Positions 1-64,000 of a stretch of 64,000 bases of DNA are shown piece after piece. Position 1 is the first letter of the stretch; every line of letters starts with the position of its first letter. A model generated the notes under the pieces. It was not told the DNA's origin, did not search any database, and worked only from the letters and a program-made list of their open reading frames with translations. Made by a program: the position numbers and the translations under genes. Source of the stretch: Cronobacter universalis NCTC 9529 (lineage in GTDB: Bacteria; Pseudomonadota; Gammaproteobacteria; Enterobacterales; Enterobacteriaceae); NCBI RefSeq assembly GCF_001277175.1, contig NZ_CP012257.1:1798001-1862000 (forward strand). Direction: 5' to 3'.

Positions 1-794
1 CTGCGACCAACGCCATCAGCGACATCTACGCGATGGGCGGCAAACCGATCATGGCGATTGCGATCCTCGGCTGGCCGGTTAACACGCTCGCGCCGGAAAT
101 CGCGCGCGAGGTGGTGGAAGGCGGCCGCTTTGCGTGTCAGCAGGCGGGCATTGCGCTCGCGGGCGGCCATTCCATCGACGCGCCGGAGCCGATTTTCGGC
201 CTGGCGGTCACCGGCGTCGTGCCGACCGAACGCGTGAAGAAAAACAGTACCGCCGAGGCGGGCTGCAAACTCTTTCTCACCAAACCGCTGGGTATCGGCG
301 TGCTGACTACCGCTGAGAAAAAATCGCTGCTGCGCCCTGAGCATCAGGGGCTGGCGACAGAAGTCATGTGCACCATGAATAAAGCGGGCGCTGATTTCGC
401 AGAGATCGACGGCGTGCGGGCGATGACTGACGTGACTGGCTTCGGGCTGCTGGGCCACCTCAGCGAAGTGTGCCAGGGCGCGGGCCTGCAGGCGGAGCTC
501 TGGTATGAGGCTGTGCCGAAACTGCCGGGCGTGGAAGAATACATCGCGCAGGGCGCGGTGCCGGGCGGCACCAGCCGTAACTTCGCGAGCTACGGCCACC
601 TGATGGGCGACATGCCGGACGCCTGGCGCAGTTTGCTGTGCGATCCGCAAACCTCCGGCGGCCTGCTGCTGGCGGTGGAGCCAGCAGCAGAAGCGCAGGC
701 GCAGGCCGTGGCGGCGGAGCATGGCATCACGCTCAGCGCCATCGGCGAGCTGAAAACCGCGCGCGGCGGCCGCCCGATGGTGGAGATTCGCTAA
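1..794 (+). CDS. selD: Selenide, water dikinase (3' part)
   Basis: Makes selenophosphate from selenide and ATP, the selenium donor for selenocysteine and selenouridine. The window opens inside the gene, so the N-terminal nucleotide-binding part with the catalytic Cys/Sec is missing. What remains is the C-terminal PurM-like half, including the GGHSID motif and the conserved DPQTSGGLL motif near the end. The topB start codon lies 3 bases after the stop, so the two are probably co-transcribed, as in E. coli. Confidence 0.95.
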
Positions 795-797
795 TCG

Positions 798-2744
798 ATG
801 CGGTTGTTTATTGCCGAAAAGCCCAGCCTGGGGCGCGCCATCGCCGACGTGTTGCCGAAACCGCACCGCCGGGGCGACGGGTTTATTGAGTGCGGGAACG
901 GCCAGGTGGTCACCTGGTGCGTCGGACACCTGCTGGAGCAGGCGCAGCCGGACGCCTATGACAGCCGCTATGGCCGCTGGAATCTCGCCGACTTACCCAT
1001 CGTGCCGGAAAAGTGGCAGCTTCAGCCGAAACCGTCGGTCGCAAAGCAGCTCAATGTGATTAAAAAGCTGCTGCGCGAGGCGCAGGAGATTGTTCACGCA
1101 GGCGACCCGGATCGCGAAGGGCAACTGCTGGTGGACGAAGTGCTCGACTACCTGCAACTGCCCGCGGAAAAGCGCCAGCAGGTGCGTCGTTGCCTGATTA
1201 ACGATCTCAACCCGCAGGCGGTGGAGCGCGCCATCGATAAGCTGCGAGAGAACCGCGAGTTCGTGCCGCTCAGCACCTCGGCGCTCGCCCGCGCCCGCGC
1301 CGACTGGCTGTACGGCATTAACATGACGCGCGCCTGGACGCTGCTCGGGCAGAACGCGGGCTATCAGGGCGTGCTCTCGGTAGGCCGCGTCCAGACGCCC
1401 GTGCTGGGGCTGGTGGTGCGGCGCGACGAAGAGATTGAAAACTTCGTCGCCAAAGATTTCTTTGAGGTCAAAGCGCACATCGTTACGCCCGCGCAGGAGC
1501 GCTTCACCGCGCTCTGGCAGCCGAGCGAGGCCTGCGAGCCGTATCAGGATGAAGAAGGGCGGCTCCTCAACCGCGCGCTGGCGGAGCATGTCGTTAAGCG
1601 CATTGAAGGACAGCCTGCGGTTGTCACCAGCTACAACGACAAGCGCGAAAGCGAAGCCGCGCCGCTGCCGTTCTCCCTCTCGACGCTGCAAATCGAGGCC
1701 GCCAGACGTTTCAACCTGAGCGCGCAGATGGTGCTGGATATCTGCCAGAAGCTGTACGAAACCCACAAACTCATTACGTATCCGCGCTCCGACTGCCGCT
1801 ACCTGCCGGAAGAACACTTCGCGGGCCGCCATGCGGTGCTGAAGGCGATAGGCGTACACGCGCCGGATCTCCTGCCGCAGCCCGCGGTCGATCCTGAGCG
1901 CCGCAACCGCTGCTGGGATGACAAAAAAGTGGACGCGCACCACGCTATTATCCCCACAGCGCGCAGCGCGCCCGCGTCGCTCTCTGACGGCGAGGCGAAA
2001 ATCTACGGGCTTATCGCCCGTCAGTACCTGATGCAGTTCTGCCAGGACGCGCAGTTTCGCAAATGCGTGATTGAGCTTGAAATCGCGGGCGGCAAATTTA
2101 TCGCCAAAGCGCGCTTTCTGGCGGAGACGGGCTGGCGCGCGCTGCTGGGCGCGAAAGAGCGCGACGAAGAGAACGACGGCACGCCGCTGCCGGTGGTGGC
2201 AAAGGGCGACGAGCTGCACTGCGAACGGGGTGAGGTCGTCGAACGCCAGACCCAGCCGCCGCGCCACTTTACCGACGCCACGCTGCTCTCGGCCATGACC
2301 GGTATCGCGCGCTTTGTGCAGGATAAAGATCTGAAGAAGATCCTGCGCGCCACCGACGGGCTCGGCACCGAAGCGACCCGCGCGGGCATTATTGAGCTTT
2401 TGTTTAAACGCGGTTTCCTTGAAAAGCAGGGGCGCTATATCCACTCGACGCCCGCCGGGAAAGCGCTGATCCACGCGCTGCCGGAGCTTGCCGCGCGCCC
2501 GGACATGACCGCGCAGTGGGAGTCGACGTTGACGCAAATCAGCGAGAAGCAGTGCCGCTATCAGGATTTCATGCAGCCGCTGGTGCACACGCTCTACACG
2601 CTGATTGACCAGGCCCGCAGCGCCCCGGTGCGTCAGTTCCGCGGTCTGGTGGCGCCCCAGCAGGCGCAAAAACGCCGCGCGGGCAAGGGCGGCAAAAAGC
2701 CTGCCGCCCGTAAACGCAGCGGCGCGCAACCGGCGACGGAGTAA
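798..2744 (+). CDS. topB: DNA topoisomerase III
   Basis: Type IA topoisomerase that decatenates replication intermediates through a transient 5'-phosphotyrosine link to single-stranded DNA. 648 residues. A TOPRIM domain opens the protein ([11 protein letters not shown], then DPDREGQ), and the active-site Tyr is residue 328 in LITYPRSD. The last 30 or so residues are very basic ([16 protein letters not shown]), the usual DNA-binding tail. The ATG follows the selD stop almost directly. The long reverse-strand reading frame over this gene is a GC-rich shadow. Confidence 0.97.
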
Positions 2745-2844
2745 TTCCGTCGCGCTAAACTCCGGGCCGGATGCGCCGATACTCTCTACACAGGAGCGCG
2801 ACGCGCTATAGTGAAATCAGGAACATCATAAGAGGGGAAACGGG

Positions 2845-3126
2845 GTGTCAGTGAAAAAGAGCTTACTGGCGGCGCTGGCGCTGCTGGCCACACTGCCGGC
2901 GGGTGCCGACAGGCTGCGCCCGGATGTGCAGGTCAACGTGCCGGAAGAGGTGTTCAGCACCGGCGGCCAGCGTTCGCAGCAGCAGTGTATTCAGTGCTGC
3001 GTCTATCAGGATCAGAACTACTCCGAAGGGGCGGTGATCAAAGCCGATGGCGTGCTGTTGCAGTGCCAGCGCGACGAGAAAACCCTCAGCACGAACCCGC
3101 TGGTGTGGCGTCGCGTGCGGACATAA
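2845..3126 (+). CDS. ynjH: DUF1496 family exported protein YnjH
   Basis: Small 93-residue protein of unknown function, recognised by the conserved DUF1496 core (QCCVYQDQNYSEGAVI). A signal peptide is clear (MSVKKSLLAALALLATLPAGA), so the mature protein is probably periplasmic. The start is a GTG with GAGGGG seven bases upstream; a second in-frame GTG six bases later is possible. Its 3' end overlaps the 3' end of nudG by about 40 bases in convergent orientation. Gene order topB-ynjH-nudG resembles E. coli, but gdhA and ynjI, which lie there in E. coli, are absent. Confidence 0.85.
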   Translation: MSVKKSLLAALALLATLPAGADRLRPDVQVNVPEEVFSTGGQRSQQQCIQCCVYQDQNYSEGAVIKADGVLLQCQRDEKTLSTNPLVWRRVRT

Positions 3127-3499
3127 ACGCCTCAAGCAGTGGAATATCCGCCGGGGCGAGCGCATAGCCGAACGCCTCGCGCGGTTCACACCAGACGAGC
3201 GCGCTATGGCACAACGCCTGCGGCTCGCCGTCAAAATCATCTACTCGCCACGCATGTAACCGGATAACCCGCCCGGAAACCTCACACGTGTGGCTTGCGA
3301 CATACGCGCCGATACGCGCGCTTATCGCCAGCTCTTCGGCAAGCTCACGCGCCAGCGCCGCTGGCTGGCTTTCGCCCGGCTCCACTTTGCCGCCGGGAAA
3401 TTCCCACAGCCCCGGCAGATCGCCGTCAGGCGAGCGCTGCGCCAGCAGCACCTGGCCGTCGCGCACGAGTATCGCCGCCACGACATCAATGATTTGCAT
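3086..3499 (-). CDS. nudG: CTP/oxidised nucleotide pyrophosphohydrolase (Nudix)
   Basis: Nudix hydrolase that in E. coli cleaves CTP, dCTP, 5-methyl-dCTP and oxidised nucleotides. The Nudix box lies at residues 37-59 (G37, E43, R51-E52, E55-E56). The penultimate Gly of the consensus is Ala58 here, a mild deviation. The start was set at MQIIDVVAAI by alignment with E. coli NudG; an upstream in-frame ATG adds five residues but lies in the xthA terminator region. It sits downstream of xthA, separated by a hairpin terminator. Confidence 0.9.
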   Translation of the reverse strand: MQIIDVVAAILVRDGQVLLAQRSPDGDLPGLWEFPGGKVEPGESQPAALARELAEELAISARIGAYVASHTCEVSGRVIRLHAWRVDDFDGEPQALCHSALVWCEPREAFGYALAPADIPLLEAFMSARDATPAGSC

Positions 3500-3512
3500 G
3501 GTAATTTTCCGC

Positions 3513-3539
3513 AAAAGCTCCTCCCCGGACAGGAGGAGC
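3513..3539 (-). terminator. Rho-independent terminator of xthA
   Basis: On the minus strand an 8-base perfect stem (GCTCCTCC / GGAGGAGC) with a 7-base loop is followed by TTTT. It lies between the xthA stop and the nudG start and would limit read-through from xthA into nudG. Confidence 0.75.
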
Positions 3540-3547
3540 GGAACAGA

Positions 3548-4354
3548 TTACAGCGAGAAAGTCGCCCAGACCGGCGCGTGATCGGATGGTTTTTCCATCG
3601 CGCGGATATCGTAATCGATGCCGGTCTCAGCCAGACGCGCCATCAGCGGATCGCTCGCCAGCAGCAGGTCGATGCGCAGGCCGCGGTTATCGTCAAAGCC
3701 TTTCGAGCGGTAGTCGAACCAGGAGTAGCGGTCGCTCGTTTCCGGGTTGGCGTGACGGAACGTATCTTTAAGCCCCCAGTTCAGCAGGCGGCCCATCCAT
3801 TCGCGCTCTTCCGGCAGGAAGGAGCATTTGCCGGTACGCAGCCAGCGCTTGCGGTTCTCTTCGCCGATGCCGATATCCAGATCGCCGGGGCTGATATTCA
3901 TATCGCCCATAATCAGCACCGGTTTATCGTTGCTGAGCGCCGTCTCAAGATAGTCCTGCAAATCCTGATAAAACTTCGCTTTGGCCGGGAATTTCACCTC
4001 GTGATCGCGGCTCTCGCCCTGCGGGAAATAGCCGTTGATGACTGTGATATCGCCAACAGAAGAAGGGATTTCGGCCATGATGATACGGCGCTGGGCTTCT
4101 TCGCCGTCGCCCGGAAAGCCGCGGCGCACGGAAACCGGCGGGGCTTTGGTCAGCAGCGCCACGCCGTAGTGGCCTTTCTGGCCGTGATAAAACACGTTGT
4201 AGCCCAGTTTCGCCACCTCTTCGAGGGGGAACATATCGTCGTGAACTTTGGTTTCCTGCAGGCCGATCACGTCGGGCTGATGCTGTTCCACCAGCGCGGC
4301 AAGCTGATGAGGGCGGGCACGCAGGCCATTGATGTTAAAAGAGATGAATTTCAT
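3548..4354 (-). CDS. xthA: Exodeoxyribonuclease III (AP endonuclease)
   Basis: Base-excision repair enzyme with 3'-5' exonuclease, 3'-phosphatase and AP endonuclease activity. From [10 protein letters not shown] it is 268 residues, the E. coli length. Catalytic motifs of the EEP superfamily are visible: LQETK (metal-binding Glu), GDMNISPGD and the terminal SDHAPV His. A longer in-frame extension upstream exists but has no similarity to the family. Divergent from astC across a 441-base regulatory region. Confidence 0.96.
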
Positions 4355-4613
4355 AGTCGCGAACACACTGGATGAACAAGAGTGGCGCGATGGTAACAGA
4401 AAAACCGCCCGCGCGTCTCCCGGCCCGGCAAGGTTGTGACGATTGTTAAAAGCGGCGCGAACCCCATTCTTTTGCACCATGACGGCGCGAATGCCCTGAA
4501 ATGGGGCGCGTTATCATGGCAAATCCCGGTCACGATCACAAATCCAGAACAATATTTTATCAATGCATAAAAGTGCGGATTTTTTTATGGCGAAGGCCGC
4601 TTTGTCATAAAAG

Positions 4614-4643
4614 TATTCACTTTTTATGCAATAAAAGTGAATA
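4614..4643. repeat. Perfect inverted repeat, candidate ArgR site
   Basis: TATTCACTTTT and its exact complement AAAAGTGAATA flank an 8-base spacer. The TTCA/TGAA halves resemble ARG boxes, and ArgR with arginine activates astC in enteric bacteria. The spacing does not fit a standard 18-base ARG box exactly, so a pair of weak boxes or a different structure remains possible. Confidence 0.45.
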
Positions 4644-4706
4644 GTATAAGCATGTAACTCGTTGATTTAACGTCGCTGCCTCTCTGGTATGCATTTTCTC
4701 CTCTGG

Positions 4707-4724
4707 CTGGCACGAAGCGTGCAA
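4707..4724 (+). promoter_or_regulatory. Sigma-54 (RpoN) promoter of astC
   Basis: CTGGCACG-AAGC-GTGCAA has GG and GC twelve bases apart, the -24/-12 pattern. It departs from the TGGCACGN4TTGC consensus by one base (GTGC for TTGC). It lies about 70 bases before the astC ATG, which fits nitrogen-limitation control of the ast operon. Confidence 0.75.
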
Positions 4725-4765
4725 TCTACAGTAAGAGCGTAAATGCACATTTAATTAACAACTAA

Positions 4766-9847
<5,082 letters not shown>

Positions 9848-9856
9848 GGAGACGCC

Positions 9857-10822
9857 GTGGACGATTTTATTGCGAAGACGCTGCGCGGCGAGACGCCCGT
9901 GCAGACCACGCAGCAACGCGGCGGCGTGGCTATTGAGTGGCTGGAGGAAGGCATTCTGCAACTGACGCCCGCCGGTGACGTGCGCGGCGCGCTGGTGGTG
10001 AGCGCGGGCATTCACGGTAATGAAACCGCGCCGGTCGAGATACTGGAGCAGCTACTGGCGCCGCTGGTGCGCGGCGAACGACCGCTCGTCTGGCGGCTGC
10101 TGGTGGTGCTCGGCAGCCCGGCGGCGCTGCGGGCCGGTCGCCGGTTTGTCGATTACGATCTCAACCGTCTGTTTGGCGGGCGCTGGCAAACCGCCACGCC
10201 GGGGGTGGAAACCGCCCGCGCCGAACGTCTTGAGCAGGCGCTGGCGACGTTTTTCGCGGCGGGCGATGAAACGGTGCGCTGGCATCTGGATCTGCATACC
10301 GCCATTCGCGCGTCGCGCTTCCCGCGCTTTGGCGTACTGCCTGCGCGCACTACGGCGTGGCCGGAGGATTTTCTCGCCTGGCTTGGCGACGCCGGGCTCC
10401 AGGCGTTGGTGTTTCACCGCGCGCCGGGCGGCACCTTTACGCATTTCTCGTGTGAGCGCTTTGGTGCGCTGAGCTGCACGCTGGAGCTCGGGAAGGCGCT
10501 GCCGTTCGGCCACAACGATCTCAGCCAGTTCGCGCCAACGCAGCGGGCGCTTTCGGCGCTGCTGGACGGCTCGACTGCCTCTGCCGGTACGGATGCGCCG
10601 CGCCGCTTTGAAGTGGCGCAGCAAATCACCCGGCGCAGCGAGCGCTTTGTGTTGCATATGTCCGCTGAAACGGAAAACTTCACTGCGTTTAACGCTGGCA
10701 CGCTGCTGGCGGAAGATGGCGAAGAGCGCTATTACGCGCAGGACGATGAGCGGGTGTTGTTTCCGAACCCGTCCGTCGCGCTGGGTTTACGCGCCGGATT
10801 AATGCTCAGGGAAATAAAATAA
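9857..10822 (+). CDS. astE: Succinylglutamate desuccinylase
   Basis: Last AST step: hydrolyses N-succinylglutamate to glutamate and succinate. 321 residues, zinc carboxypeptidase-like (M14/AstE-AspA) family, with zinc ligands in HGNETAPVE and the DLHTAI His. Starts at GTG preceded by AAGGAGA, the last gene of the operon. Confidence 0.95.
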   Translation: MDDFIAKTLRGETPVQTTQQRGGVAIEWLEEGILQLTPAGDVRGALVVSAGIHGNETAPVEILEQLLAPLVRGERPLVWRLLVVLGSPAALRAGRRFVDYDLNRLFGGRWQTATPGVETARAERLEQALATFFAAGDETVRWHLDLHTAIRASRFPRFGVLPARTTAWPEDFLAWLGDAGLQALVFHRAPGGTFTHFSCERFGALSCTLELGKALPFGHNDLSQFAPTQRALSALLDGSTASAGTDAPRRFEVAQQITRRSERFVLHMSAETENFTAFNAGTLLAEDGEERYYAQDDERVLFPNPSVALGLRAGLMLREIK

Positions 10823-10847
10823 TTCGCGGCCCAGGGCGGGCCGCGAA
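10823..10847 (+). terminator. Stem-loop after astE
   Basis: A 10-base perfect stem (TTCGCGGCCC / GGGCCGCGAA) with a 5-base loop starts at the astE stop. It is followed by AAAT rather than a T run, so on the plus strand it may protect the ast mRNA 3' end or act as a weak terminator. Confidence 0.5.
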
Positions 10848-10972
10848 AATAATGCGGATAATTCTGAACCGGGCGCTTTATTTTGCAGCGGCGCCCTTAT
10901 ATACTGCGCTCACACTCTCTTCACAATCAACCGGTTGTGATATTTCAAAAATTTTCTCCTCCGTTTTTCCTT

Positions 10973-10990
10973 ATTTTCTCCATAATCGCA
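10973..10990 (+). promoter_or_regulatory. Candidate BaeR box upstream of spy
   Basis: ATTTTCTCCATAATCGCA matches the E. coli BaeR box TTTTTCTCCATDATTGGC at about 14 of 18 positions. It lies about 130 bases upstream of the spy ATG. In E. coli, spy is a main target of the BaeSR and CpxAR envelope-stress systems. A second TTTTCTCC is present about 20 bases upstream. Confidence 0.6.
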
Positions 10991-11116
10991 CAATAATTGT
11001 TTTTTATGCTTTCACTGTTTTACTCAGACTCTGACTGATTGACGAATCTGCCCGTAGAATTAATCTCGTCAAGGCGACAATCTGTTGCTGAATTAACTGA
11101 AAGTAAGGACAACATT

Positions 11117-11599
11117 ATGCGTAAATTAACGGCTATCTTCGTTGCTTCTACCCTGGCGCTTGGCGCGGCTAATCTGGCGCAGGCGGCGGAGACCCCGGCA
11201 CCTGACGCGAATAACGCACCGATGATGCACCATAAAGGTCCGCGCGGCCCGCATCACGATATGATGTTTCAGGGGCTGAACCTGACCGATGCGCAGAAGC
11301 AGCAAATTCGCGACATCCGTAAAGCCCAGCGCGAAAAATTCGAGCGTCCGTCTGTGGAAGAGCGTCGCGCGATGCACAACCTGATCGCCAGCGACAGCTT
11401 CGATAAAGACAAAGCGCAGGCCCAGATCGACAAAATGGAAGCGGATCATAAGGCCCGTATGCTGGCGCACATCGAAACCCAGAACAAAATCTATAACGTA
11501 CTGACCCCGGAGCAGAAAAAGCAGTTTAATGCCAATTTTGAGAAGCGTCTGACAGAACGTCCGGCTCCGGAAGGTAAAATGCCAGCAGATTCAGAATAA
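11117..11599 (+). CDS. spy: Periplasmic ATP-independent chaperone Spy
   Basis: Cradle-shaped periplasmic chaperone induced by envelope stress. 160 residues from MRKLTAIF, with a signal peptide ending at LAQAAE. Two LTxxQ motifs are visible (LTDAQKQQIRDI and LTPEQKKQF), the hallmark of the CpxP/Spy family. The start was chosen by homology and by AAGGAC upstream; the in-frame extension to 11039 is not conserved. A strong hairpin terminator follows. Confidence 0.95.
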   Translation: MRKLTAIFVASTLALGAANLAQAAETPAPDANNAPMMHHKGPRGPHHDMMFQGLNLTDAQKQQIRDIRKAQREKFERPSVEERRAMHNLIASDSFDKDKAQAQIDKMEADHKARMLAHIETQNKIYNVLTPEQKKQFNANFEKRLTERPAPEGKMPADSE

Positions 11600-11613
11600 T
11601 TTCTGACTGGCTT

Positions 11614-11672
11614 AAGACCGCCGGTTTTGGTCAGCGCCCTTTGACGGCGCTGGCCAGGGCCGGCGGTTTTTC
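11614..11672 (+). terminator. Terminator after spy
   Basis: ACCGCCGG and CCGGCGGT pair around an inner region that itself contains the inverted repeat GCGCC/GGCGC, and the structure is followed by TTTTCTTTT. The remaining 200 bases to ves show no further gene. Confidence 0.65.
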
Positions 11673-11875
11673 TTTTCCCGCGCCTCTTGCCACGTAATTT
11701 CTGCTGGTTATCATTCTCGTTGCCGCGTCGCGGCAGTTTTTGCCTGCGCATCGTAAAGGATCCGCGACCGTCATCCTCTGACGTGCCGTTCGCCAGGCGA
11801 ACAAAATGTATAACGATATTTTTCGCCGCAGCCTGTCTGCGGCGATTTGCGCATGATGCGTTTCCAGGAGTGGGA

Positions 11876-12421
11876 ATGGAATTTTTCGACATCAAAAAAA
11901 TGCCGGTAAACCTGTGGCGTAACGGCGCAGGTGAAACCCGCGAGATCTGCTGTTTTCCGCCGAGCCGCGATTTTAACTGGCGCGCCAGCATTGCGTCTCT
12001 CGCCAGTAATGGCGAATTTAACGTCGTGCCGCAGGTGGATCGCGTGGTGACGCTGCTGGATGGCGGTGAAATCACCCTGCTGGGGGGCGGCGCGTTTCGC
12101 CACACCTTAAAGCGACATCAGCCGTTTACGTTCGCGGGCGAGCACCCGGTGCGCGCGGAGCTGACCGACGGGCGCATGTCGCTGGACTTCAATCTGATGA
12201 CCCGCCGCGACCGCTGCCGCGCGCAGGTGCGCGTCGCCGATCGCACGTTTACCACCGGCCGCGCGCGCGGCGGTATCGTGTATGTCCTGAGCGGCGCCTG
12301 GCAGCTTAACGATAAACTGCTGACGCCGGAGCAGGGCGCCTGGTGGCAGGAGGGGAGCCATACCCTCCGGCTGCTGAAAGCCGAAGGGCAGCTGTTGTTC
12401 AGCGAAATAACCTATCTCTGA
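11876..12421 (+). CDS. ves: HutD/Ves family cupin protein
   Basis: Ortholog of E. coli Ves, a HutD-family bicupin-like protein reported as cold- and stress-induced; its reaction is not established. 181 residues starting at [24 protein letters not shown], which matches Ves closely. The start follows CAGGAG by six bases; an upstream extension to 11687 overlaps the spy terminator zone and is not homologous. The 3' end overlaps the convergent cho gene by 10 bases. Confidence 0.9.
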
Positions 12422-13293
12422 GACGCCTGCGCGCCGATTTCCACTATCTCATGCTCGCCGCTGATAAGCGGCTTGCACAGAATGCGATAGCCGTCGTTAT
12501 CGAAGCCCTGCGGCGCGCGGGAGATATTCGCCGCGTCGCTTAACGAGGCTACCGATCCCAGCCAGTACCAGTTATGGATGATATGGTACTGGGTCATCTC
12601 GCCGAAACTCTCCCGCAGCCCGACCGGGCCCTCCCACGGCCAGCAGATAACGCGCATCCGCTCCAGCGCGTCCATCAGGCGCGCGTTGTGCGCCTCAAGC
12701 GGCTCTTTGCCGCAGCAGGCGCCCGCGCAGCGTTTCAGCGCCGAGCGGAAACAGGCGCGCCCCGGGCGCACCGACTCCAGCCCCAGCAGGCCGTAGCAGA
12801 GCTGTTGTTCGTCGGCGATAGACTGCAACGTGCCGAGCGCCGCGCGGCGGCTCGAAAAGAGACCATACAGACCCGGCTGGTGCGAGAAATCGACATCGCG
12901 CGCGTAAACCACTTCTGGCTTTTCGCCCTTGAACTGCAAGGAGCAGAGCTGGCGGTTACGGCGCAGGCGCTTATTGAACAGCGGCTGTTGCTCTTTGATC
13001 ATCTGCGCTTCTAGCAGCAGCGCGCCGATTTCGCCCGCGGTGCGGATAAACGTGATGCGCCGCGACTGACGCAGCATGGAAGCTTCGTCCGGGGTACGCA
13101 GATGCGACAGCACCCGGCTGCGAATATTGACGCTCTTGCCGATATAAAGCGGCATAGTTTCGCTTTCGCCATGAAAAACATAGACGCCGGGGTGCTTCGG
13201 CAGATCTTCAAGCCACGGACGCAGGTGTTCGGGGTATTCATAAATTGCCGCTTTTTCAAACTCCAGCCGCGGCGCGCCTGTACGCCTTACCAC
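12412..13293 (-). CDS. cho: Excinuclease Cho (UvrC homologue)
   Basis: SOS-induced nuclease that makes the 3' incision in nucleotide excision repair, bypassing UvrC at bulky lesions. 293 residues: an N-terminal GIY-YIG nuclease domain (PGVYVF ... LYIGKS) and a Cys-rich segment ([17 protein letters not shown]), without the UvrC C-terminal half. A LexA box lies 15 bases upstream of the start. Confidence 0.95.
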
Positions 13294-13307
13294 ATCACTC
13301 TCCTGAA

Positions 13308-13327
13308 TACTGTTTACTTATCCAGTC
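13308..13327. promoter_or_regulatory. LexA box of cho
   Basis: TACTG-N10-CAGTC differs from the perfect SOS palindrome TACTG(TA)5CAGTA only at the last base of the outer motif. It lies just upstream of the cho start and is consistent with DNA-damage induction as in E. coli. Confidence 0.85.
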
Positions 13328-13361
13328 TATCAGGGAATGTGTGGTTGAAAAAGCGTCATTT

Positions 13362-14252
13362 TCAGGTCGGGTTACGGGTGGCGAGCCAGCAGAGCAGCGA
13401 GCCTGCCACCACCATCGCCACACCCTGCCAGAAGGCGATACCCGGCGTAAGGCCCAGCCACAGGCTTGCCAGCAGCGCCGAGAGCACCGGCGTGAAGTAA
13501 GAGGCGGTAGCCAGCAGCGTCATGTTGCCGTGCTGAATACTGTAATTCCAGGCGGCGTAGGCGACGGCGGTGGAAAGCCCCATAAAGAGCAGTTGCGCGA
13601 CGGCATGAACCGACAGCTGCATGGTCGGCTGCGGCGCAAGGCAATATTGCAGCCACAGGACAGCGGCCGTGGCGCAGAAAAAGAGCGCCACGCCGTTCTG
13701 GCCGTTGCTCCAGCGGCGCGTCAGGTTGCAGTACAGCGCCCAGACCAGCGCGGCGCTGAACGCGAGCGCGTAAGCAACCGGATTATCCTGCATGTTGAGC
13801 CACAGCTGCGCGGGCGACCAGCCGCCGTCGCCTTTCAGCACCTGAAACACGCCCGCGATCGCAAGCAGCAGGCCCGGCCAGAGCCAGACGCGGCAGCGCT
13901 GGCCGTTGATGAGCGCCGCCAGCAGCACCGTCAGGCTCGGCCAGAGGTAGTTGATCATCCCAAGCTCCAGCGACTGCGCGCGGGTATGCGCAAGCCCAAT
14001 CGCCAGCGCGAGGCAGATTTCATAGCCAACGAAGAGCACACCGCCGATCGCTAAATAGCGACGCGGTAAGCGGCCAGGGTGAATGAGGCCGGGCGACACC
14101 ATCAGACACAGCGAACTGACGGTATAAATCAGCGCTGCGCCGCCCACCGGGCCGAACGCCTCGCTGATGCTGCGCAATAAACCAACAGACGTGCTCCAGA
14201 GCAGAATGGCCAGCAGGCCCGGCAGCGTGGCGCGCTGCGTTGAAACTGACAT
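13362..14252 (-). CDS. yddG: Aromatic amino acid exporter (DMT/EamA family)
   Basis: Inner-membrane drug/metabolite superfamily transporter, in E. coli and Salmonella an exporter of aromatic amino acids and of paraquat. 296 residues with about 10 hydrophobic segments in two EamA repeats. Motifs shared with YddG: VGGAALIY, YEICLALAIG, NYLWPSLTVL, SYFTPVLSALLA and the end SLLCWLATR. In E. coli, yddG lies elsewhere, so this is a local gene-order difference. Confidence 0.88.
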   Translation of the reverse strand: MSVSTQRATLPGLLAILLWSTSVGLLRSISEAFGPVGGAALIYTVSSLCLMVSPGLIHPGRLPRRYLAIGGVLFVGYEICLALAIGLAHTRAQSLELGMINYLWPSLTVLLAALINGQRCRVWLWPGLLLAIAGVFQVLKGDGGWSPAQLWLNMQDNPVAYALAFSAALVWALYCNLTRRWSNGQNGVALFFCATAAVLWLQYCLAPQPTMQLSVHAVAQLLFMGLSTAVAYAAWNYSIQHGNMTLLATASYFTPVLSALLASLWLGLTPGIAFWQGVAMVVAGSLLCWLATRNPT

Positions 14253-14344
14253 ACGTCATCCGTGAAAAAAGTGCGGCGGTACAAAACGTAATGATGAGAG
14301 GGACGACACTCCCCGGCCGTGCCGGGGAGGTTGCCGCAACGCGA

Positions 14345-15172
14345 TTACTGTTTCCAGAAGTCGTCGAAAATCGTGATCGGCGGGCGACGCTTGTGCTCGG
14401 TTTTCACATACCAGCCGTCGATGATCTGGCTGATTTTCTCATCGATCGGTTTGCCTTCCAGATAATCGTCGATGTTGTCGTACGTCACGCCGAGCGCCAC
14501 TTCATCCGGCAGGGACGGGCGGTCGTCTTCGAGATCGGCGGTCGGCACTTTAAGATAAAGGTGTTCCGGGCAGCCCAGGGTTTTCAGCAGCAGTTTGCCC
14601 TGACGTTTATTAAGGCGGAACAGTGGGTTGATGTCGGTGCCGCCGTCGCCATATTTAGTGAAAAAGCCGGTGACGGCTTCGGCCGCATGGTCGGTGCCCA
14701 CGACCACGCCTTTGGTCATCCCGGCGATGCTGTATTGCGCTTTCATACGCTCACGCGCTTTTTCGTTGCCGCGAACAAAATCGCTCAGTTCAATGCCTGC
14801 TTCGCGCAGCGCTTTTTCGCTCGCCTGTACCGCTTCTTTAATGTTAACCGTCAGGACCTTATCCGGCTGAATAAACGCCAGCGCATCCTGACAATCTTTT
14901 TCGTCAAACTGCACGCCGAAAGGCAGGCGCACCGCGATAAACTGGTAGCCCTGATCGCCGGTTTCATCGCGAAGTTCGCTGATGGCAAGCTGGCTCAGTT
15001 TGCCCGCGAGCGTGGAGTCCTGGCCGCCGCTGATGCCGAGCACCAGGGTTTTCAGGAACGGATAGGTTTTCAGGTAGGCTTTGAGAAAATCGACGCTGCG
15101 GCGAATTTCTTCATTGGCGTCGATCTGCGGTTTTACACCAAGTGCCTGAATAATTTCTTGTTGTAGTGCCAT
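14345..15172 (-). CDS. nadE: NAD synthetase, ammonia-dependent
   Basis: Final step of NAD synthesis: amidates nicotinate adenine dinucleotide using ATP and ammonia. 275 residues, as in E. coli. The PP-loop SGGQDS is at residues 48-53. It lacks a glutaminase domain, so it is the NH3-dependent type. Divergent from osmE. Confidence 0.96.
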
Positions 15173-15414
15173 TTACCCCTCCAGTCTTGTTTGCCTGCAA
15201 CGCGCAGGCATTGAAACAGTGATCTGTTAAAGCTAACCCGTTGTGGGCAAAACGACAAGTTGTCGCCGCCCGGCGCGGCGCCAGGTGGTTTTTACATAAT
15301 CAGTATTGCCTGAGGGAATACTCTTAATTTGGCACTCTTTCAGGTAACAAGTTGAAAAATGTTATTTTATATTCCAGGCTTATCTGCACACGCTGAAAAA
15401 AAGAGGATGACACA

Positions 15415-15756
15415 ATGAACAAGAAGTTTGCAGGGTTTCTGGGTGCAGCGGCTGTTATGACGATGCTGGCAGGGTGTACCGCTTACGATCGTACCGCCGA
15501 TCAGTTCACCCAACCGGTGGTAAAAGATGTGAAAAAAGGCATGAGCCGTCAGCAGGTAATGCAGATCGCGGGTAAACCGTCTTCTGAAGTGACCATGATC
15601 CATGCTCGCGGTACCTGCCAGACCTATATCCTGGGCAGCCGCAACGGTAAAACCGAAACCTATTTCGTCGCGCTGGATGAAACGGGCCATGTGCTGAACT
15701 CCGGCTACCAGACCTGTGCCGAGTACGATACCGATCCGCAGGCGCCGAAGAAGTAA
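15415..15756 (+). CDS. osmE: Osmotically inducible lipoprotein OsmE
   Basis: Small outer-membrane-type lipoprotein of the SmpA/BamE-like fold, induced by osmotic and stationary-phase stress. 113 residues with a lipobox LAGC ending at Cys21, then the conserved [23 protein letters not shown] stretch. An AT-rich TTTTATATTCC about 50 bases upstream may be the -10 region. Function of the protein is unknown. Confidence 0.95.
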
Positions 15757-15771
15757 TCGCGCTGCTGACAG

Positions 15772-15797
15772 AAAAACCGGCTCCGGCCGGTTTTTTT
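15772..15797 (+). terminator. Terminator of osmE
   Basis: AAACCGG / CCGGTTT with the loop CTCCGG is followed by a run of seven T. Confidence 0.85.
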
Positions 15798-15832
15798 ATG
15801 CCTGCGTGTTGTGGGATGCGCGCTGGCAAATA

Positions 15833-15859
15833 AAAAACGCCGCGGTAAGCGGCGTTTTT
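15833..15859 (-). terminator. Terminator of katE (possibly bidirectional)
   Basis: AAAAACGCCGC and GCGGCGTTTTT flank a 5-base loop. The A run supplies a U tract for katE on the minus strand, and the T run could serve the plus strand. Confidence 0.85.
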
Positions 15860-15877
15860 GTGTAGCGCAGGCGGCGG

Positions 15878-18133
15878 TTACGCCGGGATGGCCGCCACTT
15901 TTGGCGTGCGCGCCCAGACGCGATGGCAGGCGAGCTGGTGGATGAAATCATCCATAAAGCTGCCTGAGGCGTCGTCGGCTTCGACAATCCCTTCCTCGCC
16001 CGTGTCCGGCACCGACAGTCGGCTCTTCAGCCCGCGCGCGTCGCCCATCAGGCCGATCGCTTTCAGGTGTTTATACGCCTCCAGCAGGTAATAGACCGCA
16101 TCGCCGTTATCGGCAAGGGCGCTCGCAGCACCACCCGGCACCAGCACGGCGTCTACGGTCACGGACGGCGAGCCGGCGAACGTGCCTGCCACTTCCAGTT
16201 GCGAGCCGTCATCCGCCGTCACGCTGCCCATACGACTGTACAGCAATTTGGCATGTACGCCGTGCGATTTCAGCGCCTGTAACATGGCGAGCAGATCGGC
16301 GGCTTTCACATGGTCATTCAACAGGACGGCGACCACACGCCCTTTCACGGTCCCGCCCGGTACGGCATAGAGGCTCAGCGACGGATCTTTTTTCAGGCCA
16401 TTAACATCTTTCGGCGGCGCGACATGCATCTGCTCGTCGGTGAGCGTAATGCCAAGGTTAGCGGCGACAGGATGCGCCAGTGAAATATCGATATGGCAGA
16501 GGTGATCCACCACGCGCTCGCGGATATAGCCGCGCACCACTTTGCTGAGTTCAAAGCTGAACGCGTCGATGATATGGCGCTGCTCCACCGGCGTCTGGCT
16601 TTGCCAGAAGAGGCGCGGCTGAGAGTAATATTCGCCAAACGACGGGCTGCGCTCGCGGATCTTGTGGCCCTCGATGCGTTCCTGATGGCTTTCAAATCCG
16701 CCTGCTTTCGGCGCAGGCGGCGTTTCGCGCGGCCAGTTATCGTTAATCGAGTTTGGTTCGTAATTGGCCGGATTGGTGTCGATATCCATCCGGTGCATGC
16801 CGTCGCGCTGGAAATTATGGTACGGGCAGGTCGGACGGTTAATCGGGATCTCGTGGAAGTTCGGCCCGCCGAGACGGCTTATCTGGGTGTCGGTGTAAGA
16901 GAACAGACGCCCCTGGAGCAGCGGGTCGTTGCTGAAATCCAGTCCCGGCACGATATGGCCCGGATGGAACGCCGCCTGTTCGTTTTCAGCGAAGAAGTTA
17001 TCCGGGTTGCGGTTCAGCACCATTTTGCCGACCAGCTGCACCGGCACCAGCTCTTCCGGGATGAGCTTAGTGGCGTCGAGCAGGTCAAAATCAAACTTAA
17101 ATTCGTCCTCTTCCGGGATCAGCTGCACGCCGAGTTCATATTCCGGGTAGTCGCCCGCTTCGATGGCTTCCCAGAGATCGCGCCGGTGGAAATCCGGATC
17201 GCGCCCGGTGAGCTTCTGCGATTCATCCCAGATAAGCGACGCTTTGCCCGCCACTGGCTTCCAGTGGAAGCGCACAAAGGTGCCTTTGCCTTCGGCGTTG
17301 ATAAAGCGGAAAGTGTGAATGCCAAAGCCTTCCATGGTGCGGTAGCTGCGCGGAATGCCGCGGTCGGACATCGCCCACATGACGTTGTGCAGCGTTTCCG
17401 GCTGAAGCGACACGTAATCCCAGAAGGTGTCGTGCGCGCTCTGGCCCTGCGGAATGGCCCAGTGCGGCTCCGGCTTCACGGCATGGACGAAATCCGGGAA
17501 CTTATGGGCGTCCTGAATGAAAAAGACCGGCGTGTTGTTGCCGACCAGATCGAAAATCCCTTCTTCGGTATAAAACTTGGTGGCGAAGCCGCGAATATCG
17601 CGCACCGTATCCGCCGAGCCCGCGCCGCCCTGTACCGTCGAGAAACGCACAAACACCGGCGTGATTTTTTGCGGGTCGCTTAAGAACGCGGCTTTGGTGA
17701 TATCGCTCAGGCTTTTGTATGGCTGAAAGTAGCCGTGGGCGGCAGAGCCGCGCGCATGCACGATGCGCTCGGGAATACGTTCATGGTCAAAGTGGGTGAT
17801 TTTTTCCCGCAGGATGAAATCTTCCAGCAGCGTCGGGCCGCGGGTGCCGGCGCGGAGCGAATTCTGATCGTCAGCGATACGCACGCCCTGGTTGGTCGTC
17901 AGCGCCTCGTTCTCACCGCCTTTGCGGAAGGTCTCCAGCGCGCCGAGCTTATCGTTCGTCACCTGCGGCGCCTTCAGGCTGCCGGGCGCGGTCGGTTGCT
18001 CGCCCGGCGGGGTGGGCGCCGGGGAAGGGCGATGGGAGCCATCGGCAGGCGCCAGCGACCCCATGCCCGGCTGGGATGAGCGCGCGTCGTGGAACGGGGC
18101 TTCATGGTTAGGGCGTTTCTCATCATTCGACAT
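15878..18133 (-). CDS. katE: Catalase HPII, monofunctional
   Basis: Large-subunit clade 2 catalase that decomposes hydrogen peroxide in stationary phase. 751 residues against 753 in E. coli. It has the family's N-terminal extension, which is rich in Pro here; the distal heme pocket motif [17 protein letters not shown]; the proximal heme Tyr motif [15 protein letters not shown]; and a C-terminal DJ-1/flavodoxin-like domain (residues ~600-751). In E. coli transcription is sigma-S dependent. Confidence 0.97.
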
Positions 18134-18344
18134 TGAACTCGTCTCCTTTCCTTTTTCTTAAGCAGTCGGATGGCTGCATGAAATGTAAGGTAACTATAGA
18201 ACAGCACTGAAGTTCTTGCGGAAAAGGCGACGGCGTAAAAAACGGCAAATGCACCGCGCAGCGCACGCAGGATGCGACGCAGGGCCGTCCGATCCGCTAT
18301 CATAGTGGTTTATCTTTTGTTTGCAGCCAGTGAATCCGACGCTT

Positions 18345-18575
18345 ATGAAACCACTTCGTCATCAGAATCGTCCCGTTATCAGCTATGTCCCACGCGTGGA
18401 GCCAGCTCCGCCAGATCATGCGGATCGCATGGAGGGGTTTGACGATGTCTGGGTGCTGAAGGGCAAATATGTGGCGTTTGTGATGTCCGGGGATCGTTTT
18501 CGCCGCTCTCCCGTCTTCAGCAGCCCGGAAGCCGCCCAGCGCTGGGCCAATCAGCTCAAGCAGGATGAGGTATAG
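18345..18575 (+). CDS. cedA: Cell division activator CedA
   Basis: Small DNA- and RNA polymerase-binding protein that promotes division in over-initiating dnaAcos mutants of E. coli. 76 residues starting MKPLRHQNRPVISYVPR, closely matching CedA; eight further in-frame residues upstream are not conserved. Divergent from katE as in E. coli. Immediately after the stop begins a repeat of the end of the higA gene. Confidence 0.92.
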   Translation: MKPLRHQNRPVISYVPRVEPAPPDHADRMEGFDDVWVLKGKYVAFVMSGDRFRRSPVFSSPEAAQRWANQLKQDEV

Positions 18576-18587
18576 GGCGGAATTTTT

Positions 18588-18651
18588 GCCCGGCGCGACG
18601 CGCAGAAGAAAGAAGTCGCCTGAAACAACAAAGCCCGCCGGACAGCGGGTT
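18588..18651 (+). repeat. Direct repeat, copy 1 (copy of the higA 3' end)
   Basis: 60 of 64 bases match 19371-19434, which is the last 12 codons of higA plus the downstream hairpin. Read in the same frame, copy 1 encodes ARRDAQKKEVA and a stop, against ARRDTQKKEVA in higA. Weaker similarity, with one indel, runs upstream to 18577, two bases after the cedA stop. It lacks the rest of an antitoxin gene, so it looks like a remnant of a second copy or a duplicated target. Confidence 0.9.
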
Positions 18652-18656
18652 TTTAT
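18627..18656 (+). terminator. Terminator after cedA, inside direct repeat copy 1
   Basis: CCCGC / GCGGG stem with a CGGACA loop, followed by TTTTTATTT. It would end cedA transcription before higB. The hairpin is part of the duplicated 64 bases. Confidence 0.7.
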
Positions 18657-18668
18657 TTGCCTTTAAAA

Positions 18669-18687
18669 TGCACTTGCGCACTGTGCA
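18669..18687. promoter_or_regulatory. Candidate HigA operator
   Basis: TGCAC and GTGCA form an inverted repeat with a 9-base spacer, 49 bases before the higB start. HigA-type antitoxins autoregulate through short palindromes in this position. The site is inferred only from symmetry and location. Confidence 0.35.
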
Positions 18688-18735
18688 GGTGGGCGTTAAA
18701 GTGATCGGGAAAGGAAACAGGGAGGTATCAATGGA

Positions 18736-19032
18736 ATGCAGAAGCATATCGGCAGTTTTCGTGACGCCTGGCTGGCGGCTTTTTTCGTGTATTCGATGCC
18801 ACACCGCAACATTCCGGCAGAGATTCATAACACACTGGCGCGCAAACTCGACATCATCAACGCAGCAACCTCATACCTCGATCTCCGCTCGCCGCCTGGC
18901 AACCGGTTTGAGGCGCTGAGCGGTAAATTGCAGGGGTATTCATCGATTCGGGTCAACCATCACTACCGGCTGATTTTCAGATGGGTGGAAGGCAAAGCGG
19001 AAGAGCTCTATTTAGATCCGCATGATTACTGA
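18736..19032 (+). CDS. higB: Type II toxin, HigB/RelE family
   Basis: Probable ribosome-dependent mRNA interferase. 98 residues with the HigB pattern: SFRDAWLAAFF near the start, LARKLDIINAA, then GNRFEALSGKLQGYSSIRVNHHYRLIFRW and the LYLDPHDY end. Toxin precedes antitoxin, typical of HigBA. The ribosome site GGAGG at 18721-18725 is better spaced for an ATG at 18731, which is out of frame; the in-frame ATG at 18736 is 10 bases away. Confidence 0.88.
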   Translation: MQKHIGSFRDAWLAAFFVYSMPHRNIPAEIHNTLARKLDIINAATSYLDLRSPPGNRFEALSGKLQGYSSIRVNHHYRLIFRWVEGKAEELYLDPHDY

Positions 19033-19064
19033 TTGCGGCGTGCCGCAAAGTTAAGGAAATACAC

Positions 19065-19406
19065 ATGAAACAGGCAACCAGAAAGCCCACGACGCCCGGC
19101 GAGATCCTGGTGTACGAATACCTGGAGCCGCTCGGCCTTAAAATCAACGAGGTGGCGGAGATGCTTTGCGTCCATCGTAATAGCGTGAGCGCGCTGGTAA
19201 ACAATAACCGCAAGCTCACTACCGATATGGCGTTTCGCCTGGCGAAAGCGTTCGGCACCTCTGTCGACTTCTGGCTTAACCTGCAGGCGGCTGTCGACCT
19301 GTGGGAAGTGGAAAATGATATGCGCATTCAGGAAGCGTTCAGCCGCATCATACCCGCCGCGGAGTTTATCGCCCGGCGCGACACGCAGAAGAAAGAAGTC
19401 GCCTGA
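19065..19406 (+). CDS. higA: Type II antitoxin, HigA family (XRE)
   Basis: Antitoxin and autorepressor partner of HigB. 113 residues; the helix-turn-helix spans residues ~22-60 (GLKINEVAEMLCVHRNSVSALVN), preceded by the family motif KPTTPGEIL and followed by the FWLNLQ segment. It starts 32 bases after higB with TTAAGGAAA upstream. Its last codons and the following hairpin are duplicated after cedA. Confidence 0.92.
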   Translation: MKQATRKPTTPGEILVYEYLEPLGLKINEVAEMLCVHRNSVSALVNNNRKLTTDMAFRLAKAFGTSVDFWLNLQAAVDLWEVENDMRIQEAFSRIIPAAEFIARRDTQKKEVA

Positions 19407-19434
19407 AACAGCAAAGCCCGCCGGATGGCGGGTT
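19371..19434 (+). repeat. Direct repeat, copy 2 (end of higA)
   Basis: Partner of 18588-18651, 783 bases downstream. It contains the last 12 codons of higA and a CCCGC / GCGGG hairpin. The two copies bracket the complete higBA module. Confidence 0.9.
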
Positions 19435-19460
19435 ATCAGCGCTGAACGTCTATAAAATAA

Positions 19461-19484
19461 AACCCCGGCGCGCAGGCCGGGGTT
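19461..19484. terminator. Bidirectional terminator between higA and tcyP
   Basis: AACCCCGGC / GCCGGGGTT stem with a 6-base loop. The AT-rich flank on the higA side gives a U-rich tail for tcyP on the minus strand. Confidence 0.65.
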
Positions 19485-19507
19485 GATAACAACATCATCT
19501 TACGTGA

Positions 19508-20899
19508 TTAACGGTGCGCCAGTTCGGCCTCGTCATCGCTGTTCAGGATGGCTTTATCCGTCTGCTTCAGCCACTGGCTGGTCAGCGTGCCGGCGGTCAT
19601 GGAGCCGCTGACGTTGAGCGCGGTACGGCCCATGTCGATCAGCGGTTCGACGGAAATCAGCAGCGCCACCAGCGTAACCGGCAGGCCCATCGCCGGCAGT
19701 ACGATCAGCGCAGCGAAAGTCGCGCCGCCGCCGACGCCCGCCACACCGGCGGAGCTTAAGGTCACGATGCCGACGAGCGTTGCGATCCACACCGGGTCGA
19801 GCGGGTTAATGCCGACAGTCGGGGCGACCATCACCGCCAGCATGGTCGGGTAGAGACCCGCGCAGCCGTTCTGGCCGATCGTCGCGCCAAAGGAGGCTGC
19901 GAAAGAGGCGATGGATTCCGGCACGCCCAGACGACGCGTCTGCGCTTCCACATTCAGCGGAATGCTCGCCGCGCTGGAGCGGCTGGTAAAGGCAAACGTC
20001 AGCACCGGCCACACTTTGCGGAAGTAGCGCAGCGGGCTGACGCCGTTTACCGCCAGCAGGATACCGTGCACCACGAACATGATGCCGAGGCCCAGATAAG
20101 AGGCGACCACAAAGCTGCCGAGCTTGATGATGTCCTGCAGGTTGGAGCCTGCGACGACTTTGGTCATCAGCGCCAGTACGCCGTATGGAGTCAACTGCAT
20201 CACCAGACGCACCAGCTTCATCACCCAGCTCTGCAGGATGTCGATAGCCGCCAGCACGCGTTCGCCTTTCGGCGCGTCGTCTTTCAGCAGTTTCAGCGCC
20301 GCTACGCCCAGGAACGCCGCGAAAATCACCACGCTGATGATGGACGTCGGGCTCGCGCCGGTCAGATCGGCAAACGGGTTTTTCGGAATGAAGGAGAGAA
20401 TCAGCTGCGGTACGGTCAGATCGGCGACTTTACCGGCGTAGTTGGTCTGAATGGCGTTCAGACGCGCGGTTTCCGCGCTGCCCTGCACCAGACCTTCCGC
20501 CGTCAGGCCGAAGAGATTGGTCACCAGCACGCCGACCAGCGCCGCGATAAGCGTGGTGAACAGCAGGGTGCCGATGGTCAGCACGCTGATTTTACCCAGC
20601 GACGAGGCGTTATGCAGACGCGCCACGGCGCTCAGGATCATCGCGAACACCAGCGGCATCACAATCATCTGCAGCAGCTGCACATAGCCGTTACCGACAA
20701 TGTTGAACCACTGGATGGAGGTTTTCAGCGTCTCGCTGTCAGAACCATAAATGGTATGCAGCGCGAGACCGAAGACCACGCCCATGGCGAGACCGAGTAA
20801 TACTTTTTTTGCCAGGCTCCACTGCGTATGGCGCGTGCGCGCCAGCAACAGCAGCAGAACCACGAACGCGACAACGTTCGCTATCAGTGGAAGATTCAT
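19508..20899 (-). CDS. tcyP: L-cystine symporter TcyP
   Basis: Sodium- or proton-coupled L-cystine importer of the DAACS (dicarboxylate/amino acid:cation symporter) family. 463 residues, nearly colinear with E. coli TcyP (YdjN), with about eight membrane helices and the re-entrant loop motifs [13 protein letters not shown] and [16 protein letters not shown]. In E. coli this gene responds to CysB; no site was identified here. Confidence 0.96.
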
Positions 20900-21034
20900 C
20901 CCCGTTCTCCTGATTTTTTTATAACCGGCACGGCCGAAATGGCATGCCTTTATGCCGCAAAGGGTATCAGAATCAAAAGAGGGTGCCTTATATCCAAATG
21001 GAATGGTTTATATCAAAACGCAATTTCAGTTTAT

Positions 21035-21625
21035 TTACTGTTCCATCTGGTGATGAATAAAGCGATTAAAGGTGTTTTGCAGTGAATTAATGGCGGCCGA
21101 CGACCACTTCATTGCGCTGCTGTCGGTCATGCTTTGCGGCATCCATACCGCCCAGACGAACAGCGCCATGCATAATACGCGCTCAAGCTGATTGCCTTTC
21201 TGCGGATAGAGGAGCGGCAGGCGGAAGCGCCAGCGGCAGGGCCAAAGTAGCGGCACGCCGGCGGGCGTTATCATATCGGCGAGAATATGGCTGAGATAGC
21301 CGAGCACCAGCCCTTGCAGCGCATCGGCAGGCAGTATCCAGGTTTCCGGCACTTTTAACAGAAAGAGCGTAAGGCCGCCGAAGACCGCGAGCAGACTGTG
21401 CGTAAAGCCCCGGTGGCCGAACATTCGCGCCACGGGTTTTGATATCCATTTCAGCCGCTGCCCCAGAAACGACTTCGGGTGATCGATATCCGGCAGCAGG
21501 CAGGTGAGAATGGCGGAGGGAACAATATGCCACCAGTCGCCCTGCGCCAGCACAGGGGTCAGCTCGGCATTTTTGGCAAATACCGCGCAGGCAATCGAAA
21601 AAAGCAGGTGGCCTTCCGCCGTCAT
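21035..21625 (-). CDS. ydjM: Inner membrane protein YdjM, metal-dependent hydrolase family
   Basis: LexA-regulated membrane protein of the DUF457/YdjM family. 196 residues, matching E. coli over its length; start MTAEGHLLFSIACAVF. Conserved polar motifs DIDHPKSFLGQR and HRGFTHSL carry the proposed metal ligands. Its function is not established. A LexA box begins 14 bases upstream. Confidence 0.93.
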   Translation of the reverse strand: MTAEGHLLFSIACAVFAKNAELTPVLAQGDWWHIVPSAILTCLLPDIDHPKSFLGQRLKWISKPVARMFGHRGFTHSLLAVFGGLTLFLLKVPETWILPADALQGLVLGYLSHILADMITPAGVPLLWPCRWRFRLPLLYPQKGNQLERVLCMALFVWAVWMPQSMTDSSAMKWSSAAINSLQNTFNRFIHHQMEQ

Positions 21626-21638
21626 GATAAAACCCTGA

Positions 21639-21658
21639 AACTGTCAATCTATCCAGTA
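21639..21658. promoter_or_regulatory. LexA box 1 of ydjM
   Basis: AACTG-N10-CAGTA has intact CTG and CAG cores at the correct spacing; the only outer deviation from TACTG...CAGTA is the first base. Confidence 0.8.
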
Positions 21659-21676
21659 TAGGGTTTTTATACAGTA
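21657..21676. promoter_or_regulatory. Possible LexA box 2 of ydjM
   Basis: TATAG-GGTTTTTATA-CAGTA has one perfect half and one weak half. It adjoins box 1 almost end to end. E. coli ydjM is also reported to have two LexA sites. Confidence 0.45.
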
Positions 21677-21738
21677 GAGAAAAGTGGTGACGGTGTAACA
21701 CTTTGTCACCGCAGCCCCCGTAACGCCTTGCCTCGAGG

Positions 21739-22494
21739 CTAACGGGCGAGCCAGCCGCCATCCACCGCCAGGGTGTAGCCATTGACGTAATCCGACGCCT
21801 TTGAGGCGAGGAAGATAACCGGCCCCTGCAAATCTTCGGGCGTTCCCCAGCGGCCTGCCGGAATACGTCCCAGGATTTCCTCATTGCGTTCCGCGTCTTC
21901 GCGCAGCGCCTGCGTGTTATTGGTCGCCATATAGCCCGGCGCGATGCCGTTAACGTTGATGCCATAGGGCGCCCATTCATTGGCGAGCAGGCGGGTCAGG
22001 CCCAGCACGCCGCTTTTCGAGGCGGTATAAGAGGGCACGCGAATGCCACCCTGAAAAGAGAGCATCGAGGCGACGTTAATGATTTTTCCGCCGCTACCCT
22101 GGGCGATGAACTGCCTGGCGACAGCCTGAGAAAGGAAGAACAGGGCTTTCAGGTTGAGATCCATCACCTCGTCCCAGTCTTTTTCGCTGAAATCGAGCGC
22201 GTCGTCGCGGCGGATGATCCCGGCGTTGTTTACCAGAATATCGATACGGCCCAGCGCCCCGACGGCCTCGGTGACGAGCGGCTGCACCGGCGCCGTGGCT
22301 AAATCGGCCTCGATGGCGACAAAACGGCGGCCCAGCGCGTGGACTTTGGCGGAGGTTTCCCGCGCTGCCCTGCGACTGACGCCTGCGATATCGCACCCGG
22401 CGGCGGCGAGCCCGAGCGCCATGCCCTGTCCCAGCCCGGTATTGCACCCGGTCACCATCGCCACTTTTCCGGCAAGCGAGAATTTATCCAGCAT
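21739..22494 (-). CDS. kduD: 2-dehydro-3-deoxy-D-gluconate 5-dehydrogenase
   Basis: Short-chain dehydrogenase that interconverts 2,5-diketo-3-deoxygluconate and KDG in the breakdown of pectin-type and glycosaminoglycan-type uronates. 251 residues, with the NAD-binding TGCNTGLG (T15-G22), NNAG at 89-92, and catalytic Ser143, Tyr156 and Lys160. It has the long conserved KduD stretch GGKIINVASMLSFQGG. No kduI is next to it. A KdgR-like box is upstream. E. coli lacks this gene between ydjM and hxpB. Confidence 0.9.
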   Translation of the reverse strand: MLDKFSLAGKVAMVTGCNTGLGQGMALGLAAAGCDIAGVSRRAARETSAKVHALGRRFVAIEADLATAPVQPLVTEAVGALGRIDILVNNAGIIRRDDALDFSEKDWDEVMDLNLKALFFLSQAVARQFIAQGSGGKIINVASMLSFQGGIRVPSYTASKSGVLGLTRLLANEWAPYGINVNGIAPGYMATNNTQALREDAERNEEILGRIPAGRWGTPEDLQGPVIFLASKASDYVNGYTLAVDGGWLAR

Positions 22495-22588
22495 GTTCCG
22501 TTCCTCTTTGGCTCATCATTGCGGCGCAGGGAAATTCCCTTTCGCATTCAGAGCAATGATAGGAGCCGCCGGAAGAAAAGACAAAGCT

Positions 22589-22607
22589 AAATGAAACTGT
22601 GTTTTAA
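22589..22607. promoter_or_regulatory. Candidate KdgR operator of kduD
   Basis: AAATGAAAC-TGT-GTTTTAA is a near-palindrome with halves TGAAAC and GTTTTA, close to the KdgR consensus. It lies about 95 bases upstream of the kduD start, the expected place for a repressor of pectin and uronate genes. Confidence 0.6.
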
Positions 22608-22644
22608 AAATATGACGGCGGGCATTTTTTTATGGAAGAGAAAA

Positions 22645-22672
22645 GCAAAAACCGCCGCCAGGCAGCGGCGGT
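22645..22672 (-). terminator. Terminator of hxpB
   Basis: On the minus strand ACCGCCGC / GCGGCGGT with a 6-base loop is followed by TTTTGCTTTT. Confidence 0.75.
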
Positions 22673-22679
22673 GAGTGGT

Positions 22680-23348
22680 TTAACCTTTCAGATGCCAGGG
22701 CTCGAGCTCGGTCAGCGAGTTCAGCCGGACGTTGGCGAGCGCCCAGCGCGCATCGCTGCGGTTCTCTTCGGCCGGGACGACAATGGAACGCATACGCGCC
22801 GCTTTGGTGGCGACCATGCCGTTGACGGAATCTTCCAGCGTCACGCAGCAGAGCGGATCGACGCCAAGTTTCGCCGCCGCATCCAGGTAGACCTGCGGGT
22901 GCGGCTTGCTGTAAGGCAAATGTTCGGCGGAAGCGAGCACGTCAAACTGGTCGCGCAGATCAAACAGCGTCAGTACGCGCTCCAGCATCCGCAGCGGCGA
23001 GGCGGAGGCGAGGCCGACCTTCAGCCCCTGCGCTTTACAGAGCGCAATCGCGTCCGCCACGCCCGGCAGCAGCGGGCGTTTTTCTTCCACCAGCGTCATG
23101 GCGCGGGTGATAATGCGCTGCGTCACTTCATCCACCGACGGGCCGTTCCACGGCTGCTGCGCGAACCACAGCGCCACCACCAGATCGATGCGCAGCCCCA
23201 GCGTGTCGGGCAGCTCGTGGCGGCGGGAGGTATCGACCCCGAGCGTCGCGATCACTTCGAGCTCCGCCTGGTCCCAGAGCGGTTCGGAGTCAATCAGTAA
23301 ACCATCCATATCAAAAATAGCGGCGAGGATCTGTCGCGGCGAAGACAT
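22680..23348 (-). CDS. hxpB: Hexitol phosphatase B (HAD family)
   Basis: HAD-superfamily phosphatase (formerly YniC) acting on 2-deoxyglucose 6-phosphate and hexitol phosphates in E. coli. 222 residues, with nucleophile motif FDMDG (Asp13, Asp15), the cap region after it, LASASP (motif II) and EDSVNGM (motif IV). Divergent from yniB. Confidence 0.94.
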   Translation of the reverse strand: MSSPRQILAAIFDMDGLLIDSEPLWDQAELEVIATLGVDTSRRHELPDTLGLRIDLVVALWFAQQPWNGPSVDEVTQRIITRAMTLVEEKRPLLPGVADAIALCKAQGLKVGLASASPLRMLERVLTLFDLRDQFDVLASAEHLPYSKPHPQVYLDAAAKLGVDPLCCVTLEDSVNGMVATKAARMRSIVVPAEENRSDARWALANVRLNSLTELEPWHLKG

Positions 23349-23506
23349 CGTGTCACTCCTTCTTGTTACGCGGGAAAGGTTAATGAATAGCCGGAAAAAC
23401 GCGTTATGGCTACCGCTTTCCGGCCATGTGCCGGAAAGTTCAGGCGAAAAGGCGCTTCACAGGGTAAACTTAGGCGAATCTGTCGCGTCGCTATCAAGGG
23501 GAAAGC

Positions 23507-24043
23507 ATGACGTATCAACAAGCTGGACGCATTGGTGTCTTAAAACGCATCGCCGGATGGGTGATTTTCATTCCTGCCACGCTCTCCACGATTATCTCCG
23601 TGCTGAAATTCATGTATCAGCACAGCGAAAAGCAGCCGGGCATTAACGCCGTAATGATGGATTTCGCCCATGTGATGATCGAAATGGTGCGTTTTAACAC
23701 GCCGTTCCTGAATCTTTTCTGGTACAACTCGCCGCAGCCTGATTTCACCCGTCACGCGAATATCAGTTTCTGGATCATCTATATTCTGATTTTCGTCGGT
23801 CTGGCGTTACAGGCGTCCGGCGCGCGCATGTGCCGCCAGGCGCGTTTTCTGCGTGAGCATGTTGAAGACAGCCTGATCCTTGAGCGCGCCAAAGGCGAAG
23901 AGGGACTGACCCGCGACGCGCTGGAGTCGCGCATCGTGGTGCCGCGTCACACCATTTTCGTGCAAATCTTCCCGCTCTATATCCTGCCGGTGATAGTGCT
24001 GGTGCTGGGCTACGTGTTTTTCTCTCTGCTCGGGTTTCTGTAA
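23507..24043 (+). CDS. yniB: Inner membrane protein YniB
   Basis: Predicted inner-membrane protein of unknown function. 178 residues with three clear hydrophobic segments (residues ~17-37, ~92-107, ~150-176). Identified mainly by its position between hxpB and yniA as in E. coli and by its length. The ATG follows GGGGAAAGC. Confidence 0.82.
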   Translation: MTYQQAGRIGVLKRIAGWVIFIPATLSTIISVLKFMYQHSEKQPGINAVMMDFAHVMIEMVRFNTPFLNLFWYNSPQPDFTRHANISFWIIYILIFVGLALQASGARMCRQARFLREHVEDSLILERAKGEEGLTRDALESRIVVPRHTIFVQIFPLYILPVIVLVLGYVFFSLLGFL

Positions 24044-24068
24044 ACACGCGCGCGGCGGCGCGCCTTTC

Positions 24069-24929
24069 TCATATGCCCAGAACGCGGGTTAACGCCTGTT
24101 GCGCGGCGACCAGATGCTGACCGCCGAAGAGCGTCGCGCGGTTTAACAGCGTATAGAGCTGATAAAGCGGCTGGCGTTCAAGAAAGCCGGCGGGCAGCGG
24201 CAGCACTGACTGGTAACCGTCGTAAATCTGCGGCGGCTGCTCGGGGTGCAGCGGCAGCATCGCCAGATCGCATTCGCGATCGCCCCAGTAGCAGGCCGGG
24301 TCGAAAATATACGGCCCGTCCGGTCCCAGCGCGCAGTTGCCGGACCATAAATCGCCGTGCAGCAGCGAAGGCGCGGGCTGGTGCGAAACCAGCTGTTGAT
24401 GAACCGCGTCCACTATTCTGTCGATATCGCCGAACTCCATGCCTTTTTCCGCGGCCAGCTCCAGCTGCCAGCCGATGCGTTGTTCGGCGAAAAAGCTCGC
24501 CCAGCGGCGCTGCCAGGCGTTAGGCTGCGGCGTGGTGGAGAGGTGGTTGTCGTAATCCAGACCGTACTGCGGCTGTTCGCTCCACTGGTGCAGGCGCGCC
24601 AGCTGCTGGCCCAGCAGAAAGGCGTTATGGGCGTCAAGGGGTTTCGGCGGCAGATATTCCAGCAGAAGAAAGCTATATTCACGGTCGCTGCCGACGGCGA
24701 TAACGTCCGGCACCGTGACCGTTTTACTGCGCGCCAGCAGGTTGACCTGATCGGCTTCGGCGGTAAAGCAGGGCAACAACGTCGCATCATCGCATTTCAC
24801 GAAGATAGCGCGCCCTGCCCAGTCGATTCGCCATGCGGCATGAATTTCACCGCCCGGCAGTTCGGTTCGCTGGCTGATTTCACCGGCGCCCAGCTGTTCG
24901 TTTAACAAACGCGTAATGGCATGCCACAT
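24069..24929 (-). CDS. yniA: Fructosamine kinase family protein YniA
   Basis: Ketosamine-3-kinase family enzyme, possibly deglycating proteins by phosphorylating fructosamine adducts. 286 residues, with the APH-like catalytic loop LLHGDLWSGN and the metal-binding FDPACYWGDRE. Convergent with yniB. Confidence 0.93.
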   Translation of the reverse strand: MWHAITRLLNEQLGAGEISQRTELPGGEIHAAWRIDWAGRAIFVKCDDATLLPCFTAEADQVNLLARSKTVTVPDVIAVGSDREYSFLLLEYLPPKPLDAHNAFLLGQQLARLHQWSEQPQYGLDYDNHLSTTPQPNAWQRRWASFFAEQRIGWQLELAAEKGMEFGDIDRIVDAVHQQLVSHQPAPSLLHGDLWSGNCALGPDGPYIFDPACYWGDRECDLAMLPLHPEQPPQIYDGYQSVLPLPAGFLERQPLYQLYTLLNRATLFGGQHLVAAQQALTRVLGI

Positions 24930-25026
24930 GATTACTCTCCCAGGTTTCCCGTAAAGAAAGTCAGCTTAACGCGCCCGCACGGATGAAAATCTGCGCGGGC
25001 GCACAACCTGCCGCGCACGGGCGGCG

Positions 25027-25317
25027 TTACACGGTATCGTTGTCGCGCAGCCAGGCTTCAAACGTGGTGACGGTCACCTGCGGCTTCTGGTCGAGCGCCG
25101 CCTCGCCAAGTCCTTCGGCCAGCGCAGCCACCTCGTCCTGACTGAGCGCGCTGACCAGCCCGAACGTATTGGTGCCCAGCTCGTGAATTTTGCCGTCGTC
25201 GTCGGCAAGCGTGAGCTGGAAACCGCCGCGCGTCAGGTGGTTATTCAGCTCATTAATATCGGTCAGGCTTTTCTCATGAAACGTAACGGTGACGACATAG
25301 CGGGTCACTTCACTCAT
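25027..25317 (-). CDS. ydiZ: Conserved protein YdiZ
   Basis: 96-residue cytosolic protein of unknown function with the conserved core FHEKSLTDINELNNHLTRGGF and HELGTNTFGL. The start MSEVTRYVV was preferred because AGG lies seven bases upstream; seven further in-frame residues upstream are not needed. Downstream of pfkB on the same strand, with a terminator hairpin between them. Confidence 0.82.
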   Translation of the reverse strand: MSEVTRYVVTVTFHEKSLTDINELNNHLTRGGFQLTLADDDGKIHELGTNTFGLVSALSQDEVAALAEGLGEAALDQKPQVTVTTFEAWLRDNDTV

Positions 25318-25336
25318 GGCGAACCTCATTGTCAGC

Positions 25337-25364
25337 AATAAAACGCCAGCCCGGCAGGGCTGGC
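25337..25364 (-). terminator. Terminator of pfkB
   Basis: On the minus strand GCCAGCCC / GGGCTGGC with a 4-base loop is followed by GTTTTATT. Confidence 0.75.
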
Positions 25365-25371
25365 CTGTAAG

Positions 25372-26301
25372 TTAGCGTGTCAGCCAGTGATAGATGCGAT
25401 CGGTGTTTTCCATCGAGCAGAGCCGCGTGCCCTGATTGATGGTGGCGGCGCTACCGGCGGCCACGCCGTAACGCACCATATCCAGCAGCGGGGCGTCCTG
25501 GGCCAGGCGCAGCGTCATGGCGCCGACCATGCTGTCGCCCGCGCCGACGGTGCTCTGGCTTTTCATCGGCGGCGGCACGACCTGAACGCAGTCTTTACCG
25601 TCAACGCCGAGCGCGCCCTGCGGGCCCAGCGAGACGACAACGCGGCGGGCTTTGCCTGTCTTCACCAGCTCTTCCGCCGCCTGGCGTACGTCGTCAGGCG
25701 CGGTCAGATCGCGTTTCACCAGCGCCGCCAGCTCTTTCTGGTTCGGTTTGACCAGTTCGATATCGCCAATCTCCAGCGCGGCGGCCAGCGCGTCGCCGGA
25801 GCTGTCGACAATCAGGCGAATCCCCTGCTGGCGGGCGGCTTTTATCAACTGCTGGAGTTTTTCCACGCTGACGCCAGGCGGCAGGCTGCCGCTTATCACC
25901 AGAATGGCGCCCGATTCGATCGCCAGCACTTTTTCTTCCAGCTGGCGAAGTTCATCGTCCGTAAGGGTGGCGCCAGGCATGACGAAGCGGTACTGCTCGC
26001 CGCTCGACTCGACATGCACATGAAGATTCTGGCGCGTCCAGTCGCGGGCGGAAACCGTCTCTACCACCACATGCTCATCATTGAGCAGCGAGACCAGATG
26101 TTCGCCGGTCGCGCCACCCGCGGGGAAGAGGGCGGTCGCGTTGCCGCCCAGATGGACGATTGCGCGTGCGACGTTAATACCGCCGCCGCCGGGTTCAAAC
26201 ACCGGCGCGCTACAGCGCAGTTTCCCTTCCGGATAGATTTGCGGCGTGATTGTGGCGCTGTCGAGCGAGGGCGCCAGCGTTAGCGTATAAATACGTACCA
26301 T
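25372..26301 (-). CDS. pfkB: 6-phosphofructokinase II
   Basis: Minor phosphofructokinase of the PfkB/ribokinase sugar-kinase family, phosphorylating fructose 6-phosphate in glycolysis. 309 residues as in E. coli. Signature motifs are PGGGGINVARA near residue 37 and STVGAGDSMVGAM with the catalytic Asp near residue 256. Divergent from ydiY. Confidence 0.96.
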   Translation of the reverse strand: MVRIYTLTLAPSLDSATITPQIYPEGKLRCSAPVFEPGGGGINVARAIVHLGGNATALFPAGGATGEHLVSLLNDEHVVVETVSARDWTRQNLHVHVESSGEQYRFVMPGATLTDDELRQLEEKVLAIESGAILVISGSLPPGVSVEKLQQLIKAARQQGIRLIVDSSGDALAAALEIGDIELVKPNQKELAALVKRDLTAPDDVRQAAEELVKTGKARRVVVSLGPQGALGVDGKDCVQVVPPPMKSQSTVGAGDSMVGAMTLRLAQDAPLLDMVRYGVAAGSAATINQGTRLCSMENTDRIYHWLTR

Positions 26302-26548
26302 ATCGCCTCCGTTTTTTTAGACTGCCCTAAGCGTAGCACCCGACAGCCAGACGGTGAGCGAATAACGTGCTGATTTTGCCTGAATCCCGGTTTAAATCAG
26401 ATGACGACGCTATATAAATAAAAGTTTATTTTTCAGAGTGCGCTTATTCTTAAATGTCGAAAGGAATTCATTGCTAAGCCAGAGGGCTCTTTTTATAATT
26501 CGTTACCTTTCTGTGGGCGGATTTTATTGATCCAGAGAAAAAGTTACG

Positions 26549-26571
26549 GGACCGTAATGGTCCTTTTTTTT
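26549..26571 (+). terminator. Terminator-like hairpin in the ydiY leader
   Basis: GGACC / GGTCC with the loop GTAAT is followed by eight T and lies 24 bases before the ydiY ATG, downstream of any likely promoter. It could attenuate ydiY or end a short RNA. The stem is only 5-6 base pairs. Confidence 0.5.
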
Positions 26572-26594
26572 GTTGTATGGACCTGAAAATCAAC

Positions 26595-27353
26595 ATGAAG
26601 CTTTTTAAGACAGTACCCCTGGCAATGCTGCTGGCGGGTGGCGCGCTGCTGAGCCAGCACGCGATGGCTGATAATACCGTTTTTACTGTCATGGACGATC
26701 CTTCCACCGCGAAAAAACCGTTTGAAGGTGATTTAAACGCGGGTTACCTGGCACAAACCGGCAACACCAGAAGTTCTTCTTTAACGGCTGACAGCAATCT
26801 GACCTGGTATGGCAATACCACCGCCTGGTCGCTGTGGGGCAACGCCAGCAACACCTCTTCGAACGACGAACGCTCTTCCGAGAAATATGCCGTCGGCGGA
26901 CGTAGCCGTGTGAACGTGACCGATTATGACTACCTGTTTGGCCAGGCGAGCTGGCTGACGGACCGTTATAACGGTTACCGCGAGCGCGACATCCTGACGA
27001 TGGGTTATGGTCGTCAGTTCCTGAACGGACCGGTACACAGCCTGCGTTTTGAATTCGGTCCGGGTGTGCGTTACGACGAGTACACCAACGGCGACACCAA
27101 AACCCAGGGCCTGGGTTATGCTTCCGGCATCTATACCTGGCAGCTGACTGATAACACCAAATTCACCCAAGGCGTTTCCGTGTTCGGCGCTGACGATACC
27201 ACCGTTAACTCCGAAACGGCGCTGGACGTGGCTATCAACGAGCATTTCGGTCTGAAAGTGGCATATAACGTGACCTGGAACTCCAGCCCGCCGTCGAGCG
27301 CGCCGGATCATACCGATACCCGCACTTCGGTGACGCTGGGTTACCGTATGTAA
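26595..27353 (+). CDS. ydiY: DUF481 outer-membrane beta-barrel-like protein YdiY
   Basis: 252 residues, with a signal peptide (MKLFKTVPLAMLLAGGALLSQHAMA) and alternating aromatic/polar strands typical of small outer-membrane barrels. DUF481 covers the C-terminal part, ending in an aromatic-rich GYRM. In E. coli it is described as acid- or salt-inducible, with no known function. The start was set at MKLFKT by homology rather than at the ATG six codons upstream. Confidence 0.92.
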   Translation: MKLFKTVPLAMLLAGGALLSQHAMADNTVFTVMDDPSTAKKPFEGDLNAGYLAQTGNTRSSSLTADSNLTWYGNTTAWSLWGNASNTSSNDERSSEKYAVGGRSRVNVTDYDYLFGQASWLTDRYNGYRERDILTMGYGRQFLNGPVHSLRFEFGPGVRYDEYTNGDTKTQGLGYASGIYTWQLTDNTKFTQGVSVFGADDTTVNSETALDVAINEHFGLKVAYNVTWNSSPPSSAPDHTDTRTSVTLGYRM

Positions 27354-27376
27354 GACGCTTTCGCAAAAGCGTGATA

Positions 27377-27401
27377 AAGGCTGGCGCTGCCAGCCTTTTT
27401 T
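27377..27401 (+). terminator. Terminator of ydiY
   Basis: AAGGCTGGC / GCCAGCCTT with a 3-base loop, followed by TTTTTATT. Confidence 0.85.
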
Positions 27402-27612
27402 ATTGCGCCGCTTTAGCATTGCGTGTGTTTTCACCGCCGTGGTTTATTTGTATCCCTCTTTATTTTCAATGGCCTGGAACCGTGTTCAGTTTCTTTGACG
27501 ACGCACGCCAAATAATTTGACTGTTCGAAAGTGTGATCTGGATCTACCATTTGCAGACAGGTGGTGAATAAAACGTCACCCATTTTTATGCTGCAAAAAA
27601 GAGATAATAAAG

Positions 27613-27837
27613 ATGAATACAATCAAAACCGCGACCGCCGCCCTCGCGCTGAGCGTGCTTTCCTTCAGCGCCTTTGCTGCCCCGACGACCCAGCCCTCGA
27701 ATAACGCCCCCTATGCCGGATGGCGCGCAAGCGACATTGAAGCAGGCACAAATATTCAGCCTGGCGCGGCCACGACCGGCCAGTCCATGAACGATGCGTT
27801 TAACACGCAGACGCTGGTCGCAGGCGACTGGTCCTGA
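27613..27837 (+). CDS. Small secreted protein of unknown function
   Basis: 74 residues that I do not recognise. A signal peptide is convincing (MNTIKTATAALALSVLSFSAFA, cut before APTTQ). The mature part is about 52 residues, without Cys and rich in Ala, Thr, Asn and Gly, ending NTQTLVAGDWS. AAAGAG upstream, a separate terminator downstream and ordinary codon use support a real gene. It stands alone between ydiY and proP. A periplasmic or outer-surface role is inferred from the leader only. Confidence 0.65.
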   Translation: MNTIKTATAALALSVLSFSAFAAPTTQPSNNAPYAGWRASDIEAGTNIQPGAATTGQSMNDAFNTQTLVAGDWS

Positions 27838-27878
27838 TGGAGCCCCGCTCCATAACTAATCTGTAAAAGAATCTGTAA

Positions 27879-27906
27879 AAGCCGGATCGCCCGATCCGGC
27901 TTTTTA
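27879..27906 (+). terminator. Terminator of the small secreted protein gene
   Basis: AAGCCGGATCG / CGATCCGGCTT with a 2-base apparent loop (about 4 in practice), followed by TTTATTT. A tandem 12-base repeat (27858-27881) leads into it. Confidence 0.85.
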
Positions 27907-28381
27907 TTTCTGCTCCGTTTCATCACGTTTCTTAATATTACTTAGCTGTTTTCATCGCCAGTCCGTGGCCATTCCGTGCTAATAATTTCATTCTTATCAG
28001 AATAATTCTCTGCGCCTGCAATTTTGGGGCCCTCCTGGTCGCGCTTCAGCGCAGGAAAAATATCCCTGGCGTAATCAGGTATTTTCGTCTGGTGTCAGTT
28101 TGCTTGCTAATTAAATATGCCGAATGAATGGTCTAAAACGCGATAAAATAAACTGTGAAGTTGATCGCAAATTTGTTCGCTGTTAGGGTAAAGAAGGGTC
28201 AGGCATCTGAAAACGCAGGTAAGCACATTCGGATGTGTCATTACTAACAGCGGGAAGAGATCCTGCTACGCTCTTAAAGGAAGTCCTGGAAAGATAAGGC
28301 TTCTTTATCGCTAAGGAAGCGGACTACGGAGGCGGCTTTCACCGTCAACCAAGTCAAAGAGCGAATTCAATGAGGATGGAT
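27907..28381 (+). promoter_or_regulatory. proP upstream region
   Basis: About 475 AT-rich bases without a convincing gene. It contains a CRP-like site (28154-28169), a short hairpin CACAT-TCGG-ATGTG (28212-28225 region), and TGCTACGCT at 28264-28272, which resembles an extended or sigma-S -10 element. E. coli proP has a CRP-linked P1 and a Fis/sigma-S P2 promoter; the same layout is likely here but unproven. Confidence 0.5.
28154..28169. promoter_or_regulatory. Candidate CRP site upstream of proP
   Basis: TGTGA-AGTTGA-TCGCA matches TGTGA-N6-TCACA at 9 of 10 core positions. It lies about 215 bases before the proP start. Confidence 0.6.
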
Positions 28382-29887
28382 ATGAAGCTTAAAAGAAAAA
28401 AAGTAGAACCGATCTCTCTGAGTGACGTCACGATTATTGATGATGCGAAACTTCGTAAAGCGATTACCGCAGCCTCGCTTGGTAATGCGATGGAGTGGTT
28501 TGATTTTGGTGTGTACGGCTTTGTGGCCTACGCGCTCGGCAAAGTGTTTTTCCCGGATGCCAATCCCAGCGTGCAGATGATCGCCGCGCTGGCGACATTC
28601 TCGGTTCCCTTTCTTATCCGTCCGCTCGGCGGGCTGTTCTTCGGTATGCTCGGCGATAAATATGGCCGCCAGAAGATCCTCGCGATAACCATTGTGATTA
28701 TGTCCGTCAGTACATTCTGTATCGGGCTTATTCCGTCGTATGCGTCGATCGGTATCTGGGCGCCTATCCTGCTGTTGCTGTGTAAAATGGCGCAGGGCTT
28801 CTCGGTAGGCGGCGAATATACCGGCGCGTCGATCTTCGTTGCGGAATATTCGCCGGACCGTAAGCGCGGCTTTATGGGCAGCTGGCTTGATTTCGGTTCC
28901 ATCGCGGGCTTCGTGCTCGGCGCGGGCGTGGTGGTGCTTATCTCCGCAATCCTGGGGGAAGATAACTTCCTGAGCTGGGGCTGGCGTCTGCCGTTCTTCC
29001 TGGCGCTGCCGCTGGGCCTGATTGGTCTCTATCTGCGTCACGCGCTGGAAGAGACCCCGGCGTTTCAGCAGCATGTGGATAAACTGGAGCAGGGCGATCG
29101 TGAAGGGCTTCAGCACGGCCCGAAAGTCTCCTTTAAAGAGATTGCGACGAAACACTGGCGCAGCCTGCTGGCGTGTATCGGTCTGGTGATTTCCACCAAC
29201 GTGACCTACTACATGCTGCTCACCTATATGCCGAGTTATCTGTCTCATAATCTGCACTATTCCGAAGAACACGGCGTGCTGATTATTATCGCGATTATGA
29301 TCGGCATGCTGTTTGTGCAGCCGGTGATGGGGCTGCTGAGCGACCGTTTCGGCCGCCGTCCGTTTGTTATTTTCGGCAGCGTCGCGCTGATGGTGCTGGC
29401 TATCCCGGCCTTTGTGCTGATTAACAGTAACGTGATTGGCCTGATCTTCTCCGGTCTGCTGATGCTGGCGGTGATCCTCAACTGCTTTACCGGTGTGATG
29501 GCCTCCTCGCTGCCTGCGATGTTCCCGACGCATCTGCGTTACAGCGCGCTGGCGAGCGCCTTTAATATCTCGGTCCTGATTGCCGGTCTGACGCCGACGC
29601 TGGCGGCCTGGCTGGTTGAAAGCACCGAAAATCTGATGATGCCGGCCTATTACCTGATGGTGGTGGCGGTGGTAGGACTGATTACGGGCCTGACCATGAA
29701 AGAGACCGCGAACCGTCCGCTGAAAGGCGCGACGCCTGCGGCATCGGATATCCAGGAGGCGCGCGAAATACTGCGTGAGCACCATGACAATATCGAACAG
29801 AAAATCGAAGATATTGATAAAGAGATTGCCGAGTTGCAGGAGAAGCGAACCCGTCTGGTGGATCAGCATCCTCGCATTAACGAGTAA
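28382..29887 (+). CDS. proP: Osmosensory proline/betaine:H+ symporter
   Basis: Osmotically activated importer of proline, glycine betaine and ectoine (MFS, metabolite:H+ symporter family). 501 residues with 12 membrane helices and MFS signatures (GDKYGRQKIL, GLLSDRFGRRP). The long C-terminal tail has a coiled coil (residues ~460-500, IEQKIEDIDKEIAELQEK) that tunes the osmotic set point in E. coli ProP. The ATG at 28382 has GAGG six bases upstream; two earlier in-frame ATGs are less likely. In E. coli, proP lies at a different locus. Confidence 0.93.
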   Translation: MKLKRKKVEPISLSDVTIIDDAKLRKAITAASLGNAMEWFDFGVYGFVAYALGKVFFPDANPSVQMIAALATFSVPFLIRPLGGLFFGMLGDKYGRQKILAITIVIMSVSTFCIGLIPSYASIGIWAPILLLLCKMAQGFSVGGEYTGASIFVAEYSPDRKRGFMGSWLDFGSIAGFVLGAGVVVLISAILGEDNFLSWGWRLPFFLALPLGLIGLYLRHALEETPAFQQHVDKLEQGDREGLQHGPKVSFKEIATKHWRSLLACIGLVISTNVTYYMLLTYMPSYLSHNLHYSEEHGVLIIIAIMIGMLFVQPVMGLLSDRFGRRPFVIFGSVALMVLAIPAFVLINSNVIGLIFSGLLMLAVILNCFTGVMASSLPAMFPTHLRYSALASAFNISVLIAGLTPTLAAWLVESTENLMMPAYYLMVVAVVGLITGLTMKETANRPLKGATPAASDIQEAREILREHHDNIEQKIEDIDKEIAELQEKRTRLVDQHPRINE

Positions 29888-29892
29888 AGTTA

Positions 29893-29915
29893 AAGCCCCT
29901 GCGGGGGCTTTTCTT
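29893..29915 (+). terminator. Terminator of proP
   Basis: AAGCCCC / GGGGCTT stem with a short loop, followed by TTCTTTT. Confidence 0.85.
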
Positions 29916-30093
29916 TTGGCTATTTTTGCTTCCCGTTTATTCCTTTCTGATTATTTCTTCTCCTTTAAGCCGTTTCATAATTCCGGCTTCTGCCGTTTCC
30001 CCGCGCCAGATTGTGCTCAGTAAAATCTTAATAGCTTGATTCTCAAAGTCAGAATGTGAATGATCGCCGTACACACACCAGCAATGAATAACA

Positions 30094-30543
30094 ATGAAGA
30101 CAACCCTTTTAGTTTGCTGCTTTTATCTCAGCAGCACAGTCCCTGCCAGCGCCGTGGTTCTGGGCCGCGAATATAATACCTGGTATGAAAAAGACGCGGT
30201 TTTATATGATATGACGCAGACCGCGGATGGCAGCCCGGTCATGCTGAGTATCTCCCAGGCGGGTTACCGAACGGCCAATATGGTGATTTCGTCCCTGACG
30301 GCGGGTAAATGCCCTGGCGCGGCCAGAACGCTTGAAATCAATAACGATACCGTCTCTGCCGACTATTTTTGTACTGAACAAGGTACAGAAAAGATTGAGC
30401 ACTATCTGGTTCGCGATGCCGATAAAGTCAACGCGCTGGTGGATCGGCTGCGTTCAGATTTTACGGTGATGAGCCAGAGTGAGATTAAAATCTGGGCGGC
30501 GAACATTAAAACGCCAAAATACGGTATGACGCCGCGTCTGTGA
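30094..30543 (+). CDS. Exported protein of unknown function
   Basis: 149 residues, not recognised. It begins with a probable signal peptide (MKTTLLVCCFYLSSTVPASA). The mature part has two Cys (in GKCPG and YFCTEQ, about 25 residues apart) that could form a disulfide. Domain family unknown. It stands alone between proP and ecotin with no clear operon partner. Function cannot be stated. Confidence 0.6.
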   Translation: MKTTLLVCCFYLSSTVPASAVVLGREYNTWYEKDAVLYDMTQTADGSPVMLSISQAGYRTANMVISSLTAGKCPGAARTLEINNDTVSADYFCTEQGTEKIEHYLVRDADKVNALVDRLRSDFTVMSQSEIKIWAANIKTPKYGMTPRL

Positions 30544-30651
30544 ACCAGACGGCGAGCGCAGGGCGCATAAGAGCAGCGCTGCGTAAATCCTGATTTTTAC
30601 AGTTTGTAAACCCAGCGATACAGCAGAAATGAGGTGACAGTTTGCGAATTG

Positions 30652-30696
30652 GTGACATAAATCACTGCTTATGAATAATGTATCAGTGATTGTCAC
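30652..30696. repeat. Bulged inverted repeat upstream of ecotin
   Basis: GTGAC-ATA-AATCACTG pairs with CAGTGATT-GTCAC across a 16-base loop: 13 base pairs with a 3-base bulge, followed by GGTTTTTG. It lies about 60 bases before the ecotin start. It could be a terminator for the upstream gene, an operator, or leader RNA structure. Confidence 0.55.
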
Positions 30697-30756
30697 GGTT
30701 TTTGAAATTGAATTCATTTTTTACCGTGGAGCTAAAACCTGTGGAGAACCTTCATA

Positions 30757-31266
30757 ATGAATAAAATTTCAGCGCTCATGTTAGGCCTGGTCGCGACCGG
30801 TTGCATTTCCGCCAGTGCATTCGCCGTTGAAAAAGCTTCCGAAAATATCGCGCCTTTTCCAAAAGCAGAAAAAGGCATGGTCCGCCAGGTGATCGAGTTA
30901 CCTGAGCGCCAGGATGAGTCCTCTTATAAAGTTGAGCTGGTTATTGGTCAGACGCTTGAAGTCGACTGTAATAAACATCTGCTGGGCGGAAAATTCGAGC
31001 GTAAAACGCTGGAGGGGTGGGGTTATGACTATTACGCCTTTGAGCCCGCGAAGAACGCCGACGGCTCGGTAATGTATACGTCCACCATGATGGCTTGCCC
31101 GGACGGTAAAAAAGAGAAGAAATTCGTCACCGCTAATCTCGGTGAAAATAGCCTGCTGAATTACAACAGCAAGCTGCCGGTGGTGGTGTATGCGCCTGAA
31201 AATATCGACGTGAAATACCGTCTCTGGAAAGCGGACGATACCCTCTCTGACGCCAGCAAGAAGTAA
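30757..31266 (+). CDS. eco: Ecotin, periplasmic serine protease inhibitor
   Basis: Dimeric inhibitor of trypsin-like, chymotrypsin-like and elastase-like proteases that protects enteric bacteria from host proteases. 169 residues with a signal peptide ending near AFAVE. The reactive-site sequence [15 protein letters not shown] is conserved, with P1 Met at residue 111 and the disulfide pair Cys71/Cys114. The loop between YAFE and STMM is about six residues longer than in E. coli ecotin as I recall it. Confidence 0.94.
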
Positions 31267-31288
31267 GCGTAAACACGCGATTTCTGCA

Positions 31289-31322
31289 ACGTCAGACAGG
31301 CAAAGCGTCACCTGTCTGACGT
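31289..31322. repeat. Perfect 12-base inverted repeat after ecotin
   Basis: ACGTCAGACAGG and CCTGTCTGACGT flank a 10-base loop. There is no T run after it, so it is a structural hairpin or weak terminator rather than a canonical one. Confidence 0.6.
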
Positions 31323-31418
31323 AGCTTCACTGCTCCTCACCCACGCATTCTTTTTGACGATTTTTGCGCTCTGCATTAGATTTGCCTGACCCCTTAACCG
31401 GCTGACGCAGGGACGCAA

Positions 31419-31865
31419 ATGAAAATTGATTTTTCACCGCTTAATGACACGCACATTACCGCGTGCGCTCATCTCTACTGTAAGGTCTACAAAGAAACGC
31501 CCTGGTTCGAAAAGAGCGAGCCGGAGCCGGTCATTGCTTTTATCCGGGAACATCTGAACAACAATTATTTCAGGGGTTACATTGCCCGGCATGACGATAA
31601 TATCGTCGCTGTTAGCATCGGTTTCAGGAAACCGTGGCCGGGCGGCGTTGAGTATTATATTGATGAGTTTTTCGTCGATCCTGACTATCAGGGAAAGGGG
31701 GTCGGTAGCGCACTGATGAATTTCATCGCCGATCGTTCTTCAAACGAAGGATTGAATGCGATCATTCTCAACACCCATAAAGCCTATCCTTCCGATTTCT
31801 TTTACAGAAAAAACGGCTTCGACGAGCATCAGGGGCTTATTATTCTTTCCCGAACGCTTGCGTGA
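31419..31865 (+). CDS. GNAT family N-acetyltransferase
   Basis: 148 residues. The acetyl-CoA-binding motif A is clear (VDPDYQGKGVGSALMNFIAD), followed by the typical LNTHKAYPSDFFYRKNGF motif B. The family covers aminoglycoside, amino-acid and peptide acetyltransferases; the substrate cannot be read from sequence. It is close to AAC(6')-like small acetyltransferases in layout. It stands in an accessory-looking stretch next to a decayed hydrolase gene. Confidence 0.8.
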   Translation: MKIDFSPLNDTHITACAHLYCKVYKETPWFEKSEPEPVIAFIREHLNNNYFRGYIARHDDNIVAVSIGFRKPWPGGVEYYIDEFFVDPDYQGKGVGSALMNFIADRSSNEGLNAIILNTHKAYPSDFFYRKNGFDEHQGLIILSRTLA

Positions 31866-31875
31866 TATCAGCGCT

Positions 31876-32053
31876 TCAGCGCGTATTTCCTGAACGAATC
31901 AAGGCACAAATATCCTGCATCACATTGCGTGCGGTCTGACTGATGCCGCTAAGCTGAAAGAAACCATGTATCACACCGGGATAGCGTTGCGCCGTGCCGG
32001 GGATCGATGCCTCGGTATGCTGTGCAATGAATGCCTGGAACGCCAGTGCTGCA
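31876..32053 (-). pseudogene. Remnant of an alpha/beta hydrolase (C-terminal end)
   Basis: Read on the minus strand this encodes about 58 residues that include AQRYPGVIHGFFQLSG, the end of hormone-sensitive-lipase-type esterases, where the His of RYPGMxHGF is catalytic. An in-frame TAA precedes the fragment and no N-terminal part, GxSxG motif or start codon is present. It lies just downstream of the LysR gene on the same strand. Interpreted as a deletion remnant. Confidence 0.7.
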
Positions 32054-32090
32054 CTGAATGTTAATTAACGAGAACGTGATATCTCACGTG

Positions 32091-33011
32091 CTACATGTTT
32101 ATTGCCAGCGCTTGCAGGACGGTCTTAAGCCAGTCGGTCGCGCCGCGTTTACCACTGCGTTGATGCGAATAAATTTTCACTTCAAACGCAGGTACCCTGA
32201 AAGGCAATTCGAATAGCCTGATATCGATTGCCGGCAGCAGTTTCTTCGCGGCGAAGCGAGGAAGCGCCATCAGCAAGTCGCTTTCTGCAACGATAAACGG
32301 CGCGCCAAGCATAGAAGGGGTTTTGAGCGCGATCTGGCGCGTATAGCCCATCTGTTCCAGCTGTGTATCAAGCACGCCCTGCTTTTCATTCCAGGGCGTC
32401 ACCACCAGGTGTCTGGCAGCGAGATAATCCTCAAGCGTCAGCTGCGCTCTGCTGGCGTTGCTGATAACGACATAGTCATCTTCGAGCCAGTTGATTTCGT
32501 CTAACTCCGGATGCCGGATATCTTCCGGCGCGCTGAATCCGAGCGCCAGATCCATTTCGCCCGCCAGCAGTTCAGTCAGCGCCGGGCTGTGCGGTAAATA
32601 CCGTAGCTCGAAACGCAAGCCGGGCGCCTCACGCTGCAGCCGGTGCATAAGGGTCGGGAAAATGCAAAACGCAGTGAAGTCGGTGATGGCAATCTGTAAG
32701 CACTCTGTGCTGCTGGCCGGATCAAACTCGGGCTGCGGAGTCAGTTCCTGATTGAGAAATTTCAGTGCCGAAGCAATGGAAGGCGCGAGCTGGGAGGCGT
32801 ATACGCTGGGGCACATACGATGGCCCTCGCGGTAAAATAACGGGTCATTGAGCGTGATGCGCAGTCGCGACAGCGCGTGGCTCAGAGCCGACGTGCTCAT
32901 CGCCAGCTCATCAGCTGCCTTACGAACGGAACAGTGCCGATAGATAGCGTCAAAAACCGGTAAAAGGTTTAAATCAAGACGCCGCAAAGCGGGATGCATA
33001 ATATTCATCAT
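32091..33011 (-). CDS. LysR family transcriptional regulator
   Basis: 306 residues. The N-terminal winged HTH spans residues ~10-68 (LDLNLLPVFDAIYRHCSVRKAADELAMS then TSALSHALSRLR); the rest is the periplasmic-binding-protein-like effector domain. The target and effector are unknown. It is transcribed away from a GNAT gene that starts about 90 bases upstream and towards the hydrolase remnant, either of which could be its former or present target. Confidence 0.88.
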   Translation of the reverse strand: MMNIMHPALRRLDLNLLPVFDAIYRHCSVRKAADELAMSTSALSHALSRLRITLNDPLFYREGHRMCPSVYASQLAPSIASALKFLNQELTPQPEFDPASSTECLQIAITDFTAFCIFPTLMHRLQREAPGLRFELRYLPHSPALTELLAGEMDLALGFSAPEDIRHPELDEINWLEDDYVVISNASRAQLTLEDYLAARHLVVTPWNEKQGVLDTQLEQMGYTRQIALKTPSMLGAPFIVAESDLLMALPRFAAKKLLPAIDIRLFELPFRVPAFEVKIYSHQRSGKRGATDWLKTVLQALAINM

Positions 33012-33102
33012 TGAGTGATTTCATTGCACTTAATTCTCCTGACATTACCCCGTATGCTTAACGCCATCAATGTCTGCCCATAATGAGATACCAGGAAAAC
33101 CA

Positions 33103-33579
33103 ATGAGCTATAAAATTCGCGCGGCCCGTCCGGAAGATGCAACTGCAATTTACGAGATGATTTATGAGCTGGCGGTGTATGAAAAAGCCCCGCAGGAAGT
33201 GGTGACTACGCCAGACGAGATCAGGCAGACGCTTTTTGGCGCAGACAGCAAAACGGAAGCGCTGATATGTGAAATTGATGATAAAGCCGTAGGGTATGCC
33301 GTTTTCTTTACCAGCTATTCCACCTGGCTTGGGCGTAACGGGATTTATATGGAAGATTTATATGTTTCCCCTGAGTATCGCGGCAAGGGCGCGGGAAGGG
33401 GGCTGTTAAAACATATCGCGCAGTGTGCGGTGCAAAGGCAGTGTGGCCGTCTTGAGTGGAGCGTGCTGGACTGGAATCAGCCTGCCATCGATTTTTATCT
33501 CAGCATTGGCGCGGCGGCGCAATCTGAATGGGTACGCTATCGCCTTGATGGGGAAGCGCTGTTGCAGTTTGCCGAATAA
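33103..33579 (+). CDS. GNAT acetyltransferase, diamine (spermidine/spermine-like) type
   Basis: 158 residues from MSYKIRAARPEDA, with AGGA upstream; an in-frame extension to 33070 is less likely. Motif A is YRGKGAGRGLLKHIA. The stretch VLDWNQPAIDFYLSIGA is typical of the SSAT/diamine acetyltransferase subgroup, so a polyamine or small amine substrate is a reasonable guess. Divergent from the LysR gene. Confidence 0.8.
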   Translation: MSYKIRAARPEDATAIYEMIYELAVYEKAPQEVVTTPDEIRQTLFGADSKTEALICEIDDKAVGYAVFFTSYSTWLGRNGIYMEDLYVSPEYRGKGAGRGLLKHIAQCAVQRQCGRLEWSVLDWNQPAIDFYLSIGAAAQSEWVRYRLDGEALLQFAE

Positions 33580-33665
33580 AAACGCCTTTCCTTGCCGGCG
33601 TGGGCGCCAGGCCCCTGAGCATGGATAGCTTTATCTATTTTATTAGTGTTACCATGGTTATAGAC

Positions 33666-33699
33666 GCAAAGCACGAACGACATACGGATGAGGCTTTGC
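33666..33699 (+). promoter_or_regulatory. Upstream stem of the thrS leader
   Basis: GCAAAGC and GCTTTGC pair across a 20-base loop, 125 bases before thrS. It corresponds in position to the distal domain of the E. coli thrS translational operator, which mimics a tRNA-Thr arm. Confidence 0.55.
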
Positions 33700-33781
33700 G
33701 CACCAAAGTGTGTACCAATTTGGCGAATGTTGGTCAGATGGTTACATAACTTGTTGAATAAAAACTACTTTTTTATCATAT

Positions 33782-33802
33782 GTGATCTTGCGTGTGGGTC
33801 AC
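33782..33802 (+). promoter_or_regulatory. thrS translational operator, anticodon-like arm
   Basis: GTGATC and GGTCAC form a stem with the loop TTGCGTGTG, which displays a CGT like the tRNA-Thr anticodon. Threonyl-tRNA synthetase binds this structure just upstream of its own ribosome site (TAAGGAT) and represses translation in E. coli. Confidence 0.75.
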
Positions 33803-33823
33803 CACTGTGAATAAGGATTTATA

Positions 33824-35752
33824 ATGCCTGTTATTACGCTTCCTGATGGCAGCCAACGCCATTACGACCATGCTGTCAGCCCCATGGATGTTGCCCTGGA
33901 TATCGGTCCGGGTCTCGCGAAAGCCTGTATCGCAGGCCGCGTGAATGGTGAGCTGGTGGACGCCCACGACAGTATCGAACAGGACGCTCAGCTCGCGATT
34001 ATTACCGCGAAAGATGAAGACGGTCTGGAAATCATCCGTCACTCCTGTGCGCACCTGCTGGGTCATGCGATCAAACAGCTGTGGCCCCATACCAAAATGG
34101 CGATTGGCCCGGTTATCGACAACGGCTTCTATTACGATGTCGATCTCGACCACACCCTAACTCAGGAAGATATCGACGCCCTCGAAAAGCGTATGCACGA
34201 GCTGGCGGAGACCAATTACGACGTCATCAAGAAAAAAGTGAGCTGGCAGGAAGCCCGCGAAACGTTTGTGAAGCGTGGCGAGAACTACAAAGTCGCTATT
34301 CTTGATGAAAATATTGCCCGTGACGATAAACCGGGGCTGTACCACCACGAAGAATATGTGGATATGTGCCGCGGTCCGCACGTACCGAACATGCGCTTCT
34401 GCCATCACTTTAAGCTGATGAAAACCGCAGGCGCCTACTGGCGTGGCGACAGCAGCAACAAAATGCTGCAGCGTATCTACGGTACCGCCTGGGCGGATAA
34501 AAAAGCTCTGAATGCGTATCTGCAGCGTCTGGAAGAAGCCGCGAAGCGCGACCACCGTAAAATCGGCAAGCAGCTCGACCTGTATCATATGCAGGAAGAA
34601 GCGCCGGGTATGGTGTTCTGGCATAACGACGGCTGGACGATTTTCCGCGAGCTGGAAACGTTTGTTCGTTCAAAGCTTAAAGAGTACCAGTATCAGGAAG
34701 TTAAAGGTCCGTTCATGATGGACCGCGTGCTGTGGGAAAAAACCGGCCACTGGGATAACTATAAAGACGCGATGTTCACGACCTCTTCCGAGAACCGTGA
34801 ATACTGCATCAAGCCGATGAACTGCCCGGGGCACGTGCAAATCTTTAATCAGGGTCTAAAATCATACCGCGACCTGCCATTGCGTATGGCGGAGTTCGGT
34901 AGCTGCCACCGTAACGAGCCTTCGGGCGCGCTGCATGGCCTGATGCGCGTACGCGGTTTCACGCAGGATGACGCCCATATCTTCTGTACGGAAGAGCAGG
35001 TGCGCGACGAAGTGAACGGCTGTATTCGCATGGTTTATGACATGTACAGCACCTTCGGCTTTGAAAAAATCGTCGTTAAGCTCTCCACGCGTCCGGAAAA
35101 ACGCATCGGTACGGACGAAATGTGGGACCGCGCAGAAGCCGACCTTGCGGTGGCGCTGGAAGAGAACAATATCCCGTTTGAGTATCAGCCGGGTGAGGGC
35201 GCGTTTTATGGCCCGAAAATTGAGTTTACGCTCTATGATTGCCTGGACCGCGCATGGCAGTGTGGTACCGTACAGCTCGACTTCTCGCTCCCGTCGCGTC
35301 TGAGCGCGTCTTATGTGGGCGAAAACAACGAGCGTCAGGTGCCGGTGATGATTCACCGCGCGATTCTGGGCTCAATGGAACGTTTTATCGGTATCCTGAC
35401 CGAAGAGTTCGCCGGGTTCTTCCCGACATGGCTTGCTCCGGTACAGGTCGTGGTGATGAATATCACCGATTCGCAGTCTGAATACGTTAACGAATTGACC
35501 CGTAAACTACAAAATGCTGGCATTCGTGTAAAAGCAGACTTGAGAAACGAGAAGATTGGCTTTAAAATCCGCGAGCATACATTACGTCGTGTCCCATACA
35601 TGTTAGTTTGTGGCGATAAAGAGGTCGAAGCAGGCAAAGTGGCCGTTCGTACCCGCCGTGGTAAAGACCTCGGTAGCCTGGACGTTAACGACGTAATCGA
35701 AAAGCTGCAGCAAGAGATTCGCAGCCGCAGTCTTCAACAACTGGAGGAATAA
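33824..35752 (+). CDS. thrS: Threonyl-tRNA synthetase
   Basis: Charges tRNA-Thr. 642 residues as in E. coli: TGS domain (1-62), editing domain with the HxxxH pattern ([10 protein letters not shown]), class II catalytic core (motif 2 FRNEPS-like CHRNEPSG) with zinc-binding Cys/His, and the anticodon-binding domain at the end. First gene of the thrS-infC-rpmI-rplT-pheMST-ihfA block. Confidence 0.97.
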
Positions 35753-36298
<546 letters not shown>

Positions 36299-36316
36299 GG
36301 CCTTCAAGTAGCATTT

Positions 36317-36347
36317 TCTGTGGAGCCTTTGGGCTTCACAGATTTTG
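36317..36347 (+). promoter_or_regulatory. Hairpin between infC and rpmI
   Basis: TCTGTGgAGCC pairs with GGGCTtCACAGA around TTT and is followed by TTTTG. In E. coli this leader region is bound by L20 to repress rpmI-rplT; a terminator role is also possible. Confidence 0.55.
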
Positions 36348-36371
36348 TTCGCCTACGTTTCGTTTAATTAA

Positions 36372-36593
<222 letters not shown>

Positions 36594-36625
36594 GCCGTTT
36601 AACTTTTAACTTTTTTACAGAATAG

Positions 36626-36997
<372 letters not shown>

Positions 36998-37005
36998 GCC
37001 AGTTG

Positions 37006-37034
37006 AAAGAGGGAGCGTGGCTCCCTCTTTTAAT
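37006..37034 (+). terminator. Terminator of rplT
   Basis: AAAGAGGGAGC / GCTCCCTCTTT with a 3-base loop, followed by TAATTT. It separates the ribosomal genes from the pheMST unit. Confidence 0.85.
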
Positions 37035-37118
37035 TTCTGCCATATCAATCTGTTGACATTTTTACTGGCGGGCCTTTCAATAGGGTAATTCGCCATTACG
37101 CCTCAGGGTAACGCAAGC

Positions 37119-37163
37119 ATGAACGCTGCCATTTTCCGCTTCTTTTTTTACTTTAGCGCCTGA
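37119..37163 (+). CDS. pheM: pheST leader peptide
   Basis: 14-residue peptide MNAAIFRFFFYFSA with five Phe, four of them clustered with a Tyr. Ribosome stalling at the Phe codons when charged tRNA-Phe is scarce prevents the attenuator hairpin 50 bases downstream from forming. It differs from E. coli PheM only in the last residue. Confidence 0.95.
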   Translation: MNAAIFRFFFYFSA

Positions 37164-37212
37164 ATCAGAGGGGCTTTGCGCGTAAGAAAAGAAACGGAAA
37201 ATCAACGCCAGA

Positions 37213-37237
37213 AGCCTCCATCAGGAGGCTTTTTTTA
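37213..37237 (+). terminator. pheST attenuator
   Basis: AGCCTCC / GGAGGCT with the loop ATCA followed by seven T, between pheM and pheS. It is the terminator arm of the Phe attenuation switch. Confidence 0.9.
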
Positions 37238-37320
37238 TATCTGCCATTTATGGGTCTGTTTCAAGTGGCAGGCGACATAAGGCGCCGCAGGCTTACGCGG
37301 CCGCGAGGCGTGTCACCTGA

Positions 37321-38367
<1,047 letters not shown>

Positions 38368-38382
38368 GGGCAGGACAGAACA

Positions 38383-40770
38383 ATGAAATTTAGCGAACTG
38401 TGGTTACGCGAGTGGGTAAATCCGGCCCTCGACAGCGAGGCGCTGGCGAATCAAATTACGATGGCGGGGCTCGAAGTGGACGGCGTCGAGCCGGTCGCGG
38501 GCGTGTTTCACGGCGTGGTCGTCGGTGAGGTCGTTGAATGCGGTCAGCACCCAAATGCCGACAAACTGCGCGTCACGAAAGTTAACGTCGGCGGCGATCG
38601 TCTGCTGGATATCGTCTGCGGCGCGCCGAACTGCCACCAGGGCCTGAAAGTGGCCGTGGCGACCGTTGGCGCGGTATTGCCGGGCGATTTTAAAATCAAA
38701 GCGGCGAAACTGCGCGGCGAGCCGTCCGAAGGGATGCTCTGCTCGTTCTCTGAGCTCGGCATCTCCGACGATCATAACGGCATTATCGAACTGCCGGCAG
38801 ACGCGCCGATTGGCACCGATATCCGTGAATATCTGAAGCTTGACGATAACACTATCGAAATCAGCGTCACGCCGAACCGCGCTGACTGCCTCGGTATTAT
38901 CGGTGTGGCGCGCGATGTCGCGGTGCTCAACGCCGAGCCGCTGAATGCGCCGGACATCGCGCCTGTCGCGGCCACCATCAACGATACGCTGCCGATTCAG
39001 GTCGATGCCGCAGACGCCTGCCCGCGCTATCTGGGCCGCGTCGTGAAAGGCATCGATGTGACCGCGCCGACGCCGCTGTGGATGCGTGAAAAACTGCGCC
39101 GCTGCGGCATTCGTTCTATCGATGCCGTCGTTGACGTCACTAACTACGTCCTGCTTGAGCTGGGCCAGCCGATGCACGCGTTCGATCTCGACCGTATCGA
39201 CGGCGGCATTGTGGTGCGTATGGCGAAAGAGGGCGAAACGCTGACGCTGCTGGACGGCAACGACGCGACACTGAACGCCGATACGCTGGTGATTGCCGAC
39301 CATCAGAAAGCGCTGGCGATGGGCGGTATTTTCGGCGGCGAACACTCCGGCGTTAACGGCGAAACCCGCAACGTGCTGCTGGAGTGCGCGTTCTTCGCGC
39401 CGCTCGCCATTACCGGCCGCGCGCGCCGTCACGGCCTGCATACCGACGCCTCTCACCGTTACGAGCGCGGCGTTGATCCGCAGTTGCAGTTCAAAGCGAT
39501 GGAGCGCGCCACGCGCCTGCTGCTCGATATCTGCGGCGGTGAAGCGGGCCCGGTGATTGATGTTACCAGTGAAGCCCACCTGCCGACGCGCGAGACCATC
39601 ACGCTGCGCCGCAGCAAACTCGATCGTCTGATCGGCCATCACATCGCGGATGCGCAGGTGACCGACATCCTTAAGCGCCTCGGTTGTGAAGTTACTGCAG
39701 GACAGGACGAATGGCAGGCGGTCGCGCCGTCATGGCGTTTTGACATCGCGATTGAAGAAGATCTGGTGGAAGAAGTGGCCCGCGTTTACGGCTACGACAA
39801 CATTCCGAACGAGCCGGTGCAGGCCTCGCTGGTAATGGGCAACCACCGCGAAGCGGAGCTGTCGCTCAAGCGCGTAAAAACGCTGCTAAACGATCACGGC
39901 TTCCAGGAAGTGATCACCTACAGCTTCGTCGATCCGAAAGTGCAGCAACTGCTGCATCCGGGTGAAGAGGCGCTGATCCTGCCAAGCCCCATCTCCAGCG
40001 AAATGTCGGCGATGCGTCTGTCGCTGCTGGCCGGTCTGCTCACCACGGTCGTCTACAACCAGAACCGTCAGCAGAGCCGTGTGCGCATCTTTGAAACGGG
40101 GCTGCGCTTTGTGCCTGATACGCAGGCAGACCTCGGCATCCGCCAGGATCTTATGCTGGCAGGCGCGCTGTGCGGCAACCGTTATGAAGAACACTGGGAT
40201 CTGGCGAAAGCCAGCGTTGACTTCTACGATTTGAAGGGGACGCTGGAGTCGGTTCTGGAACTTACCGGTAAATTATCTGAAATTGAGTTCCGTGCGGAAG
40301 CCATAACGGCCTTGCATCCCGGCCAAAGTGCTGCCATTTATTTAAAAGGCGAACGCATTGGTTTTATTGGCGTTGTGCATCCTGAGCTTGAGCGTAAGCT
40401 TGACCTCAATGGCCGTACGCTGGTGTTTGAGCTGCTCTGGAACAAGGTTTCCGAGCGTGCTTTACCGCAGGCGCAGGAGGTTTCCCGCTTCCCGGCGAAC
40501 CGCCGCGACATCGCCGTTGTGGTGGCTGAAAACGTACCGGCAGCAGATATTTTGGCCGAGTGTAAGAAAGTTGGCGCAAATCAGGTAGTTGGCGTAAACT
40601 TATTTGACGTGTACCGCGGTAAGGGTGTTGCGGAGGGTTATAAGAGCCTTGCCATCAGCCTGATCCTTCAGGATACCGGCCGTACACTCGAAGAAGACGA
40701 GATTGCCGCTACTGTTGCGAAATGTGTAACGGCACTAAAAGAGCGATTCCAGGCATCATTGAGGGATTGA
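38383..40770 (+). CDS. pheT: Phenylalanyl-tRNA synthetase beta subunit
   Basis: 795 residues, as in E. coli: N-terminal EMAP/tRNA-binding domain (residues ~40-150), B3/B4 editing domain, B5, a catalytic-like core and the C-terminal anticodon-binding FDX-ACB domain. Followed by ihfA after four bases. Confidence 0.97.
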
Positions 40771-40774
40771 ACCT

Positions 40775-41074
40775 ATGGCGCTTACAAAAGCTGAAATGTC
40801 AGAATATCTGTTTGATAAGCTTGGGCTTAGCAAGCGGGATGCCAAAGAACTGGTAGAGCTGTTTTTCGAAGAGATCCGTCGCGCTCTGGAAAATGGCGAG
40901 CAGGTAAAACTCTCCGGTTTCGGTAATTTTGACCTGCGTGATAAGAACCAACGTCCCGGACGCAACCCGAAAACCGGTGAAGATATTCCCATTACGGCTC
41001 GCCGTGTGGTTACCTTCCGCCCGGGGCAGAAGTTGAAAAGTCGCGTAGAGAACGCTTCGCCGAAAGAAAGTTAA
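40775..41074 (+). CDS. ihfA: Integration host factor alpha subunit
   Basis: DNA-bending HU-family protein, partner of IhfB. 99 residues with the DNA-binding arm motif [23 protein letters not shown]. Immediately follows pheT, so likely transcribed from pheST and from an internal promoter, as in E. coli. Confidence 0.97.
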
Positions 41075-41086
41075 TCTGACCTGACC

Positions 41087-41114
41087 AAAAAGGCCGCATC
41101 CCGCGGCCTTTTTT
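41087..41114 (+). terminator. Terminator of ihfA
   Basis: AAAAAGGCCGC / GCGGCCTTTTTT stem with a 5-base loop. Confidence 0.88.
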
Positions 41115-41151
41115 CTTTGCCCTGCGTAAAGCGAGCCGTAAAATCAAAGGC

Positions 41152-42153
41152 ATGAAACCTCAACTGGCCTCACTTTCCCTCTGCATCCATACCCAACGCC
41201 GCCGCGAGCGACGCGTGCTGACGGGCCTTACGCTGGCGCTGCTGCTGGCAGTCATGGTAAGCCTCTGCGCGGGCGACCTCTGGCTCTGGCCTGCGGCGTG
41301 GTCCAGCGACGCAGGAAAGCTCTTCGTCTGGCAAATCAGGCTGCCGCGAACGCTCGCCGTCGTGCTGGTAGGCTCGGCGCTGGCGCTCTGCGGCACGATG
41401 ATGCAGGCGCTGTTTGAAAACCCGCTCGCAGAACCAGGCCTGCTCGGCGTCTCCAACGGCGCGGGCGTGGGGCTGGTGGCGGCGGTCATGCTGGGCGGCG
41501 GCGTGCTGCCGGGCTGGTCGCTCGGGTTATGCGCCATCGCGGGGGCGCTTATCGCGACGCTTATCCTGCTGCACTTCGCGAGGCGTCATCTTTCCACCAG
41601 TCGTTTGCTGCTGGCGGGCGTCGCGCTCGGCATCGTCTGTAGCGCGCTCATGACCTGGGCCGTCTACTTTTCCACCAGTCTCGATCTGCGCCAGCTCATG
41701 TACTGGATGATGGGCGGTTTCAGCGGCGTCGACTGGCAGCAGGGCTGGCTGATGCTCGCGCTGCTTCCGCCGCTTGTCTGGGGCGGGATGCAGGCGAGGG
41801 CGCTCAATATGCTGGCGCTTGGCGAAACGTCCGCGCGCCAGCTTGGCCTGCCGGTCTGGCTGTGGCGTAACGTACTGGTTATCGCGACGGGCTGGCTTGC
41901 GGGCGTCAGCGTGGCGCTGGCGGGCGCGATTGGTTTTGTCGGCCTTGTGGTGCCGCATATGCTGCGTCTGTGCGGCATCGCCGACCACCGGGCTTTGCTG
42001 CCTGCCGCGATGCTGGCGGGCGGCGGGGTGTTGCTGGTGGCCGATATCACCGCACGCCTCACGCTTGCCGCCGCAGAGCTGCCGATTGGCGTGGTCACTG
42101 CCACCCTGGGCGCGCCGGTATTTATCTGGCTATTATTAAAGGCTGGACGCTAG
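41152..42153 (+). CDS. btuC: Vitamin B12 ABC transporter permease
   Basis: Inner-membrane permease of BtuCDF, importing cobalamin. 333 residues, FecCD family with about ten helices; conserved [14 protein letters not shown] and [12 protein letters not shown] loop, which contacts BtuD. The periplasmic binding protein BtuF is encoded elsewhere, as in E. coli. Confidence 0.95.
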
Positions 42154-42182
42154 TTCCATCACACTTTTCTTAAGGGGAAGCT

Positions 42183-42734
42183 ATGCAACACGACATTCTG
42201 AATACCGAAGTGACCACCATTGACGGTGAAACCATTTCGCTTGAGCAGTACAGAGGCAAAGTCCTGCTGATCGTCAACGTCGCGTCAAAGTGCGGCCTGA
42301 CCCCGCAATATGAGCAACTGGAAAATATTCATAAAGCCTGGGAGCCGTCCGGTTTCCGCGTGCTGGGCTTCCCCTGCAACCAGTTCCTGGGCCAGGAGCC
42401 GGGCAGCGAAGACGAGATCAAAACCTTCTGCAGCACCACTTACGGCGTGACGTTCCCGATGTTCAGCAAAATCGACGTCAACGGCGACAACCGCCATCCG
42501 CTGTATCAGAAGCTCATCGCCGCCGCGCCGAAAGCCGTCGCGCCGGAGCAGAGCGGTTTCTATGAGCGTATGGCGAGCAAAGGCCGCGCGCCGCTCTACC
42601 CGGACGACATCCTGTGGAATTTCGAAAAATTCCTCGTCGGACGCGACGGTCATGTGATCCAGCGCTTCTCGCCGGATATGACCCCGGAAGATCCGATTGT
42701 AATGGAAGCCATTAAGCTGGCGCTGGCGAAGTAA
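42183..42734 (+). CDS. btuE: Thiol/glutathione peroxidase BtuE
   Basis: Glutathione peroxidase-like enzyme reducing peroxides with thioredoxin or glutathione. 183 residues, with the Cys in NVASKCGLT in place of Sec, FPCNQF and WNFEKFLV (catalytic Gln and Trp). Lies in the btuCED operon but is not needed for B12 transport in E. coli. Stop overlaps the btuD ATG by one base. Confidence 0.95.
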
Positions 42735-43480
42735 TGACGCCTTTGATGCAACTGCGTGACGTGGCGGTGGGCGGCCGGCTTGGGCCGCTTAGCGCGACGC
42801 TTGAGGCGGGCGATATCGTCCATCTGGTCGGCCCCAACGGGGCGGGCAAAAGTACGCTGTTGCATCGTATGGCGGGCCTGTCTGATGGCGCAGGCGAGAT
42901 CCTCTTTAACGGTAAAGCGCTTGATTCGCTGAGCGCGGCAACGCTGTCGCGCCAGCGGGCGTATCTGGCTCAGCAGCAGACGCCGCCGTTCGCCATGCCG
43001 GTGTGGCACTATCTGACGCTCCACGGCGGGGCGCAGTGCGCCGCCGCGCTGGAAGAGGTGACGTATGCCCTGATGCTTGACGACAAGCTGGCGCGTCCGG
43101 TTAACGCGCTCTCCGGCGGCGAATGGCAGCGCGTGCGCCTCGCCGCCGTTATCCTGCAGGTCCACCCGCGCAATCATGCCCACGGCAGACTGCTGATCCT
43201 GGACGAACCGATGAACAGCCTGGACGTCGCGCAGCAGGCCGCGCTCGACCGGCTGCTCTTTACGCTGCCGCAGGCGGGGATCGCGGTGGTGATGAGCAGT
43301 CACGATCTCAATCATACGCTGCGCCACGCGCACCGCGTCTGGCTTCTGCGCGAGGGCAAAATGCTCGCGCAGGGCGCGCGCGATGAGGTGATGACGCCGT
43401 CCCGGCTCGGCGAGGCTTACGGCGTGCCGTTTCGCCGTCTTCAGGTGGACGGCCACAGCCTGCTTATCAACGCGCTCTGA
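42734..43480 (+). CDS. btuD: Vitamin B12 ABC transporter ATPase
   Basis: ATPase of BtuCDF. 248 residues with Walker [10 protein letters not shown], signature [12 protein letters not shown], Walker [13 protein letters not shown] and the switch His in SSHDLNHT. Confidence 0.96.
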
Positions 43481-43557
43481 GCGCGACCATCTTGCCAGCC
43501 GGCGCGCTGGCGGCTACATTAGCGAAAAATCACAAGGCCAGAGGATTTGCCTGAAAA

Positions 43558-44022
43558 ATGCGGCTATGGATCTTTCTTGTTGCGACGCTGCTGCTGGCGG
43601 GATGTAGCTCCCACCGCGCGCCGCCGCCAAACGCACGACTTTCCGACTCCATCACCGTGATCGCCGAACTCAACGACCAGCTTAACCACTGGTACGGCAC
43701 GCCATACCGCTACGGGGGCATGAGCCGCGGCGGGGTGGATTGTTCCGGTTTTGTGATGATGACCTTTCGCGATCGCTTCTCGCTGAGGCTGCCGCGTGAA
43801 ACCCGCCAGCAGGCGGAGATCGGCACTGAAATCGATAAAGACGAGCTGCTGCCTGGCGACTTAGTCTTTTTCAAAACCGGCTCCGGGCAAAACGGCCTGC
43901 ACGTTGGCATCTACGACACCGATAACCAGTTTATCCACGCCTCCACCAGCCGCGGCGTAATGCGCTCCTCTCTGGATAACGTCTACTGGCGCAAGAAGTT
44001 CTGGCAGGCGCGCCGTATCTGA
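43558..44022 (+). CDS. nlpC: NlpC/P60 family lipoprotein endopeptidase
   Basis: 154-residue predicted lipoprotein (lipobox LLAGC, Cys16) with an NlpC/P60 cysteine peptidase domain. Catalytic Cys62 is in VDCSGF, and the His is in GLHVGIY. Likely cleaves peptidoglycan peptide bonds. Follows btuD as in E. coli. Confidence 0.95.
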   Translation: MRLWIFLVATLLLAGCSSHRAPPPNARLSDSITVIAELNDQLNHWYGTPYRYGGMSRGGVDCSGFVMMTFRDRFSLRLPRETRQQAEIGTEIDKDELLPGDLVFFKTGSGQNGLHVGIYDTDNQFIHASTSRGVMRSSLDNVYWRKKFWQARRI

Positions 44023-44090
44023 TCCTCGCCCGCCGCGCCCGCGGCGGGACGCTCCTGTTTCTCCCGTTTCTGCTTTTTTTATAAGCATAA

Positions 44091-44104
44091 TGAGAGCGCT
44101 CTCA
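44091..44104. promoter_or_regulatory. LacI-type operator 1
   Basis: TGAGAGCGCTCTCA, a perfect 14-base palindrome with the central CG typical of LacI/GalR-family operators. An identical copy lies 54 bases downstream. The likely ligand is the LacI-family protein at 46435. Confidence 0.8.
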
Positions 44105-44144
44105 CAATGAGTCGCCTATAGTCTGCGCTACAGTCACTCCGAAT

Positions 44145-44158
44145 TGAGAGCGCTCTCA
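44145..44158. promoter_or_regulatory. LacI-type operator 2
   Basis: Second perfect TGAGAGCGCTCTCA. Centre-to-centre distance to operator 1 is 54 bases, about five helical turns, so bound dimers would lie on the same DNA face. The presumed promoter lies between them, before the PTS gene. Confidence 0.8.
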
Positions 44159-44186
44159 TTTAAACGTTACGCAACGGGGAATTCGC

Positions 44187-44216
44187 ATGAATCAGGCAAC
44201 GCGAGGCGCGCCATGA
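44187..44216 (+). CDS. Possible 9-codon leader ORF
   Basis: ATG at 44187 has a good ribosome site (GGGGA, eight bases upstream) and encodes MNQATRGAP. Its TGA overlaps the ATG of the PTS gene (ATGA). It may couple translation into the PTS gene or be what remains of the true N-terminus after a frameshift. Confidence 0.35.
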   Translation: MNQATRGAP

Positions 44217-45058
44217 GTCTCTGTACCGGATTAATGGCGCTGGTTGAGCGCCGTATCGCGACGCTCGCCGGACGTATCGGGACCCAGCGGCATATTATCG
44301 CCATTCGCGATGGCTTCATCTGCGCCATGCCGTTTCTCATCATCGGCAGCGTCATGCTTATCATCGCCAATCCGCCGTTTGATCAGGCGACAACCTCAGC
44401 GTTCGGCAGGCTCTGGCTCGGCTTCGCCAACGCGCACTGGAACACTCTCACCATGCCGTTTTTCATGACGACGGGATTGATGAGCGTCTTTGTCTCCATC
44501 GGAACGGCGTATAGCCTCGCGAAATCGTACCAACTGGACGGGCTGATGGCCGGGCTGCTCTCCATGACGGCTTTTCTGCTTGCCGCCGCGCCGCAGGCCG
44601 ATAACAAACTGTCGCTCGATTTCCTCGGCGGGCAGGGCGTGTTTATTGCGCTGTTATGCGCTATCTGGTCGGTGGAGCTGACGCGGCTGCTTAAAAAATA
44701 TGGCATTACGCTGCGCCTGCCGGAGCAGGTGCCGCCCGCCATCGCGCGCTCGTTTGATCTGCTGCTGCCGATGACCGGCATTCTGCTCACCGTCTACCCG
44801 TTAAGCCTGGTCATGCAGAGCGAATTCCAGATGCTTATCCCGGCGGCGGTGATGCAGCTTTTCCAGCCGGTGATCGCCGCAGGCGACAGCCTGCCCGGGA
44901 TTTTACTCTGCGTGCTGCTGGCGAATCTGCTCTGGTTTGCCGGTATCCACGGCGACAATCTGGTACAGGGGTTACTGAACCCGCTGTTTATGGCGAATAT
45001 CGCCGCCAACGCGGCGCTGCTCTCCCAGGGCGCGCAGAACAACGGGAGAACCTCATGA
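44213..45058 (+). pseudogene. PTS lactose/cellobiose-type EIIC, C-terminally truncated
   Basis: Integral-membrane sugar channel of the Lac/Cel PTS family: QRHIIAIRDGFICAMPFLIIGS near the start and LLWFAGIHGDNLVQGLLNPLF. It is only 281 residues, whereas family members have about 420-450. Homology stops at ANAALLSQGA, followed by NNGRTS and a stop that overlaps the next ATG. The missing part holds the second half of the substrate-binding EIIC fold. No EIIA or EIIB gene is nearby. Probably non-functional for transport. Confidence 0.75.
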
Positions 45059-46371
45059 CCAAACAGGCTATCAAAATCGCCATCATCGGCGGCGGCAGCA
45101 GCTATACGCCGGAGCTGGTGGAAGGACTCATCGCCCGCAAAGAAAGCATCGCGCTGCATGAGCTCGCGCTGGTGGATGTCGAAGCGGGGCGCGAGAAAGT
45201 GGAGATCATCGCGGGCCTGACGCGGCGGATGCTCGACAAAAACGGCCTGGCGCATGTGCGCGTCACGGTGCATTTCACGCCCGATGAGGCGATTCGCGGC
45301 GCGCGGTTTGTCCTCACGCAACTGCGCGTCGGCCAGCTCCCGGCGCGCGCCGCCGACGAGCGGCTCGGACTGAAATATGGGCTGATAGGCCAGGAGACCA
45401 CCGGCGTCGGCGGCTTTGCCAAAGCGCTGCGCACCATTCCGGTGTTGCTCGATATCGCCCGTAAGGTAGAGGCGCTGGCGCCGGACGCCTGGATAATTAA
45501 CTTTACCAACCCGGCGGCGATTGTCACTGAGGCGGTCCAGCGCCACAGCCGGGCGAAAATCATCGGGCTGTGTAATGTCCCCGTCACCATGCACCATATG
45601 ATCGCCGCCATGCTCGGCGCGCCGTCGCAGGAGGTCGCGCTGCGGTTTGCGGGACTCAACCATATGGTGTGGGTGCATCAGGTGACGGTGCGCGGCGAGG
45701 ACCGCACGCAGGAGGTGCTCGATAAGCTGTGCGACGGGGCGACGCTCACCATGAACAATATTCAGGAAGCCCCGTGGCCTGCGCCGCTGCTGCGCGCGCT
45801 CGGCGCCATTCCGTGCCCGTACCACCGCTATTTCTACTTAAGCCGTCAGATGCTGGAAGAAGAAGTGGAGGCGGCGCGCGGCCGCGGTACCCGCGCCGAA
45901 CAGGTGATGGCCGTTGAGCGCGAACTCTTCGGGCTTTACAGCGATCCGCACCTGGCGCAGAAGCCGGAGCAGCTCAGTTTTCGCGGCGGCGCGTTCTATT
46001 CGCAGGTGGCGCTGGAGCTTATCGACGCCATTCATAACAACCGCGGCGCGACGCTTGTGGTCAACACCGCCAACCGCGGGGCTATTCACGGACTGCCGGA
46101 CGACGCCGTGGTGGAAACCAACTGCGTAGTGGACGCGCAGGGCGCGCATCCGCTGGTGTTCGGCGCGCTGCCGCCGGCGATGCACGCCTTAACGGTGCAG
46201 GTGAAAACGTATGAGCGGCTCACCATCCAGGCGGCGGTGGAGGGTTGCCGCGACAGCGGCCTGCTGGCGCTCGTAACCAACCCGCTGGTGGGCGACGCGA
46301 CGCTTGCCGAATCGCTGCTTGATGAAGTGCTGACCCTTAATCACGACTACCTGCCGCAATTCCGGGGATAA
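45055..46371 (+). CDS. 6-phospho-beta-glucosidase, GH family 4
   Basis: NAD- and metal-dependent hydrolase of phosphorylated beta-glucosides such as cellobiose 6-phosphate. 438 residues. The NAD-binding GGGSSYTPELVEGL begins at residue 12; the metal-binding Cys173 is in GLCNVP and His203 in GLNHMVW. This looks like an intact CelF/LicH-like enzyme. It needs a PTS-imported substrate, yet the adjacent EIIC is truncated, so substrate would have to come from another PTS. Confidence 0.92.
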   Translation: MTKQAIKIAIIGGGSSYTPELVEGLIARKESIALHELALVDVEAGREKVEIIAGLTRRMLDKNGLAHVRVTVHFTPDEAIRGARFVLTQLRVGQLPARAADERLGLKYGLIGQETTGVGGFAKALRTIPVLLDIARKVEALAPDAWIINFTNPAAIVTEAVQRHSRAKIIGLCNVPVTMHHMIAAMLGAPSQEVALRFAGLNHMVWVHQVTVRGEDRTQEVLDKLCDGATLTMNNIQEAPWPAPLLRALGAIPCPYHRYFYLSRQMLEEEVEAARGRGTRAEQVMAVERELFGLYSDPHLAQKPEQLSFRGGAFYSQVALELIDAIHNNRGATLVVNTANRGAIHGLPDDAVVETNCVVDAQGAHPLVFGALPPAMHALTVQVKTYERLTIQAAVEGCRDSGLLALVTNPLVGDATLAESLLDEVLTLNHDYLPQFRG

Positions 46372-46434
46372 GCTCACCCGGCGGGAAAATTTCGGGTACT
46401 ATCAGGTGGCCTCGCAGATGAAAGGGATCGCCTG

Positions 46435-47424
46435 ATGGTTACTCTGGAAGATGTCGCCGCCCATGCGGGCGTGTCCCGCGCCACGGTTTCGCGCGTGGTG
46501 AATGGCGACAGTAAAGTTAAATCACAAACCCGCGCGCGCGTCGAAGCGGCGATTCAGGCGCTCGGGTACTCGCCTAACCCGGCGGCGCGCGCGCTGGCCT
46601 CCAGTCAGAGCCACACCATCGGGCTCGTTACCACCTCTTACCGCGGCGGCTTTTTCGGCGCGCTGATGGATACCGTACAGAGCGAGGCGCAGCGCCACGG
46701 CAAACAGCTGCTGGTGACGCAGGGGCGCGATAGCGCGCAAAACGAACGTGACGCCATCAGCCAGCTCTACAATCTGCGCTGCGATGGCCTGCTGCTGCAC
46801 CTCCGTATGCTGGAAGACGACGCGCTGCGCGAGATGGCGGCGGCGGGGCGGCGCTTTATCATACTGGACCGCGACGTGCCGGGGCTGGAATCGCGCTGCG
46901 TCACGTTTGATCATCATGGCGCGAGCGCGCTTGCCACCCGTTATTTTCTGACGCGCGGCCACACGGCGATTGCCTGCCTTCACGGCCCGCTGTCGCGCGC
47001 CTCCAGCCAGTTGAGGTTGCAGGGCTTTCTTGATGCGATGAAAGCGGCAGGCCTGACGCCGGTGGCCTGTCTGGAAGGCGATTACTCGCTGCAGGGCGGC
47101 TATCTGCAAATGCAAACGCTGCTTGAGCGTACCCGTCCGACCGCCATTTACTGCTGTAATGAGGAGATGGCCGTGGGCGCGATGCTGGCGATTAATGAAA
47201 AAGGTTTAAGGATCCCGCACGATATTTCCTGTATCTGTTATGACAGCGGCGAGCGCGCCGATTTTGTTCGTCCACGTCTGACCAGCGTTCACTTTCCTAT
47301 TACGGAAATGGCGCGTTACGGCGCAAGAAAATTACTGGAAGAAGAAACTGAGCGGCAAATATTCACGCCAAAAATGGTGGAGCGTGATTCTGTAAAGGAT
47401 CTGACTAACGCTGGTATCAAATGA
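46435..47424 (+). CDS. LacI family transcriptional regulator
   Basis: 329 residues. N-terminal HTH at residues 2-25 (VTLEDVAAHAGVSRATVSRVV), hinge, then a periplasmic-binding-protein-like sensor domain. Related to AscG/GalR-type regulators. It follows the GH4 gene by 63 bases and is the natural candidate to bind the twin palindromes upstream of the PTS gene. Confidence 0.9.
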   Translation: MVTLEDVAAHAGVSRATVSRVVNGDSKVKSQTRARVEAAIQALGYSPNPAARALASSQSHTIGLVTTSYRGGFFGALMDTVQSEAQRHGKQLLVTQGRDSAQNERDAISQLYNLRCDGLLLHLRMLEDDALREMAAAGRRFIILDRDVPGLESRCVTFDHHGASALATRYFLTRGHTAIACLHGPLSRASSQLRLQGFLDAMKAAGLTPVACLEGDYSLQGGYLQMQTLLERTRPTAIYCCNEEMAVGAMLAINEKGLRIPHDISCICYDSGERADFVRPRLTSVHFPITEMARYGARKLLEEETERQIFTPKMVERDSVKDLTNAGIK

Positions 47425-47575
47425 AATACCAGGATAAGCTCTTTCTGTAAGGAGTAATCTGAAATTGATGCCGAAACGGCAGGATAAATAGTTTAACAGA
47501 ATCAACCTGGTTGCACGTAGTAGTGACTTAATCCAGTATAGCGGGTTCCTATTAATAACGCGCAGGGCAGACAAT

Positions 47576-48295
47576 ATGATTGTTTCGCTCGATACACGGT
47601 ATCAGTCTTATATGCTGTTCGCCCCGATCGCCCATACCTCCGGGGGGCTGATGGGCATGGAAGTTATTGCCCATTTTACGAGCCTGAATGCACAGGTTCG
47701 CTTTCCGACGGAATTCATTATCCCGCGAATTAATCCTGAAGAAAGATTAATGCTTTTTTACGAAAAAATAAGTTTGCTTGAAAAGTGGCGTGAGGCATTT
47801 ATAAAAAATTCACTTTTCGCCGTCGTAAACATTGATCATAAGATCGCCAGCGCCATTTTATCCAGTCCAACATTACGGGCCCGTCTCGCGCAATTACCGT
47901 TTCTTGAGTTAGGTATTAATGAGAATTTTCCTGAACTTAATAAAGGTAAAGAAAATAAAACGATGTTTTCGCTGTCGCGTTATTTTCCATTAATGCTGAG
48001 CAACTTTGGCGCCGGGGCCGCAACGGGGCGGGCGATTTTCGACGGGCTGTTCCGTCGCGTGACGCTGGATAAAACGTTCGTGCAGAAACGCCGCGCGGGC
48101 GGGATGTTTGAGCCTTTTATGTATGCGATCGCCAATCAGGTCGGGCCCTGCTGCCAGACGCTGATCCTGCCTGGCGTCGATAATGACGAGGCATTACTGG
48201 AGGCGCGCCGCCTCGGCTTTAATGGCGCACAGGGCACGCTGTGGCCCGCTATGGATGGCGAAACCCTCGTTCTGACGCTCGCCATGGCGCAATAA
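47576..48295 (+). CDS. rflP: Anti-FlhDC factor, degenerate EAL protein
   Basis: Ortholog of RflP/YdiV, which binds FlhDC and sends it to ClpXP, repressing flagella in poor nutrients. 239 residues. An EAL-domain fold is recognisable (MEVIAHF, ELGINENFPELN, LSNFGAGAATGRAIFDGLFRRVTLDK), but the E-A-L metal and catalytic residues are absent, so no c-di-GMP hydrolysis is expected. Precedes selO as in E. coli. Confidence 0.92.
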   Translation: MIVSLDTRYQSYMLFAPIAHTSGGLMGMEVIAHFTSLNAQVRFPTEFIIPRINPEERLMLFYEKISLLEKWREAFIKNSLFAVVNIDHKIASAILSSPTLRARLAQLPFLELGINENFPELNKGKENKTMFSLSRYFPLMLSNFGAGAATGRAIFDGLFRRVTLDKTFVQKRRAGGMFEPFMYAIANQVGPCCQTLILPGVDNDEALLEARRLGFNGAQGTLWPAMDGETLVLTLAMAQ

Positions 48296-48356
48296 CCTTA
48301 AACCTGCACCGTGTTTAACGCCTCCATAACGCACTACACTTAGTGCAGGAGGAGCC

Positions 48357-49805
48357 ATGAGCCAACATCCCCGTTTTACCGCCACCTGGCGCGATGAACT
48401 GCCAGGTTTTTATACTGAACTGACGCCCACGCCGCTGAACAACAGCCGTCTGCTGTGGCATAACGCGCCGCTGGCGCAGGCGCTGGAGCTCCCGGAAACG
48501 CTGTTTGACTATCAGGGCCCCGCAGGCGTCTGGGGCGGCGAAACGCTGCTGCCGGGCATGGCGCCGCTGGCGCAGGTGTACAGCGGCCACCAGTTTGGCG
48601 TCTGGGCGGGCCAGCTCGGCGACGGGCGCGGCATTCTGCTCGGCGAACAACAACTCAGCGACGGCCGCAAGCTGGACTGGCATCTGAAAGGCGCGGGCCT
48701 CACGCCCTATTCGCGAATGGGTGACGGCCGCGCGGTGCTGCGCTCCACGGTGCGCGAATTTCTCGCCTCGGAAGCGATGCACGGGCTTGGCATTCCCACC
48801 ACCCGCGCGCTCAGTATCGTTACCAGCGACACCCCGGTGCGACGTGAAACCACAGAGCGCGGCGCGATGCTGATGCGCATCGCCGAAAGCCATGTGCGTT
48901 TCGGCCATTTCGAACACTTTTACTACCGCCGTGAACCGGAGCGCGTGCGTGAGCTGGCGCAGTACGTTATCGATCATCACTTCGCGCATCTGGCGCAGGA
49001 GGAAGATCGTTTCGCCCTCTGGTTTGGCGAGGTGGTGACGCGCACCGCGCACCTGATGGCGAGCTGGCAGTGCGTCGGTTTCGCGCACGGCGTGATGAAC
49101 ACCGATAACATGTCGATCCTCGGGCTGACGATGGATTACGGTCCTTACGGTTTTCTCGACGATTATCAGCCGGGTTTTATCTGCAACCATACGGATTACC
49201 AGGGGCGTTACGCGTTCGACAATCAGCCGGGCGTCGGGCTGTGGAACCTGCAACGTCTGGCGCAGGCGCTCTCGCCGATTATTCCGGCCGAGCGGCTTAA
49301 CGCGCTGCTGGATGACTATCAGCCCGTACTGCTGCGCGAGTGGGGCCGCCAGATGCGCGCTAAGCTTGGCTTCACCGTCGAAAAAGAGGGCGACAACGAC
49401 TATCTGCACGAGCTGCTCACCCTGATGGCGCGCGAAGGGAGCGACTACACGCGTACCTTCCGGATGTTGAGCGAGACCGAGCAGCGCTCGTCCGCCTCGC
49501 CGCTGCGCGATGAGTTTATCGACCGCGCCACGTTCGACGCCTGGTTTGCCCGCTACCGCGCGCGGCTGGAAGAAGAGGGCGTTGACGATGACGCGCGCCA
49601 GCGGCTGATGAAATCCGTCAACCCGGCGCTGGTGCTGCGCAACTGGCTGGCGCAGCGCGCCATCGAGGCGGCGGAGCGCGACGACGCGAGCGAGCTGTCG
49701 CGGCTGCTGGAGGCGTTGCGCTATCCCTTCGCCGACCGCGACGATGACTATACCCATCGCCCGCCGGACTGGGGCAAACGTCTGGAAGTGAGCTGTTCAA
49801 GCTAA
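48357..49805 (+). CDS. selO: Protein adenylyltransferase SelO
   Basis: Pseudokinase that transfers AMP from ATP to Ser/Thr/Tyr of proteins (AMPylation), linked to redox homeostasis. 482 residues. Conserved [49 protein letters not shown] and [11 protein letters not shown] motifs; the C-terminus ends in a conserved Cys motif (VSCSS), the position of Sec in eukaryotic SelO. Confidence 0.95.
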
Positions 49806-49825
49806 GCGCTTAACGCAGGCGCGTA

Positions 49826-49855
49826 AAAAAGGGAAACCGCGGGTTTCCCTTTTTA
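49826..49855. terminator. Bidirectional terminator between selO and aroH
   Basis: AAAAAGGGAAACC / GGTTTCCCTTTTT with a short loop. A and T runs on each side serve both convergent genes. Confidence 0.85.
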
Positions 49856-49876
49856 TTATGGATGCAGGAACACTAC

Positions 49877-50923
49877 TCAGAGACGGCTTTCCACCGCCCG
49901 GGCGAGCCGCTCCAGCAGCGTTTCGCTGTCATCCCAGCCGAGGCACGGATCGGTAATCGACTGGCCGTAGGTCAGCGGCGTGCCGGGCGTAATTTTCTGG
50001 GTGCCTTCCACAATAAAGCTTTCCACCATCACGCCTGCGATCGCCGTTGACCCCGCGCGGATCTGCCCGCAAATATCGTCGCAAACGTCGAGCTGACGGC
50101 GGTGCTGTTTCTGGCAGTTGCCGTGGCTGAAATCCACCACCAGCCGCTCCGGCAGGTTAAATTCCCGCAGGGCCTCGCAGGCCTCGTTAAGGGCCGCGGC
50201 ATGATAGTTCGGCGTTTTGCCGCCGCGCATAATGATATGCCCGTAAGGGTTGCCGCTGGTCTGGTAAATGGTCATCCGGCCATGTTTATCGGGCGAGAGA
50301 AACATATGGCTGGTGCGCGCCGCGCGAATGGCATCCACCGCGATACGCGTATTGCCGTCGGTGCCGTTTTTGAAGCCCACCGGACACGAGAGCGCGGAGG
50401 CCATTTCGCGGTGGATCTGGCTCTCGGTGGTGCGCGCGCCGATGGCGCCCCAGCTGATGAGATCGGAAATATACTGGCCCACTACCATATCGAGAAACTC
50501 GGTGGCGGTCGGGACCCCCAGCGCGTTCACCTCCAGCAGCAGACGGCGCGCCTGTTCAATACCGTGATTGACGCGGTAGCTGCCGTTGAGATCCGGATCG
50601 GAAATCAGCCCTTTCCAGCCCACCACGGTGCGCGGTTTTTCAAAATAGGTACGCATCACGATTTCCAGGCGGGAATCGTATTTCTCCCGCAGCCGCGCCA
50701 GACGGCGGGCGTAATCAATGGCCGCTTGTGGATCGTGAATCGAACAGGGGCCGATAACCACCAGCAGACGCGGGTCATCGCCGTTAAGGATTTTTTCAAT
50801 ACGGCGGCGGGCGTCAAGCACATGGCCTGCGACCGCCGGCGTCACGGGGTAGCGTTCTGCGAGTTCCGCCGGGGTAATCAGGCTGTCGATGCGCGCAGTA
50901 CGAAGTTCATCGGTTTTAATCAT
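49877..50923 (-). CDS. aroH: DAHP synthase, tryptophan-sensitive
   Basis: First step of the shikimate pathway (PEP plus erythrose 4-phosphate to DAHP). 348 residues from MIKTDELRTARIDSL, which matches AroH rather than AroF or AroG. Core motifs VIGPCSIHD, SWGAIGARTTESQIHREMASALSCPVGFKNGTDG (in part), DFSHGNCQKQHRRQ. The 19-residue in-frame extension upstream is not conserved. A TrpR operator lies about 145 bases upstream. Confidence 0.95.
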   Translation of the reverse strand: MIKTDELRTARIDSLITPAELAERYPVTPAVAGHVLDARRRIEKILNGDDPRLLVVIGPCSIHDPQAAIDYARRLARLREKYDSRLEIVMRTYFEKPRTVVGWKGLISDPDLNGSYRVNHGIEQARRLLLEVNALGVPTATEFLDMVVGQYISDLISWGAIGARTTESQIHREMASALSCPVGFKNGTDGNTRIAVDAIRAARTSHMFLSPDKHGRMTIYQTSGNPYGHIIMRGGKTPNYHAAALNEACEALREFNLPERLVVDFSHGNCQKQHRRQLDVCDDICGQIRAGSTAIAGVMVESFIVEGTQKITPGTPLTYGQSITDPCLGWDDSETLLERLARAVESRL

Positions 50924-51066
50924 GGGTGTCTCAAAATCTGTTGCTTCATCGGCATCAGCGCCGGAAGTGATGGGCATCACGATAAACCAATCCGCCCTGA
51001 ATACAAGGCTCTTAAAAGATTCACCGGGCCAGGTGATGCAACCCTAACACAGACTTTTGCACCTTT

Positions 51067-51084
51067 GTACTAGTTTATCAGTAC
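51067..51084. promoter_or_regulatory. TrpR operator of aroH
   Basis: GTACTAGTTTATCAGTAC differs from the trp operator core GTACTAGTTAACTAGTAC at three central positions. It overlaps the last codons and stop of ppsR (51078), so aroH control DNA is embedded in the neighbouring gene. Confidence 0.8.
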
Positions 51085-51911
51085 ATGCGGCGATTGAGCC
51101 CCATGATGTCGAGGATTTTGGTGGCGATCTCTTCCACCGAATAGTTCGTGCTGTTGAGATAGCGGATCTGATGTTTACGGTAAAGCGCTTCCACTTCGGC
51201 GACTTCCATCCGGCACTGGCGCATCGAGGCGTAGCGGCTGTTTTCGCGCCGCTCTTCGCGGATCGCCGCCAGCCGCTCCGGATTAATCGTGAGCCCAAAC
51301 AGCTTATGCTGGAACGGGCGCAGCGCCGCCGGGAGATTCAGGTTATCCATATCATCGGCGATAAAGGGATAGTTGGCGGCCCGGATGCCGAACTGCATCG
51401 CGAGATAGAGACTGGTGGGCGTTTTGCCGCAGCGCGAGACGCCAAGCAGGATCACCTGCGCCTGATCGAGATTGCGCATCGAAATACCGTCGTCGTGCGC
51501 GAGGGTGTAATCAATCGCCGCGATGCGCGCGTCATACTTAATCAGATTGGCGGGGTTCAGGCCGTGGGTGCGGTGGGCGACCGGCGTCGGGTCGAGCCGG
51601 AGTTCTTGCTGAAGCGGCGCGACCAGCGCCTGAACGATATCCTGGCAGAACCCCTGGCTTTGCAGAATAATCTCGCGCACCTCAGGCAGCACGATGGAGT
51701 AGAACACCAGCGGGCGCACGCCGGTCTGCTGATAGATGGCGTCGATCTGCTCTTTCACCGCTCTGGCGCGGCTTTCGTTTTCCACAAACGGCAGGGTAAT
51801 GCTGTTGATGCTGACCGGAAATTGCGACATCACCGCATGGCCTAATACTTCCGCGGTGATAGCGGTTCCATCGGAAATATAAAAAACCTGGCGATCGACA
51901 ACATTATCCAT
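51078..51911 (-). CDS. ppsR: PEP synthetase regulatory kinase/pyrophosphorylase
   Basis: Bifunctional ADP-dependent kinase and Pi-dependent pyrophosphorylase that switches PpsA off and on by phosphorylating its Thr next to the catalytic His. 277 residues, DUF299 family, with the P-loop [15 protein letters not shown]. Divergent from its target gene ppsA. Confidence 0.96.
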
Positions 51912-52243
51912 TGTATCCGTCCTTAATTCAGGTTGAGTATCATCTTAAGCATAAAATAATGCACAGGCAGAGAGCATGGCACTTCTCTCATTTTTAATAA
52001 TGAAACGCTGTTTTTATTTTCAGTGAAAGCCACGTTTCGCTTTCTAAATATCACTGTAAATCATAGCTCGCCAGAGTAAGCCAGCCTAATCAAGCAGTTA
52101 CCCAATCCGGAATTTATCTGAAAATTTGAAATTTTCAATTTGCTTGAACGATTCACCGTTTTTCCCGCAGCGTTTTCTATGCCAGGCTAAAACGGCTGTC
52201 AGGTGTTTCTTAATTCCGTTCATATCATAAAAGGATTGCTTCG
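51912..52243 (+). promoter_or_regulatory. ppsR-ppsA intergenic region
   Basis: 332 AT-rich bases with no gene. Besides the Cra site at 52144-52157, GAAACG/CGTTTC-like motifs occur around 52010 and 52033, which could be further weak Cra half-sites. No confident -10/-35 pair is assigned. Confidence 0.5.
52144..52157. promoter_or_regulatory. Cra (FruR) site of ppsA
   Basis: On the minus strand GGTGAATCGTTCAA fits the Cra consensus RSTGAAWCSNTHHW at every position. It lies 87 bases before the ppsA start. Cra activates ppsA during gluconeogenic growth in E. coli. Confidence 0.8.
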
Positions 52244-54622
<2,379 letters not shown>

Positions 54623-54636
54623 CTGCGATATATTTT

Positions 54637-54668
54637 AAAAACCCGCCTGATGGCGGGTTTTTTATTTG
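54637..54668 (+). terminator. Terminator of ppsA
   Basis: AAAACCCGCC / GGCGGGTTTT with the loop TGAT, followed by TTTATTT. Confidence 0.88.
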
Positions 54669-54678
54669 TAACAGGTAA

Positions 54679-54694
54679 TTTGCACCACATCACA
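54679..54694. promoter_or_regulatory. Weak CRP-like site upstream of the GPH-GH3 operon
   Basis: TTTGC-ACCACA-TCACA has one perfect half (TCACA) and a 3-of-5 second half, 148 bases before the symporter start. Catabolite control of a sugar operon would make sense, but the match is marginal. Confidence 0.35.
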
Positions 54695-54841
54695 AATACG
54701 GGAAAAAGCAAAAAATCATAAACTGGCTGTGGATTTCTGCAATTGTTGGGGGGCGGCGCGTTCACAATACTTAGGCCTGATATCGCACCCGTGGTTTGCG
54801 TGCGAGAAACACGCTTTCTAACGTTGATAAGGCCAATAATA

Positions 54842-56230
54842 ATGAACCTCACCTCTGCTCTTACGACAAAAGATAAAATAGGATACGGCTTAGGCGATAT
54901 GGCGAGCGCGCTGGTCTGGCAAACCGCCACGCTATTTCTCGCGTATTTCTATACCGATGTTTTCGGCCTGCCCGCCGCGATTATGGGCACTATGTTTTTA
55001 CTGGTCAGGGCGGTGGACGCGTTTGTCGACCCCTGTATCGGCGCGCTGGTGGATCGCACCCGCACCCGCTATGGACGCTTTCGCCCGTGGCTGCTCTGGT
55101 TCGCCATTCCATTTGGCGTCAGTTGCCTGATCACCTTCTACGTGCCGCAGGCAGGCGAAACCACCAAAATTGTTTACGCCTGCGTCACTTACAGCCTGCT
55201 GAGCCTCGTCTATTCCGCCATTAACGTCCCGTATTGCGCCATGCCAGGCTCGCTGACGATGGACCCGCGCGAGCGCCACTCCCTGCAATCCTGGCGCTTC
55301 GGACTGTCGTTTATCGGCGGGCTTATCGTCACCGTTATCGCGCTGCCGATGGTCGACTGGCTCGGCAGCGGCAACGCCCAGAAAGGCTATTTCTACGCCA
55401 TGGGGCTGATGGGATTGCTGGGCGTGGTGCTCTTTTTCTGCTGTTTTTTCATGACCCGCGAACGCTATCTGCCGGTGAATGACGCCGGTAGCTCAATGCT
55501 GAAAGATTTAAAACTGCTGGCAGGCAACAGCCAGTGGCGCATCATATTCCTGTTCAATATTTTATTATTAACCGCGGTGGTGACGCGCGGTTCAGCGACG
55601 ATGTATTACGTGAAGTATGTTCTGCTGCGTCCGGACCTGGTGTTTGTATTTATTGTCTCCGGCATGGTGGCGAATCTTACCGGTGCGTTATTATCGGAGC
55701 GCCTGCTCGGGAAATATGACCGGGTGCGTTCTTACCAGTGGATGATTATTAGCTTCGTGGTTCTTGCCGCGCTGATCTTCTTTATTCCCCCCACCGCCGT
55801 CTGGTTAATTTTCGCCATCAATATTGTCTTTAGCTTTATTCAGAACCTGACCACGCCGTTGCAGTGGACCATGTTTTCCGACGTGGTGGATTACGAAGAG
55901 CACCGCAGCGGGCGCCGCCTCGACGGCCTGGTGTTCTCCACCGCGCTGTTCGCCATCAAGCTGGGCCTGGCGCTCGGCGGCGCAGTGGTCGGCTGGATCC
56001 TTGGCATGGTTGACTACCTGCCAAACCAGGCGACCCAGAGCGCCAGCGTGCTGACCACCATTAACGCGCTGTTTACGCTCATCCCGTGCGCGCTCTTTTT
56101 ACTGATGGCGCTGCTGCTCTGCTTCTATCAGCTCAGCAGCCGCCGCGTGGCCGCCATCGCCGCGGAGCTGGTGCAAAAACGCCAGTTACGTGAAGACACC
56201 CCTTCTCTCAAGCCTGCCATTCAGGAGTAA
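54842..56230 (+). CDS. GPH family glycoside/pentoside/hexuronide:cation symporter
   Basis: 462 residues with 12 predicted membrane helices. Start MNLTSALTTKDKIGYGLGDMAS is typical of the family (melibiose/xyloside/glucuronide carriers such as YicJ), as is VDPCIGALVDRTRTRYGRFRPW in loop 2-3. It probably imports an unphosphorylated oligosaccharide or glycoside with H+ or Na+. It is 3 bases from the GH3 gene, so the two form an operon. The start excludes a non-conserved 33-residue extension. Confidence 0.88.
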   Translation: MNLTSALTTKDKIGYGLGDMASALVWQTATLFLAYFYTDVFGLPAAIMGTMFLLVRAVDAFVDPCIGALVDRTRTRYGRFRPWLLWFAIPFGVSCLITFYVPQAGETTKIVYACVTYSLLSLVYSAINVPYCAMPGSLTMDPRERHSLQSWRFGLSFIGGLIVTVIALPMVDWLGSGNAQKGYFYAMGLMGLLGVVLFFCCFFMTRERYLPVNDAGSSMLKDLKLLAGNSQWRIIFLFNILLLTAVVTRGSATMYYVKYVLLRPDLVFVFIVSGMVANLTGALLSERLLGKYDRVRSYQWMIISFVVLAALIFFIPPTAVWLIFAINIVFSFIQNLTTPLQWTMFSDVVDYEEHRSGRRLDGLVFSTALFAIKLGLALGGAVVGWILGMVDYLPNQATQSASVLTTINALFTLIPCALFLLMALLLCFYQLSSRRVAAIAAELVQKRQLREDTPSLKPAIQE

Positions 56231-56233
56231 CTG

Positions 56234-58603
56234 ATGACAATCTATAAGGACCCAACCCGTCCGGTGGCTGAACGCGTCGCCGATTTGCTTGCCCGTATGA
56301 CGCCGGAGGAGAAATTCGCCCAGATGCACGCTTACTGGCTGGTGTTGTCGCCGGATGGCGATCACCGCGAGCGTACCGACCTGAGCGATGAGTTTTCCGG
56401 GGCCACCCAGCAGGCGGCCCTGGCGGAGCGGCTGAAGCGCGGCGCAGGACAGATAACCCGCCCGCTCGGCACCCATATTGTCGCCCCCCGCGAAGGCGTG
56501 CGCGCCGCTAACCGACTACAACGGATGCTGGTGGAAGAGACCCGGCTTGGCATTCCCGCCATGTTCCATGAAGAGTGCCTGGTGGGACTGTTGTGTAAAG
56601 ACGCGACGCTGTTCCCGTCGTCGCTCAACTACGGATCGACCTGGGACCCGGAGCTGGTGGAGCAGGCCGCGCAGGCGATAGGCCAGGAGGCGCGCGCCGT
56701 CGGCTGCCATCAGGGGCTGGCGCCGGTACTGGACGTATCCCGCGACATGCGCTGGGGCCGCACGGAAGAGACCTTCGGCGAAGATCCGTGGCTGGTGGGC
56801 CTGATGGCGACGCGCTACGTAAAAGGACTACAGGGGCCGCATCGCGATCTGCTGGCGACGCTGAAACACTATGTCGGCCACTCGTTTAGCGAGGGCGCGC
56901 GCAACCATGCGCCGGTGCATCTGGGGTATTGCGAGCTTAGCGACACTTTCCTGCTGCCGTTTGAGATGGCGGTAAAGCTGGCGCACGCAGGATCGGTGAT
57001 GCCCGCTTACCACGATATCGACAACGTGCCGACGCACGCGGACGATTTCCTCCTCACTAAAGTGCTGCGCGAACAGTGGGGCTTCGACGGCATTATTGTC
57101 GCCGACTACGGCGGCGTGAGCCTGCTGCATCAGCATCACGGCGTGGCGCAGGATGCCGCGCACTCGGCGGCGCTCGCCTTTAACGCCGGCCTGGATATCG
57201 AGCTGCCGAAAGATGACTGCGCGCGCCATCTGGCGCAGGCGCTGGAGCGCGGGCTGATAACGATGGACAAAGTGGATGAGATTGTCGCGCGCGTGCTGGC
57301 GGAGAAATTCCGTCTCGGGCTGTTTGAACATCCTTATGCCGATGAGAACGACATCGTGCTGCAAAGCGATGATACGCGCCGCATCGCCCGCGAGGTGGCG
57401 GCGCGATCCCTGACGCTGCTTGAAAACAACGGCGTGTTGCCGCTCCGGGGCGCGCCGCGCGTGGCGGTTGTCGGGCCGACGGCGGACGATCCGCTGGCGC
57501 TGCTGAGCGGCTACAGTTTCCCGGTGCATCTCATTATCAGCGACATGCTGGAGCAGACCAGCCAGGTGACGACGCCGCTGGCGGCGCTGCGCGAACAGCC
57601 CGGCATCGCGCTGACGGGTTATGCTAAAGGATGCCATATCATTGAAAAACGCATGGCGGGCGCGCCGGTCTTCCCCGGCGACAGCGGCGAAAAACCGATG
57701 CAGCAGTCGCCGGTCTCAGATGACGTATCGCTGATCCCGGAGGCGGTGCGGCTCGCCACCGAAAGCGACGTGGTGCTGGCGTTTGTCGGCGATCTTTCGG
57801 GGCTCTTCCAGAGCGGCACCGTGGGCGAAGGTTCCGACACCGACAGCCTGCAACTGCCGGGCGTTCAGCAACAGCTACTGGAAGCGCTGGTGGAGACCGG
57901 CAAGCCGGTAGTGGTCGTGATGACCGGCGGGCGGCCTTATCACCTGGGCGGGCTGGAGTCGCATGTGGCGGCGTGGGTGATGGCCTGGGCGCCAGGGCAG
58001 GAGGGCGGCCACGCGATTGCGGATCTCTTAACCGGTAAGCGCGAACCGCAGGGCAGGCTGGTGGTGTCGGTGCCGAAAAGCGCCGGCGCGATGCCTTACT
58101 ACTACAACCACAAGCTCAAGAGCGGCGGCACGCCTTACGCGTTTCACTTCGGCTCGCGCTACCCGTTCGGCTACGGCAAAACCTGGACGACGTTCCGCTA
58201 TGGCGAGCTGGAAATCGCGCAGGCGCGCGTGCCGATGCACGGCGACGTTGAGGCATCCGTCACCGTGATCAACAGCGGCGCGCAGCCGGGCAGCGAGGTG
58301 GTGCAGCTCTATGTGCGCGATAAAGTGGCGTCGCTGGTGCGGCCGGTGCAGGAGCTGAAAGCCTTCGGGCGGGTCTCGCTTGCGCCTGGCGAGCGCGCGC
58401 GCGTCACGTTCCGCATCCCTGTCGATATGCTCAATTTCACGAGCCGCGACGGCGTTCGCATCGTTGAGCCAGGCGAGTTTGAAATCCGCGTCGGCGCCAA
58501 CAGCGGCGATATTCGCAGCCGCGGCACTGTGACAGTGGAAGGCGAAACGCACGAGCTCGGAAATAACTGGCGCATGCTGAGCGAGTGTTATATCGAGCAA
58601 TAA
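56234..58603 (+). CDS. Beta-glycosidase, GH family 3
   Basis: 789 residues without a signal peptide, so cytoplasmic, in contrast to periplasmic BglX. GH3 N-terminal TIM barrel with DMRWGRTEETFGEDPWLVG and the nucleophile motif GFDGIIVADYGG (Asp291), then the C-terminal alpha/beta sandwich and a fibronectin III-like domain (residues ~690-780). Likely a beta-glucosidase or beta-xylosidase acting on sugar delivered by the upstream symporter. Exact specificity is unknown. Confidence 0.9.
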   Translation: MTIYKDPTRPVAERVADLLARMTPEEKFAQMHAYWLVLSPDGDHRERTDLSDEFSGATQQAALAERLKRGAGQITRPLGTHIVAPREGVRAANRLQRMLVEETRLGIPAMFHEECLVGLLCKDATLFPSSLNYGSTWDPELVEQAAQAIGQEARAVGCHQGLAPVLDVSRDMRWGRTEETFGEDPWLVGLMATRYVKGLQGPHRDLLATLKHYVGHSFSEGARNHAPVHLGYCELSDTFLLPFEMAVKLAHAGSVMPAYHDIDNVPTHADDFLLTKVLREQWGFDGIIVADYGGVSLLHQHHGVAQDAAHSAALAFNAGLDIELPKDDCARHLAQALERGLITMDKVDEIVARVLAEKFRLGLFEHPYADENDIVLQSDDTRRIAREVAARSLTLLENNGVLPLRGAPRVAVVGPTADDPLALLSGYSFPVHLIISDMLEQTSQVTTPLAALREQPGIALTGYAKGCHIIEKRMAGAPVFPGDSGEKPMQQSPVSDDVSLIPEAVRLATESDVVLAFVGDLSGLFQSGTVGEGSDTDSLQLPGVQQQLLEALVETGKPVVVVMTGGRPYHLGGLESHVAAWVMAWAPGQEGGHAIADLLTGKREPQGRLVVSVPKSAGAMPYYYNHKLKSGGTPYAFHFGSRYPFGYGKTWTTFRYGELEIAQARVPMHGDVEASVTVINSGAQPGSEVVQLYVRDKVASLVRPVQELKAFGRVSLAPGERARVTFRIPVDMLNFTSRDGVRIVEPGEFEIRVGANSGDIRSRGTVTVEGETHELGNNWRMLSECYIEQ

Positions 58604-58621
58604 TTAATCAACAGCAGAATA

Positions 58622-58726
58622 AAAAAAAGCCCATCGTGGGAGATGGGCAAAGACTACACACAGCAATTCGTTGTTTCACTCAGGGGATTTCCATGTTTAT
58701 AAATCAAGGCGTTGATTTATAACCGT
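58622..58726 (-). ncRNA. rprA: RprA small regulatory RNA
   Basis: 105-base Hfq-dependent sRNA that activates rpoS translation and represses csgD and others, made under Rcs control. Minus strand starts ACGGTTATAAATCAA, has a first stem ATAAATCAA/TTGATTTAT, the conserved core CCTGAGTGAAACAACGAATT and ends in the terminator GCCCATC-TCCCAC-GATGGGC plus eight T. Very close to E. coli RprA and next to ydiK as there. Confidence 0.95.
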
Positions 58727-58880
58727 GGATTAATAGTAGGCTTATCCATTTTTAGCGTCGATCAGATTCGTCTCAATAGTTCAGCGTTAATGAATTATTA
58801 AAGACTCAAAGGACGGGATTTACGATAAATCACGGGTCTGACCAGTAGGGGAGTGAAATAATTAATAAGCAATACTTAAG
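58727..58880 (-). promoter_or_regulatory. rprA promoter region
   Basis: Reading on the minus strand, TATTAAT lies just before the RNA start and is a good -10. About 50 bases further up, TGAGACGAATCTGATC is a candidate RcsB box by position and partial match. No gene is present. Confidence 0.55.
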
Positions 58881-58884
58881 TAAA

Positions 58885-58902
58885 AGGCGGGTTTCCCCGC
58901 CT
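58885..58902 (-). terminator. Terminator of ydiK
   Basis: AGGCGGG / CCCGCCT with a GAAA loop on the minus strand, followed by TTTACTT; directly after the ydiK stop. Confidence 0.78.
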
Positions 58903-58908
58903 GCGTTT

Positions 58909-60027
58909 TTAATGTGCTGTTTTCTCTTTGTCGCTCTCTTCGAGTGCTTCGATCACCGTTTCTGAATTATCTTCCGGCAGCGGCGCTTCGCGCACCCAGA
59001 CGGAGAACAGTCGCCAGGAGACCGCCAGCAATACCGGGCCGATAAACAGGCCAATCATGCCAAATGCAATCAATCCGCCGATAACCCCTGAGAGGATCAG
59101 CACCATTGGCAGGTCGGCGCCCATACGAATAAGCACCGGGCGGATAACGTTATCGAGCGTGCCGACCACGGCGCTCCAGACCAGCAGCACGGTGCCCCAG
59201 GTGGCGTCGCCGCTCCAGTAGAGCCAGATAATCGCCGGAACCAGCACCGGCAGCGGGCCAAGCTGCACCAGACAGCTTAAGATCATCACGACCGTCAGCA
59301 GCGTCGCGTAGGGGATGCCGGAAATCGCCAGCCCGATACCGCCCAGCACGCCCTGCACCAGCGCCGTGACCACCACGCCGAGCGCCACGGCGCGGATCGC
59401 CTGGCCTGCCAGCAGAACGGCCGCGTCGCCGCGCTTTGAGGCAAGACGAATGGCGAAGTGCCGAATGCCGAACGCCACCTGCTCGCCGCGCCAGTAGAGC
59501 AGGGCGCTGAACAGCAGCATCAGGCCGCAGTGCATCAGCAGCCGGCCAAGATGCGCGGCCTGGCCGATAAACCAGCCGGTCGTGGTGCCAAGATACGGAC
59601 GCACTTTCGCCATGATGGCCGTGCCGCCGCTCTCCACGAGGTTATGCCAGCCGAGATAAAGTTTATTGCCGATATAGGGGATGCTGTTAAGCCAGGCCAG
59701 ATCCGGGATCGTCATCTTGCCGGAGGTCAGCCAGTGGATAAACGGCCCGCTGCTGTCCACGAGACTGTTAACCAGCAGCGCCACCGGGATGACAAACAGC
59801 ATAATAAGGATAAGCACCATCACCAGGACGGCGAGTGAGCGTCTGCCCCACAGCATCTTCTGCAGCCGCAGCAACAGCGGCCAGGTGGCGATGACCACCG
59901 TCCCTGCCCAGGCGAATCCCAGAATAAAGGGCTGCACAATCCACAGGCAGGCGATGATCATGACCGAGAGAAACAACACGGACAGCAGAATTTGCGGCAC
60001 GTCCATGGGCTGTCGAAGTTTTACCAT
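58909..60027 (-). CDS. ydiK: AI-2E family transporter YdiK
   Basis: Inner-membrane protein of the AI-2 exporter/TqsA-like family; substrate unproven. 372 residues with about eight helices; FAWAGTVVIATWPLLLRLQK and IRPVLIRMGADLPMVLILSG match E. coli YdiK. Start at MVKLRQP by homology; an ATG three codons upstream with AAGG close by is an alternative. Confidence 0.93.
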   Translation of the reverse strand: MVKLRQPMDVPQILLSVLFLSVMIIACLWIVQPFILGFAWAGTVVIATWPLLLRLQKMLWGRRSLAVLVMVLILIMLFVIPVALLVNSLVDSSGPFIHWLTSGKMTIPDLAWLNSIPYIGNKLYLGWHNLVESGGTAIMAKVRPYLGTTTGWFIGQAAHLGRLLMHCGLMLLFSALLYWRGEQVAFGIRHFAIRLASKRGDAAVLLAGQAIRAVALGVVVTALVQGVLGGIGLAISGIPYATLLTVVMILSCLVQLGPLPVLVPAIIWLYWSGDATWGTVLLVWSAVVGTLDNVIRPVLIRMGADLPMVLILSGVIGGLIAFGMIGLFIGPVLLAVSWRLFSVWVREAPLPEDNSETVIEALEESDKEKTAH

Positions 60028-60241
60028 AAACCACATTCACCTTTTGTCATTCGCGTTACGCCCGAAAGGGCGCTCCCGCCCCACGCGGGGCGCTCCTATG
60101 ATGAGTGATTTCCGCGCATTTGGATAGCCGCCTCCCTGGCGCATTTCTGGCAGGCATGACATATAAAAATGTGATACAACCTTGAAGGCACAACGCAAAC
60201 GATAACTTCCAACATCTCATTGTCAGGCAGGTTCAGGATCC

Positions 60242-63200
60242 ATGATCCCACAAATTTCTCAGGCGCCAGGGCTGGTACAGGTGGTGCTGAATTTTTTGCA
60301 GGCACTGGAGCAACAGGGTTTTACCGGCGATACCGCCACGAACTACGCCGATCGCCTCACGATGGCGACCGACAACAGTATCTACCAGCTCCTTCCCGAC
60401 GCGGTGATTTTCCCCCGCTCCACCGCCGATGTGGCGCTGATGGCGCGTCTCGCCGCCGAACCGCGCTTTAAATCGCTTATTTTCACCCCGCGCGGCGGCG
60501 GCACCGGCACCAACGGCCAGTCCCTGAATCAGGGGATCGTCGTGGATATGTCGCGCTACATGAACCGCATTATTGAAATCAACCCGGAGCAGGGTTGGGT
60601 GCGCGTCGAAGCGGGCGTTATCAAAGATCAGCTCAATGAATATTTGAAGCCCTTCGGTTACTTCTTCTCGCCGGAGCTCTCCACCAGCAACCGCGCCACG
60701 CTTGGCGGGATGATCAATACCGATGCCTCCGGGCAGGGCTCGCTGGTGTATGGCAAAACCTCCGATCACGTACTCGGCGTGCGGGCGGTGCTGCTGGGCG
60801 GCGATATTCTGGATACCCAGTCGATGCCGACCGCGCTTGCCGAAGAGCTGGGCCGCGCGCAGACCACGCTCGGGCGCGTCTACCACACCGTGCTGGAGCG
60901 CTGCCGCGAGCAGCGCGCGCTGATTCTGAAAAAGTTTCCGAAGCTCAACCGCTTCCTGACCGGCTACGACCTGCGCCACGTCTTTAACGACTCACTTTCA
61001 GAATTCGACCTGACCCGTATTCTGTGCGGATCGGAAGGTACACTGGCGTTTATTACCGAAGCGCGGCTCGATATTACGCCGCTGCCGAAAGTGCGCCGTC
61101 TGGTCAACGTCAAATATGACTCGTTCGACTCGGCCCTGCGCAGCGCGCCTTTTATGGTCGAGGCGCAGGCGCTGTCGGTGGAAACCGTGGATTCACGGGT
61201 GCTGAACCTGGCGCGGGAAGATATCGTCTGGCATTCGGTGCGCGAGCTGATTACCGACGTTCCCGATAAAACGATGCTCGGTCTCAATATTGTGGAATTC
61301 GCAGGCGACGACGAAGCGCTGATTGACCAGCGCGTTGAAGCGCTGTGCGCGCGGCTCGATGAGTTTATGGCGCAGGAGCAGGGCGGCATCATCGGCTGGC
61401 AGGTCTGCCGGGATCTCGCGGGCGTTGAGCGTATCTACGCGATGCGTAAAAAAGCGGTGGGGCTGCTCGGCAACGCCAAAGGGCTCGCCAAGCCGATCCC
61501 GTTTGCCGAAGACACCTGCGTGCCGCCGGAGCATCTGGCGGATTACATCGCGGAGTTTCGCGCGCTGCTGGACGGTCACGGGCTGAGCTATGGCATGTTT
61601 GGCCATGTTGACGCGGGCGTGCTGCATGTGCGTCCGGCGCTGGATATGTGCGATCCGCAGCAGGAAGTTCTGATGAAGCGCATCTCCGATGAAGTCGTGG
61701 CGCTTACCGCCCGCTACGGCGGTCTGCTGTGGGGCGAGCACGGCAAAGGCTTTCGCGCGGAATACAGCCCGGCGTTTTTCGGCGAAACGCTGTATGACGA
61801 ACTGCGGCGCATCAAGGCGGCGTTCGACCCGGACAACCGCCTGAACCCCGGTAAAATCTGCGCGCCGTACGGCCTCGACGCGCCGATGATGAAAGTGGAC
61901 GCGGTGAAACGCGGCACGTTTGATCGCCAGCTCCCGCTCGCGGTGCGCACCTCCTGGCGCGGCGCGATGGAGTGCAACGGTAACGGCCTGTGCTTTAACT
62001 TTGACGTGAAAAGCCCGATGTGCCCGTCGATGAAAATCACCAGCAACCGCATTCACTCGCCGAAAGGGCGCGCGACGCTGGTGCGCGAGTGGCTGCGGCT
62101 GCTCTCCGATCGCGGCGTCGATCCGCTGGCGCTCGAAAAAGCGCTGCCGCAAAAGCGCGCCAGCCTGCGCTCGCTCATTGAGCGCACCCGCAATAGCTGG
62201 CACGCCGATCGCGGCGAATATGACTTCTCGCACGAGGTGAAAGAGGCGATGAGCGGCTGTCTCGCCTGTAAAGCCTGCTCGACCCAGTGCCCGATTAAAA
62301 TCGACGTGCCGGAGTTCCGCTCGCGCTTTTTGCAGCTCTACCACACGCGTTATCTGCGTCCGGTGCGCGATCACCTGATTGCGACGGTGGAAAGCTACGC
62401 GCCGCTGATGGCCCGCGCGCCGAAAACCTTTAACTTCTTTATGAGCCAGCCGTGGGTGCGCACGCTCTCGGAACGGCATATCGGCATGGTCGACCTGCCG
62501 CTGCTCTCCACGCCGACGCTCCAACAGCAGCTGGTAGGGCACCGCAGCGCCGGCATGACGCTGGAGGAGCTGGAGCGGCTGCCGGAGGCCGAAAAAGCCC
62601 GCACCGTGCTGGTGGTGCAGGATCCCTTCACCAGCTATTACGACGCGCAGGTGGTAGCCGATTTCGTGCGGCTGTGCGAAAAACTCGGATTCCAGCCGGT
62701 AGTGCTGCCGTTCTCGCCGAACGGCAAAGCGCAGCACATCAAAGGCTTTCTCCAGCGCTTCGCCCGCACCGCGCAGAAAACCGCCGATTTCTTAAACCGC
62801 GTCGCGGCGCTCGGCATGCCTATGGTGGGCGTCGATCCGGCGCTGGTGCTCTGCTATCGCGATGAATATAAACAGACGCTTGGCGAGGCGCGCGGCGAAT
62901 TCCATGTGCAACTGGTGCACGAGTGGCTCACCACGGCGCTGGCGGAGCGTCCGGTCGCGCCGGTGGGCGGCGAGCCGTGGTATCTGTTCGGTCACTGTAC
63001 CGAAGTGACGGCACTGCCAGGCACCGCCGGGCAGTGGGCCGCGATTTTCGCGAAATTCGGCGCGAAGCTTGAAGGCGTTAACGTCGGTTGCTGCGGCATG
63101 GCGGGCACTTACGGGCATGAGGTGAAAAACCACGCCAACTCGCTTGGGATCTATGAGCTCTCCTGGCATCAGGCGATGCAGCGGCTGCCGCGCACGCGCT

Positions 63201-63298
63201 GTCTCGTCACGGGTTATTCGTGCCGCAGCCAGGTGAAACGCATCGAGGGCAGCGGCGTGCGCCATCCCTTGCAGGCGCTACTGGGAATGATTGTATGA
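60242..63298 (+). CDS. ydiJ: FAD-linked, Fe-S D-2-hydroxyacid dehydrogenase YdiJ
   Basis: Reported in E. coli as a D-2-hydroxyglutarate dehydrogenase. 1018 residues: FAD-binding type 4 domain ([13 protein letters not shown] near residue 90), GlcD-like C domain with [11 protein letters not shown], then a ferredoxin-type motif [11 protein letters not shown] (Cys673, 676, 679, 683) and CCG-type domain ([10 protein letters not shown]). A second CNGNGLCFN cluster motif is near residue 580. Stop overlaps the menI start. Confidence 0.95.
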
Positions 63299-63705
63299 TC
63301 TGGCGACGTACCGCGACGCTTGACGCGCTCAACGCCATGGGCGCGAATAATATGGTCGGGCTGCTTGATATCCGCTTTACCCGGCTGGATGACCGTAAAA
63401 TCGAAGCCACCATGCCGGTGGACCACCGCACGCATCAGCCGTTCGGGCTGCTGCACGGCGGCGCGTCGGTGGTGCTGGCGGAAACGCTCGGCTCGGTGGC
63501 GGGCTATCTCTGCACCGAGGGCGAGCAGAACGTCGTCGGGCTTGAGGTCAACGCGAACCATCTGCGCAGCGTACGCAGCGGCCGCGTGCGCGGCGTCTGC
63601 CGCGCGGTGCATGTCGGGCGACGCCATCAGGTGTGGCAGATAGAAATTTTCGACGAGCAGGACCGCCTCTGCTGTTCCTCACGGCTGACGACGGCTGTGG
63701 TGTAG
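63295..63705 (+). CDS. menI: 1,4-dihydroxy-2-naphthoyl-CoA hydrolase
   Basis: Hot-dog thioesterase (formerly YdiI) in menaquinone synthesis. 136 residues; [15 protein letters not shown] holds the catalytic Glu, with [10 protein letters not shown]. The ATG at 63295 overlaps the ydiJ TGA (ATGA), indicating coupling; the longer frame from 63220 runs inside ydiJ and is not used. Confidence 0.94.
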
Positions 63706-63724
63706 TTTTCTCTCATCGATATAA

Positions 63725-63747
63725 AAAGCGCCATCACTGGCGCTTTA
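63725..63747. terminator. Bidirectional terminator after menI
   Basis: AAAGCGCC / GGCGCTTT with the loop ATCACT, followed by ATTTTT. It lies between menI and the convergent partial gene. Confidence 0.8.
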
Positions 63748-63751
63748 TTTT

Positions 63752-64000
63752 TCAGTATTTCTTTACCAGCCTGTCGATTTTTTCCTGATATTCGTCGGCA
63801 TTGCCGAGGCTTCTGCCCTGAACAATGCTGACGGAGACAGAGTACAAGTTAGCGACCCGGTTAGTGCGATCAAACTCAACATAGAGGCGGTTTGACTCCC
63901 CGGATTCCGTTCCTTTCGCCATATTGTAAAGCGGGATATAAGAGGACGCGTCGCGGGAAATTTCGGTTTTGCTGTAGATCCACAGTAAATCGCCGTTATC
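63752..64000 (-). CDS. Partial protein of unknown function
   Basis: The last 82 codons of a minus-strand gene run off the window edge. The visible part reads LLWIYSKTEIS, RLYVEFDRTNRVANLY and ends EYQEKIDRLVKKY. The strand pattern is reminiscent of BamE/SmpA-like small lipoproteins, but the N-terminus that would show a lipobox lies outside. Reading frame and nearby terminator support a real gene. Confidence 0.6.
   Translation of the reverse strand, partial: DNGDLLWIYSKTEISRDASSYIPLYNMAKGTESGESNRLYVEFDRTNRVANLYSVSVSIVQGRSLGNADEYQEKIDRLVKKY

Follow-up and report, generated by a model that had tools for sequence, protein, structure and literature searches.

The higBA gene pair of Cronobacter universalis NCTC 9529 lies between two near-identical sequences, both of which correspond to the 3' end of the pair itself. 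This arrangement raises the question of whether the repeat records how the module arrived between cedA and tcyP, how it is lost, or a unit capable of both. We analyzed the 64,000-nucleotide stretch containing the locus (the window), the 4.44 Mb genome to which it belongs (G000), and one genome from each of six further species of the genus (G001–G006); the excerpted text of a strain survey counts seven Cronobacter species (PMC6920972). The comparison favors loss, and we put at roughly 0.8 the probability that higBA would have been inherited in the genus and lost by deletion between copies of the higA tail, with a scar left behind. The features of the locus, in window coordinates and with the supporting evidence, were as follows.

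18345–18575, + strand: cedA (cell division activator), left neighbour (PF10729, 1.4e-43; NF007510, 1.7e-46)
18583–18651, + strand: upstream repeat copy, a higA relic with the last 12 higA codons, stop and hairpin (91% match within the pair)
18630–18653, + strand: upstream-copy hairpin with a T tract after it (terminator scan)
18669–18687, + strand: TGCACTTGCGCACTGTGCA, probable HigA operator (motif shared upstream of higB)
18736–19032, + strand: higB, RelE-like toxin, 98 aa (PF05015, 2e-31, 108.7 bits against a cut-off of 27)
19065–19406, + strand: higA, HTH antitoxin, 113 aa (TIGR02607, 5.9e-31; PF01381, 7.7e-12)
19362–19375, + strand: GAGTTTATCGCCCG, native copy of the stretch that is repeated in G001 (alignments with G001 and the empty alleles)
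19366–19434, + strand: downstream (native) repeat copy, the higA 3' end and hairpin (repeat search, genome search)
19461–19484, − strand: terminator-like hairpin on the tcyP side (terminator scan, alignment)
19508–20899, − strand: SDF-family symporter (tcyP-like), right neighbour, convergent to cedA (PF00375, 5.7e-105)

The higBA pair and its flanking repeat

The cedA profile matches fall on a longer open reading frame, 18321–18575, for which the ATG at 18345 was chosen as the start. The NCBIfam search gave no family for higB, and every NCBIfam match of the tcyP-like gene was far under its cut-off; the name tcyP follows the initial annotation and the synteny that we assume for this region. HigA matched TIGR02607 with 106.1 bits against a cut-off of 47.7, and the genes are arranged toxin first, with 32 bases between higB and higA. 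By families and gene order, the intact pair between the repeats is a predicted HigBA type II toxin-antitoxin module. It resembles the YbaQ-type HigA/HigBA of E. coli in the toxin-first order, the families and a similar upstream motif. E. coli ybaQ lies at another chromosomal site, and in the 10 E. coli ybaQ records listed of 5467, 57% of the query was matched at about 70%. Upstream of higB, the motif GCAC-N4-6-CACNGTGC was present at 24 of the 28 loci having a HigB match and GCACTTG at 19 of the 28, both counts including G000 and G001. In the window, TGCACTTGCGCACTGTGCA is a probable HigA operator that would overlap the higB promoter; a sigma-70 consensus scan returned no promoter that reached threshold.

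A repeat search returned a single direct repeat, 18583–18651 and 19366–19434, of 69 bases with 91% identity and a start-to-start distance of 783 bases. The 64-base repeat described in the initial annotation (18588–18651 and 19371–19434) matched at 60 of 64 bases on recount, and this core occurs at two places only in the whole 4.44 Mb genome at E ≤ 0.001. When the higA 3' end was aligned locally with the 1200 bases preceding the gene, the score was 56, compared with a shuffle maximum of 11.5 (n = 100; row L033), and therefore the similarity is not attributable to chance. The makeup of the two copies was also as the annotation had it: the downstream copy, in its 69-base form, comprises the 12 final complete higA codons, the TGA stop and the hairpin, and the upstream copy directly follows cedA and contains no other part of higA. 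The latter begins 7 bases past the cedA stop at 18573–18575 when taken as 69 bases, or 12 bases past it when taken as 64, and 18583–18651 is a probable cedA 3' UTR or terminator.

Within 18300–19560, the upstream hairpin at 18630–18653 was the sole plus-strand terminator-like site. The downstream hairpin of G000 carries no plus-strand T tract, GCGGG being followed by TTATCAGC, whereas the upstream hairpin does. At the downstream higA hairpin, the T tract is present in G001 and G004 and absent in G000 (19410–19440), where a small deletion has probably removed it. A deletion between the repeat copies in G000 would therefore place a weaker hairpin after cedA, with that of the tcyP side next in line. 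Hence, the proposal that cedA would keep an intact terminator after recombination needs qualification: the remaining hairpin has no T tract, but the tcyP-side hairpin at 19461–19484 follows. A hairpin is present at the latter position in both full and empty alleles.

The cedA-tcyP interval within and outside the genus

Two of the seven species, G000 and G001, carry higBA between cedA and tcyP; it is absent in G002–G006, where the interval measures 157–179 bases. The initial annotation had predicted empty sites with one repeat copy, and these were found in four of the five species lacking the module. The coding stretch of the higA end scored 37, 37, 33 and 23 in G002, G004, G005 and G006, with shuffle maxima of 14, 13, 13 and 15, respectively (500 shuffles each), and a DNA search gave one match of 58–69 bases at the locus in each of them. 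G002, G004 and G005 each retain the higA 3' end and its hairpin in one almost intact copy, and the copy in G006 is shortened and altered. In the G003 interval no higA remnant passed the shuffles (score 9, reached by 73 of 500). Given the one-copy sites in sister species, the loss is best explained by deletion between the copies, and the single higA tail retained by most species without higBA is read as a scar of loss and no pre-insertion target.

The 64-base upstream copy is found in G000 alone. In the other carrier, G001, direct repeats likewise flank the module, with an upstream match of 15 bases after the cedA stop (CGAGTTTATCGCCCG) and its twin in higA, 785 bases away; none of 2000 shuffles reached 15, the longest being 14. 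Compared with GAGTTTATCGCCCG of the window, the G001 counterpart has an extra C in front and is repeated just 3' of the cedA stop, and in the interval alignments the left boundary of the scars lies at the GAGTTTATCGCCCG stretch. Fusing the G001 sequence at the two 15-mers yields a predicted interval of 161 bases; the G004 interval is also 161 bases long, and the two are identical at 155 of 161 positions without gaps. Against the other empty species, the predicted G001 product was identical at 128 of 164 columns (G002), 115 of 170 (G005), 118 of 173 (G006) and 103 of 192 (G003). For the predicted G000 product, the corresponding values were 136/162 for G004, 120/164 for G002, 108/167 for G005, 109/175 for G006 and 89/186 for G003, a poorer fit that is due in part to its altered downstream hairpin.

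For the comparison outside the genus, 80 of the 87 cedA loci in a CedA scan were kept, a selection that possibly left out near records, and five without a usable tcyP were dropped, giving 75 cedA-tcyP intervals. The repeat was found in none of these 75 intervals (best score 11); an upstream copy in genomes that never had higBA, the case named in the initial annotation as adverse to its reading, was thus absent throughout. The outgroup interval has a median length of 61 bases and measures at most 100 bases in 64 of the 75, a few lengths being perhaps off where the tcyP match stopped early (L129). Since the outgroup intervals are short and free of the repeat, the extra sequence in the empty Cronobacter species most likely arrived with higBA.

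The 11 nearest HigA proteins of other genera (L034–L044) all have a homologous C-terminal end. Six of them carry ARR like G000 (FIARRKAEQKNVA, FIARRKADAQKVA, LARREERAKKVA and similar), and five have SK, KR or QR in its place (FIASKAKKKVA, FIAQRDVGAKKVA); the C-termini of remoter HigAs diverge more from that of G000. On this homology, the repeated codons are read as the native C-terminus of G000 HigA. Together with the repeat-free outgroup intervals, the homologous ends indicate that the repeat is derived from higA and that the single copies are relics.

These observations can be joined into one sequence of events. Before the radiation of the genus, a complete higBA operon would have arrived in the short space between the convergent genes cedA and tcyP. 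With part of the higA 3' end also present after the cedA stop, the module is bracketed by direct repeats, of 64 bases in G000 and 15 bases in G001. Deletion between the copies, most simply by replication slippage, which at such short repeats would need no RecA, would remove higBA. Its product would be a cedA-tcyP interval holding a single higA tail and its hairpin, as in G002, G004 and G005 and, in decayed form, G006, and the remaining tail would then act as the end of the cedA transcript.

Age of the module and competing readings

Species trees were built from the left flank, the right flank, gyrB and a concatenation, all unrooted and without an outgroup. G001 and G004 grouped together with support values of 100, 100 and 97 for the left flank, right flank and gyrB, respectively, and 100 for the concatenation, and the placement of G000 and G002 conflicted among the trees (77 and 79 one way, 95 and 61 the other). 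Between G000 and G001, higBA differed at 16 of 96 four-fold sites and the three flanking genes at 156 of 801 (P = 0.29). As this divergence is like that of the flanks, the module behaves as if inherited from the common ancestor of G000 and G001. That ancestor is also ancestral to G004, and therefore G004 most likely lost higBA after its split from G001, a conclusion drawn between species, with no loss seen within one. Taken alone, higB is somewhat closer than the flanks (4 of 44 four-fold sites, P = 0.052), and horizontal exchange of the module is a possible alternative on this account.

The scars themselves are well conserved. Over 39 bases, those of G002, G004 and G005 show 1–2 differences compared with 9–12 expected at the four-fold rate (P = 1.8e-3, 2.9e-5 and 1.4e-5), a pattern compatible with recent loss or with a selected scar, not with old neutral scars. 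Retention for a function, with the higA tail and hairpin serving as a cedA 3' UTR or small-RNA element, would be compatible with repeat-mediated loss, and we give it a low probability. In its favor, besides the conservation, one-copy 3' regions fold better than shuffles, with z values of −3.44 (G002), −2.54 (G005) and −2.99 (G006). However, folding is not specific to scars, as the scar-less G003 reached −2.76 and the G000 upstream copy −1.67, and much of the energy is that of the terminator. Moreover, Rfam returned no family at the gathering score, the sole match being a CRISPR-repeat model at E 0.58, and sufficiently recent losses would give equal conservation.

In the long upstream copy of G000, the left arm of the hairpin, AAAGCCCGCC, is that of the higA hairpin, and the right arm with the next bases, GCGGGTTTTTATTTGCC, corresponds to the pre-higB region of G001 (GCGGGTTTTAATTTGCC). 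Hence, the 64-base copy looks chimeric at the hairpin, with a higA-type left arm and a pre-higB right arm. It could have arisen if a tandem duplication joined at both hairpins later lost its first copy, or if a full allele recombined into a scar allele. The first route recalls the initial annotation's tandem higBA copies, one of them lost, an idea that survives as a possible origin of the G000 upstream copy; tandem modules themselves were seen in none of the seven genomes.

The second route would suit an ancestral scar with later regain of higBA in the G000/G001 lineage by homologous recombination at the higA tail, which would create the two flanking copies, a history that the single-copy state in four of the six other species would also fit. 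We judge it unlikely, since a loss in G004 would still be needed, G001 and G004 being sisters and higBA diverging between G000 and G001 like its flanks, and since plasmid and phage records yielded no donor of the complete unit. In that search 175 plasmid and 2 phage records matched parts of the query, none of them as much as 80%. Coverage was at most 64%, at 67.7–78.3% identity, in both phage records and in the 12 of the 175 plasmid records that were listed. More doubtful still is a higA tail acting as a recurrent on/off site, with loss by slippage, homology for the re-uptake of full alleles of other strains and a solo tail selected as the cedA 3' end.

If higBA had inserted at the cedA terminator and duplicated a host target there, as the initial annotation had offered, repeats would also flank the module, but this reading was rejected as very improbable, since the repeated sequence is native higA, encoding a HigA C-terminus homologous in other HigAs, and is missing from 75 of 75 outgroup intervals.

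A higA search of 392 family genomes gave 44 places, the best 30 of which were taken as loci; one is G000, and 29 of the 43 others were examined, L038, L039 and L042 being kept in the repeat test with no HigB match in the fetched stretch. Upstream of higA at these 29 loci, the shuffle maximum (n = 100) was passed once and marginally, at L052 (13.0 versus 12.5, about 20 bases), and equalled at L038 (11.5); downstream, none of the other higA loci passed, L055 being too short on that side. A long 3'-end repeat comparable to that of G000 was thus absent at the 29 loci, and a family-wide cassette was rejected on this ground. Between the repeats, the open reading frame list and Pfam revealed no recombinase or transposase, the content being higB, higA and three open reading frames of 83–116 aa without a Pfam match that lie in or overlap the 783-base unit. 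The self-contained gain/loss cassette of the initial annotation, excising and reinserting as that unit, would account for the unit structure in G000 and the one-copy sites in relatives but is scarcely credible, given the lack of any sign of gain or reintegration, of a recombinase inside, of a second repeat pair in the genome, of a full unit on plasmids or phages and of a comparable long repeat at the other loci. The findings point instead to ordinary repeat-mediated loss of a toxin-antitoxin module, with loss as the only direction indicated.

Known repeat-flanked losses, strain surveys and other insertions

Loss of repeat-flanked segments is already a known kind of event, and here it concerns a toxin-antitoxin module, whose loss through direct repeats left a scar that can be read. 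In the excerpted text of one study, 10 to 18% of variable segments in bacterial genomes are flanked by direct repeats, and shorter alleles may stem from deletion between them (PMC2884548); compared with the segments described in that text, the repeat here comes from the lost gene, being its own tail, and the segment is a toxin-antitoxin pair. Another excerpt reports that 35- and 82-base repeats in E. coli recombined independently of RecA by a slippage-type route (PMC7063769), on plasmids there and at a chromosomal locus here. In the titles, abstract openings and matches listed, the literature gave no account of this locus or of toxin-antitoxin loss by such repeats, which is no proof of absence. 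The scar keeps the last codons of the antitoxin, so any genome of the genus can be typed for presence or loss and, to some extent, for direction; this offers a cheap natural system for asking at what rate chromosomal toxin-antitoxin modules get lost. We also suggest that higA similarity searches could match the scar in strains without the module and thereby mislead presence/absence surveys.

Four of the seven species also carry a second, divergent higBA pair (L171 in G000, at G000:C1:2129030; L172–L174 in G001, G002 and G004). It lies 292–312 kb from the cedA-tcyP locus in G001 and G000, and its HigA matches are 33–35% identical. C. sakazakii ESA_01887 primers published in the strain survey (PMC6920972) match this second locus with 0 mismatches in G001 and G002 and at most one per primer in G000 and G004, and they had no match with up to 3 mismatches in 20-kb stretches of the cedA-tcyP locus of the same four genomes. 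At E ≤ 1e-4, two higA-like loci only were found in G000 and two only in G001. As ESA_01887 corresponds to the second locus and just these two were found, ESA_02142/ESA_02143 is probably the cedA-tcyP higBA. Among 234 C. sakazakii genomes, according to the excerpted survey, HigA ESA_02142 was present in 75% and HigB ESA_02143 in 21% (PMC6920972). We suggest that this imbalance may partly reflect scars scored as higA, but other pairs in the same table, as excerpted, are unbalanced too.

The cedA-tcyP interval looks like an insertion hot spot. Outside the genus, 7 of the 75 intervals exceed 200 bases. The interval of Siccibacter colletis holds another addiction-module-like pair (L085:3350-4049) with an HI1420-type antidote (PF21716, 7.7e-13), preceded by two overlapping short open reading frames, the first of which, as typed, had no Pfam match; together they resemble a single RelE-like toxin divided between frames, a likeness that we assume. 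Two open reading frames in the Enterobacter wuhouensis interval (L103) are presumably transposase-like, and that of Kosakonia sacchari (L126) holds one presumably DJ-1/PfpI-like and one presumably LysR-like frame. The G008 interval of about 1.2 kb contains a 100-aa open reading frame (L015:698-1000) without a Pfam match; read from an inner ATG, it starts with MKQLTNKEMESVNGG, which presumably resembles the double-glycine leader of a bacteriocin or microcin.
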